DNA of 64,000 nucleotides, from the NCBI GenBank assembly GCA_036583965.1, contig JAZBQD010000021.1:17837266-17901265 (forward strand), read 5' to 3'. The position numbers were made by a program, and so were the translations under genes. The notes beneath the pieces are model-generated. The model had not been told where the DNA came from, did not search any database, and was given only the letters and a program-made list of their open reading frames with translations. Source of the stretch: Prunella strophiata. Taxonomy: Eukaryota > Chordata > Aves > Passeriformes > Prunellidae. Positions within the stretch are counted from its first letter, which is position 1. Every line of letters starts with the position of its first letter. Below, piece by piece: positions 1 through 64,000 of this stretch.

Positions 1-2903
1 TCCAACCTGCCATGGCAATCTTGCTCTGGAGTTGGAGTGAACCTCAGCCTCTGACTTCCACCCTCTGCAGGGAGGTTTCCAGCTTGGCAGCCAGAAACCA
101 GCTCACAACACAACACAAATCCAGTGTCTTCAGTTCCAAATGCTGGCTCTACAAATTGCACTTCCACTATGTAAAATAAAGCAATTTATAACCACTGGCA
201 GTGGATATGATGCTTCAGTGGTGGGCTGGATGTATCTGACAGGCTGAAGCAGCTGCCTTCCAAAGGAACAAGTCCTGCTCCACGATCCTGTGCCAGATAA
301 GCCTGCTAATCTTCCAGAATCAGGTAGATCAGGTTGAAATTCTGGGTTTAGCCTCTTTAATCTGGAATGAAATGCATGCATAGAAACTGTAAATTTGTTT
401 GTCTTGCTCAGGTTTCTCTTGTTATAAGGCTGCTTATCAGAAATAATAAATCCATGCTCTTTTTTCTTCTGAAACACTGGCAAGGTATAATTATATCATG
501 ATTTATTTTACAACATCAAGACCAGGACTTGAAATATTTACTCAGGAAAAAATTAGAAACCACGGAGAGTAATCAATCATTCACAACTGGAGGCCTGAAA
601 TTCCTTCTGTGTCCATTTGGTAGAGTGAGTACAGAATAACCCTGTTATTGGGACCACTGACAGAGGCAAAGAATAAAATTCAGGCTTTTTGATTTCTAAT
701 GCCCTCTCAGGCTGAGCCTTATTAATGCCCCTCATCCTAAGTAACAGCCACAAACACTAGTCCAGGCTTTTTAATCTCAAAGACAAAGGGATTAGTGGAA
801 AGAGTAACAATTTGGGGGCCAAATAACTGAGTTATATGACATGTTGTTGGTTGTTGTATTATTTTTTAGTAGTCAGATCTACTCCAAAAGCCTCCAGTTA
901 TGTAAGATTGTGTTTGGGTTTTGTGGAGGGATGTGCCACTGATTTTTGCCTGTGATATTTCCTTCTCCAGGCCCAGCTGGGCACTCCTGATGGATTTCTG
1001 TCCTCCTGGGAGTGTTTTCAGGTCCCAACCAGTTTCTGCAAACAGAAAAACTTCTTATGGCATTTAACTGTGTGGGGAGACAAAAGTGCATTACAAATCC
1101 TCAATGCTTTCAGGGTAAAAAAGTGCCCACCATGGAGCTGTAATGGATGGGAACCAAGCTGATTCCAGAAAGAACAATCAGTCTGCCTCTGAAAGAATTA
1201 TCCCTATTTCCAAGCCTGAATTTTCAAGTAACTGTAGATCAGTATGCAGAAAATTATTTTTCATATCTAATTTATGTTCAGTAAAAGGATCATAAAATTC
1301 TCCAGATTCTGCTTCTTCCAATTTCCAGCTGTCTCAGGAAGACTAAGAATTGCCACCATAACTCTAACTCTTGATGTGTGTTTAGTTATCAAAACACTTT
1401 GTTACATCACTCCAGAAGCCTTGACATTAATAGTCAATTCTTCAGCTTCTTCCTTCAAGTGAATGGTGAGCTCAAAAATATAAAATACAATGGAATTGGT
1501 GTCAAACTAATTGATTATTCAATGAAAATTCAAATAAGTGAACAGGCAGATAACCAGACCTGAATCACAGAATGAGGTCAGCTGCTGGGATGGAAATCAT
1601 TCCTGTTTCATAATTTCATTATTTCAGTGGTTTGTTTTGTAGCCTGTTAAAAATGAGATGTGGTTTTGTCACAGTTCTTGTCCCCTCAAAAGGAGCTGCA
1701 CAAAGAAACTCACACAGTTCATTTCAGAAGTTATTCACTAAATCTCAGGTTGGTTTTATTGTTTTCAGTGGGGTTAGTCTGGTTTACATCAGCTGGGGAT
1801 ATAATAGCCATTTCCTTGGATTTTTCCTCCAATTCCTGCAAATCCAATAGAGAATGTGAATAAAACTTTCTGACTCTGTGGGTTTTGAGATGTGCTGTGT
1901 GTGGAAGGACTCTCAGCCCCATCTACCAAATATATGCAGGTGTATTTTGGCCAAAACACCCTGGAAATGGTGCTGTTCATATCTTTGATTTTGAAATGGA
2001 ACATGCACTGAAATTAGAATGCTGCAGAACATTTGAACAGATCTACTTTCTGATCTGGGGTCTGTTAGGAAACTTATTTTCCAATGGAAATAAACCCCAA
2101 TTGTGCCATTTTATTCACACTGCAGGAGATATTAACCTTCCAAACTGGCTATTTGCAAATAGGAATATCTGCTACGTTCTTCCTCGCAGCTTTTTTGTTT
2201 CTTGTTCCTCACTCGAGAGAAACATTTTCCAAATTTCCCTTGCAGCATGAACTCTGTGCTCTCACTGCAGGTCAAATGTAGTCTGTCCTTGCCTCTCTTT
2301 CCCTAAGAAATCCATTAGGGAGCCACAGAAGCTGATAATTAGCTGTGAGGGACTTGCAGCAGATGTTAAATATTGTAGCACTGATAGTTTTGTACTTTGA
2401 GATGTGAAGTGCTGGAAACCTCATTCATTACTGAGGAATGGGCTACTCTCATGTTCAGGGACTGGCTAGAGGAATTTAGGAGATAAGTTAGCAAGTGAAT
2501 ATATGAGCTGATTAATAAAAATTCCACACCAGCCCTTAGCCTGGAGTGTGCTGAATTTAGAGCCAGCTCAGACTCTCAGTTTTTCTTGCAATGATGCTTC
2601 AACACCAACCTGAAACTGCAAATCCAGGAGGCTCCCTGGGCACTGGTTTGGGTTGTGTTTCTCAAAAAAAGGTACAAGGCAACAAACAGCAAGTCAGGTA
2701 CCACCAGGGGGATATGCAGGAGATGGAGAGCAAAGCCAAACACAGATAAAAGGAACAAGGACTTGTTATAAAAGTCCTTGTTATAAAAGTTATAAAGACA
2801 AAAGGAACATCAGCCTGTTGGAATTTGCCTGATCCCGTTGGGAGGAATGTTTCACCTGCTTTATTTTGGATAAGCAGTGTTAAGATTTTTCTCCTGCAGG
2901 TTA
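1..2903. other. Non-coding, nothing recognised
   Basis: AT-rich sequence with only short, unconvincing open frames in all six phases and no conserved protein motif. A small internal duplication (ACTTGTTATAAAAG-like, near 2760-2800) is the only structure noticed. Confidence 0.6.
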
Positions 2904-3555
2904 CAGTTGGAACCCTGGTTACTGAGAATTTTAGAATTTTAGAATTTTGGACTTTCTATGCTGACAGGCACTGACCCCCAGGAGAACATTGTATTTGACC
3001 TGAGGCTGTGGAGATGCTTCCAAAATGGAATGATAGAATTGGGATTGTGTGTGTGTGGTTTGAATAAAAGTGTGTGATATCACAGGGTGGAAAACTTAGA
3101 GTTTAATGTTTTAAAATACAGTTATAGATATAAAGCAAAATGGAAGTTTTAGAGTGGAGGCTGATCCTTCTTCTTCGCCTTCTCCTCCATGGGTTTGGGT
3201 GGTTTTGTGTAATTGGATAAAAAAGTCCCCATTACAGGTACGGGTGGTTGGTTATTGGGTTAAAAATAAAAATAATTTAAATGTCATTTCTTAATTAGTT
3301 TATCCTTAAAAGGCCTTGGAGAGAGAGAGATAGAGCTCCATTTTAGTTTGTTAAAGTGCTGTAGAACTCATAATTTGTGAGATTAGATAATAATATTATA
3401 ATATACAGATACTATAATACTATATATATGCTATATAATGCTATAATAATATAGATACTATAATATATAGCTATATAGATATAATATATAGATGATATAA
3501 TATAGATAAGAACTAATAAACATCTGAATCCAAACAACAAATACTGTCTCACACA
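2904..3555 (+). mobile_element. Dispersed LTR-like repeat (second family), copy 1
   Basis: Aligns in order with the element at 34083-34600. It is lengthened near its 3' end by an ATA-rich simple-sequence insertion at about 3390-3505. An AATAAA at the tail (AACTAATAAACATCTG) fits an LTR polyadenylation signal. The 5' end is less clear (ACAGTTGGAACCC), and no target duplication was found. Confidence 0.58.
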
Positions 3556-4753
3556 TTTAATCCTGACCTTAGCAAAAAAAGAAGCAAAGACTCCCTGAGG
3601 TCACCACAACATGCTCTGCCAGTCTGTGCTGAGTCCCAGGCTCCAGGGACAGAGAGTTTTGTGCTGCCAAACTGAACAAGAAATATTGAAATTTATCAAT
3701 TCAAGAAGGTAAAGCTGGTTCTGAAGCTGAAGGGGAGCCCTAAACCCTGCAGCATCCTCTTCCTCACAGGTCACTGCATCCCTGGCAGAGCTTCCCTGGG
3801 GCACCAAGCACCCCGTGCCAGCTGCTGGGGCCAGACAGTGCCCTGGGAAAGGTCTGAGCTGCCCAGGTGCCCTCCCCGAGGTGCCTTTGATCCCAAGGAA
3901 GGTCCTGGCCCTTTGCAGAGCCAGCAGCATCCCTAATTTTAGCAGCTGCATCTGTTTAATTGGGCCTCTCAGCAGAGCAGGGAGCCCGGGGGCAAGCAGG
4001 ACATCACTCAGACATGAATTGCAAATGTTGTAGAGCTCCCCTCTCTCCTGGGTGAAACCTTCCAAGGGCTCTGATGTTTGTGCTGCTCCCATTCCAGGCT
4101 GCTCTCCTGCACTTGGGCAGGAAGTTTCTTCCTGTGCAGGGAATATTTAATGGATGTGTAGAAGAGATCTACTTAATATGTGCCTTCTCTTTGTCATGCA
4201 GCAGGGTAACAAACATTTCTCAGAGCTGCTGTAGGTATTTGTACATTTCAAAGGCTGTTTTAGATCATTTTCAGGACTTTCTGCATGAGTTGAGTGCTAA
4301 ACTCCTGGGATTCTTGTGGTTGATAGCTGTCAAAAGTCCCTTAAGCACCAAAATCTCTTTACAAAGTCCAAAACCTGTGCCACCTTCCAAAACCTTAAGC
4401 ATTTTGTAGGAGTTTCTCTGTGTTTTATGTTACTAAGAACTGCATTTATCATTTTACCTGTTTATCAGTCCTGAATGCCACTGATATTGCAACAGAGAAC
4501 TTGGTGGGAGATGCTGCTGAAAATGTACCAAAAGTAAAAGGCAAACCTAATGCAGGATTGTGCTGGGAGTCTGGCTCTACACTCACCATCTTTTTCATAT
4601 AAAAAATCCCTAACATTTTCTAAATATCTTGCTAAATTATCACTTCTCACAGCTTTTTGTCACCTCTTAAACTCTGCAAACCCCTTCAAACAGAGCCTTT
4701 TCCAGTTGTGCCTGATCACTGATGCAACCAGAGAGTTGCTTGATTTATAGAAA

Positions 4754-4843
<90 letters not shown>

Positions 4844-5904
4844 GCAAAATTGCCAAAAAAACTAACAACACCAGTGCTCCTTGATACCTACTGTTCTGTA
4901 CACACACAATTTTTAGAGAATGAATTATTCTGGAAGAGTTAGATGGGAAAATATTGCTGTTTAAAGAAATGTTACCTTACCAAGCCAGCTTTTGAGAATC
5001 TGGGAATCCTTTTTTCTGAAAAAGAAACAAAGAATCTTGTCCTACTTTCCTAGAGATTAGCTTTTGTTTAATCTTCCAATCTTCTGGCATCCTGAACCAC
5101 TGACTACTCTAATAACAACTAATATATAAAAATAAATACTACTTAATCCTTATGAAACATGGAGTGATAATTCAGCCCAAGAAACAATTGGTGTTTTACT
5201 TTTAGCTGCTAGCTAAAAGCTTAAGCTAAACTTTCTGCTTTTACACCAAAAAAGAAAAAAGAAATAAAAAAAAAGAAATGTGGAGGGTTTTTATTCCTTT
5301 TTTTTTCAGTAAATTCTTTAATTATGTATCCCAGTTTGTTTTTTTGGTTTTTTTTTTTCCAGTATAGTATTTTTTCCAGTATAGTTATTTCAGGCATCTT
5401 TATCATAAATGGCCAGCTCTTACTGTGTTTTATTTTATATTCTCTTAGAGCAGAGCAAAGGTCCACCCTTCTATTTCATCATCAAACAAGAAAAGAAAAC
5501 CTGTTAATTTTAGGAGGTCTTTAGATATAAAATTCTGATCTCACTTCACATAAATCAACATTTGTTGTCTTTGCAAGAAAATGGCTGTTTCATAAAAATA
5601 AAAAATATGCAGATTGAATAAGGTCTGCAGAATATCATTAATATTTTCTGGTGACATGAGGACATATGTTTTGAGAAAAGAAAGTTTATAATAAATCAAT
5701 ATATTTATATGAATAAATTTTCACCTTCTGCATGGCCTGTGAGCAGACCCATCCTCTCTACGGGTAACACACTCAGGGTAAAATGTGAGTAAGAGTAAGC
5801 CCAGGTCAGACTTTGTCATTTCAGCAGAAATGTGAAACAAAAATCTACAGGCCAGGTTGTAGGGGTGATGATCAAAATCATGTTTGCTCTTACATGACTG
5901 ACTT
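3556..5904. other. Non-coding apart from the (ATT)n tract
   Basis: The 163-codon minus-strand open frame at 3601-4092 has no recognisable domain and no partner exon. I regard it as chance. The region around 5250-5360 is A- and T-homopolymer rich. Confidence 0.55.
4753..4844. repeat. (ATT)n microsatellite
   Basis: About 30 copies of the trinucleotide with one substituted unit (ACT) near 4784. Confidence 0.95.
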
Positions 5905-6091
5905 GGTTTTGTGGTTAGATTTTTAATCTGGTTTACTTTCTCCTTTGGTTTTTTTGGTTTTGTGCTTAGATTTTTAATCTGGTTTACATTCTCCTTTGGT
6001 TTTTTTTTGGTTTTGTGGTTAGATTTTTAATCTGGTTTACTTTCTCCTTTGGTTTTTTTTGGTTTTGTGCTTAGATTTTTAATCTGGTTTA
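5905..6091. repeat. Four-copy 51-53 bp tandem repeat
   Basis: Unit GGTTTTGTGSTTAGATTTTT, then AATCTGGTTTACWTTCTCCT, then TTGG and a poly-T of variable length. Copies start at about 5905, 5956, 6009 and 6061; the last is partial. Copies 1 and 3 have GTGGTTAG and copies 2 and 4 have GTGCTTAG, so a dimer was itself duplicated. Confidence 0.9.
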
Positions 6092-7924
6092 ATTTCAGCA
6101 CAGATTTATCAGCAGAGGAAAGGCTGAGGTGTAAAGATAATTCATTTTGTTCCTCCTCCCTGCCCACCTTTTCAGGAGCAATTTGTTTGCCTTTCTCTCA
6201 GCTCACACACATTGTATTTGCATTTGTAGATGATGAAATACTTGACTGATTTTTAATACTTCTGTAATTTGGTCCACTTGTTCCCATCCATGACAAGAGA
6301 GGTAATTTGTTGCACCAGGAGCTGCCTGGAAGCTTTTCAGCTCTTAGCTGGAGCTTCCATCCTGGAAAGGCACACATCAATAAATAACCAAGTCTATTTG
6401 CTGCTTTCAGGGAGAATTCATTGGGAAGGAGGGCTGGGCCTGAGCTTTCTCTGCAATTGATGTCCTCTGAAGTGTGAAAGGGAACATTATAAAGTGTGTG
6501 ACAAACCCTGACTCTTCTAAATAGGGGCAAAAAAGCCCTGAGTGTGCCTGGCAGAGCATCGTGCTGCTGCACTGTGTCCTGGGAAATTTGCTGGGCCATT
6601 TTTCCTCCCTGAGGAGATTATCTTCACATAAAGATAGAGGTTTGGATGAGTGCCAGCTAAAGATTTTCCTTTTTCCTTCTGCCTTTTGGTTCCATTTACT
6701 GAGATCCCCAACAAGAGAAGAGACATCTCTGAGTTAATTAATCAGGCTTGGGGTGAGGGACAGCCAGGATTATTATAAATTATAGGGGAAAGTTTGGCCT
6801 TCATGGGGAATTCTGACACCTGAGGGCTGTGCTGGCTGGCAGGAGGGCAAAAAAAATCATCTTTTGTGTAGAGAATTCAGGCTGCAGGAAATGAGCTGGG
6901 TTTTCTCTCTCAGTCTTTAAAGTTAGAACCAGTTTCTCTTGCATTAGTTGTTGGCTGAGGGTTTAATTCTTTCTGAGTGCTGCAAGAAAACCTTGCATAC
7001 AAGTTACCTCTGCCCTGAGACACAAAGGGCTTTAATTAATTAGATTTGAATGATCTGAATGGAGAGGAAAAGCAGGCCTGAGGTCCAGCGTGCTGAGAGC
7101 TGCCCAATATCCTTTCCTTGGGAGCTGAACACAATTCCTGTTCCTTCCAATCCTATTTACATCTTCTGTTTCCAACAGGAGCCCTGGGCTGATCAATGTG
7201 CCTGATGCCTCCTGGGTGGGAGCTGGAGTGGGTGCTGTGTTGGGGTAAATCATGCTTTGGGTGATGAGTTTTACCCCTGAACTCTAGGGGAAATAAATGG
7301 AATTAACCCCTCCAGGTGCAGCTGAAGGCAAACACTGCAGGCAGTTGGGCTCTTCTGTATTCTGTGGGAATATAGAATATTCCTTTATTCTATAGGGAAT
7401 AAACACACCTGGCCCTGAGATCAGCTCAGTTTGTTAGAGGGTGCTGCTAAAAATGCCAAAGGTGTGGTTTGATCCCCACTCAGTTCAGAGCTGGACTCCT
7501 TGTAGACCCCTGTGATTCAAATTTTAAACATTTTTTCTTTCTTCCCTGAACAGCAGGATCCATTCCTGCCCTCTTGGTAAACCTGAATAAAACTTAACAT
7601 TAATTTGCAATCTTGCCTTCATGCTAGGCTACCCAAAGTCTTTTATTGTTCATTTCACAGCTCTCAGAGCCTGAGCACCTGTAAAACCTCGAGCCTGGTG
7701 AATGATGTCTCTAGTTAGGAATGAGTGCAATGCTCTGCTGAGCCTGGAAATGTGCTCAGGTTTTTGTGGCTTCTGCTACTTTGTCATGCAAAGGAGCTCA
7801 GGGGTTTGTTCTGGCTTCTGCTGGGACCAAGCAGAGCAAAGCTCAGGTGAAAGGAGATGGCAGGAGGGGAGAGCTGAAGATAAAGGCACAACAAAGGCCT
7901 TGAGGTGATTCTGGTGTTGATGCC
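6092..7924. other. Non-coding, nothing recognised
   Basis: Only short chance open frames, with no conserved motif and no clear repeat. Confidence 0.55.
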
Positions 7925-9345
7925 CTGTGAGGGCTGAGCTAGAACAGAGGCTGGGCAGAGCTAAAGAATAAAGTAAGGATTTATTAAAAGGATCTCCTCC
8001 ATGGATCCACCTTGGGCAGCACAAGAGCCCAGCCAGGGCTGCACCCAAGATGAACCAAAATGGGCACAAAATGAACCCAAGATGAACCAAAATGGGCACA
8101 AAATGAACCCAAGATGAACCAAAATGGGCACAAAATGAACCCAAGATGAACCAAAATGGGCACAAAATGAACCCAAGATGAACCAAAATGGGCACAAAAT
8201 GAACCCAAGATGAACCAAAATGGGCACAAAATGAACCCAAGATGAACCAAAATGGGCACAAAATGAACCCAAGATGAACCAAAATGGGCACAAAATGAAC
8301 CCAAGATGAACCAAAATGGGCACAAAATGAACCCAAGATGAACCAAAATGGGCACAAAATGAACCCAAGATGAACCAAAATGGGCACAAAATGAACCCAA
8401 GATGAACCAAAATGGGCACAAAATGAACCCAAGATGAACCAAAATGGGCACAAAATGAACCCAAGATGAACCAAAATGGGCACAAAATGAACCCAAGATG
8501 AACCAAAATGGGCACAAAATGAACCCAAGATGAACCAAAATGGGCACAAAATGAACCCAAGATGAACCAAAATGGGCACAAAATGAACCCAAGATGAACC
8601 AAAATGGGCACAAAATGAACCCAAGATGAACCAAAATGGGCACAAAATGAACCCAAGATGAACCAAAATGGGCACAAAATGAACCCAAGATGAACCAAAA
8701 TGGGCACAAAATGAACCCAAGATGAACCAAAATGGGCACAAAATGAACCCAAGATGAACCAAAATGGGCACAAAATGAACCCAAGATGAACCAAAATGGG
8801 CACAAAATGAACCCAAGATGAACCAAAATGGGCACAAAATGAACCCAAGATGAACCAAAATGGGCACAAAATGAACCCAAGATGAACCAAAATGGGCACA
8901 AAATGAACCCAAGATGAACCAAAATGGGCACAAAATGAACCCAAGATGAACCAAAATGGGCACAAAATGAACCCAAGATGAACCAAAATGGGCACAAAAT
9001 GAACCCAAGATGAACCAAAATGGGCACAAAATGAACCCAAGATGAACCAAAATGGGCACAAAATGAACCCAAGATGAACCCAAAAATGCACGAGCGCTCA
9101 CGGGGTCTCTCACTGGGATCAGTTTGCTCCATTTTGCACCTTGGAGTTCATTGTCCCATTCCAGCTTTAGCCCCTGCAGTCCCAATCCTGCTTGTTTTTC
9201 TCTCCTCAGCCACGCTGTTTGTGCTCTTGGGCTGAGATTTGGATCATTTGTCCTTGGTGCCCAGCTGGAGCAGGAATTGTTTTGTCTCCCTGCTCTGTGC
9301 ACAGAGCTCACCATCCCCTGATGTGAAGCTCAGACCCACACACTT
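7925..9345. mobile_element. Possible interspersed element hosting the 32 bp minisatellite
   Basis: The unique flanks (about 7925-8042, with an AATAAA at 7967 and CTCCTCCATGGATCCACC; and about 9081-9345) look like the two halves of one dispersed element whose single internal segment expanded into the array. This is an impression of an LTR-type avian repeat, without a confirmed target duplication or a second copy in this window. Confidence 0.25.
8043..9080. repeat. Minisatellite, 32 bp unit, about 32 copies, nearly invariant
   Basis: The unit is GATGAACCAAAATGGG plus CACAAAATGAACCCAA, 32 bp, repeated head to tail for about 1.04 kb. I saw no variant among the internal copies; only the two edges deviate. 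Because 32 is not a multiple of 3 and the unit lacks minus-strand stops, all three minus frames stay open for more than 1 kb, producing large artificial reading frames (up to 512 residues, 32-residue period). This is not a gene. Confidence 0.95.
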
Positions 9346-12300
9346 GCAAAGTGCCAGCTTGCTTTGGAAGAAATGACAGGCCAGCCAGAGCAGGTCTGAT
9401 TTTATGAAGCTTTTCTCTATGATTTTTCTACCTTACTGCAGCAGCTGAGGACAGCAGTGAACACCCAGCAGCAGTGTCAGTGCTCCTGCTGCACTGGGCT
9501 GAGCTGGACTGAACCCCTGGATTTCAGGACACAGATTCACACCACATCTGGGCTGCTTTTCCTTTCTGTCTCTTTGTCCCACACTCAGGTAGAGGCAGGC
9601 AGGGAGCAGCATCTGTTGGAATCTCTGCTACTTGGATAAAATGAAGTATAGTCAAGCATAAAATTTAACTACCTTATCATAATATTTAGTTGCACTTTTT
9701 AGAGATCTCAGTGAGCTGGCTGATTGAAGCTCTGTAGACTTTCAAAAAGCTGGGAGCACTTAGCACAGGAATTGACCCTGCAAGAATGGGCCTTTAATTT
9801 GCTGCTATTTCAATAAATAGGATTAAAGCCCAGCAAATTATCTACTGACATATTTTTGCTCTTTTGGGAGATAATTTGAAACTTGTTTTTCTTCCGTGTA
9901 ATGTTCTCTTCAATATCCTTGCCCCAAAGATTAATTTCTGTGTATTTCCATTGATGTTTTGGATTGGGGCTTTTTTAAATCCCACTTGTGTGATAACACA
10001 GGGAAATGGACCCTTGTTACAGTTTTATTCAGAAATGCATCATTTCTGGAGTTTTAAATTCTGCTGGAGCATTTCTCAAACTCTGGATCCCTTATGGGAT
10101 AAATCTCTTTGACCTTCAGTTTTTCCTCAGATATCTTTTTATCAGCATGAAATGAGTTTAATTTGTTTAAGCATGCATACTCACACCCTAATGAGCTGAT
10201 AGTGCTATCTTGATCAGTTCTGGAAATGACTGTTCTAAATCCTGCCAGCCTCATTCAAGGTAGAAACCCTTGGATCTGCCTTGGAATTACAGATGAAGTG
10301 TTTCACCCTCTCTTTCCTAAAAATATCCTCTAAAAATCATAGTAATTGTGCTGGAGGAATGCATTCATGAATCTTTGCTGAAGTGTGTAATAGTTGTTTT
10401 TTCTTTAGTCATGAACTCGTGGCTTTTTGTCTTTCAGAAGCTTTGAAATTTCCTGGAGTTTGTTGTCTTTGAGCTGAGCTGATTTCTGTGAAATTCTCAT
10501 ATAAGAGTCTCTCAGAGGTAGGAGAGCTCTGACTAATTTGGTGTGGAACAAGAGAGCTCAGAAAGCTTTGGGACAGTCAGGTGAAAGTAAAACATCAGAC
10601 CAATGAAAACACAAATGATTTGGAAAATCAGATCCTTGAGGCATAAATTTAGAATTGTTACCTGCTTTGTTGCTCTGGTGAAGATAGTTCTAAACCAGTG
10701 ATTTGCAAATGAAACTTTAATTAGAAAATTTTAGTGTCTATTTTCTTTAAAGAGTGTTTAACACATTTAAAGGGCAGTACAAGAGCTGTTGGTTGAAGAA
10801 CATAAAAGCACTTTCTTCATTTTATTAATATTCCTTATTCATGAGTGCAGCCCAGTTATCTTTAGCATTTCTCCCACAGTACCTTTAAGGTGATGAATGT
10901 TAATAAAAAATTTCTTTAACTTTGCAGAGCAAAGGAACAATTCCTGCTGTGGGCCTGGATGCAGAGTTAAACCAAAGGGTGGAACACCAGCAAATGCTCC
11001 TGCAGTTTGTCTGAAATAAAGTGAAACATCCTTGGGTTCTCACAGAGGCTTCACTGCCCTCAAGTTCAGCATTAATTGTTCCTCATCTGCTTGAGCTTCA
11101 GGCAGCAGGAAAATTCTGCATTGGTCCATTTGTTCTTACTGAGAACAGCCCCTTGGAAGCTGATGGAATTATTTTGAAGAAGCTGAAACAAATCCTGTTG
11201 GCTCATCTGACTGGTTAATATCTGGCTGAACATTAGAGCTGGAAGGAAAGAAAGAAATTTTGGGAGACATTATGGCTTAATTATATGCATGTCTGGAGTT
11301 CTGTGCTAATATATTAAGTCCTAAATGACTTTTTAAAACAGAATTTGCCAGGTATGAAGCAGTAGAGCTTTTCATTAAAGTCTGAAGTGTTGTTTCAGGA
11401 TGATTATGTTTTATTATTGGTGGTATAACAGGCTGTAAGTTTCAGAGGAGAAACACCTGAAAGGTCTTCTACAGCCCTTCCCTTTTAGATATGTGCTTGA
11501 TTTTTAGCTGCTGTAGTTATGGCAGGAATTGAGTATGAAAATAATGAAATCTGAGTTGGATTTTTATCCCTCTTGCTGAATCTGCTGGGATAATCTGCTA
11601 AAATGCCCCTTAGTGCTGATAATCCAGGCTTGGGTTGTTGTGTGAGTTCCTGGGATGCTGCTCTGACTGCAGATCTTTCTTACAGTGCATGAGCTTTGGG
11701 TTTGGCTCTTCCCCCTCTGTGAGCACTTCCCTGGCATAAGGGAACTACAGGAACACAAAACTTTGGGGGAAATAAGTTTTTTGAGAGCTGTCTGCTATCA
11801 GAAGTGAAATGATAAAAGACAGGAGCACAGGGCAGGGGAAATACCTCAGTTTTCTTCATATTTTTCTTGTGAGCATCATTTTAGTCATCCAGGCACAAAA
11901 CAGAGTAACCCAGAGCATTAGGTTTCATCCTAATATTGTAAATTAAACACTGGAGCCTGTCCAGCAGATCTGCAGCCTGTTCCTCAGGGCATTGCTGGGT
12001 GTTGTGCCATGGCTGGCACTCAGGGAAGGGGGAAAGCCCCATTGCTACCAAAACAAAAAGTTCACAGGAAGGAATTCAACACTCTCAGTAAAATGTGCTG
12101 GAATATCTTCATTTTACCATGCAGAAACTGGATTGCTTTTAGGAAATATGACTTTTATATCAGCCCTTTATCAGTTTTAACTTCAACACGTGGCTAATAA
12201 TTTATTACTTGTAGAAGTAAAAACTGGGAATGTGCTGTACTTCTTCCTCTCCTTGACCTTTTAGGTTTTCATCATTATTTATAGGTTACTGCAATGTATT

Positions 12301-14634
12301 AAAATAATTTTCTGGACCACAAAAAGAAGGAGAAAATCTTTCACAGGGAAAAAAACCAGAAGGGACATGCTGAGTGTAATTTCTGTCAGCAGATGTGCCT
12401 AATTGATCAAAATAACTGCACAACAGTGTTTGGGTGTGTTTGAAATAAAATTGTTGACCAGTGCAAGTTTTAAATAGTTCTGCTATAATTAATGCATGGC
12501 ATATGAAGTCCACTCCCTGAATTCTTTTACAATTTGCTCCCAAAATAAAACACTGTTCCCTCAATGACTTTGTGGCTTAATCAACCTGGTAACTTTAGGT
12601 TATGAATGTTAGTGGCTGGGTGCCAAGACAGGTGAAAAGCAAATTTCAGGAGTTCTAACAGTAGGCTGAAATAATAAAATACAGAACCTATGAAATGAAA
12701 GGAAGTTAATTACTGGGATAATAACATGTCCATCTTATGTAATGCTTCTCTAGCAGAGGAACTGGTGAAAGTCACAGAGGAGAAACAGCTGGAGCACAGC
12801 TGGGAGGCACCAGGGCTGCAGAGAAACCTGGGACACTCTGCAGAGCCCCTGAGGAAATGAGAGTTGGGTACAGAGCAAAGGTCTCAACTCCTCGGTGGGA
12901 TTTCAACCTTCCCAGAAAATTTGCATTTAGCCCCTGACCAAAAGCCATTCTCTGTGGTTTGGGTCCAGCCCACACCAGGTGGGAGGGTTGTTGTGTTCTC
13001 ACAGGACTCCCACAGGCTGGGTTGCAGAGCAGGATAAATTCCTGATTTTCCCCCCAAAAAAGCAGCAGGGTGGGGGTTTTTTGCAGGTTCCTACAACACC
13101 AGAGCAACAATTAGAAGCTTCAAGAGAGATGCAATGCCTGGGTGAGGGCTGCACAATGCAGCTCCCCTGGGTGATGGGTGCTGCCCCTCTGGGATGTAGG
13201 TGCAGGGAAAAGGCTTTGAAGCCAGAGAAGCTGGGTGCCAGGCAGCTCAATTGCTCTTTTAATTAAATCTGGTTAGGAAATGATACGATCTTGGCAACAA
13301 CAGGATCTGCTAATTGTAACTGCTTGTTCTGAATGTGTTACTCAGTTGAGTTACACCGGCACTAAATGTTCCTCCTGACATATTTTTCCCTCCCCTGTAA
13401 CAGGATGAATCATGCAGGACTTATTTTCTGTGAGAGCTGCTGCAGCCCAGACCCAGCTATTAGAGGAGATTTAAGTTAAAATCAGAAATAGGAGTGATGG
13501 TCCAAATTCAGCTGGACAAACACTCACTGCCCTGTCAAGCACTGGTGCTTTCTTTGTTTGTTTGTTAGTTTTAACCCCGTGATTCAGCACATTCTTGGGT
13601 TGTGTTTTGGAATTTACATGGGGCTAAACACCAGACTGAGTCAGGGTTTGGATTTCTGTCACTGTCCAGTCCCAGCTACATCACAGAACCTGTTGGACAG
13701 TGGAGCTGTTACAAGCACTTGAGCAGTAACATCCCAATATTTCACCAGATATCTACAGTTTTTATAGCCATCTTGCTGGCTAATTTTATGTGCAACCATG
13801 CTGAACTAACTCCTGATCTAATAAGGAAATTGTTACTTGGAAAAAAAAAAATAAAAATCACCAAACAAATCAGCTGCCCTATCTGATTGTATGTCCAAAG
13901 TGTGTGTCAGTGGGAGAAGTAATTTTTTAAAAGCTGCAGCAGTTCTGTGTCAGGATTTGTGTCCCAGCAGCCAGCAGTGAGCAGGAGCAAGCACTGGATT
14001 TGGCACTGCCAGGCCAGAGGGGCAGAATCTCCAGAGAAATGCAGGTGGCCATCACCATGCACAGGACCCTGGACAGGTCTGGTTCACAGTCCAGACCAGG
14101 ATTTTGTCTGATTTATCATCTCACTGGACCTACTGTAGAGAATTTCCAGCCAAAAACCCCAAAAAAGGAAACTAATTGTGAAAAATAAAAAAAAAATCAG
14201 ATGGACAAACCTATGCATAAAGCAGCAGAAATTGCACATTTAATGGAGCAAATGTAAATGCCCGTCATCTAAAGTCAGCTTGTTCCTCTTGTTGGAACAT
14301 CCCCATGAATAATCCCCTGCAGTTTCTCTGGTTTGAATCATAAGGTCAGTAGCAAGATAAACCCAAGAGATTAATTCCAGTCACGCCATCCCAGTGGTGC
14401 CAACAACTGTGCTTTTCTGCACTTCAGCTGTGCAGGAGGGAGGGGAGCAGCTCAGCTCCCAGATGGCTGCAGGAAGCTGCAGAGAGAGCTCTGCAGGGTC
14501 TGGGTGTCCAGGTGGGAGATGGGGCAGTGCCTGCAGGTGTCCCCAGGCTGGGCAGCAGGGGTGCCTGCCCAAAGCTGGCCCTGGGGAGTGATCATTCAAG
14601 GAGCATTCAAGAATGCTCATTCAATTCACAAGGA
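9346..14634. other. Non-coding, nothing recognised
   Basis: AT-rich intergenic DNA downstream of KCNG4. All open frames are under about 115 codons and lack protein-family signatures. No splice-bounded exon could be supported. Confidence 0.55.
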
Positions 14635-14640
14635 CATGGG

Positions 14641-14940
14641 TGTTCGCCCTGATTTTTGAAGTTTCTCTAAAGCCTTCTGATGTTTACATTCTTGTGCAGA
14701 ACTTTCTCACACACTTTTTGTAAATAACTTATTGTTTTGTCTTCCTCTATGGGGGACGAGCAACTTGATGGACTGTTGGGTTGTCCAGTGGCATTGAGGA
14801 GGTGGCACTGTCACCCTCCAATGACACTGGGATTTCAGAAAACTATAAATGGAGTCAGATTCAATAAACTTCCTCATTTTGCTCTCTCACACCTTGCAAA
14901 GAGCTGCTGTCAGCGTTGTCGTTTGTGCGCCACAGTGACA
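14641..14940 (+). mobile_element. Solo LTR, copy 1, with perfect 6 bp target duplication
   Basis: A 300 bp element with TG...CA ends (TGTTCGCCC ... CAGTGACA), flanked on both sides by CATGGG (14635-14640 and 14941-14946). It contains a TATAAA at 14844-14849 and an AATAAA at 14863-14868, as expected of an LTR promoter and polyadenylation site. By eye it is about 95% identical to the copy at 39506-39808. A 6 bp duplication suggests a class II (ERVK-like) endogenous retrovirus. No internal viral genes are present: it is a recombined solo LTR. The short reading frame inside it is not a gene. Confidence 0.88.
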
Positions 14941-14946
14941 CATGGG

Positions 14947-16235
14947 GACCTTGGCAAGATTTAAGAAATGGAGCAATGAAAGCTGGAAATCTGATTAAAA
15001 AACTAATTTAGGCCTTGATTAATCTCAGTGCTCAAATACATTCCCGAAATTCAGGGTGTCAGAGCCCTGTGGGGGTCAAGAGGGCTCTCACTCATGGCCC
15101 TGAGCACACAGGTCTGTGCACACCTGGCCTCTGTGACCTGTGTGGAACTCACTGAGCACCTGAGCACCACCTGTAGGTTGGCATCAAATTGTACAAAACC
15201 ATCCAGTCTGTCCCTAAGGGAACATTACTGACCTCTGCAAAGCCCTGTTGATTCCTTCTGGCTGTACATGGGTATCCCAAAAGGGGCATCTTCCATACCC
15301 CTCAGGAAATCACTCCCACTGCCTCTCTGGCAATCATTCCCCTCACTCTTTACTATTTATACCTTTGGATACTTCTGAGCTATCATCAGAAGTATCTGAT
15401 TTTTCAAGAAGTCTATTTTTTCTCTTTCTTCCAGAGAAACCATCACCATTCAACAAAAAATACAACACCAAGGCTTTTTGATATGGTCAGTAAGCTCGGC
15501 CTTTTCTTTTTATTCCTCATTTTAATTTTAAATAATTATATGAAAAAGAAGTTTGAAGACTTTTGCTGTCTAGTATGATATGTTTACAGTCTGCAGACCA
15601 CAACTGCATTTCAAGCAAATGCTCTTGCAAACAGTATGTGTTTTATACAAAGCAGTGCAATTTGTTAGGTACAGATTGATCATCTGGCTACAGGCAAACT
15701 TTGAAAGCTGTCACATACAGCGGTTTTATTTTAAGCTTGTTACTGGCTTTAAATACAGAATTTGGATTTGTGTCTGTATGCCTGGTGGATGAGCTGTGGA
15801 TAACCACACTGGTGTGTAGCCCTGAAAGAATGGGGGCTACAATCCTAACACCTGGCTCAGGATATTCAATGCAAGAGCACTGGAAACTCAAAGGCAAATA
15901 AAATAACAAGTGTGTTTGTGCCAACAGAAGCTGGTTTGTTTGTTACTCATTCAGTGTTAGGCATTCAGCAAGATGCATGAGTGGTAGAGACAAAGTTTAC
16001 TCTTAGTAGTCATAGAGAAGAATGAGCATTTATCACTGAATCAACTCTGACTTTTATACATTCTCCCAACCTCCAGCTCCTTGGGGATTTTTTGGAGCTG
16101 GCTCTGTTGGGTTGAGTGCTGCTTTTACCTATGCCAGGAGAGAGGATAGCACTGTAACCTATGTTGTTGCTTTGCTTTGTGTATTTTGCTGATGCCCACA
16201 TGTGCACGTTTCTGTCCGTGGTTTTGGGAACACCC
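14947..16235. other. KCNG4 3' flank, no feature other than candidate polyA signals
   Basis: Between the solo LTR and the 3' UTR minisatellite. The part nearest the array (down to about 15700) is probably KCNG4 3' UTR on the minus strand. The rest is featureless. Confidence 0.45.
15725..15730 (-). promoter_or_regulatory. Candidate KCNG4 polyadenylation signal
   Basis: TTTATT on the plus strand reads AATAAA on the minus strand. This is the first such hexamer I found downstream of the KCNG4 stop beyond the minisatellite, and it would give a 3' UTR of about 1.45 kb. A second copy lies at 15509-15514. Hexamers are frequent in AT-rich DNA, so this is only a candidate. Confidence 0.25.
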
Positions 16236-17220
16236 CAGGCCAGGCTCAGTTCCCAGTGTAGATGTGTTTGATGGGGGGCACCAGGCTCAGGTCCCTGTGT
16301 AGATGTGTTTGATGGGGGGCACCAGGCTCAGTTCCCAGTGTAGATGTGTTTGATGGGGGAGGCCTGGGCTCAGTTGCCCATGTAGATGTTTTCCACAGGA
16401 ATACCAGGCTCAGTTCCCCGTGTAGATGTGTTTGATGGGGGAGGCCTGGGTTCAGTTCCCCATGTAGATGTGTTTGATGTGGTCTCCAGGCTCAGTTCCC
16501 CATGTAGATGTGTTTGATAGGGGAGGCCTGGGCTCAGTTGCCTGTGTAGATGTTTTTCACAGGGATACCAGGCTCAGTTCCCCGTGTAGATGTTTTTCAC
16601 AGGGATACCAGGCTCAGTTCCCCGTGTAGATGTTTTTCACAGGGATACCAGGCTCAGTTCCCCGTGCAGATGTGTTTGATAGGGGAGGCCTGGGCTCAGT
16701 TCCCCATCTAGCTGTTTTCACAGGGATACCAGGCTCAGTTCCCCATCTAGCTGTTTTCACAGGGATACCAGGCTCAGTTCCCCATGTAGATGTTTTTCAC
16801 AGGGATACCAGGCTCAGTGCCCTGTGTGATGTTTTTCACAGGGATACCAGGCTCAGTTCCCTGTGTAGATGTTTTTCACAGGGATACCAGGCTCAGTTCC
16901 CTGTGTAGATGTGTTTGATGGGGGAGGCCTGGGCTCAGTTCCCCATGTAGCTGTTTTTCACAGGGATACCAGGCTCAGTTGCCTGTGTAGATGTTTTTCA
17001 CAGGGATACCAGGCTCAGTTCCCCGTGCAGATGTGTTTGATGGGGGAGGCCTGGGCTCAGTTCCCTGTGTAGATGTGTTTGATGGGGGAGGCCTGGGCTC
17101 AGTTGCCCATGTAGATGTTTTTCACAGGGATACCAGGCTCAGTTCCCCATGTAGATGTGTTTGATGGGGGAGGCCTGGGCTCAGTTGCCTGTGTAGATGT
17201 ACTTGATGGGGGAGGCCTGC
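16236..17220. repeat. KCNG4-derived minisatellite (40-42 bp unit, about 24 copies) in the 3' UTR
   Basis: A head-to-tail array whose proximal end overlaps the KCNG4 stop codon. Two unit types are interspersed. One is 42 bp and contains GATGGGGGAGGCCTGGGCTC on the plus strand. The other is 40 bp and contains TTTTTCACAGGGATACCAGG. Both share CTCAGTT followed by a variable GTGTAGATGT or CATGTAGATGT. Read on the minus strand, the 42 bp unit spells ASPIKHIY(T/M)GN-stop, almost the same as the true C-terminus ASPIKYIYTGN-stop. The array therefore looks like duplication of the terminal codons and stop into the 3' UTR. Units differ at a handful of positions, so it is less homogeneous than the 32 bp array at 8-9 kb. 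Confidence 0.93.
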
Positions 17221-17966
17221 CCCTCCAGGACCAGGCTGTCCATCTCGTTGAAGGTGTCGCTCTCCCCGGCGCGGTTGCCGCTCTTCGCTCGGCTCAGCCG
17301 CGACTGCAGCCGCTCGTGCTCCTTGCGCAGCTCGGAGTAGGAGTGGGAGAAGGTGTGGAATATGGAGGTGGCGGGGAAGGACATGATGAGGATCCCGCTG
17401 AGGATGCTGCTCAGAGCCACCATCTGGCCCGGCACGCTCCGCGGCACCATGTCCCCGTAGCCCACGGTGGTCATGGAGATGATGGCCCACCAGTAGGAGG
17501 CGGGGATGCTGGTGAACTCCAGCACCCTGCCCGACTCGTTCTCAGCCAGGTACACCAGGGGGGAGAAGAGGGTGACGGCCACGCACAGGAAGAGCAGCAG
17601 CAGCCCGAACTCCCGCGTGCACTTGCGCACGGTGAGGCCCAGGGTCTGCAGGCCCAGCGAGTGCCGCGCCAGGCGCATCACGTACAGGATCCTCAAGGCA
17701 CGTAGGACACGGAGCACCAAGCCCACCTTCTCCAGGTACGTGTTGCTGCTCGGCCTGTCCTCCTCCTCGCCTGAGTCGTCCTCGGAGAAGATGAGGGAGG
17801 CGTAGTAAGGGGAAATGGCCAAGAAGTCGATGATGTTCAGGGGTCCTTTGAAGAACTGACACTTGCTCCTGGCCTGGATGAAGCGGAGGCAGAACTCCAG
17901 GGAGAACCAAGCCACGCAGATGGTCTCGATGATGAAGATGTAATAGCACTTCTGGGAGCACTCGCC
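17181..17966 (-). CDS. KCNG4: KCNG4 (Kv6.4) last coding exon, residues 251-511 and stop
   Basis: Encodes S2 to the C-terminus. The acceptor reads GTCGTGTGGCAG, then GGCGAGTGC (GECSQKCYYIF), continuing phase 0 from the first exon. By residue: S2 about 257-280; S3 about 291-310; an acidic S3-S4 linker (SEDDSGEEED, 311-320); S4 about 328-354 with R336, R339, R342, R348 and R351; S5 about 369-393; pore helix and TVGYGD filter ending at D422; S6 about 431-457. S6 has P448-A-T-S where conducting Kv1-4 channels have PVP, as expected of a silent subunit. The C-terminus has LVLEGQASPIKYIYTGN and then TGA at 17183-17181. Total length of 511 aa is close to the roughly 519 aa I recall for human KCNG4. 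Base composition is GC-rich, unlike the AT-rich intron. The last codons and the stop are repeated in the tandem array immediately downstream. Apparent plus-strand reading frames here are antisense shadows. Confidence 0.96.
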   Translation of the reverse strand, partial: GECSQKCYYIFIIETICVAWFSLEFCLRFIQARSKCQFFKGPLNIIDFLAISPYYASLIFSEDDSGEEEDRPSSNTYLEKVGLVLRVLRALRILYVMRLARHSLGLQTLGLTVRKCTREFGLLLLFLCVAVTLFSPLVYLAENESGRVLEFTSIPASYWWAIISMTTVGYGDMVPRSVPGQMVALSSILSGILIMSFPATSIFHTFSHSYSELRKEHERLQSRLSRAKSGNRAGESDTFNEMDSLVLEGQASPIKYIYTGN

Positions 17967-20900
17967 CTGCCACACGACAGGGAGGGAAATAAACAAAAGA
18001 ACAGTCTGTGAGCCAGCATCCAAAAACGCTGAGGGAGAAGCAATATGGACCTGCCTGAGTCACTGGCAGCAGGGATAAACAAACCCCAGCTCACAGGTAG
18101 TGTGGCAGCTGTCCTTCAGTTCCACAGAGAATACTGAGCACACAAAATAGCTGAACAACCAGATCTACCTACCTCCTTCATTTTACTCTCTTGCTTCTTC
18201 CAACCTACTGGAATGAAACCCATCTGTGCATAAAGTCCTTAAGTCCTGAATGCTGCAGACAGGTAGAAAAATTTTAAAAGAAAGGCCTCATAAAATCAGG
18301 CCTGCCCTATTAAATTAATAGCTGGCCTGTCACTTCTTCTAAATGCAGCTAAGTACTTTGCTAGTTCTCAGTGTGAAAACATCTTGAAAATGAGAGTTCA
18401 TTAACACAACAGTCTATTTCTAGGGTGAAAAACAAGTGCACCTGTTTAAACAATAGGATCTGCCCCATGAGAATCAGTGAAGAAAATGTGTAAACAATTC
18501 AAGAATAGAGAGATTTGATGGACAAGTAAAATGCCTTTTACCAACCAATACAGTAACTGGCAAGAAAGCTATTAACCAATTAAAGTTGCCCACGAGGTCT
18601 GTAAAAACTGTATAAAATGAGTTGTGTGAGCAAAGAATTGGCTTTTCCCACATGAAGAAAATGGAGTCAGGGCAGACTTTTTACAACACTGAATAACTCA
18701 CACTTTGTGCTGCACTTGGGAGTAGCAAGTCTTTTTGTGTTATAGAATTGGCCAGTAGAGGTTCCCCCTCAGGAGCATGCTTTACCCTGACCAACCCTCA
18801 GAACAATTTAGCTCTGTAGCACCATTTGGGGATTTTTCCTTTCTGCACAGTAAGCTGTTGAGTCCATATTTTACCCCTAAATTGAAACACCACAGAAGCT
18901 GACTGAAGGCCTGGCCCTGGCAGGGCTCTGCATGCAGGTCAGGCTGTGGCTCCATTTGCAGTCAGGGCTGGAGCACATTGATGTTTGCAGAGCTGCTGAC
19001 TGGGCTTGATGAGATTGCCTGCAATCAGCAGTTGTGTTGTGCAGTGCTCACTCTTTCTGAGCCCTGAATTATTTGTACAGTGCAGCCTGGACTCTGCACA
19101 AACCTTCCTCTGGTCACTCCACTGATGGGGCCTCTGAATTATTCATTGCTCCCATCAAGATTTATTTAATTTTTTGTTAGCTGGGCTGAATTTCCAGTAG
19201 ATCTGTTATTTGTTTGCCTTTAGACATTTGCAGGTGACATTGCTCTCAGATCATCATGAGGTTTTCCCTATTCCTTCCTTAGAAAACAGAAGAAAAGAAA
19301 TTTTGTTTAACCTGGTTAAACCTTCTTGGTTTGTTAAACCTGGAAGGTTTAACTATTAAGATGTAGGCTGTCTTTTGAACTGAGTATGAAATTTCAAGGT
19401 GCAGCAATGTAGAGACTGTTTGGGAGATTTTTAATTCTTGCCACTCTCAGTGACCTCAGTATTCCCCATGGAAATTTGTATTTACTTAGTGAAGGCAATT
19501 TATGCTGTCAGCATAATGAGAACATGCTCATTGCCTTCACATTGGGAGATGGATTTCATCCCAAGAGTTTGCATGTGAATGTTTTATATATTAGGAACAT
19601 TTGTATATATTATGGGATGCACCTGACTTGATTTATATAGAACATCCCTCACTAATGTCAGTCTCTTCAAACATTCTTCAGCCTTTTGAATATCCTGTTC
19701 AAAAGCAGCAAATATTGAAATAAGAGGGGGTAGGGAAGGAAATATCAAGCACCAAAGCCAATTTCTGTTTCTCCCAGTAGTTTTGAGGATTTTTACAGCT
19801 CAGTGTTTCATGTTGCTCTCAGAACTGTTGTCCAAAGAACAGGCAGAACACACTGACTTCAAAGCTCTGTTCTCACCAAAATACTGATGCCCCTGTGTCA
19901 GTGGGAGATTTCAATTTTATTTTTTTTGCCACCACATTCCATTAGTTACTTTCAGTACAGCCCAAATATCCTGATCCACATAAGCCTTTTTTTGCCTTAA
20001 TGTCTGATAAAGAAATCTCTGTGCCACAACAACTTCTGTACAATTCCTCTTTCTGAACAAACCAGATACATTTGGATATTCTAGTGTTCAGCACCTGCCA
20101 ACACAAACCACAACAAAGAAAGAATTCTGGGGTTTTATTTCCAGATCTTTGAGGCAAATTTTCACTGAGCTCCTTCTCCTCCTGCTGCAGTTCTGCTCAT
20201 GGTGGAGTGGGAGCCCTAAAAGCTCCAAGCTGGGGTGGTGCTGACTGTGAGCAAGAGGGGAAGATGAGGTTTTATTTAGAACTGACCACAGCATATTTTG
20301 GGAGGGCTTTTTCAACCAAACCATCTGACATCAGTCTGTACTCAACCTGTCACTGACTTTGATGGGAGAGCAGTTATGACAGGCCCAGCAGTGAGTATGT
20401 AACTCTTTATACTTTATTCATCCTGCAGATTTACTTTTCAACAATGCAAGAATTTATCAGGATTTATGGAACTTGCCTCCAGCAGAAATTCTACAACCTA
20501 TGATATAAATGTAATAAAATGAGTGCCTGGTATTGATCTTCTGTATGAAATGAGCATTTGGCTCAGCAATGAATGAAACAATATTTTGTGTGCAAAAAGA
20601 TATATGCTGAGCCTGGTGCCTGAAATATTGAGTGGTTTCTTAGATTTATAAACTACCTCAAAGAAGCAAAGGAGTTGTTTCAAACTCCCCCACCACCACA
20701 GATAGTCAAAAAAGTCAAGCTTCCTTTTGATTATCCCCCTCTGGTGTATAAGAGAGTGGCTTATTTTCCATGTTCTCTCTGTGCTAGAGTTTATGGTTTT
20801 ACAGTGAGATTTCTCATTTTAGGATATTTCTGTTAAATTCTCTTTAAAGAGGAAAAAAAATGCAGGTTCATAATAAAAGAGAAGAGCATCAGTACTGAGT

Positions 20901-20973
20901 CCAGTTAACCCAGTTCCCCAACAGCCAGAGGAAAGAGATGCCCAAGGACACTGCCCTGGCTTCTGTTTTCCAC

Positions 20974-21092
20974 TCACAGAATCCCAGAATGGTTTGGATA
21001 AAAGGGACCTTAAACCCATCTTAAACCCTTAAACCAGGTTGCTCCAAGCCCTGCCCAACCTGGCCTTGGATACTTCCAGGGATGGGGCAGCA
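20974..21092 (-). mobile_element. CR1 LINE 3' fragment, inverted, within the KCNG4 intron
   Basis: TCACAGAATCCCAGAATGG, then GGTTTGGATAAAAGGGACC, then a CCAACCTGGCCTTGGATACT block and CTTCCAGGGATGGGGCAGC. This is the familiar reverse complement of a CR1 3' end, here only about 120 bp with a small internal deletion. Confidence 0.8.
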
Positions 21093-24000
21093 AAAATGCA
21101 ATTTATTCACTAATTGTGAATTCCAGCTAAATGTTCTTGAGATGTGTGCCACTCACAAGATAAAAAGAGATAAATTTCCCAGCCTCTTAGTTTGCCAGGC
21201 AAACATTAATTAAAGTGTAATGACATCCAGGATAACAAACAAAATCAGAATCCCAGGGTTATGCAGCACTAGCCTAACTTACAAGAGGTATAAATCTCAT
21301 CTAGTGAAAATAATATCTTTACATGAATCAATAATTTCAGTTATGCCCAGGAAGACTGAATTAGAATTTCCCCTGCAGAATTTATCTCTCACCTATCCCA
21401 TGCTGGATTTCCAAATGCTGCTCACTTTTTTTAATGTAGACAAGGAACAAGCTTTATTATTACTGAATAACTGTATGACACCACCAAGGAACTCCTCTTG
21501 TTCCTCCAGGGTCTGCTCTGTGCTGGTCATTTCTGTCCCACCTGTCTGCACTCTAGGACAATTGACAATTAAAATATCCTTTGGAAAGCTTGTTCTGAAT
21601 CATTACCTGATCCACCAAGGAGTTTCCTGCTGCCAGAGATTTACCCCTATACCTTTTGCAGTGGGTATTTACCCTTTATTCCCTCTTAATCTGAAGTACA
21701 ATGAGGAAAGAAATCCTGTTATTTCCCATTATGTTGGGAGTGCAGTGCTGTAGCTGTGTGAGGATAAAATGGGATAGGTAACAATTTTCTGCCCTGGATG
21801 TGATTGATTCTAAGTGGAAGTTTATTGGCAGCAGTGTGAGCCTGTTTTCTGTGCTGTGTAATTTGGGATTTCCCACAATCTATAAACAGGGTGGAGTCTG
21901 GGAGCAAAACTCCAGGATTTCCTGTGATCTCCTTCCTGTGCTTGCCAGGGAACTCTGCTCAGGATGGTGTCAGTGATTCCAAGTGTTTCTTGATGATATA
22001 TTCCCAAGTTAAATAGCAAAAGTTCAAATGATCTACTCCCAAGTTAAATAGCAAATGATCTATTGTGTCAAATGATCTATTCCCAGCTTAAATAATTCCC
22101 AGCAAAAGTTCCTCCAATGCTTGTAGAACACTTTGCTAATCAGCACAGCTTGATCAGTATCTGGATTATTTCAGAATCATGTCATATTTCCTGAGCTTTA
22201 GAGTGGAAATCAATATGTACCTCAGCACAAGATATATGTATTGCTTACACAGCACACTTGTGAGAAAGGAATCTCGTGTTATTTATGGAGCCAAGCTGAT
22301 AAATGTCCTTGAACCCATCTAGAAGGCATGACTGAACCCCTGTATGCAAACACTGTTATTCCCAGGGCATGTTTATGGGAACCAGCTGGCTCATCATCAT
22401 CAAACAAATGAGCAATGGGCTGAAAGGATCTGAGCCCTGCTCCCAGCCAGCTCTGCCCAAGCTGCAGCAGGGACTGCTTCTGAGGAAAGGCTGCCCTGTG
22501 CTCACTGACCCACCCCTAATGGAGCCAGACTAGGCAAGGAAGGAGCTCAGAGACCATATTCTCCATCCTCTAGTCCTAGAGGAGTTTCCCTGAGCACAGG
22601 ACCTGCACCTTCTCATCCCTCTGCAGTGGAGGGACAGGCTGCCAGAATGTTCACACCAGGAGCGTGCCTGGCTCCATGGCTGGTGCAAGGTCATGGTTCA
22701 CATCTGCTAAATTTATCCTGGCAGGGGCAGGCTTTGTTTGGCACAGTCAAGCTGCTGCTCAGATCCTTCCTGTGATGCACACGCTGCTCTGTGGACAGAG
22801 GCCAGTGTCCACCAGAGTGGCAGCAGATGGGATCAGCCTGTCCTGCAGCTCCCAGCTGCCTTCTGCCAGCCTGTGCTGTCCAGCACTTATCCCAGCAGGA
22901 CTGCTCTTCCTGCAGCCTGGCCCTTTGGTCAAAATCAGCCAGCCCTCTAAGTGCAGGATTTGGAGGTAAAAAAGCAGGAATTTCCCTCTCTAAGCCCAAG
23001 GTTGCCATTTCCTGGGTGGGGGGGGGCTGTTTTCCAGCCTTTTGCACTTCTCAGTCACACCTGGGCTGTGCATCCTGGTCTAGAGCTTCTCCCTGAGCAA
23101 TTCCCTCTGTGTGAAAAATACCAAATAATGGAATGGTGGAAAAACAAGCTTTGGTTCTTCCCACAGACCCAAGGCAGTGGGAATACAGGGGAGGCTGAAG
23201 TCTGGAGAAGGGTTAGGAAGGAGCAGAGGCAGAGCAAATCTTGGGTGTAGAGAACTGAGCTACCCAGCTGGCTCCAAGCTGTTCTTATCCCATTGGCAGC
23301 AGGAACTGAACAGATACAGGGCAGAAATCCCTTTTGGCTGTGAAGTGATGGCTTGGTAAGGAACTGTGGTGCCAATCTGTGTTCCCTGCATACCTGAGCT
23401 CCAGGATCCAGCTGCAGTGCTGCAGGTAGTGCTGAATCACTGCGGCCGCATTGCCGCTGTTATTTGAATAATTAAACCACGCTCTGCTGAATCAAAGGAT
23501 GGGGAGGGAGAGCTTGAAAACCCTGTGTTATGGATCACATCAGCACTTGGATTTATGGTTTCAGCCTGATGCAATAAAATCAGAAGGTTACAGCCTGCTG
23601 AGAAAGAGACTCTAACCTGATTTAGGGAATGATGAGCTTGTTAAAGCAGTGCTGTGAATTCTGAGAACACAATGAGTTCCCACTTGTTCTACTTGGTGGG
23701 AAAGAAGCCTGGACTTAGGAAAACAGTTACTACAACCACAGCATTTGAGGAAACAGAACTGATATTGGTATTGTATTAATGTGCACATTAGAAAGAACAG
23801 AGAAAGAAATTAATGCTCTGTGTCCAACAAATAATTATCCCCTCTGGGGCAGAAGTGCACCTAAAATAAAATGTTACAATTAACTTTTAAACTTTATTCT
23901 GCAAACACTGTGAGAGTCAGTCTGCAGAATCTGATTTTGATTTAAACCAGTTGGTGACTCCAAAGTGTTGGTGTTAGCAGAAAGATGTGAAAGAGTAAAC

Positions 24001-27000
24001 TTTTTCTTGTTTTTCTAGCAAGGAATCCAACAGACAATTCTGTAACTGCGAAGAGCAGTGTAGTCAAAATGACAAGGAATTTGTCTGGCCTTGGGAGGAT
24101 AACCTTCAACTGACAGTTTTGCTGCTAGTCAAAGCATTTTGCCTGCTACTGTTTCTTTGCTTCTTTTCTCACTGTATTGTAAATTCTTCAGAGCAGAAAT
24201 CCCCTCTTATTGTAACTCTGGAGTACCTGGGGTCCTGAATCTGTTTTAAGGGAAAATACTGGTGCTAATGAGAGGTGCTGACACCGTGGGAAGGAACTTG
24301 GGGGATAAATTAGTTTCAAACAGAGTTTTCCAGAGATGGAATGCCTCTGTGAAAGACAACACCATCTTCCCAAAGAAGGCATTTATTAAACACTCACCTG
24401 TGCTGAGCCCCTTGAGGAGAGCCAGGTGAGGGGAGTGAACAGGCTTCTGTAACTATTACAGCCCTGAAGGCAGCAGGAGGGGAAAGAAATCCTGATCCCC
24501 AGTGAGGGATATGTGCTGGCACACTGCACAGCTGTCAGTGCAGTGCCCAGTGCAGAACATCTGGAACAGCTGGAACAGCTGGGGATCCCCCAGGATGGCG
24601 TGCAAAGCTCGGAGCCTTAGCGGCGCTGGGACACAGCCAGGAGGGGATGAGCACAAGGCAAACTAATAATGTCTAATTGTGCTTTCTGAACACTGGACAC
24701 TGGCTGTGCAAAGCCAGGCAGGATCCATTCCCTCCCTGGAGGGTCAGAGTTTGTGCACACACTGATTTTGTGTGGCAGGAGGGGTGAGCTGTCAGCAGTG
24801 AGTGCTCCCGCAGTGCCCTTTGGCTGTGCAGAGCAGGGCTCCAGAGAGAGGAACCTGAGCAGGGCTCCAGTGAGATGAACTTTATCAGTGCTGTACACAA
24901 CACACTCAGTGCTGAATTCTGCAGTTCTGGGTGTGGATGCCTGGGAAATGGCCACTGATAATGTGGAACTCTGAAATCAGGGTCTTAACGTGACTGTGCA
25001 ATTTCAAGGTCAAAGCTCCCGCTGTTTCTGGCCTCAAAAAAAGGCAGATCCCATAAAGCAATAATTCATAAATATATATCAAAGTCCAAGTGTGAATATT
25101 CTGATTTCTGTTGTTTAATGGATTCTTATTAACCTTCCTTCAATCAGTATTAATTTAACTAATTCAGTCAGTGAAGCACATAAATAGCTGGGTTTTCCTG
25201 TGCTGAGTACACCCAGACCAGGAGTTTGTTGGTGCTCCAGTGAAGCACATTTTCCTACTTTCCTTGCTAATCAAAATGGTCAGAAAAAAATCAGAATTGC
25301 ACTGGATGCTTGGACAATTTAAGAGAGGGATTGTCTGCAGAAAGTGACCTGATAAGAACCCAGAATAAAGTGCTTGAGCAGATGCAATAAAGCCAAAGCA
25401 CATCCAGCTTTATTTTGTTCCAAGTAATTTCAAGTCATATAGCAGTATATTTATAGATAGGCATGTACATATATGCCTTTATAATATTACACTTTAAATG
25501 AGCATTACATTTCCTTTCTCTTCCCAATAAGGCAAATAAATTGGGTTTTTCCCCCTGTAAAGTAAAATTATTCCAGTTTTAAAGAAAACCTGTTTCTTGG
25601 CAGTTTCCGCCAGTGTGCAAGCCAAATATTCTTTAGTATCATACAGAAAACTTCAGCAACATTAAGCATTAAAAACTAATCAGGGCCTCCAGAATAATGG
25701 TGTAGAATACAAAAAATAATTTAAAAGTGGTTCTATATGTTAAGTACTGGGTTCTCCTCATCTGTTCATGTTTTCTGGATTCTGAGTGCAACCAGAGACT
25801 AGAAACTTACTCTTTTAAAAGGAACTTTTAAAGAAGCTTTTAAAAAATGAATATTCTGTGTTTCAGGATAAAACCTTCACATGAAACAACAGTGGTTGCA
25901 GCTTATGATTATTTTGTTTCATTAGGTCCCATAAAATACCTAAAGCAATGCCAAGCTCCTCAAGGTCAGGTAAGAGCAAACACAAGAATTAGAAGTAACA
26001 AAGTCAGGGAATAGAAGTGTCTGGGGGTTTTCTTCCCCCTTACCTTAATTTGCTGCCTTCCTGAAGGACAGACCTTGCTGTGGCTTTTCTGCTGAGTCAT
26101 TTCTCCAGAGGATGCCAATTTTAGGGACTCATTAAATGAAATATCTCATCCCAAGGAAAGTCCCAAGAGTACTTCAAAGTGTTCTCCCTCTCCAGGCCAT
26201 TCTAAAGTGGTTTTATCTCACAGTTTTCTGGTGTAATTATGTTTTGGTTTTTTTTTTTTTTTCCTTTGGGTTGGATGTGCTGAGCAGTGGCTGTTTCAGT
26301 GACCCCTCTTAGATCCTGATTGTAACTTTTATGTGGGACTGGGACTTTCAGGGGCTTTGATGGGACTTCTGTCCTGTCTCTAGTGGGATGATCTGGATTT
26401 CTTCATTTGAGGGTAATAGTGGTGAATTTTGTCACTTTAGCTTTCCTATCCTGTATGCTTGGTCTCCAGGCTCGGATTTGCATTTCTCTCAAGCTGCCTG
26501 CCCAGATCAATAACAGGTTTCCTCACCTCTAAATATGCCTCTTTTTTTCTGTCTCCACATGCCTTGATTACTGCATGCTGATGATATTAAGTCTGCTTTT
26601 TTACCAAAGACAGTTTGAGCTCCATAAAGAACTGCTGCAAATACCATGGACAAGGATATATTTCCACTGGAAAATGTGATAATTCTTTATTCCTAACTAA
26701 CATAACCTTCTTACTGATGACTCCACTTTCCTTAGCCTCACAAATAATAAAACCTTTTGTATATTTATTTCATGGTCAGACTCAAACCTGAGCTCACCAG
26801 AGCTGTTCCTTTGCTACTCCACATTTTTGCTGAACTTTTTGCTCACCCTTCACCTGAGACTGTTCCCTCTGGGCTGGCATTCACATCATGTGCATATATA
26901 ATATAAACTCACAGAAATGTTTGCCCAAATCTGGGTGTTTTTTTTTTTTTTCATGAGGAGGTTCCTAAATGGCATTTGGCATATTCTGGAGTGTGTGCAT

Positions 27001-27026
27001 GGTGTCAGTTATAGCAGCTCCTCCTT

Positions 27027-27396
27027 TATTTCGCTGTCAGCTGCATCCCGGACTCCGAGCTCCCCCTCCATCCCCTCTGCTGCCCCTCCTTCCCTCCCCT
27101 CTGGTTGCCAGGGTGACTGGGTTTCCCTGATGCAGATGCTCTCTCCTGGCTCCCTGCCATCCCTCTCCCGGAGACAGACCCGAGTTTTCACTTTCCCTCG
27201 CCTGCTGAGGACTCCTGGCTGCTCTTCTGCCTGCTCCTTCCTCCCTTCTGAGCAGACCTGGCTCAGCAGCTGCTCAAAGGACCAGGGATCTGCTGTGCCT
27301 GCAGGGTGGGATCAGCAGCCTCTGAGCCAGCTGAGTCAACTGGAAGTCACCTTGCATTATTTTTCTTTTTTTTTTTTTTCTTTTTTTTTTTTTTTT
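27027..27396. repeat. Pyrimidine-rich, strand-asymmetric stretch ending in poly-T
   Basis: The plus strand is dominated by C and T (CTCCCCCTCCATCCCC, then TCCTTCCCTCCCC and similar) from about 27027. The stretch is followed by two poly-T runs at 27361-27396. It lies in the KCNG4 intron, so the transcript carries the purine-rich strand. Confidence 0.6.
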
Positions 27397-30052
27397 AACT
27401 CTGATCCTTCTTGAGCTGGAGTCCAGCCAGTTTTCACTCTCTTAATGTGGCTGTGGTGAGGAGGAACAGGACCCTAGAGTGGTGGTACATGTGCAGCAGA
27501 GGTAAAACCTTTTTTGTCTGTTTTTCAGAATGGGTAGTATGGATAAATTCAATTTCCAGTGCTAGTGACATTGGAAAATGGATCCTTGCAGTACTTTTAA
27601 GGACATTTACCTCAGAGCTTTTACCAGGCTTTAACTCAGAATTGAATAAACCTCACGACAGGGCAAATTTGAATTCAGGTGTGGAATTTCAGGTTGTTCA
27701 GAAACTTTGTGAAGGAATTTGTCTGATTTCTGCCACTGAGCAAACAGATATCGAATCATCTTTGTGTGCAGCCCTAAAAGCAAAAATTTCAGGTCCTGCA
27801 TGTCTGTTTCAGGTTGTTGGTAAATGTGGCCCCACCTTGGAATCACTCTCTGAGGTCAGTGAACAGTTCTGAGTTGCAAATCAACAGAGAGTTGATTTTG
27901 CTAAGTATGACTCAGCTGCAGCCAAGAAATCCTAATTTCAGTCAATTAACTTCATGGAGCTATTTGTCCAGCTCTAGTTAAAATGCTCTTTTGAGATCCC
28001 AGTAAGGAAATTTTAGTTGTTGCAGGCTAAGAATTTAGGGATGGAAATTTAAGGATGCAAAAACTGCTTGTTAGTAGTTCAGATTCTCTGCTTTTCCACA
28101 AGACAGGAATATTTTGTTTCATATATTCCCCTGTTTCCTGTGGCAGAACATCATATAATTCAAAGAAAAGGACTTTTAATACTCTGTATTCTGGGGCACA
28201 ATGACAAAGTGCATTGTGCTGGTGCTGTAAGTGTAAATTATGGAATGTTTCCAAATATTTGGACAAATGTGGTCCTTTCCTCAAGTTCATCCTTCACCCT
28301 CTCCCTTGCACTTTCAACAATCCATCTTTTGAGCTTGTTTCAGTGCAGTTTGCTTGTTTTTAAAGTACTGATAGATATGCAAATCTCTAAGTAGTAATGC
28401 CATCCTTGTTTTATAGGAAATCCAGGAACAGCAGCTTCACTGCAGCTCCCAGACACACTTATAACCCTCAGCATGCTTTTCTTTCTAACTTTGTAATTTA
28501 TTTTTTAAACACACAACCCCTTACATCCAGCAGAGCTCTGCTCATGTGCTGGGTGTTTTGCATGGGATTTATTTATCCAAGCTTTTCCTGCAGTGGTTGG
28601 GAAATGAAGATAAAAAGCATGGAGCCACTTCCATTAACAAAGTTAGTGGGAAGCACTTGCTGGAGCAGAGTTTGTAATGTTTGTACATCGAGCTGGAAGA
28701 AGGATGTTCTATATTTAAAGTACTTCCTTGGAAGAAGCATTGGAACAGTGCTAACAGCTTTTCCTGTCATCACAGTTTTTCCTTTTTTCAGCCAAAAAGT
28801 AATAGAATAGCTGGGGAAGGCTGCAAGAGCACCAGGCTTATTCCTGACAGGTTGGAGCCTTGCTGAGCAAATGGAAGTTAATATTCAAGGGGTTAAAAAG
28901 GAGCAGGGAATTATCTTAAATTTCAGCCTCCTGTGCAGTCCTCAGTTTTATCCAAAGACATCAAATATCAGGATGTATTTTAAGCATGATAAGGCTGCTT
29001 TGACCAGTAAAATAAATACAGATTTTTGTCTGGTGCACACCAGGCTGTGCTGTAAATGTAAAAATGACTTTATTCATCAATATATGACACTCTGAAGAGT
29101 GTCTTGTCTTACAGCAGGGGTTGGGGCAGGGGGTTTATTTGACACAGATTTCCTCAGCACTTTTGGAAGGGAAATCTGCAAATGAAGTGCAGGATTCATT
29201 ACAGAGATTAGTCAAGGTTATTTGATGAATTTGGACGTTACCACATCTGAAATAACTTTGGGTTTTTACTTTTCCTCTGGTCTATTATTACAAAAATAAA
29301 TCTTTTAAATGCTGAAATATTTACAGTAATGTTATAAAGAAGATCCTTCATGTGTGATACAGGCTTGATTTATTTGCACTGAATTAATGTGGATGAGTTC
29401 TTTAAGAAGGGTTTAAATGCAGTTAGCAGTTCAGATAGTGCTTGGTATTGCTCCTACAATATGTACATATATATGGGGCAAATACAGAATTCTCTTAGCA
29501 TGGAATTATGTTTTTTTGGAGGCACAGCTTTTATGTGTCAGTATGTGTAAAAATACTTCATCTGCCTCTCATCCTTCAATCTTTATGCAACTACTGAAAT
29601 GTTACATATAAAAATTAATGAATATTTCTCCCTCTTTAAGCATCTGAAAGTTTTATCACAAGGGAAGATACCCAGCTGTTTTAAAAGTAAAGATGTCAGA
29701 GGAAAATATTTCTGTAGCTGATGTGTCCAAAGGAGAGATTGCCTGTAACTAGAGAGTGAAGCATCTTGAAAACTCCACAATGTCAGTTTGAGAGTCAGTG
29801 CTAACAAGTTAATCTTACCCTGCAGCTGCTTCACAAGAAGGAAGAAACACCTTACATTGGAGAGCTGAAATAGCTTTTGGACAGAGCAGGTTTCTTGTAT
29901 TCTAGCTAAAAATCAGTATCATATTTGTTCCCATTATCCTTAATATGATATCACTTGACAGTGATGGAACTAATTTGAGCCACAGCTGTGTTTTCTGTCC
30001 CAGACTGTGCCATTAGCTCTGTGGTTAGACCAGTTAAGAAGGACTGACTTAC

Positions 30053-30802
30053 CCTGTCTTCTTCAGCTCTTAAGTCTGGCATTGTGCTCACGCAAAGGCT
30101 GACAGCTGTGGTGGCCACAAAGAGGATGGAGAGACAAGCAAAGACTTTGCCTGGCAGTCCTGACTGGGGATTTTCCACCATATCCCTGAGCCTGTTCATG
30201 AACTGCCCAAATCTGGTTTTCTCATCCAGGACACACGAAGCCTCCTTGCTCCTCCGGAGCTCCTCTTCCTTGCGGATCTCAGCCAGCTCCTGCAGCTTCT
30301 GGAAGAGCTTCCGAAAGCAGCAGTTCTCCAGGTTGGATTCCTCAATGCCCCAGTACCTCAGCTCCTCCTGGAAAGACAAGGCACACATGTCTCTCAGGAG
30401 CATCAGCTTCCCTGCTGCTAGGAAGCTGACGATCATCCCGAAAGCGTTGGGGTTCCTGTCGAAGAAGAACTCGTGGGTGTCCTCGTCGTAGTCGTCACAC
30501 AGCTGGATGATTTCCTCATAGCTGCTGCAAAGCTTCAGTTTGCTCAGTCTGGTCAGGGGAAACTCGTCCAAAGTGCTCCAAGGCAGCAGGTATTTGATGC
30601 CTCCAACGTTGATCATGATCTCTGTCTTCAGATCGACTGCAGACACCTGGTCAGGGTGGTAAATCCTCCTGGCCCTCTGGTAATGGACGCCCTTGACAGA
30701 AGGGGTTTCCACGCAGATGGGGAGGAAGTGGCTCAAGGAATTGCAGGAGTTGTAGCTAATGTTGCTATAGTCTTGGTCACTGCCTCTGGAGAGAATAGGC
30801 AT
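30053..30802 (-). CDS. KCNG4: KCNG4 (Kv6.4) first coding exon, residues 1-250
   Basis: Encodes the cytoplasmic N-terminus, T1 tetramerisation domain and first membrane segment of an electrically silent Kv channel alpha subunit. Family members do not conduct alone; they assemble with Kv2 subunits at the plasma membrane and shift gating (family knowledge). The T1 domain spans about residues 61-165: INVGGIKYLLPW at 64-75, FFFDRNP at 112-118, and C140 followed by the C161-C162 pair typical of the zinc-binding region. S1 is about 219-240 (hydrophobic, ending in CVSTM). The stretch VETPSVKG near residue 31 and the block NPQSGLPGKVFACLSILF resemble mammalian KCNG4 more closely than KCNG1-3, as I remember those sequences. 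The ATG at 30802 has G at -3. The exon ends GACAGG, followed by a perfect GTAAGT donor at 30052-30047, in phase 0; reading on would give a short spurious extension and then a stop. There are no frameshifts or internal stops. Confidence 0.95.
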
Positions 30803-30852
30803 CTCTGAGAGTTCTCACCGGGACATCCAGAGCGGCATCGGAGCAGGGGGAT
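30803..30852 (-). other. KCNG4: Probable KCNG4 5' UTR segment in the first coding exon
   Basis: Fifty bases between a credible splice acceptor (pyrimidine-rich tract then GGCTGGCAG, exon starting at 30852) and the initiating ATG at 30802. If the acceptor is used, this is the untranslated start of the first coding exon. If transcription starts nearby instead, the exon extends further upstream. Confidence 0.4.
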
Positions 30853-32020
30853 CTGCCAGCCGGAAGGTACAGGGAGGAGGAGAAAACATAGCAGAGGTTA
30901 CTGCCAGAGAAAAGGTGTCTCCAGCCACTTTCCCCAGTCAGGAAATCAATGAGTGCTTGTTTTGTAAGTAAAAGTCACCTCTGTGCTTCTTCCTGAAGCC
31001 TGCAGCCCGTGAATGAGCTTTGCTTTGCAGCCTCATTGGTTGTCTGGCAACACAGGCACGGAGCGCAGCTCCAGCCTCATTCATAATTATCACCGAGGCT
31101 CGGCTGCCTGCAAATCCGAACGGGAACACCTCGGGCTCTCCTCCGAGCAGGTCTGGGCACCGTTCGATCTTTATTTTCCCGTGGTTGTCGCTTCGCTTTC
31201 TCATTTCTATAAACCCTTAACCACGCGCTAACTCAACTAAGCTGCTTAATAGTTATTAGCGATAGTGGTCAATTACCTGCAGTTCTAATTGCTTTAACCG
31301 GACTGCTCAGATTGAGATTCCTCCTCTGCCTCTCGCTGCACGCCCGTTCTGCCTCTCGGGGGGATTGCAAGGATTAGCTGGGAGAGGTTTAAAAATGCCT
31401 TAAATTCTGCCTAAATGATGAGTGCTCTGATCAACCCCACCTCGTGCCACTGCAAATTGCTCAGAAGTTAGAGGGGCGCCTCTGCCCACCGCGGAGACAA
31501 CTTTGTGATAAACAGGCAGAAAGTGTTTTGTCAGCTCGGAGAATTGAAACACTCCCCTCCTCCTTTCAGGGACAAACCCCTGGTTTCACCCGTAGTCCCT
31601 AGAGATTAAAAACCCCGTTTTTTACCCCAAGACAGCCAAGTGCAAACTGCAAGGAAAGTTTCCCGAAGTGACTTACCCGCGGAGCAGGGGCAGCTGGCGG
31701 GGGCTGCCCCGCAGGTGATGCTCACCTGCCGCACACGGCAGCAGCCCCCGGCGGCATCGTCCGGGTTTGCTTACACGGAAAATCCCTGGAGCTCTTTCCT
31801 CTTCGTCCTTCTCCTCTTTCCTGGACGGGGAAAGCAGCCGGGTGTGTTGATGTAACATATGTTGTGCTGAGGATCCTGCCGAAGGTGTCCTGAGCGGCGG
31901 CTCCTCTCCTGGGCTGGCTGGTCCTTGGGAGATGCTGAGGCAGAGCTGGTGGATCCTGCCTCTCCCTGGCTCTCCTCTCTTTCCCCCGGGACTGTCGATG
32001 TGGTCCTGGAAGAGGAGGGG
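30820..32020 (-). promoter_or_regulatory. KCNG4: CpG-rich 5' region and probable promoter of KCNG4
   Basis: CpG dinucleotides and GC content rise sharply here compared with the AT-rich, CpG-poor surroundings (for example around 31050-31210, 31320-31360, 31480-31500 and 31670-32000). This is the typical appearance of a vertebrate promoter-associated CpG island, and it directly precedes the first coding exon of the minus-strand KCNG4 gene. The transcription start cannot be placed by reading alone, and I saw no clear TATA box. Confidence 0.55.
31677..31990 (-). other. KCNG4: Putative non-coding leader exon of KCNG4 (5' end unknown)
   Basis: On the minus strand the GC-rich stretch ends CTCCGCGG and is followed by a perfect GTAAGT donor at 31676-31671. 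A second reasonable donor, CAG followed by GTGAGC, sits 49 bp earlier (last exon base 31726). A matching acceptor, with a pyrimidine-rich tract and GGCTGGCAG, lies at 30853, 50 bp before the KCNG4 ATG. Together they outline an intron of about 0.8 kb in the 5' UTR, consistent with mammalian KCNG4 having a non-coding first exon (from memory). A tiny upstream reading frame (31757-31722, 11 residues plus stop) would lie in the leader if the distal donor is used. The exon 5' end is arbitrary. Confidence 0.35.
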
Positions 32021-34082
32021 AGAGGGAAGGGGGAAGGGCTTAGAAATAATCTCTCCAGCATCCCTCCGTGTATCCAGCAGGCAGCAGGCAGCAACTGGGT
32101 AAGAACATGGAGTACAAGTCCCCTGGCTAATGAGGTTTGATAATCAGTAAATTCTGGCAAATCTACTTAATAAAACAATTTCAGTGTCTGTTAACTCCTT
32201 CCATCATAGTCGTGCTACAGTTGCTCGGTCTGGAGAAACCACTTCAATTTCTCAGCAGCACTTTCCATGCCCTGCATCCCTCTCAAAACTGGGATTTGCT
32301 CTTTAATATCCCCAGATGGAAAGGAAATTTGTAGGGTCCATGGATGCTGGAGCATTCCTTTGGCTATGAGGGCAAAAGTGCTTTCCTTCCATAAAAGAAA
32401 GGACCTCTGGCTTGGAAAGCAGAGGTCTCTTTTCCAGATCTGCAGTGCTTTTCCAACAGCCAAGAACTTTTCCTTTTCTCTTTCCAGATGATGGGAAATC
32501 AAACCTTATCATTACCTCACTTTGCTCATGCATGGCTGTAGGGGGCTGGGCTTGCTGTAATGCTTTTGGGCTCTGCAGCTGGCATGGCTCAGATTTCACA
32601 CAAATTCTGTTTGCTGCTCAGCCAGAGGGTCCAGGAAACCTGGGCTCAGGTTCTGTGGACAGGCTCCCCTGTCCTTGGCCTGTGTCTGTAGCCAGGGTGG
32701 CTGAAGGCTCTGGGGTGAATCCTGTCTCCAGAGAGATGTGTGAATCTGTGGGATTGAAATGCCACCCTGGGAGTGTGAATGTCACCAGCAGAAGTGAGGC
32801 TGGGGACACAGTGCAGGTGCTGCTCACCCCTGAGCTGCTGCTCCTCAGCTTTTATCAGCCCTGAGCAAGGCTGTGGCACAGCCTAGGACAGGAAGCTTTT
32901 GCTAATTGGGCTTTTGGGGCACATCTCTCCAGGCCCACGAGGTGCCCACAAGATTACCTTCTTATCAGGCCTCAGCACTGGGGTTTGCACTCAAACCCTA
33001 ATTATGCCATCCACAGAGAAAGACCAGAGAGATGCCTGGAGGCTGCAGAGTTCTGGGAGCACAGCTCAGAATCACTTAAATCCTACACCTTTGAGCAGGA
33101 CTCAGCTTGCTCTGCCCATCAGTCTTTCCTATGGATTATTTCTGTGAAGAAAAAGTAAACCTATTCTAATTAACTTTGGATGGATTGTTTCACAAAAGGA
33201 TAAAACCAATTAGCATTTCCTTCCTACCTTGTGAAACCCTTGTGTGGTGTTGTTAAAGGTTATTTTTCTGAAACCAGCTGACAAGAAGGTGAATAAATCC
33301 AAAGCAATGAGCAAATGTTGTGTGCAATTGAGTGATTTAAGTGCTACATTTATTTATCAAGAAATACATGTACTTTAAGGTTTTTTTTCTAAGACTGGGT
33401 ACTCTACTAGTTGTGTTTTGGGGACCTGCAGTTGTGTCTGTAGCTAGATCAGGACCTTGTTGCTGGCTAGAATCACACAAATATCTGTCAGAGACAGAGA
33501 AAGGATAGAAATATTTCTGTCTGAATTTGATTAATGGGAGATGAATGCACACAAAAGAAAAAAACCTAATTTGAGGAAGCCAAGCCCTGAACTCAGCTCT
33601 GAAGGACTTAAACATGCACCTCACCCCAGAGCTGTCCTTCTGTCCTGCCCAGGCTCTGTTTCTGCCCTCCTGGCCCCTTCTGCCACATCTGTGGGCAATC
33701 CTGCTCAGCACTGATATCCCTCTGCAGGTGAGAAAGGAAAATTCCTGGCTCAGTCCTAACATCTGCTGATGTGTTTTTTCACTTTTTAAAAAAATTTCAT
33801 CACTGCTGCTGTAGTTTTCCTTTTAAATTCTCCATGCCCTTTTCAATATGAAGTTCATAATCCTTAATTTCTTTCTCTGTTCCCTGTTTCCCTCACAGTT
33901 TCTGGAACTGCTCCCTCCTTGCTCTTCAGCCATCTGGTTATATCAGCTTCTCACACACCCTTTATGCCTTAAGTGCAGTTTCCATATGCTTCTCTGATTT
34001 GTTGGCATGGATGACATTCCTCTCTCCTCCTTGTTTCCCTCCTTTGGTAGATTTGCCATTCTCCTGTGATTTGGTTTAGTTC
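32021..34082. other. Upstream intergenic DNA, nothing recognised
   Basis: Beyond the CpG-rich region the composition returns to the background level. Open frames of up to 150 codons (32412-32864) and 141 codons (33337-33762, minus) show no domain. Confidence 0.5.
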
Positions 34083-34600
34083 TGTTGGAATCCTGGATGC
34101 TGAGAATTTTAGACTTTCTGTGTTGAAGGGCACAGACCCACAAGAAAATACTGAAAATATTTGACCTGAGACCGTGGAGAAGGCTTCCAAAATTGAATTA
34201 TAAGAACTGGGATTATGGGTGTGGAGTTTGATTAGAAGTGTGTAATATCACAGGGTGGAAACTTAGAGTTTGGGGTTTTAGAATATAGTGATATATATGG
34301 GGCAAGATGGAGGTTTTAGGGTGGAGGCTGGTTGTTGTTCTTCACCTTCTTCTCCATGGGTTTGGGTGGTATTTTGTAACTGGACAGAAAAGTCCATATT
34401 GCAGACTTTGAATGATTAGATATTGGGTTAAAAGTGAAACTAATTTAGGTGTCATTTCTTAATTGGATAGTTTAGCCTTAAAAGACCCAGTACAGGAAGA
34501 TAGTGAGCCATTGTTAGTGGAGTGCTGGAGAACTCACTACTTGTAATGTAGATAAGAAATAACAAACACCTGAGTCTGAATGTGAAATATCATCTGGACA
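34083..34600 (+). mobile_element. Dispersed LTR-like repeat (second family), copy 2
   Basis: About 518 bp running from TGTTGGAATCC to CATCTGGACA. It shares a long series of ordered blocks with 2904-3555: GAGAATTTTAGA, ATTTGACCTGAG, GGCTTCCAAAATT, TATCACAGGGTGGAAA, CTTAGAGTTT, TTCTCCATGGGTTTGGGTGG, TATTGGGTTAAAA and GTCATTTCTTAATT. The TG/CA ends and length suggest an LTR, but no target duplication is visible, so class is uncertain. It has no coding capacity. Confidence 0.6.
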
Positions 34601-37253
34601 GCTTCAGTCCTGAGGCAGAGGTAGAAAAAAGAAGCCAAGAACTGGCAGCCCTTCCTGTCTCACCCCTGCTGTACAGCAGGGACAAGGAGCAGAGGGAGGT
34701 GCTTGCCCAGCAGGTTGGAACCCTCGTGGCTGTGATGGCACAGCTCAACCCCTGTCCCTGTGGCACTCACCTGGCACAGCTGGCCTTTGAAAGCAGCACA
34801 TTTCCCCCACAGATTTCAGCAATGAAAGCCCTCACAGGACTTTTGTTCAGGGGTTGGTAAGAGCTGATGCTGTAGGAGATGGGAAAGCTGGTGGTGCTCA
34901 CTGGCTCACCTGTGACTTCATCTCTCCTGTTTTGTACTCTGCAGATATTCTTCTGTATAAAGAGCAGATACAGACAGAAAACAGAGATAGTTTCCTTTTT
35001 TCCACAGAGCACATAGTAAAACTGCAGAATTTATGGGCACACGCTGCTGCAGTGGCCAAAAGTGTAAAGTATTTAGGAAAGAACTGAGAAATTTATGCAA
35101 TGAAGGTGCCCCAGGCAGATCCAATGTCTGGCACAGAAAGTCAGCAACCCACCTATTTCTGGGCACCAGGGAGATGTTTTAGCACAACCTGGATGCTTTT
35201 ACTTCTTTTTTTTCCCCCAAGATTCTTGATAGATGATGTACAGGGGGCTGCTGGTGTGGCCTTGTGTTTGTGCTGAGACACCTGAGGGCAGCCTGGGCTC
35301 TCTGAGGTTGGTGTTGCACCTTTGGGTTGATCATGCAATATTTTCCTGACAATATTTCTCTGTCAGAAGAGCCAAAAAGACCTGAATTATCTGGTTATAT
35401 CCATATGTGCATGTACAGATACTGCAGACCAATGCTGTCTGTACATAATGGGCAATCTTACTCAGAAATGCTCTGTGCTTCCAGCCTCCCAACCATTCTG
35501 CAGGGAGCAGCTTGTAATTTAATAAAAGCACTGTTGTCAATCCTCCTCCCTCCCCAAACAGGCTTTTTGTGATGCTTAAATATAATACCAAGATAATTGC
35601 TTTGCCTGGCATCTCTAACACAAGATGCATTTCAGGCTTTTAAAGTCAGGGGGAAAACAAAGTGTAAATCAAAATAATTATTTAAGGAAATATGAATGCA
35701 CTGGAAAAGAGGAGGGAAAAAATGAGGAAAAGAAATTAATTTTCAAAGCCTGCACTGTCCTCATTCATTGGCTTAGAAATCAGCCCAGTGCTGCATCTTC
35801 AGTGGGTGCAATTTCATCCCAAAATTATTTGATGCTGTTTATTTTACTGATTGAGTACACAGCCTGTTTTGAGCTCTGGTTCTCCTTTAGGCCTCAGCCA
35901 ATGTATAGGCCTGGCCTTTCTCAGGTTCTTTATGTTTGTGCCATGTGAATGCTGATGATAAATAAAACAATTTTTCAGTTATTTTGGAAAAAAAAAAAAA
36001 CAACAACAAATTACATGTGATTGAAAAGAGCATTTAAACACCCAAAAATTCATTGAAATGCTTCCATTGTGTTCACTGGTGGTTAGCACTTCTGGAATTA
36101 ATTGGATTTAGATAGCTTTGTTACATGGAAATTCAGCCTCTTTTCAGATCCCTCTGTTACTCACATAAAGAATAGCTTGGCCTCCTTTTCTCCATTTAAT
36201 TATGACATTACACATTGCAAGGTAAACTTTAAGGATTGATGCCAACATTTTATGCAGTCCAGCAATGTTTGCTTCATGTTCCTGTTTATTCCCCCATAAT
36301 TTATCTTTATGAAGCAATAGAAATCCCCTCTCTTGCCAAATGCCTCGTTTGTATGAATAATTAAATTGACAGTAAAGCACTCGATCCACCTCTTCATTAT
36401 TCAAGTCCTCCCAAGTTGCAGCATTATTGATTCCAGTAGAATAATGCTGCAATGGCCCAGGAGCATGTGGTAAATCAGGCTGTGGGTACCCAGGGTTTGC
36501 TAAACATTTTATAAAATATTGCTGGTTCATCCCTGTCCTTGGAAACCCCAGCCATGATCCACTGTCCTGTTGTGCCACAAATTGTCTTGGAAGACTGAGT
36601 CACATATCACTGGCAGTGTTTTATTCCTTATTTCCTTCCTTGCCTTTGTAAAAGTTTCTTTTTTCTCTTTCAAATCTGATGAAAACTTAAAAGGGTCACA
36701 TCTGAATTACCACTGAAGCAAATGAGCCATTTGGGGCATTCCTTTGCTGTGTAAATGTAAAATAATGTTCATGACATGTAACACACACATTTCTGTGTTG
36801 TTTCTCTCCTCTCCATAAAAACTGAACCCGTGCCAACTTTGCTGAAGTTTCTTGAAGTTTTCTGTGCTCTTTTCCTCTGGGCTATCTAGAAAATTATGCC
36901 TGTTAAGAAACAGTAGCTGAGGAAAGGAATCCTAAAGGGATAATAATCATTCCTACATGGACCCCAATGAATTTTGCATAAGGGATGAATCACTTAGGTT
37001 TAAAAGGGTTTAAGGAATTAAGATGTTATGTGGCATGGGCAGAGGAAAAGCTGAATGCTCTGGCTTGGGGCTGAGTGCTGTCTCCTCTGCACACAGTGGG
37101 AGATGGAGCAGGAGGGAGTGCCCAGGGGCTGTGGGATCAGGATTTAGAGAGAGGCAGTCCCAGCTCTGTCCTGACTGGAGAACGGGATCCAGAAAATCTG
37201 AAATCTCCTGATTCCAGCTCTGGTGAGCAGTCTCACCCTGAGCCCCACACACA
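34601..37253. other. Intergenic DNA with one unexplained minus-strand open frame
   Basis: Mostly featureless. The minus-strand frame at 36578-36144 (144 codons, starting MAQQDSGSWLGF) is a little more protein-like in composition than its neighbours, but I recognise no family, domain or splice partner. Confidence 0.4.
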
Positions 37254-37640
37254 AGCTGGGGGTGCTCAGCCTGGAGAAAAGGAGACTCAGGGGTGCCCTC
37301 AGCACTCTGCACAGCTCCTGAAAGGTGCCTGGGCTCAGCTGGGGCTGGGCTCTTTCTCCAGGAACTGACACAACCAGAGCACACAGCCTCAAGCTGCACC
37401 AAGGGAAATACAGGCTGGATGTCAGGAAAAGGTTTTTTACAGAAAGGGTGATAAAGTTCTGGAATGGCTGCCCAGGGAGGTGGTGGAGTCACCATCCCTG
37501 GGTGTGTTTAACAAAGCCTGGATGGGGCACTGGGTGCCAGGGTTTAGTTGAGCTGTTGGGGCTGGGTTGGACTCCATGATCTTGAAGGTCTCTTCCAACC
37601 CAGTGATTCTGTGAATTCTGTGAATTCTGTGAATTCTGTT
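37254..37640 (+). mobile_element. CR1 LINE 3' end (5'-truncated), copy A
   Basis: Contains the C-terminal part of the CR1 second reading frame (LHQGKYRLDVRKRFFTERVI, then FWN), followed by the hallmark 3' UTR GGGTTGGACTCCATGATCTT and a terminal tandem GTGAATTCT repeat (about 37606-37640). CR1 is the dominant avian LINE. Compared with copy B at 63571 it lacks a base after the CTGGAATG motif, shifting the frame before EVVESPSL. Dead fragment. Confidence 0.92.
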
Positions 37641-39499
37641 TGAGGAAGTTTTTCTGCCATATCTGAGCATCTGGAGATCCAAACCAAAGGGCACATCTGT
37701 CTGAGCACATGCACATCAGGAAACAAATCTGGTCAGCATTTTTGTCCTTGCTGAGAGCTTAGCAACCAAGTGGTTTGAAAGAGAGGCCTGGTGATAATCA
37801 GCAGGAGGCTGTTGCTGATAAATGAAGTTTTCCCTCCATTTTCTCTCTGACTGTGCATTTTGATGTTTCTCTCAGAGCTGAAAACATCTTGACAACATAA
37901 ACTGTGAGATAAAAACTACACAACTGCTTTTCTTACCAAGTGCTTTTCATTTCAGTTCCAGAGCATTTCTGAATCACACCATTTTCATGACTGATATCAA
38001 GGGAGTCATTTCAGTGGTGCAGCTCAGGATCACTGAAATACCACAAATATCCAACACAGAGCACAGGATACAGCCACAGAGATAATAACTTCTCTTTCTG
38101 GTGACCTTCTGATACTTGACTGCTTTGAGTGCCAAAATTGGGGTTTTTTTATCATTTTCATGCATTTCTACAGCCAGGAACAGCAGACATGATTAAGAGA
38201 GAAAAAGGTTTGATTCAAAGAGGAGCTGCCTGGAGGGTGTCTGCACAGGGCCAGGTGACAGAGAGATTGTCCCCGTGCCACCATGAGTTAGAGAAAATTA
38301 CACCCATTTCAGGATTTGAAGAGGCAAATGGACAGAAAAAGGTGCTAATTTTCTAGGAAGAAAATCTGAATATTTTAACCAGATTTTGCAAGTTTTCTGT
38401 TATGGATATGTCTGCCTACCAGTACTGTTATTTTCTGAGCTCTACCTGTGCACACCTGACTCACTGTGCACACTGAAGGATCTGCCATTGGCTGGTGTAG
38501 AATTAAAAGGGAGAAGGTAATGTTGAGGTCACAGTCCAGCTGCCATTGTAAAATTCTCTCTTTGTCATCCCAGCCATGTCACTTCGTATCTCTGTGCCTC
38601 GCTTTCCTGGTCATAAATCAAATAAATACAATTACTGTGCTTGTAATACTGAAATATGATAATAGATCCCATTCAGGGAAAAGGACAGGAAGAATCAAAA
38701 AGTTGATCTTCAACCAATTCTGCTGGAGAAGACAGCTTTTTAACAGGTGGGTAAGTTACTAGAAAGATCGGATTATTTAAAGTTATCTAGCTCAAGAATA
38801 AAACACAGAACTGTTTTCAGTTTGCAAAAAGAAATAGTGTTAAAATTCCATTAGCTACTGTGACAAACTGCCAGATTAAAACATGAATTGCTAAGCAGGT
38901 GAGGTGGGTTTGAATACTGAATGCTGTTGATTTTTTTTTCCCCACTCCTGTTATAATTTATTTCTCAAATAATTTAAAACTAGTGAAGGAAGGTCTGAGA
39001 GTTTTATTTTTAGTTTTAGTTTTTACTGGTGAGATTGATTTCTTCCTCTTGTTTTTCTTAATACCATACTGTTTAAATTACCATACAAATCCAGTCCTCC
39101 ATTTATGATGCATTAAATGAAAAAAAAATAATAATAAATAAAAAATCATTCCAATTATGTTTCTTCCCAAGCCTTGAGACCTTGTGTTAAAAGCAATATG
39201 CATAAAACTCACTGTTGTGTATTTAGTACCACACAGTTATTAAAAAGTACCCTTGAGCTCTTCTTAATAACTTGGCTGGTTCTCCTTGGGATCTGTATTT
39301 TAATCCATGAAATGCTGGCCTTGTTGAGGCTGAAATATAAAGATATTATCTGATCATATAGGAGCTGTCAGAAGGAGAAGCTGTGCTTGCAGTGCAGTCC
39401 CTGCAGAGCTGGGAGAGGTGCCCAAGCTCTGCCCCTGAGGGGTGCTGCACTTCCCCCTTGGAGAGGGAAGGAGAGAGCTTTTCCTCCTTCTGTGAGTCC
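37641..39499. other. Non-coding, nothing recognised
   Basis: Intergenic DNA between CR1 copy A and the solo LTR, with only short chance open frames. Confidence 0.55.
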
Positions 39500-39505
39500 C
39501 TGGGT

Positions 39506-39808
39506 TGTCGCCCTGATTTTTTAAGTTTCTCTAAAGCCTTCTGATGTTTACATTCTTGTGTAGAACTTTCTCACACACTTTTTGTAAATAACTTATTGTT
39601 TTGCATTCCTCTATGGAGGAAGAGCAACTTGATGGACTGTTGGGTTGTCCAGTGGCATTGAGGAGGTGGCACTGTCACCCTCCAATGACACTGGGATCTC
39701 AGAAATCTATAAATGGAATCAGATTCAATAAACTTCCTCTCTTTTTGCTCTCTCACACCTTGCAAAGAGCTGCTGTCCACGTTGTGTCGTTTGTGCGCCA
39801 CAGTGACA
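39506..39808 (+). mobile_element. Solo LTR, copy 2, with perfect 6 bp target duplication
   Basis: Same family and orientation as the element at 14641. It runs TGTCGCCC ... CAGTGACA and is flanked by CTGGGT at 39500-39505 and 39809-39814. The two target duplications differ in sequence, so these are independent insertions and not a segmental duplication. TATAAA and AATAAA motifs are retained. It has no internal coding region. Confidence 0.88.
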
Positions 39809-40428
39809 CTGGGTCTGCTTTGGGGATGAATTTATGAGGCTGACACTGAACATCCTTTAAAATCCCATCACCAGGAGGGAAATCAAGCCCTTCCCTCACC
39901 CCCTTGTCAGACCTCCAGCCCATCTGACAGCCCTGGTGCTTTGCAGCTTTGTGTTTCAAGAGTGAACTCAGAGCCCTTGGTTTGCCCGTTCCTCCCTCCA
40001 GAGTCTTTCCCTGTTCAATGGAAAGCTGTACAAATTGAATCTGTTGGCTGGTGTTTGTTTTTTTAGCCAGGTGACTGGAGTATGGGATCTCACATCACAG
40101 AGCAGCCTAACAACTCAGGAGTGTAAGTAAGCAGCAGCAAAAAGTAAAACAGAAAAGGAACAGGTTCTTCCAGGAAAATACCAAACAGAAAAGGCAATTC
40201 TTAAATATATTAGAGGCAGACACACATGGGGCTGCTACAATTCCCATTCCCCATCTGGGGACAGACCCCTCCCAGCACCCAGGGCTGCCAGCAGCAAAAC
40301 CCTGCAAACCCCAAAGGGTGGCTGAATTTCCTGTCCTGCTGTCAATAATCTCACTTTTCCCTGATCTCTGGCTGCCTCATCACCAGAGAGGTGCAGAGGA
40401 GCTTTTGGACTGATTGAAGGCATTCTAG

Positions 40429-40740
40429 TGTTGCTGTAGGACACAAAATAACATGATGTAGACAGCAGCTCTTTCCAAGATAAAAGGAAAAGAGAGTTTT
40501 ATTATTTTTTTACTTTAATTTATAGATTTCTGAAGTGCCAGTGTCACTGGAGAGTGACAGTGCCACCTCCCCAATGTCACTGGACAACCCAACAGCCCAT
40601 CAAGTTTCTCTTTCTCCATAAAAGAATGTAAACAATAAGTTATTTACATAAAGTGTGTGAGAAAGTTTTGTACAAAAATACAAACATCAAAAAGCTTTAG
40701 AAAAAATTAAAATGTATTATTAGAAAAAATCAAGACAACA
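40429..40740 (-). mobile_element. Older solo LTR, copy 3, inverted
   Basis: The reverse complement aligns along its whole length with the LTRs at 14641 and 39506. Shared blocks include the CTTTCTCACACACTTT region, the AATAACTTATTGTTT block, CTGTTGGGTTGTCCAGTG, the GGAGGTGGCACTGTCAC block and GAGCTGCTGTC. It is clearly more diverged, with an A-rich change near the TATA/polyA region. Ends are TG...CA; flanks are TTCTAG and CTCTAG, a 6 bp duplication with one mismatch. It lies 620 bp from copy 2 in opposite orientation. Confidence 0.8.
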
Positions 40741-40746
40741 CTCTAG

Positions 40747-42299
40747 AGCTGGCTTGGCACGAGGACCAGGAACTTTAGGAAGGTCTAAAGGCTCCTTGTG
40801 AGCTTCCCTGCCCAAAGCTGGCATTGCCTCCTGTAAAGTGATCATTCTGCACTCTCCATCTGTATTCCCCACCTCCTCTTATCCTACAAAGTCATGAGGG
40901 CTTATCAGCTGTGACTGCTAAAAGGGCAGGGAGGAAAAATAATCAGCAAATGTTTCATTCACCATAATCTAAAAATTGCCATCGCTGAGTCAGCAAAGGT
41001 GGGACTGGGCAAGGAATGGATCTGTGAGTCATGTTTATAACCCAGCTTTTGTTGTAAACACTACAAAGAGGCATTAATTAACAATAAAATCAAGGGAAAT
41101 GCCTGGCAGGATAGATACAGAGACAGAGACAGAGCTGGAGAGATTAGAGAAAATGGAAGGCACTCGTAAACTCAGGCTGAACCTGAGGAAATTACTGTGT
41201 GTCCACTGTGGGGGATTAATCTAAAGCAAACCAGGCATGAAGTAGGAAGAGGGATGAATGCAATGAAAAGCAAGAGTCAGGAAAGCAGAAATGCTGCTTG
41301 GTTTTACAGCACGTTAGGCTAGGATACAGCAAAACAGAAAATGGCTCCATTTTTTCAGTTTATCCAGCAAATAAATCAAAATATGTTTGTAGAGATTTTT
41401 GCCAAGAAGATGCTATGGATTGTGGGTTAAATGGGAGTACTGCTAAATTCTCACCTCCTGTGGCTTTGGATTTCATTGTTTGAAAGAGATTTGCAGAATT
41501 TCAAACGAATGGGGTTGACAAAGTCATTTAAAGATGTGAAAGTTTTGTCTTATGAAGAAAAGGCAAAAGAACTTAGAAGATTATTGGTGACACCATCCAT
41601 CCACAGATTCTGAGTGGCTGTTAGCATGAAGTGAAAGGAAATCCTTCTCTCAATGTTTCAGGGAGGACCTTAAATTTCACGCTGAATGTCCTAACTAGAC
41701 AACAGAAAATGTCTTAAATAAAATGCCACGTAGGCTCCTGAAGGAAAAGGAGTTTTTCCAGTGAAGTTGCTCTTCTTCCCCTGAAGTTTTGTCCTCATCC
41801 AGTGCTGCTTTGGATGAGTGTAAGCAGGAGAGGATGGGGTTTGAGAGGATGGATTTTCCCCTTGGCTCAAGTGAGGACAAGACACACTGCTGCAAACTGT
41901 AAAAGCAACACCCCTGCTCTCTGTTAAGCAGCACAAACAGCACTCAGAGCATTTCCACATTCACTTCTCTCATTTGGGCTTTAAAACCTCTTACCTGGAG
42001 CTTAAATGACAGATCCTCCTGTTTCTGCAGCACTTTCCTCCTATCCCCTTTCAATAATTCATATTCATCTACACCTCATTCCAGGCTCCTTTTCATTGCT
42101 CCTTTGATAAACAACAAGAGATGAGAGGTGCAGGAGATGCTGAGATATGACTGTGGCTGCAAACACTCCTGGTGTTGCAGGGAAATAACTTCATTACCAC
42201 TTGGGCTCTTACTGCTTGCCTGGAAATATCCAGGCAGTGCCTGCCTTAGAAATGTGTGGCAGCAAGAGAGGGAGAAAAGAGCTTGTTTTTTTCAGAAAT
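40747..42299. other. Non-coding, nothing recognised
   Basis: Intergenic, with short chance open frames only. A small GACAGA repeat occurs near 41120. Confidence 0.55.
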
Positions 42300-43400
<1,101 letters not shown>

Positions 43401-45589
43401 TATTTTCAGAAATACTGAATGCCTGCAGTATTTCTTCATGCATTCAAATCATGCATTCAGAATTTTCACAGTCCATTTTCACCCTTTTGCATGAAAAAAC
43501 ACAATAAATGTGTTTATTATATCCAGGAATCCCTTTCCTTGAAGCAAGCAGAAATTATGATGCTATTTGTTTTTACCCTCAGTAAGGTTTAGACACGGGC
43601 TGCAGAAACTCCAAGTCCCTGGGAATTTTACATCAGTGCATACATTTTGTTGGCAGTCTGTGCCCAGAAGAAATTCTGTCTCCAAGATGTCACTGTTTAG
43701 AACTTTCCTTTTTAGCAGGGATGTGGAAGGACTTCAGTAAATGGCAGCACTTGGCACAGCTCCATCTCACTGAGCAGAGACTAATTTGAATTTTATTCAT
43801 TCCAGACTATTTATTTCGATGGCAGAGAACAAGAAACTACTTAGAGGGTGATAAGAGATCTCTCCTGTTGCTTGTCCTTCCCTTCTGGGTATTTAGCTGG
43901 CCAAAAGGGGCTGTCTTTCAACCCTAGTGACCTCCAATAAATAACTGCACTCAGTGGCCCAGCCCAGGCTTTGTGTGTGGGTGTTGATTTTCCTTCTAGT
44001 TATATTTAATCTGCTGAAGGGATTAGAAATAGGAAAAGATTTTGATTAGAATGAAATCACCCAAATTGCCCTAAGCTCCTGAAGTAATGCAGGCAGCAGA
44101 AGTGCCAGTGAGCTTTCCCTGATGCTGCTCTTGGTGGAGTCCTTCAAGACAACCCTGGTTTCTAATCATGTCCTGTAGGAGTCTCCATAACCCTCCACAC
44201 TCTGACTGCTGCTGGGCTTTGCTGGAACAGTTTTGCACTGTTTCTGCAGCAATTGTCCTTTTCAGAGGAGCTTTCCCCAGCCTGTTTCCACCCAGGAGTC
44301 ATCTCAGTGTGTTGGACCATGGTGATGGAACCAAGCAATAAAGTGCATTTTTTCTGTGTTAGGTGGCAGCAAAGGGTGCTATTGATTGTACTCTCCTCTT
44401 TTAGAAACCTCTCCTCCCCAAAACCTTGTAAAATCAGTGCAGATGCTTCCTTCTCTCACCTGTAAATGCCCCAGCAGGCAAAACCAGGGAGAGTACTTGA
44501 TGTGATTTACACACAGGATTAGCAGAGGGTGTCACTTGGGCCCTGAGCAATGACTGAGGAAAATGCTCTTTGCTGCTTCACTCAGCACCTCCCTGCTTGG
44601 ACTCAGGGCCAGAACTGCTGCTGGTCCTGAGGCTGCTGTCTCCTCCAGCTTTGGGGAAGCAGGAGCAGCAGCTAAATCATCTATTTCTGCCTTGTCAACA
44701 GAATTGATCAAAAGGTTCAGGCAGAGGTCAGTGATGAGCTGAGGGAGCCAAGGGCAAGGAGGGAGTAGCTTGGACTGTGAGTTCTTCATTACTGACTGCA
44801 GAAGAAGGAATGAACTAAAGCTGATTAGAAAAACAAGAAGTGCTATAATGTTTTCCTGGGTTTGGGATGAGATCTTAATTTTAAGAAAAGGCTTTGTGAA
44901 GCTTTGGATCCCAACATGTTTTTTTGCTGGCTGCAGGGCTTTGGAAGGACTGGTGCCTTCCAGATTCATGTTCTGGTGGTGCTCCTAATTATTGTCCTGT
45001 TACAGAAGTGGTGTTCTTTTCATGTGAGGTGGTTATAGCTCATAACTTAAATTACATCTCAGAGGAAGAAGTGTTTCAGGACATTGGGATAAAACCACCC
45101 CTGTAGCACATCTGTCTTGCTAGGGACGTTCTGAGATGTTTTTGATTATGATTCCCAGCAAAACCCAATGTTTTCCTACTTTGATATTTCCCAGAGATCA
45201 TGCTGGCTCTCTGGTGTCTGAGACAAGATTGCTTTCCCTTCAATTGGTCATTAGTGGTGCTGCAGCAGAGCTTAATAATCCAAGGGATGGACTGGAACAG
45301 CCTCTTGTTTGGTGCACACACAGGACAAACAGATGGTTGCTGTCTTGGGAGTTCACCCTGGAAATTGATGCAGCAGACTAAGTCAGGCTCTGTGGGTTTG
45401 TGCCACATGAAAATATTTCCCATTTTCAAGGCAAAACTTGGTCTCTGATTTCACTGAGAGGCTCTGGAGTGAATCCCCATAATTGTCATTAATTGCCTGA
45501 TACATATAATGGAAGGGCCAAATCCTTTTCTCCTCCATCCCAGGGTTATTGTGTTCATTCCAATCCTCTGTAAAGGAATTTTGAATGAG
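43401..45589. other. Non-coding, nothing recognised
   Basis: Open frames up to 145 codons (44532-44969, minus) without recognisable motif. Confidence 0.5.
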
Positions 45590-46040
45590 TTAGAGACAGG
45601 ACTTCTGAGTTTTTTAGATGATGAGATTTATTTGTTTTAACATAGGCAGGAAGGGTGAGTTTGGCTCACATCTTTACTGTATGGTTTAGAAGGTTACAAG
45701 ACCTCTAGTTACAAGATTTTTAAAGATTTATTGAATAATAAAACTCTGCTAGTAAGGATATTTCTGGTTTTGACTTAATTCTTAAATATTTTGTCTTATG
45801 GACTCATGCTACAGTGTAAGATTTTTTAGTTAATTATGTTATGACACACAAACAGTACTGCATTCTAAACCTCTTGTTTACTTCTGTAATTACTTTCATT
45901 TTTTCTATATCTTAAATTCTAAACCTCTAAACTTTCTTCTTCTTAACTTAAGGTGTCTCTGCTTTAAACTATAAATCCACATTCTCGCTTTTAGCACTTA
46001 AGTTTGGAAGCCTTTTTTAAGGTCTCAGATCAAATCCTGT
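45590..46040 (-). mobile_element. Probable diverged third copy of the second LTR-like family, inverted
   Basis: Read on the minus strand this shows the same order of weaker matches as 34083-34600: a (G)ACCTGAGACC-like start of the block, GGCTTCCAAA, an AAGTTTAGAGGTTTAGAAT stretch corresponding to the CTTAGAGTTT region, and an AATAAATCTCATC tail. Similarity is judged by eye and is much weaker than between the other two copies. Ends are approximate. Confidence 0.35.
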
Positions 46041-49000
46041 GTTTAATTCTGAGCTTTGGCTTACAATTCTGAGAGTTCCCTGCATTTGGATTCCATCACC
46101 ACGATGGTGCCCTGCAAGTGTGAGCAGAAAATGCAGAGATGAGCGAGGCAAGCAGAATCTGGCTGCAGGAGAGGAAGGCCCCCGTGTTTTCAGGGCACCA
46201 GGGAGGGGTGGTCCAGGCTCCAGGGAAGCAGAGCTGAGCTGCAGATCATCTGCAGAAAAGTCTGCAAGTGTCAGCATCAGTCACATCCTCAACTCTGAAT
46301 TCACTCCAGGCACTAAAACCCTTTGGCTGCTATTAACACATCTTAAGCTAATGAGTCCCTGGAATTGTAATTCCTTCCAGAAGCTATTTGCAATGGACTT
46401 AGCTGGCTAATGGTTATATGTTTGAACTTCATCCTTTCATAATAAATTCCACCGCTAATTCCTGGCTTTCCTGAAGCTTTGTTCTGCCAGATTCACACCG
46501 TGGATCTCTCCTGGGTTGCCTTCAGAGCAAGAGCAGGCTGCTGATTTGTAGTCAGAAGCCACACACCTTTATAAAAGATTCAAAATACCTTGTTTTAAAA
46601 AGATTTTAATTTCATTACACTTACAGCTCCAATAAAAAGCTGGGTGCAACACTTACTGTTTGTTCAATAAGTGTTCTGATTTTCTGTGCCAGTCGACAGA
46701 ACCTGCAGTGAATTTGTTATGAGGGGCGAGCTCCTCTAGCTGGAGATGCAATCTGGAGCTATAAACACTCCAATATCCTTTTATTTCCATTAAATTCAAG
46801 GTTTTTAATAGCAGTTTTTAACAGCTGATGCCAGGCATGCAGAATGCTGATTTCCTACTGGCCCTTTTGTGGTGTTGGCACAGCCAAGTGTTTGTGAGCA
46901 CCTCACCCAGCCTGAGTTTGTCCTTTATCACACCCTGCTTAGGAGGAGGGGGATGTGCCACAAGAGCAGCAAATATTATTTCTCCAGATATATTTGGTTT
47001 AGTTTGTTTAGGCTGACTTAAAGACAAAAATAGTCCTTGTCCATCCCTTTGATTTTACCAAGGGTTGTCTTTTCTTATTAGCGTGGATTCTTCAAAAACA
47101 CAGGCTCATGAGTGACCCACTAAAGATGTTGAAATCATAAGAAAGCCCTGAAAAGTTCCAGTTGGTTTGTGATTAGCATTTTTTAATTATTGCTTGATCA
47201 CTTTTATGCAGAAGCCATAACCACCTCTGTTATCTGCCTCACAGTTCATAATTGACAGCAAAGTGATTTTATCAGCATTCCTTGTAACATCTGTTTCAGA
47301 CAAAGACAAGGGGGAAAAAAACCAAATTAATTTGTGGATAGATTTGCTTTGAAAATACATGAGACTATTCCCATGGTTCCATTTTCTTAAAGCAGTCCCA
47401 TGTTGTGCTGTTTATTATCCCTGTATTTCTGATATTTAGAAATTTAGTTTTTTAAGGGACACAAGTGCTTTAGTACCTGTATCAGTAAGGAATAAGTCCA
47501 GTTGTGTGTTTGAAGTTGCAGAGTTTGGAATGTCTGGTCCATGCTGGAGGTAAAATGAAGACACATATTAAAGGATACTCAGCATTTTATGCATTTTTGT
47601 TTGGGCATTTCTGTTTTTTTGATGTTAATTTCTTGGTCATATTATCATATTAATGATAATATATTATTACCATTATTTCAGATGGTGTTGTTTAATGCTC
47701 ATTAACAATTGACCTTTAATTTTTGTCTATTCATTTGTCTTTTCACCTAGACAAAAATATGATTTCTGGCAGTGTCCAACTCTGACAAACTGCCCAGGAG
47801 AGTAAATTGTGACTTTTTGGCATCATTTCCATTTGTAACTTCATTTCTGCATCTTATTTTATCCCCTGAAGAACAAAGCTGTTATATTCCATGGGGCTAC
47901 ACCAGCAAAAAGAGATTGAAGTGAGTAGAAAATCAGGCCAGAGATTTGGAAACATTTTTATTGCACTGACACGTTTTGATTTAATGTTCTTTTTTTAAAC
48001 CATTCACTTGTACAAAATATCATTATTGCAAAACAAATGGAACCATCACATTTATGAATGGAAGAGGACTCTGCTGTCAATCTTAATATTCTTCATTGCT
48101 TCATCCTTTTTCAGTCTTGTCCCACTGTTGTTAATTTTGTTATTTTTAAGGAAAAGTTGTTATCTGTTATAAAAGTTGATTCTGGGCAATTTTGACCCAT
48201 GACAGATCCCCCACTCTGTCAGAGGAGGAAAGTTGGGCTCCTAAAATGATCTAATCCAGTGAGTTATCCCACAGGAGCCTGGTGGGGATGTTTCCAGAGG
48301 GATAAGGAAGCAACCAGCACTGAGCCACAGCAGTTCTCCCCACTTGGGTCACCCATGGCTGGCACCTCCTCTGGCAGGAGACCCCTCTCTCTTTGGAAAA
48401 CCAAAAAAAAAAAAAAGGAGGTCAGGAATGTGAGGTCACCTCAAATCCCTGTTAAAACCCCTCCTATTTAGTGCATTTCCCATTTTTCTCTGGAGGCAGC
48501 AGAATTATCGTGACAAGAATCGTTTTACTCATTGCCAAATCTTGGTTTTGCTCAGTTTTTTGGAGCTTTTCTCCTCTGACATTTAACAAAAGAAAACACC
48601 TCTCCTCTCACAGACAGTTTAGCCTCCCTCTAACATACAGCCCTGCTGCTGTAAAATATATTATTAATGCTTTAATCAAGCAGCAGTGCTTTGATTAATG
48701 TCTTCTCCTGGGTCACGAGCAGCGAGGGAGCATCATTAAAACCAGAAGTTGAGTCATGGAAAGAGACATGGCAGGAGAGGAGCCTCGGAGTCTGTCATCA
48801 AGGATCTCATCTGCTGGCTGGTGTCGTGTTTGGTGTTGTTTGCCTCCCCTCCTCCCCTGCACCCCTCCTGCCCGGCTTTGTGCCCCTGGCAAAGCTGAAA
48901 CCCGAGCCCGGGGCTCCCTTCCCGCAGGATCCATCGCAGCCCCTGGAGCTGCAGGAGAGCAGCACTGGGGCTTGAGAGCCAAAAAACAGAGCCCAAAACC

Positions 49001-51483
49001 ACACCCAAAGAAATGTCTTGTTAGGAATCAAAGTGCTTTTCCTGCACTGGCAAAGGTCATTTTTGTACTGAGTGAGGAATTTGATAAATATTCGTATTTA
49101 TGTCATTTCAAAAGCTTTTTATTTTCATGCAGTGTATATGCAGAGGGTGATAAATAAAGAACATTTCCTCGGTGCTATTTCTGTATGGATCACTTTCATG
49201 CATTTTTGATAAGAAGTTTTCTTTACCTCTACTATTTAACACTACATAACTTCATTTTTTAATTCTTATTGCTTGCATTGGACACACACCTTTGTGTGTG
49301 TAAATAAATAAACTGTGTGTAAATAAATACCCTTGTGCATACCTACTCTAGGATATAGATGTGTCACAAATGGTGAATGAGGAATGTTTTTGAGAAATGT
49401 GAGGGAGAAAAAAAATCATTGTTCTTTAAGAAATTTTTGGGCTCTCACAAGGCAGGAACGGGGAGTTTTCTCTTTAACATCCATTTGCAAACTGCAGAAA
49501 TCATTTTCTGCATCACATTTCAGTGTTAGAATTTCCTTTAAAGGGATGTCCCATACTCCACGTTATTTTCTGTTTCAAGGCAGTTATTTTGAGAGAATTC
49601 ATGCTCTTTTATTAACGAGAGAAATCAGGGGGCAGCAATTTCAGTGGTGGATTATTCAGAGCAGAGAACCCCAAGGGCTGTTCTGGATGTGGCCTCGGGG
49701 CTCACAAGCAAATCTCAGGCTCAGTCCTAATTTTTGTCCTTCCTTCAATGCAGAATTCCAAGTGATGTGTGAACTGGGCTGGTTTAGAGGTGTTAACAAA
49801 AGCCCAGTGCTTATGGGCCATATTAATGACTCCTGCAGTAATTATCTAATGAAGCAGGCAGATTAGGCTCTCAGATGGGCAGGCAGATGCAGAGCTCTGG
49901 CGTGTGGGTGACACTGGCAGATTGGGCTCAGATGAAACATTTTTGAAATGTGAGCAAGGAGAGTTGTGTAACACAGCTTCTCACCCCTCTGGCTTTCCAC
50001 AGATCACCTTCCTAGAAAAGCCTAAAAAAGGAAATTATTTCAGGAATTTCACAGCTTGGGGTGACTTGCTCCTGGTGGGTTCAGATCCCAAGAACTGAAT
50101 TTTTCAGCCATTCTGGAGAATAATTTACTCTTGATTGATTCTTTTCTCTGAGCTCTGAATTCTTGGTGCTGATCACAGCACAATGAGTAACCACACCAAT
50201 TTTGGGGACTGCAGTGAAGTGACCTGCTGCTGTGGTTGCAGCTGTATCAAGGGGCACAAAACCATGAAGGGCTGAAGGGTTAAAGTCCCTCACATACCCA
50301 GAAAGAAGTGAGGAACAAAACCTTTTATTTAAAGGGCTAATACTGGAGCAAAGCCCCTCAAATGTGCCCCATGTATTAATTCAGCATCACTCATGTGGCT
50401 GGAAATGAAAGAAATGCTCCATTTGTTCTGAATGCTTTGGGCTTGCATTTAAAAGTAAAATTGCCAAGGCTCTACAGGCATGTTATTTGTTGGGTTTTTT
50501 CCTGCCTTTATGTTGGCAGAGTTGGATAAACTTTATCACTTTAGTTTAATGGCATATCTGGAAGATGTTGGCTTATGTGTTTTCTATATTCAGTATATCA
50601 ACATCAGCATTTTTCATGGATTTTTCACGGATTTGTGGATAATTCTGGCTCTGTCTGGAAAAACATAAATGCCAACTGGTAAAAATCAAGTGTGAGAGGA
50701 GATCTGGATGTCTCAGTAAATAAATATCTACAGAGGTGATTTTCAACTCAATCTAGTGGTTCTTAAAACACATTTCATAAAGTGTTTCCTGTTAAAAGGC
50801 CAGCCCAAAAAGATTAGAGAACTTTTTTTTTTTTTTTGAGAGAGGTGCAGTTCCCTTCCTAAGCAAGTGTTCCCTCACCTGAGACCCTGGGAGTTACTTG
50901 TGATTTCTTACTGTCACTCCTTTGCAATAAATTCATCATTGTTTCAGTGATAATGTTTTGACTAAAGCTGTAATTTCCTAAACACTCTTTTGTTTTGAGT
51001 GTTTGCTGAACACACATTTTTCCTTTTTTTCTGTTTCACTGTGTTTCTGTTTTCAGTTTGTTAGAACGCTCTCCTTTCCTTTTATTCCTTTTTTTTTTTC
51101 TTTTTTTTTTTTTTTTTCTTTTTTGTGAATGTAGAAGTATCCAGGCCAGCAGGGTAGAAGAATTTAAATATTTAGTATCATGAATTTTTTATTATCTTCA
51201 GGATTATATTTGCACCTAAAAAGAGAAAAAGGAACATGTACTTCTGTCCATCTCTCAGACTGCCTGCAGCCTGGGCCCAGCTGAGCAAAACAATCACATT
51301 TTTGAGATTATTCTGTTGGGTGGTGTTTGTGTAAGTGGCAGGAGTTTTTAAGATCATGTGACAAAGTTTGTGTCCCATTTGTGAAGGTATATTTGTATTT
51401 TTTAAAGTGAACACCTATCGGTGACATTTGTGTTTGATAAGTGGGAAGAATGATGAAGAGGATTTTGTTATATTAGAAGATTA
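46041..51483. other. Intergenic DNA, nothing recognised
   Basis: Includes a GC-richer patch at about 48770-48970 with several overlapping open frames. No known protein and no splice-bounded exon was found. The 160-codon frame at 49384-49866 is compositionally unremarkable and I treat it as chance. Confidence 0.5.
51090..51124. repeat. Poly-T tract
   Basis: About 30 T with two isolated C interruptions. Similar shorter tracts occur at 26247-26262, 50823-50837 and, as poly-A, at 61097-61121. Confidence 0.85.
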
Positions 51484-51758
51484 GTTAATCATTATATTAT
51501 ATTATATTGAAATTGAAATTGAAATTGAAATTGAAATTGAAATTGAAATTGAAATTGAAATTGAAATTGAAATTGAAATAGAATAAGAATAAGAATAAGA
51601 ATAAGAAAGAATAAGAATAAGAATAAGAATAAGAATAAGAATAAGAATAAGAATAAGAATAAGAATAAGAATAAGAATAAGAATAAGAAAATAAGAATAA
51701 GAATAAGAATAAGAATAAGAATAAGAATAAGAATAAGAATAAGAATAAGAATAAGAAT
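51484..51758. repeat. Compound microsatellite: (ATTAT)n, then (GAAATT)n, then (GAATAA)n
   Basis: A few ATTAT units (about 51490-51508) pass into about 12 copies of GAAATT (51509-51578) and then about 29 copies of GAATAA (51580-51758), the latter broken by single-unit variants near 51605 and 51688. Reading frames across it are artefacts. Confidence 0.94.
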
Positions 51759-52794
51759 TGAATAAAATTTTGTGACTGTCTCCTGACAGTTTTGATACAT
51801 ACACACAGATTTAATTGGTTAATAAATTAAAATACTATCACTAGAATTTAATCAAGTAATCTTTTTAGGTAAATAATCCTTTATAATGTATTTCATTTGT
51901 GTACAACACAGGAGCAGTAGATGAGATAAGAATGGTTTTGATTATTCTTTTTTTTTGTTTCTTAGTAAATCTTTGGGAAAAAGTTGTGTCTTGCTTTTCT
52001 GTGTAAAGAGAAATGAGGCAACAAACACCAATGGGAAACTGTTATTGACTCCAGGCCCCCTGAGAAACAGGAGGTGACTTTGTGGTGCTGCTTGGATGGA
52101 TTTTCTTGGCCAGGGCTCAGCCTCACTCTGAATTTGTGTTTTTGCTGAAATTATTTGGAAATTCACCCACTCCCAGCACAGCTGGCAGCAGCCACTTCCC
52201 CAGGTTGGAGAAAGGTTTTTGGTGTTTTCCTCCTGCTCCATCCCTGCCAGGGACCTCTCTGGAGAGCTCAGAGCTCCTTGTGCTCACCAGAGGTGTGAGC
52301 CAGCACCTCCAGGACCCTGCACTGAACAAAACAAAACATGTTTTTGAGGAATTTTTAAACATTTTCAGTGCTTTTTTTTATTATGTAGCTTTTGTAGCTG
52401 TCTCTCTTTAAGACTCAGGGTGAATTGCTCACAGGTTTAAAATTTATAACAAACCCAGCAACTTCTTTATTTAACCATAGCATTTTTAAAAGGTCACCTG
52501 GATATTTTGAAAAGCAAGAATAAAGTTAATTGCTGTGTAGTCCTCTAAAAAAAACCTCTGTTCACCTGAAGGTTTTGCCCAGCCCTGGCAGGACTGCAAT
52601 AAATGAGACCCTTGAGGGACAGGCTGTTATTCCAAACTCAGATATTAGTCAGGCTGCCACCCTCTGAAGTGAGGCATTCCAAGGGTCCAGAGAAGAAGAA
52701 AACTTTCCTGGAGCACTCATTTTGATTTACAGGATAAATCCTTACAGAAATCAGAGATTTCTAATGCTGCTGGCAGTCCCAGGAGCTGCAGAAT
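51759..52794. other. Non-coding, nothing recognised
   Basis: Between the compound microsatellite and an inverted CR1 fragment; short chance open frames only. Confidence 0.5.
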
Positions 52795-53067
52795 TGTAGA
52801 ATCACAGGACTGGTGAGGCTGGGGAAGAACTCCAAGTCCAGCTGTGAGCCCAGCACCGTGTTCACCCTGATCCCTGTCCTCAGGTGCCACCTCCACAAGG
52901 TTTCTGAGCACTTTCAGGAATGGTGACTCCACCACTGCCATGGAAATCCTGCTCCAATGCTTGATAACCCTTTCTAGGAAGAAATTTTTCCAAATATTTC
53001 AATTTTCAAATCTAAACCTCCTCTGGCTCAACCTGAAGCCATTTCCTCCAGCCCTTGGGAGAGGAGT
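52795..53067 (-). mobile_element. CR1 LINE fragment, inverted, old
   Basis: Begins TGTAGAATCACAGGACTGG and continues through AACCTCCTCTGGCTCAACCT and GAAGCCATTTCCTCC, landmarks of an inverted CR1 3' region. More diverged than the plus-strand copies. Confidence 0.75.
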
Positions 53068-54045
53068 GAGCAAGGCAGGAGTAAATTAATCAAAATAATC
53101 TCTTTGACAAGTTCAGCAAGCTGGCACCACTGTCATCTCCCTTTTACTAAAAGTGTCAGAATGAAACCCAATTTCTGGGCTGAACTGAGAGCTCTGAGTA
53201 GCACTGCAATACATTTTTGTGGTATTAATGGATGCAATACATTTATTTGGTATTACACCCAGCCTGTGCAATACCTTCAAAGCATATTTTATTTCTTACT
53301 GCTAGCTTTTGTTTCAAACCAGGGGAAGGGCTTATATTTGGAACCATTATTGTGCACCTATTAAACATCTGTAAAGGAACTCATAAAACATCTGTACAGG
53401 AACTTATAAAACATCTGTAAAGGAGCAGGGAAAAGCAGATTGCTTCAGCAATGGAAGCAGGGAACAAGAAATGCCCTGTTAAGGACTCAAGGTGCCATTT
53501 GAGGTGCTGGCAGGGCAGGGAGGGCTCTCAGGTTGCCTCTGACTCCTGCTGCCCCAGCTGGGCTCCCTGCTCACCTGACACTGCACACAGTGCTCACGAA
53601 GCCAAAGGAAACTGAGCCTTGCTTCCCCTTGTCTGACACGGCCAGCTGACAGCTCCCTGCCATAATTAAATGGCAGAGCATTTGTTCCTGTGCCAAGGGA
53701 GGATAAAGGTGCCCCTTTGCAGTTCAGTTTATCCTCAGGTGGGTTTTCCATGGAGCTGTGTGACTCCAGCTGCTCTAAGAAGTAAAATTACCTCTGGTAC
53801 CTGGGTATGGCACTCTCTTACCTCTCAGCAGGCTCCTCAGAGAGCACTGAGCAGCAATTTCCTCTCCAACACGTGGTGTTCTTACAGCAAACTGGAGTTT
53901 AGGCACTCAGAGTACAGGCTACAGGGGTGTATTCCAGGTTTGGGACTATTCTGTCCATCCATGCTGCTCTGTCCTTAAAAACTCACAATTCTGAAAGACA
54001 GCTGAGAAACTTCAGCTTGTTCTATTGCCTTCTCTAGTCCTCAAT
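53068..54045. other. Non-coding, nothing recognised
   Basis: A minor tandem similarity (ACATCTGTAAAGGA-like, three times, 53364-53422) is the only structure seen. Confidence 0.5.
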
Positions 54046-54190
54046 GTGTATATAAATATAAATACAGATATAAATATGGATATAAAATATAGATATAGAT
54101 ATAAATAATATAAATATAAATATAAATATAAATATAAATATAAATATAAATATAAATATAAATATAAATATAAATATAAATATAAATATA

Positions 54191-54237
<47 letters not shown>

Positions 54238-54312
54238 AATAAATATGAATAAATAAAAATAAATATAAATAAAAATATATAAATATATAAATATATATAA
54301 ATATATATATAC
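54046..54312. repeat. Compound TAAATA / ACATAT hexanucleotide array
   Basis: Irregular ATA-rich start, a regular TAAATA run at about 54105-54190, an ACATAT run at about 54193-54236, and a mixed AATAAATA/TATATA tail. Reading frames across it are artefacts. Confidence 0.93.
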
Positions 54313-57300
54313 CAGAATTTTTTATAAGCCAAGGGATCCACAGCACCTGTTCTGATCTGTGTCAGGGGGTTACAAACCTGATTGCAGCAGTCTTGTGGCC
54401 ACCCAAAGCATTCACCCCTCTCACTGTGAGTTTGCTCAGTGATGAATTTTTTCACTGACCTAAAGCTCCCACTGGATTTTTTTGTGTCTAGCCATATTAA
54501 AATAATGGGATTGTAAAATAAAAAAAAAAATTTAAAGCAGGCAGAGCAGGAGTACATTGTTTGCTTTGGTGATGTGATCCAAATTTAAAAAGAAAAAGTT
54601 TGTTTTTCCCCTCCTTCTTTAGATGTCCTTCTGAAATAAATGACACAATGGAGCAGAAGTGAAATACCTAGATTTTAATTTCAGCCTGATGTGAGCAAGG
54701 GGAATGGGATGAATTTTGAAATGCCAGCAGCCTGGCCAACAGCCACATCATAAGCCACACACTGGCAAAAAAATGCATGTGCTGGGAGCCATGTGCATGA
54801 GTTGTGGTTGTTTTCATGAGGATGGAGCACAGCGTGACTGTGGGGGTTTGTAAACAGCAGAGGGACTGAAAATTATCTGTGGGTTGCAGTGAGTAGGAGA
54901 AAAATCGAATTACAAAGCATTTTGGTTTGGACTGTCCCACAGACCTCTGGGTACCTGAGAGTTACCACCAAGATTTTTATGAAACGGAGGGAGGAGGTGT
55001 TTCAAGCTTGACTTGGCATTAATGAGTTGCTTGAGGAACATGGGGACAGCTGGCACAAGCCCTCTCTGCCCTGTGGCTGGAGAGGATCTCCTTGCAGGAC
55101 CTCTGCAGCCCCAGACCTGTGCCTGGGGGGCTGCAGAAACCTTCCAGCTGCTTTCAGCACAGAGCAGTAAAAAACAGGGATGGGAATCATTCCCAGAGGC
55201 CACACACACCTGCTCCCAAAGCAGGATTAAATCACTTTTCTCCCATTCCTGACAGGGGCTTGTCCAAGTTGCTCCCCTTGCTGCCCACCCCCTCTCTCCT
55301 CATCCCACAAGGGATAATTGAGAACATCCCATGCCCACAAATGGATCCATTCCTGTGCTGCCAGTGCTCAACTCTCTTTAGCAAGACAGTAACAAGAAGT
55401 TGTCAGGTTTTTTTCCAGTTTTCCAACTCCTTTCTGCCATTCCCAGCCTTGTCCAGCGTTTGTGGAGAACTGCAAGGAGCAGAGCAGTTGGGAAAATCAC
55501 ACCATGCAGTTACAGCTTAATAACTGCTGTTAGTGCCTAGAATGCCTTGTAAGTGATGTTTTCCAGCTCTCCCACCACCTTTCTTACCCTCTGCATGTGT
55601 CAAGAGACTCTCTAGAATGTTCTTTACACCCTGGGGCTGCAGGTACCAAAGTAATTCAGATGGCAAAGATGGGAACCCACGGGGTTGTGCAGGCCCCTTG
55701 CAGATTGGGGCCAAAAAAACCAAAGCCTTGTCCTGCTCTGGCAGGGCTAGTGGAAATTTTGGTGTCATTTGGGGGAAGGATCAGTCCCTCCAGGAATCTG
55801 GAACAGTTCAGGCACCCCAGAATTCTGCTGAGCCTGCAGAGCAGGGGCTGCCTGGCACAACGTGCTCCTGTGGCTGGCACTGGAGGTAATAATTCCCAAA
55901 CACAGAGTGGCTGGCAGGAAAATGAAAATGATCTTTATCAAATTAACTGAGAATGTGCATTGTGGCTGCATGTGGAAGCACTCTCAGGGGTGCTCTTAGC
56001 TCTCACTCTGCCAGCCTCAAAGACATGGCCCTGCACACTGTTATGTGTGGGAGACAACATCAGGAACATTCACTGATTCACATGTCAGCACCACCTCAGT
56101 GTGAGCCCTGCAGCAAGATCTGGGGTCCTCCTGGCTGGAATTTCATTTCTAAAGCTTTCCATTTCAAGGTGTCCAGTTTTTAAAGTGAATGAGTTAAAAT
56201 CAGGAGAAATCAGGAACTAAATTTCGTGCAAATAACTCGTGTAGACATCACTCAGCATCAAGGTGAATTAGCAGGTTTTAGCTCTGTTAGATTATTAAAG
56301 GAAATTAGTTTAACACGCCAGAGAGGAATGTTTAGAATGTGTAAATTATCCAAATGTGTGTGCTTCGAGCAATGGAGAGAATGGAGAACTCTGCTGGAAA
56401 CAGAGACATTTTTATTTAATCATGGAATAAACCAGTGCAGCCACGATTTCAGGTTTTCTTTCAGCAGAGATGTTGAAAGGTTTTGTGAAAAGCCTGCTAT
56501 GGGTCAGAGGTGCTAAATCACAAAGCTGAGGAAGGGCTGAATTTATTTTCCTGTTATTTTTACTTCAATGAAATAATGATTAATTTCAATATTAAAATTA
56601 AGAGAAAATGTGGCTGTATTTAATGAGAGGAACCAAGGCACTAAAACCTTGACAACTGATTGCCTATCTAGATATTTTTTTCTTTATATGTAAATCTATC
56701 CACAACTTTTCATCTCCACATTTAAATGCAAGTCTATACTATCTCTTTATATATTTATTATCCATTTCTACATCTATAATCCCACTTCTTTGTTTAGAAT
56801 TGCTGCAATAATTGGTTATTTTCCCACAGAGCATGAATGTGTCCACTGATAGCTGGTGCTGATAGAAGTGTCCTTCAGCACTAAATTAAAAATATGTGAT
56901 TCTATCATCATCTGTCTAGACCAGGGGCTTTCATCCCCCTGCTGTCTGCTGCATCACGACACTTTCCACATCTTTGCACAACTTCCATCTCCAATTTAGG
57001 GATGAGGAGCAGCACACATGGCAACCAGAAATAGCCTGGCTTCCAGCAAAATGTCACTCAGCCCCATAAAGTTAATAAAAAAGTCCAATACCTTATTTTT
57101 GCTGCCCTGCAGTTGCCATCTCACACGTCCAGGGCTGTGGGAATGGCCATCTGTTCTGCCTGCACACTGCTGATTCTTGGGAGTGCTGAATTACTCAGAT
57201 GCTCTCATTTTTTACAGACATCTGGAACTGGTGGCCAGCTACTAAAAAAAAAAAAATAATAATTAAATAAATAAAAGACAGCAGCACAGAAAAAATTAAA

Positions 57301-57348
57301 TTGGGCTGAGTGCCTTCTCCGTGGGATCATGAGAAATTTCAGCACATT
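54313..57348. other. Non-coding, nothing recognised
   Basis: Several overlapping open frames of 70-142 codons at 54.9-56.5 kb lack any domain or conserved signature. Confidence 0.5.
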
Positions 57349-57585
57349 TGTAGAATCATGGAAAGGTTTGGGTTGGAAAGGAACTTTCAAACTCATTTAG
57401 TCCTATCCCAGCTATGGCAGGGACACTTCCACCATCCCAGGCTGCTCCCAGCCCTGTCCAGCCTGGCCTTGGGCACTGCCAGGGATCCAGGGGCAGCCAC
57501 AGCTGCTCTGGGCACCCTGTGCCAGGGCCTGCCCACCCTCACAGGGAGGATTTTTTCCTGATATCTCATCTAAATCTACTCAGAA
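57349..57585 (-). mobile_element. CR1 LINE fragment, inverted
   Basis: TGTAGAATCATGGAAAGG, GGTTTGGGTTGGAAAGGAAC, a GTCCAGCCTGGCCTTGGGCA block and CTGCCAGGGATCCAGGGGCA mark an inverted CR1 3' region. The open stretch on the plus strand through it is not a gene. Confidence 0.82.
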
Positions 57586-59516
57586 AAATGTAATAAAGCC
57601 AGAGGGGATGACATCATTAGGTAGGTTTTACTAGTTTGTTTTCTTTATGACACCACAAAGCACATGGGGAAGTAGAAGAAGACAGTCAGGAGTGGAGAAA
57701 GGTGGAAAAATCAAACTGGATGCACTCAATTGTGTACAGACAAATGGGGAACATTGTCTTAGCCTTTAGAATGAAAATACTGTAATTATATTTTAGCATT
57801 GGCAGTGTCAATAGGTGCAGGGGAATCCCAAAGGTGCACAAGCCAGTCCTGGATTCCACGTGGATTGTCAGAGCCAAGGACACTCTGAAGCACACCAGGA
57901 GCCAAAGGAACACCTCCTGTGCTGTGTGATGGGATAATTCAGCTGCCAGCCCTGGGATCAGCTGTCCCTGGGCTGGAAAATATGGAAACATCACCCACAG
58001 TGGAGAGGAGGAGCTGTTCCCTGGTGAGCAGAGGCAGGAGCAGGCAGCTGCTGAGGGCTCACCTGAGGCACTGAGCTGATGTCTCACCCAGCAAGGACAG
58101 GACCCTTGGACAAAGTGTGAGTGCAGAGACAGAAGGAGGAGTGTGGGGAGCAATTAATAACTCTGCATTAATTGCAGCCTCAATAAACACAGTGTGGTGC
58201 CACATAGGCAGTGAGGAACCAGCTCAGTCCCTGGGGACTGCAGCATCTGCCATGGGCAGCTTCTCCCTGCCAGGCTGTGCCACCTCACCTTTGTGCTCTC
58301 CCAGGGCATTTTCCCTAAAAAACAACTCTGTTTGAAGAGTAAATTAACATTCCAACAATATAATCTTCTTTTTCTCTCAGTATTGAAACCATCAGAAGAT
58401 TTTTGCAATTCTTTCTTTAGTGCCTGAAATGACCAAAGTCTTCTAGAATTGCTTTTCTCTCTGAATTTGTGTCAGAATTTTTCTGGCATGGTGTTCCTGT
58501 CAGAGCAGGGAGTTTTGATGGAGAAGTTTGGAGATCAATTAATTTCAAATTCAGCCTCGCTGTGCAGTTTCCTCCCAGCAGCTCTTGTTTAGGAACATGG
58601 TTTTTCATGTCCTTAAATCTGAGTCAAACACACCAACAGGATTTCATATGGATGGAGCAGGTGCTTAACAACAGCATTGCCAACACCTGCAGCTAAATCA
58701 CAAATTAATCTTTGCAAATTTTGTTTGTAAAAACCCAAAGATGTTATCCCACTTGTACCTCCTGCTTGGCTCTGAAAGGTATGTTTAGATTAGATTTTTA
58801 ATCTTTTCACGGCAATGATGAAGTCTTAATGTTGAATTTATTTTTTATTATTACTTTTTTATTTCCTATGGGCTAAAACTCTTGAAGCCACCACCTTGCT
58901 GGACCTGCAATTTAAAGGAAGAGGGGGAAAGCACCAAAGAGTGTGGAATTAAATTGAAAATATTGGCTACCTGGCTTAAATTGTGTATTTCTGCTGTGAA
59001 ACCTCAAAGTAAATATTTTGTACAAGGAAAATGCTGCTCACAGCCTGGGCAGGTGTTTTGCACCTGTGGACCTGGCAAGTTCTGGCTTTTTTTCCTTTAT
59101 TTAGCAGCAATGTTTGCAATGTGTGAAATATTTTCACACAAATCTTCCTCTCGTGCAAAGGTCTTGAACACCTGCACAGTGAGCTGTGAGACCTCAAAAA
59201 GTGGGATTTTATGTGTCAGAATTGATATTTCTTCACCTGCTTTGCTGTGCAGAGCAAACTTTTACACAGGAACTTATGAATTTCAGAGTCATAAATTCAC
59301 CTTTTAGGGGAAACATTGCTTGTGGGGGCTGCTAAAACCAGTCACATCAGAAATGCATGTCCAATCTTTTCTCTGATTTACCATCATTTGATTGCTTCAG
59401 GATTAAATATTTAGTGTTGTGAAGTAATACAGGCTGTCTGTGTCTGCTGCAGGACATTATTCCTCACAGAGCAAATTGGAAGTGAATCATCATTTTACTT
59501 AAGGATGTGTTTGTTC
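57586..59516. other. Non-coding, nothing recognised
   Basis: Open frames of 155 codons (57686-58153, minus) and 141 codons (58882-59307) show no protein-family motif. Confidence 0.5.
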
Positions 59517-60834
59517 ACATATATATTAATTATATTTATTAATATATATTAATATAATATATAGTATAATATTGATATATAACTATAATATAATTATATA
59601 ATAATTTGTGTAAAATCTAATAAATATCTATTATAGTATATATTATAAAATTTATATATAATATAATAGATAATTATAATATATTATATATTATATATAA
59701 AATATATTCTATATAATATATAGAATAATATATATATATATAATGTATCATTGCATAATATATAGTATTTATATAATTATATTATATTAATTATATTATA
59801 TTATATTATATTATATTATATTATATTATATTATATTATATTATATTATATTATATTATATTAATTATATTATATTATATTAATTATATTATATTATATT
59901 ATATTATATTAATTATATTATATTATATTATATTATATTATATTAATTATATTATATTATATTAATTATATTATATTATATTATATTATATTATATTATA
60001 TTATATTATATTATATTAATTATATTATATTAATTATATTATATTATATTAATTATATTATATTATATTATATTAATTATATTATATTATATTATATTAT
60101 ATTAATTATATTATATTATATTATATTATATTAATTATATTATATTATATTATATTAATTATATTATATTATATTATATTATATTATATTATATTATATT
60201 AATTATATTATATTATATTATATTATATTAATTATATTATATTATATTAATTATATTATATTATATTATATTAATTATATTATATTATATTATATTAATT
60301 ATATTATATTATATTATATTATATTATATTATATTAATTATATTATATTATATTAATTATATTATATTATATTAATTATATTATATTATATTAATTATAT
60401 TATATTATATTAATTATATTATATTATATTATATTATATTATATTATATTATATTAATTATATTATATTATATTAATTATATTATATTATATTATATTAT
60501 ATTATATTATATTATATTATATTAATTATATTATATTATATTATATTATATTAATTATATTATATTATATTATATTATATTATATTAATTATATTATATT
60601 ATATTAATTATATTATATTATATTATATTATATTATATTAATTATATTATATTATATTATATTATATTATATTATATTATATTAATTATATTATATTATA
60701 TTATATTATATTATATTATATTATATTAATTATATTATATTATATTATATTATATTATATTAATTATATTATATTATATTAATTATATTATATTATATTA
60801 TATTATATTATATTATATTATATTATATTATATT
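59517..60834. repeat. AT-only block with an ATTAT pentanucleotide array of about 1.06 kb
   Basis: 59517-59774 is irregular AT-rich sequence. From about 59775 to 60834 it is ATTAT pentamers, interrupted at irregular intervals by a 4-base ATTA unit (seen as TTAATTAT). It ends abruptly at GGGTTTTGC. Confidence 0.95.
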
Positions 60835-63570
60835 GGGTTTTGCTGCTGCTCCACAGGTTTGGAACCAGCCCCACTCAGTCACAAGCTTTGCTGCATCCAG
60901 GTTCCTCTGGAGACTGAATCCTCAGTGAGCAACACACAGATGGCAACTTGTGCCAGCATTCCTGCCTTTATTACCCCCCATTTCAGATTTGCCATTTAAT
61001 TGTTATCACTTTTGGCTGGAAAACTGGCTGCTAATGTAATCAAAGCCTGCTTTCTGTCAGGCCCCAGGCATTTATTTTCATTACTGGGGTTGCCTCAAAA
61101 AAAAAAAAAAAAAGAAAAAAAACCAACCTGGAGGCTGGGTGTTGGAGTGAAGCTCCTTGGAGAGCTGTGTGTCCATCTGGTGTGTGAATTTGGAATAAAT
61201 AGAGAGGGACTGGTGCATCTTCAGCAGGGGTGGGAGCAGGATGCTTAATAACAGCCCCAGGGAGCAATGCCTGTGTGAGCATCACGAGGTTTAACTCAAT
61301 TTGGGAGATCCTAAAGGAGGGGAGAGCCCAGGAGGCCTGAAAAGAAAATGGAAATTTTCACCCTCAGCTGTAATTTTAGCAGTGTTTCCAGTTCCATCCC
61401 CAGTGTGTTTGTTGGGAATCCTCTCCCCAGAGTTTGTCCACCTCCAGCTCCTGGTTTCTCTGGTGCTCCCAGCAGGGCTCTCATCCCTCCTGCCTCTTTT
61501 TCCTGGCTGCAGCTGCAAGGATGGGAAAGGCAAAAGCAGCTGGGGGCATTGCAGGGCACCTGCAGCTCAAGACAAGGGGGATAAAGGTGACAGAAAATCA
61601 AAGGAAACAGAACAAAATGAGAAAAGGAGGAGGGAAAACAAATCACATGGAACAGGGAAAAATGAGGGGGAAAGGTAAAAGAAGATTGGAAGTGTCTGAG
61701 GGATGCAGAAACATCTCTGCAACATTTTTTTCCATAAGACACTGACTTTTTTTCTACTTTCAGACTTTGCAGCTAGCTGTAAGTTTTCTGCTCTTTTTGT
61801 TTCTGGGACCTGCATTCCCAACTTTCTGAAAATCTACTTACCTTTACTGTGCTTCCCACAGGAAGGATTTCTGCAAGGTGGCATTTGGAACATGCAGACA
61901 CTGCCCTGTGGGTTCCACTGGAATTAAAATTTTGTGGCAGGGAGCATCTCCACGACTTCCTCAGTGGGGAGGAAGAGTTGGGAGTCAGGGCACTGCAGGC
62001 CTGGGTGTGCCCCAGCTCAGGGAGATGTAACCTGGCTGATTTAAAAGGAATCAGCCTTGAAAAAGGAGAAGGAAAAAAGTCTTCCTTCCACAACTGATCC
62101 CACTTAACCACCACAGAAACCCACAGAGAGAGAGAGAGGAAACACATCCCTGCTACCTCAAAAACCTTTCTGCAACACTTGTGCCAGCTTTGCACTTCCT
62201 CACTGTCTGACCACAAAGCTGGGAGATTAGAGCAGAGCTGGGCAAGCCAAGCCCTGTGCTGGCACAGGGATCAGGCCATTCTGGGCCACAGTTCACTCAT
62301 TATTGCTATTTGTTGACATTTCTCTGTAATTTAAGGAGCCTTCTGCTTTCCCTGGCAGTAAAGTCAGATGGGTGTCTGGGATTTTCTGCCCTACACTTGA
62401 TTATTTCTTCTGTCTCCAGAGTAAGAGCCCAATCTGTCACTGGATTATGTACATTGACTTAGCAGTGAGATTTTAAGGCTGGAATGAGTGTATGAGAATT
62501 GGCTGCTGAAATCCTGAGGCCCCTGAGTCTGTGAGAGTGAAATATTGGGAAGGGGAGGACTGAATAGAAATAATATTCTGCACAACCCAGCCAAGATATG
62601 GAAGCCAAACAGCAAAGGCAAGCAAACAATTCCTTTCTATTTCTATCATGCAGATGTTTTATTTTTAATTCAGTACATAGGTAACAGGGGGCTTTTAAAA
62701 GGCCATTAGGCAAGGATTTCCTCTTGGTTGATTTTATTTTCTTACAACAGAATGCCCCTGATTACATTCTGAGGTCTGCTATTGACAAAAGTTGATGGTA
62801 AAAGAAAATACCAGGATCCAGAATGAATGTCTGAGGCTGAACCAAAACACTGGGGGACAATCTTTGGCCAGTCAGTACAAATTTCTTCCACAACCCCCAA
62901 ACTGGTCTGTGCTGCTCTTTGCTGCTCCCACCCATGAGTTTCAGGGTTGGAGCCTGACTGGGAAGGTCAGGAAATATTGTGCATTCTCCAAAGCCATTAT
63001 AAATATAACAGCATAGCCAGAAGCAGCCAGAAAAAGCTGATAGATCTCCTACAGTTTATCTCTCGTGATTTAAAAATCAAAAAGTTGGCATAAACACACC
63101 AATATCTCCAACAACTGGGGCTGTGTTTCTTCCTGTTTCCTACTCTCAGTGAGATTCTCTCATCCCCTTTCAGCTCAGTGAGTCCATCAGCTCTCTCTCA
63201 GTCTGACCCACATCCCTCCATCCTTGGGAGGGGGAAATGTGCCCAATGGCACAGATGTTTGTGGGCTGGCCTCTCCAAGAACATTCATTTATTCAGGTGG
63301 GTGGCTGTGAGTGACTCCTGGCTGTCACCATGGGACAGCTTGGTCCTGCTCCACCTCCCAGCCATTCCATGGATTTTCTTGGGTTTTGGAGGTGCTGGCA
63401 GGAGCACAGAAGATGAGAAGGGACAAGAGCTCAGCAGCAGATGGTGGCTCCTTCATTGCTCACACCCAGGAGTTCAGCAAAGCTAAGCTGGGTGGTGATG
63501 GAGCAGATGTTTATGGCTATTTCTCATTTTAAATCACATTATAGCAATATATGGAATGAGGAATGACTGA
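60835..63570. other. Non-coding, nothing recognised
   Basis: Between the pentanucleotide array and CR1 copy B. A purine-rich patch at about 61560-61690 produces overlapping open frames on both strands without recognisable domains. Confidence 0.5.
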
Positions 63571-63947
63571 GGGAGCTGGGGGTGCTCAGCCTGGAGAAAA
63601 GGAGACTCAGGGGTGACCTCAGCACTCTGCACAGCTCCTGAAAGGTGCCTGGGCTCAGCTGGGCTTGGGCTCTTTCTCCAGGAACTGACAGAACCAGAGC
63701 ACACAGCCTCAAGCTGCACCAAGGGAAATACAGGCTGGATATCAGGAAAAAAAATTTCACAGAAAGGGTGATAAAGTTCTGGAATGTTCTGCCCAGGGAG
63801 GTGGTGGAGTCCCCATCCCTGGGTGTGTTTAACAAAGCCTGGATGTGGCACTGGGTGCCAGGGTTTAGCTGAGGTGTTGGGGCTGGGTTGGACTCAATGA
63901 TCTTTAAGGTCTCTTCCAGCCCAGTGATTCTGTGAATTCTATGAATG
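63571..63947 (+). mobile_element. CR1 LINE 3' end (5'-truncated), copy B
   Basis: Same element type as copy A, starting at nearly the same consensus position (GAGCTGGGGGTGCTCAGCC). The reading frame runs through LKLHQGKYRLDIRKKNF, TERVIKFWNVLPREVVESP and SLGVFNKAW to a stop, then GGGTTGGACTCAATGATCTT and a short ATTCT-type tail. This is the C-terminus of the CR1 endonuclease/reverse-transcriptase protein without its catalytic domains. Dead fragment. Confidence 0.92.
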
Positions 63948-64000
63948 TAGCAACTCATCCATTAGGGATTGTGCTGAAGCAACAAAGGATGCTGTGTGTG

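Follow-up and report, generated by a model that had tools for sequence, protein, structure and literature searches.

The window, by which we mean the whole 64-kb stretch of DNA analysed here, carries KCNG4 on its minus strand. Its two coding exons (30802-30053 and 17966-17181) join in phase across a GT donor and a CAG acceptor and give a frame of 511 aa that ends in a TGA stop at 17183-17181 (minus strand).

30053..30802, minus strand: KCNG4 exon 1, from the start ATG to the donor AGG/GTAAGT; open frame, phase 0 with exon 2
17181..17966, minus strand: KCNG4 exon 2, ending LEGQASPIKYIYTGN-TGA; Pfam PF00520, E 2.5e-41

On the coding strand the gene ends in CTGGAGGGGCAGGCCTCCCCCATCAAGTACATCTACACAGGCAACTGA, and the C-terminus of the protein reads LEGQASPIKYIYTGN-stop. 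The domain in exon 2 is the Pfam ion transport domain (Kv-type channel core), and the best matches of the spliced 511-aa protein are bird KCNG4 sequences over their full length, with 94% identity to stilt KCNG4; together these identify the gene as KCNG4. Over residues 1-470, identical aligned positions number 463/470 with white-eye (Zosterops, P0004), 450/470 with stilt (P0001), 436/449 with zebra finch (P0007), and 419/440 with quail (P0008). On these counts the bird is most likely a passerine, the order of both Zosterops and zebra finch.

A tandem array starts on the base right after the KCNG4 stop (17180) and runs head-to-tail for 935 bp, to 16246. Repeat finding and unit-by-unit division resolved it into 23 units of 39-42 bp, which makes it a minisatellite in the usual sense of head-to-tail units of roughly 10-100 bp.

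17181..17222, minus strand: last 42 nt of the KCNG4 CDS, homologous to the repeat unit by comparison with the units
16246..17180, minus strand: tandem array of 23 units (8 A, 12 B, 3 hybrid)
17139..17180, minus strand: unit 1, type A, in frame with KCNG4 and translating to AQASPIKHIYMGN-stop
17099..17138, minus strand: unit 2, the first B-type unit by unit division
16452..16491, minus strand: unit 18, hybrid type GCCTGGAGACCACATCAAACAC..., by unit division
16246..16327, minus strand: units 22 and 23, both hybrids of 41 bp; PIKHIYTGT is encoded in unit 22 (16316-16290)
15725..15730, minus strand: first AATAAA downstream of the array in a sequence scan, presumed poly(A) signal

Other repeats lie elsewhere in the window. 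At 8043-9085 is a 32-bp minisatellite (32.6 copies, 99% matching by TRF). Because three of its units come to 96 bp, three long frames on the minus strand stay open across it (517, 387, and 378 aa between stops); on this evidence they are not genes. Positions 42298-43390 hold a very long (AT)n tract of about 550 dinucleotide copies (91%), and 59522-60834 a 1.3-kb AT-rich tandem region of mixed short periods.

Relation of the array to the coding end

All eight A units are 42 bp long and, in their own register, read [A/T]QASPIKHI[Y/C][M/T]GN-stop. The 12 B units (nine of 40 bp, three of 39 bp) have a 5′ half that is GCCTGGTATCCCTGTGAAAA or a close variant, and the three hybrids (units 18, 22, and 23) measure 40, 41, and 41 bp. 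An earlier note on this DNA had described a mixture of a 42-bp and a 40-bp type; the two types stand, but the real lengths range from 39 to 42 bp. Its in-frame reading of the unit next to the C-terminus holds, and that unit translates to AQASPIKHIYMGN-stop. A units share a mean identity of 95% with one another, B units 92%, and units of different type 73%. To the KCNG4 coding end, mean identity is 84% for A units and 68% for B units, whose likeness lies mainly in their 3′ half. The coding end and the A units have in common CAGGCCTCCCC(C/T)ATCAA and ACATCT(A/G)CA. TRF reports periods of 40 bp and 82 bp for the array, and two pairs of neighbouring units (11/12 and 14/15) are identical.

When up to three mismatches are allowed, the 64 kb contain 23 occurrences of the core AACATCTACANRGGNAACTGAGCC, one at the coding end and 22 in the array, where unit 9 alone lacks it; 100 dinucleotide shuffles average 0.01 occurrences. 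The core is not invariant, reading for example CATCTGCA in units 4 and 13 and CAGCTAGA in units 11 and 12. Ungapped, the final 42 nt of the CDS agree with the array at as many as 37/42 positions; the rest of the window, compared on both strands with 16201-17300 excluded, reaches 26/42, and 500 single-base shuffles of the array at most 25/42. Chance likeness of coding end and array is excluded. Unit homology, the core count, and the 37/42 match together confirm the observation at the centre of the earlier note, that the array repeats the last codons and stop of KCNG4. That note had also named copies of the unit elsewhere as a check; within the 64-kb window, there are no core copies outside the array and the coding end. 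Viral contigs held 0 copies, which says little for a bird, and a search for proteins resembling the array ORF (16249-16491) gave no candidate with three shared words. At 17202, where the coding end has AAGTAC and the A units AAACAC, a weak donor-like site, CAA/GTACAT (6/9 consensus), is present in the coding end only.

The KCNG4 tail in other species

The C-terminus of other species, which the earlier note had put forward as a check on direction, was compared among proteins. A search with KCNG4 returned 2329 proteins at E up to 0.001, and the best 120 were compared, clades being assigned from names. These 120 were clustered at 90% identity, so that most birds stand behind a few representatives (P0003 has 500 members). 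Among these best 120 of 2329, the ending YIYTG[N/K] is present in 3/6 birds (stilt, tinamou, and quail) and 2/7 turtles, a third turtle ends SPIKYIYAGN, and 8/17 squamates end exactly in SPIKYIYKG. Within the same best 120, the pattern SP[I/V]K[Y/H/Q] occurs in the last 14 residues of 3/6 birds, 1/1 alligator, 3/7 turtles, 10/17 squamates, 1/2 monotremes, and 8/48 placentals, and in 0/21 amphibians, 0/3 marsupials, 0/14 fishes and sharks, and 0/1 unnamed entry; a related aromatic-Gly tail (e.g., YKYFYTGK) ends 16 of the 21 amphibian entries, some of which come from one species. ASPI stands at the same place in mammals, for example in LEGPASPIKYI (P0044).

The three birds without the expected tail are Aegotheles (SPIDCIYKGN), the zebra finch model, and the white-eye model, whose last exon is a different one. 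Of the seven turtle models, four likewise have other endings. Several of the turtle models (P0057, P0059, and P0066) have another last exon, ..NKAKQQ.., instead of SPIKYIYTGN, a hint that KCNG4 may undergo alternative 3′ splicing in turtles. The odd turtle tails P0057, P0059, and P0095 gave no significant match to the window; the best window match of the Pelusios (side-necked turtle, P0095) tail falls in the array (11 residues, E 0.15, not significant).

Because the same or a related tail ends KCNG4 in birds, turtles, squamates, and some mammals, the coding end is older than birds, and the array would derive from it. As far as proteins allow, this settles the direction as copying from the coding end, the first of two origins that the earlier note had offered; the opposite direction would need an array ancestral to amniotes.

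The window KCNG4, stilt, and owlet-nightjar have Gln at the position that corresponds to the Gln of the A units (EDQASPI in stilt and owlet-nightjar); Pro occupies it in quail, tinamou, alligator, and the three readable turtles. Both stilt and owlet-nightjar are members of Neoaves. All eight A units have CAG (Gln) before GCC TCC CC, so the coding end already had Gln when the array formed or when it was later homogenised from that end; judged on this small sample of species, the array is probably young. Where the coding end has CAAGTAC, every A and hybrid unit has CAAACAC, and their founder therefore probably changed Tyr to His before it spread.

Transcript and reading frame

No AATAAA occurs within the array. 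The array lies behind the stop, and the first AATAAA (15730-15725) lies beyond it; a transcript ending at that signal would carry the array in its 3′ UTR, where we infer it to be located. Folded as RNA, the 935-nt array strand is more stable than 20/20 dinucleotide shuffles (z -5.9). Four two-unit pieces gave z values of -1.7 to -3.7, compared with -0.05 for the coding end alone and -0.8 for the coding end with unit 1. B units with CACAGGG or CACGGGG can pair that stretch with CCCUGUG.

The KCNG4 stop precedes all 23 units, and copy number thus leaves the protein intact, as the earlier note had stated. We calculated what errors at the gene end would yield. Loss of the first stop adds 14 residues and ends in SPIKHIYMGN, in agreement with the arithmetic of the earlier note for a 42-bp unit that follows; with the array left out, it adds 29 unrelated residues. 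Counted from the stop on, frame +1 runs for 27 residues with the array and 40 without it, and frame +2 for 19 and 78 residues, respectively. Deleting single bases in the last 48 nt (48 cases) gives the native-like end PGIPVKNIYMGN 45 times, an unchanged end once, and an early stop twice. Duplicating single bases (48 cases) gives an LSLVSL tail unlike the native one 45 times, an unchanged end once, and an early stop twice. Over 23 units and three frames, 41/69 entries end native-like. The strong form of a rescue role, in which the array would remedy any frame error, was rejected on the outcome of the duplications.

The zebra finch UniRef model P0007 ends in ...FPHQIPSTQGTESLETPSNTAAGGTEPGDPIKHIYTGT. 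Its tail matches the window array in a shifted frame (36 aa, 64% identity, E 1.3e-11 in 64 kb), and its last nine residues are those of unit 22, PIKHIYTGT (16316-16290). Reading the protein back into codons by eye, we judged unit 18 (GCCTGGAGACCACATCAAACAC...) to be most like the middle of the tail. The zebra finch locus thus probably has at least two array-like units beyond the coding end. P0007 has other defects, namely 21 missing membrane-domain residues and SSCARSTSGCQSRV where relatives have SELRKEHERLQSRL, which are signs of indels in the zebra finch assembly or model. A zebra-finch-like tail was found in no protein other than P0007 (11 candidates). In the available portion of one source, zebra finch KCNG4 appears as a partial gene, and repeats are not mentioned there (PMC3711925).

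Discussion

We consider it likely that this minisatellite began when the final ∼42 bp of KCNG4, stop included, were duplicated in tandem, and that it spread near-neutrally in the presumed 3′ UTR; the founding event probably fell on the bird lineage that led to songbirds. In that event, the ancestral tail (SPIKYIYTGN-stop) would have been duplicated directly behind itself. Freed of coding constraint, the copies would have changed KY to KH or KN and split into the A and B types, and replication slippage or unequal exchange would then have spread them, hence the 82-bp A-B tendency and the identity of some adjacent units. Such events between copies are how arrays of this kind usually grow, and the identical neighbours (units 11/12 and 14/15) and the A-B pattern fit this route. 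Since every copy stands behind the real stop, copy number does not alter the protein, and back-up stops would have come along with each copy as a by-product. The effect is likely near-neutral, a presumed 3′ UTR that is ∼0.94 kb longer and possibly more structured. Counting against the duplication model, 12 of the 23 units (type B) have a 5′ half that is not clearly derived from the coding end. So do the three bird models with other tails, the absence of SP[I/V]K[Y/H/Q] from the amphibian, marsupial, and fish-grade proteins compared, and the placing of the best, non-significant Pelusios match in the array. Direction and age are read from the proteins of other species, so array-free relatives are not among the evidence for duplication.

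Two alternatives concern where the array came from and where it lies. An unrelated minisatellite could have overrun the KCNG4 end and replaced the original C-terminus, the other origin considered in the earlier note; the tail and the A units are nearly identical, and the window alone gives no direction. The same or a related tail across amniotes, with ASPI at the same mammalian place, contradicts such an invasion; the tail is ancient, and we rejected this origin as barely credible. It is unlikely, to a lesser degree, that the array lies outside the mature 3′ UTR, in a 3′ intron or in 3′ flank that is not used. The white-eye model P0004, which skips the array, breaks off from exon 2 early, and its last part is homologous to 15821-15729; in the window, these positions come after a good acceptor (CCCCCATTCTTTCAG/G) and finish at AATAAA. 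The exon 2 end (17400-17181), however, has no good donor near the white-eye junction. Its best donor-like site, with 6/9 consensus bases, is elsewhere, at 17202, and the white-eye UniRef entry may have arisen by automatic bridging of a gap. The stretch 15729-15821 (minus strand), 90% identical to the last 31 residues of P0004, with the good acceptor before it and a TAA inside AATAAA at its end, is itself a possible alternative last exon behind the array.

Two further alternatives give the array a role in the protein. Selection might have kept the copies as a functional element that supplies back-up stops and partly native-like C-termini. Stop loss is then cheap, most single-base deletions end native-like, and both shifted frames are shorter with the array. 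In the portion of PMC4047056 available to us, the Kv6.4 C-terminus interacts with the Kv2.1 N-terminus and the Kv3.1 C-terminus in its place disrupts assembly, so changes to the KCNG4 tail could matter; that portion does not single out the last ten Kv6.4 residues. Against selection, the benefit is automatic for any array made of a gene end, most duplications end unlike the native tail, and only 41/69 unit-by-frame entries end native-like. Moreover, 15/23 units are 39-41 bp long and thus change frame or lack the A reading, and the A units vary at amino-acid-changing sites (Y/C and M/T). We regard a selected function as highly improbable; the back-up effect is partial, a by-product of unit content, with no sign of selection for it. 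In the other alternative, the array serves as a store of spare ends for the gene. A frameshift in some songbirds, for which P0007 would be the example, would carry translation past the stop and through units to the native-like PIKHIYTGT, and the C-terminus would evolve along the repeated stops. The other defects of P0007 make it doubtful that the zebra finch protein runs into array units, and we hold this alternative to be rather improbable. If it were true, it would show how copies of a gene's own end can serve to replace or lengthen its C-terminus.

Under the favoured duplication model, the KCNG4 array would be a clear case of a minisatellite with a nameable source, the gene's own last codons and stop, and with a datable founder event around the Pro to Gln change in birds. 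It is an unusual repeat and a probably harmless one, and it offers a testable case of repeats that are unable to lengthen a protein unless the stop or the frame is broken. Among the titles and openings of abstracts searched, most subscription journals lying outside that search, we recognised no report of a KCNG4 array or of a stop-carrying gene-end minisatellite.

The nearest analogue in position is human SLC6A3/DAT1, in which, according to the part of the source available, a 40-bp VNTR lies in the 3′ UTR and an effect on expression was measured (PMC1325255). Both loci have tandem units of ∼40 bp in a (presumed) 3′ UTR of a neuronal membrane-protein gene, with a protein unchanged by copy number; they differ in that an effect on expression was measured for SLC6A3, whereas the KCNG4 array is known from one sequence only. 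The DAT1 unit is not known to be derived from its own coding end. For frame trouble, the nearest analogue is the exon 11 VNTR of CEL, described in the accessible text as 33-bp repeats that are translated into 11 residues each (PMC8692231). As in KCNG4, a minisatellite sits at the 3′ end of a gene, and frame changes lead to repeat-encoded tails. The CEL repeats are translated, whereas the KCNG4 stop at 17183-17181 stands ahead of every unit, so that the array is not a coding C-terminal VNTR of the CEL type, and only the zebra finch model resembles CEL.
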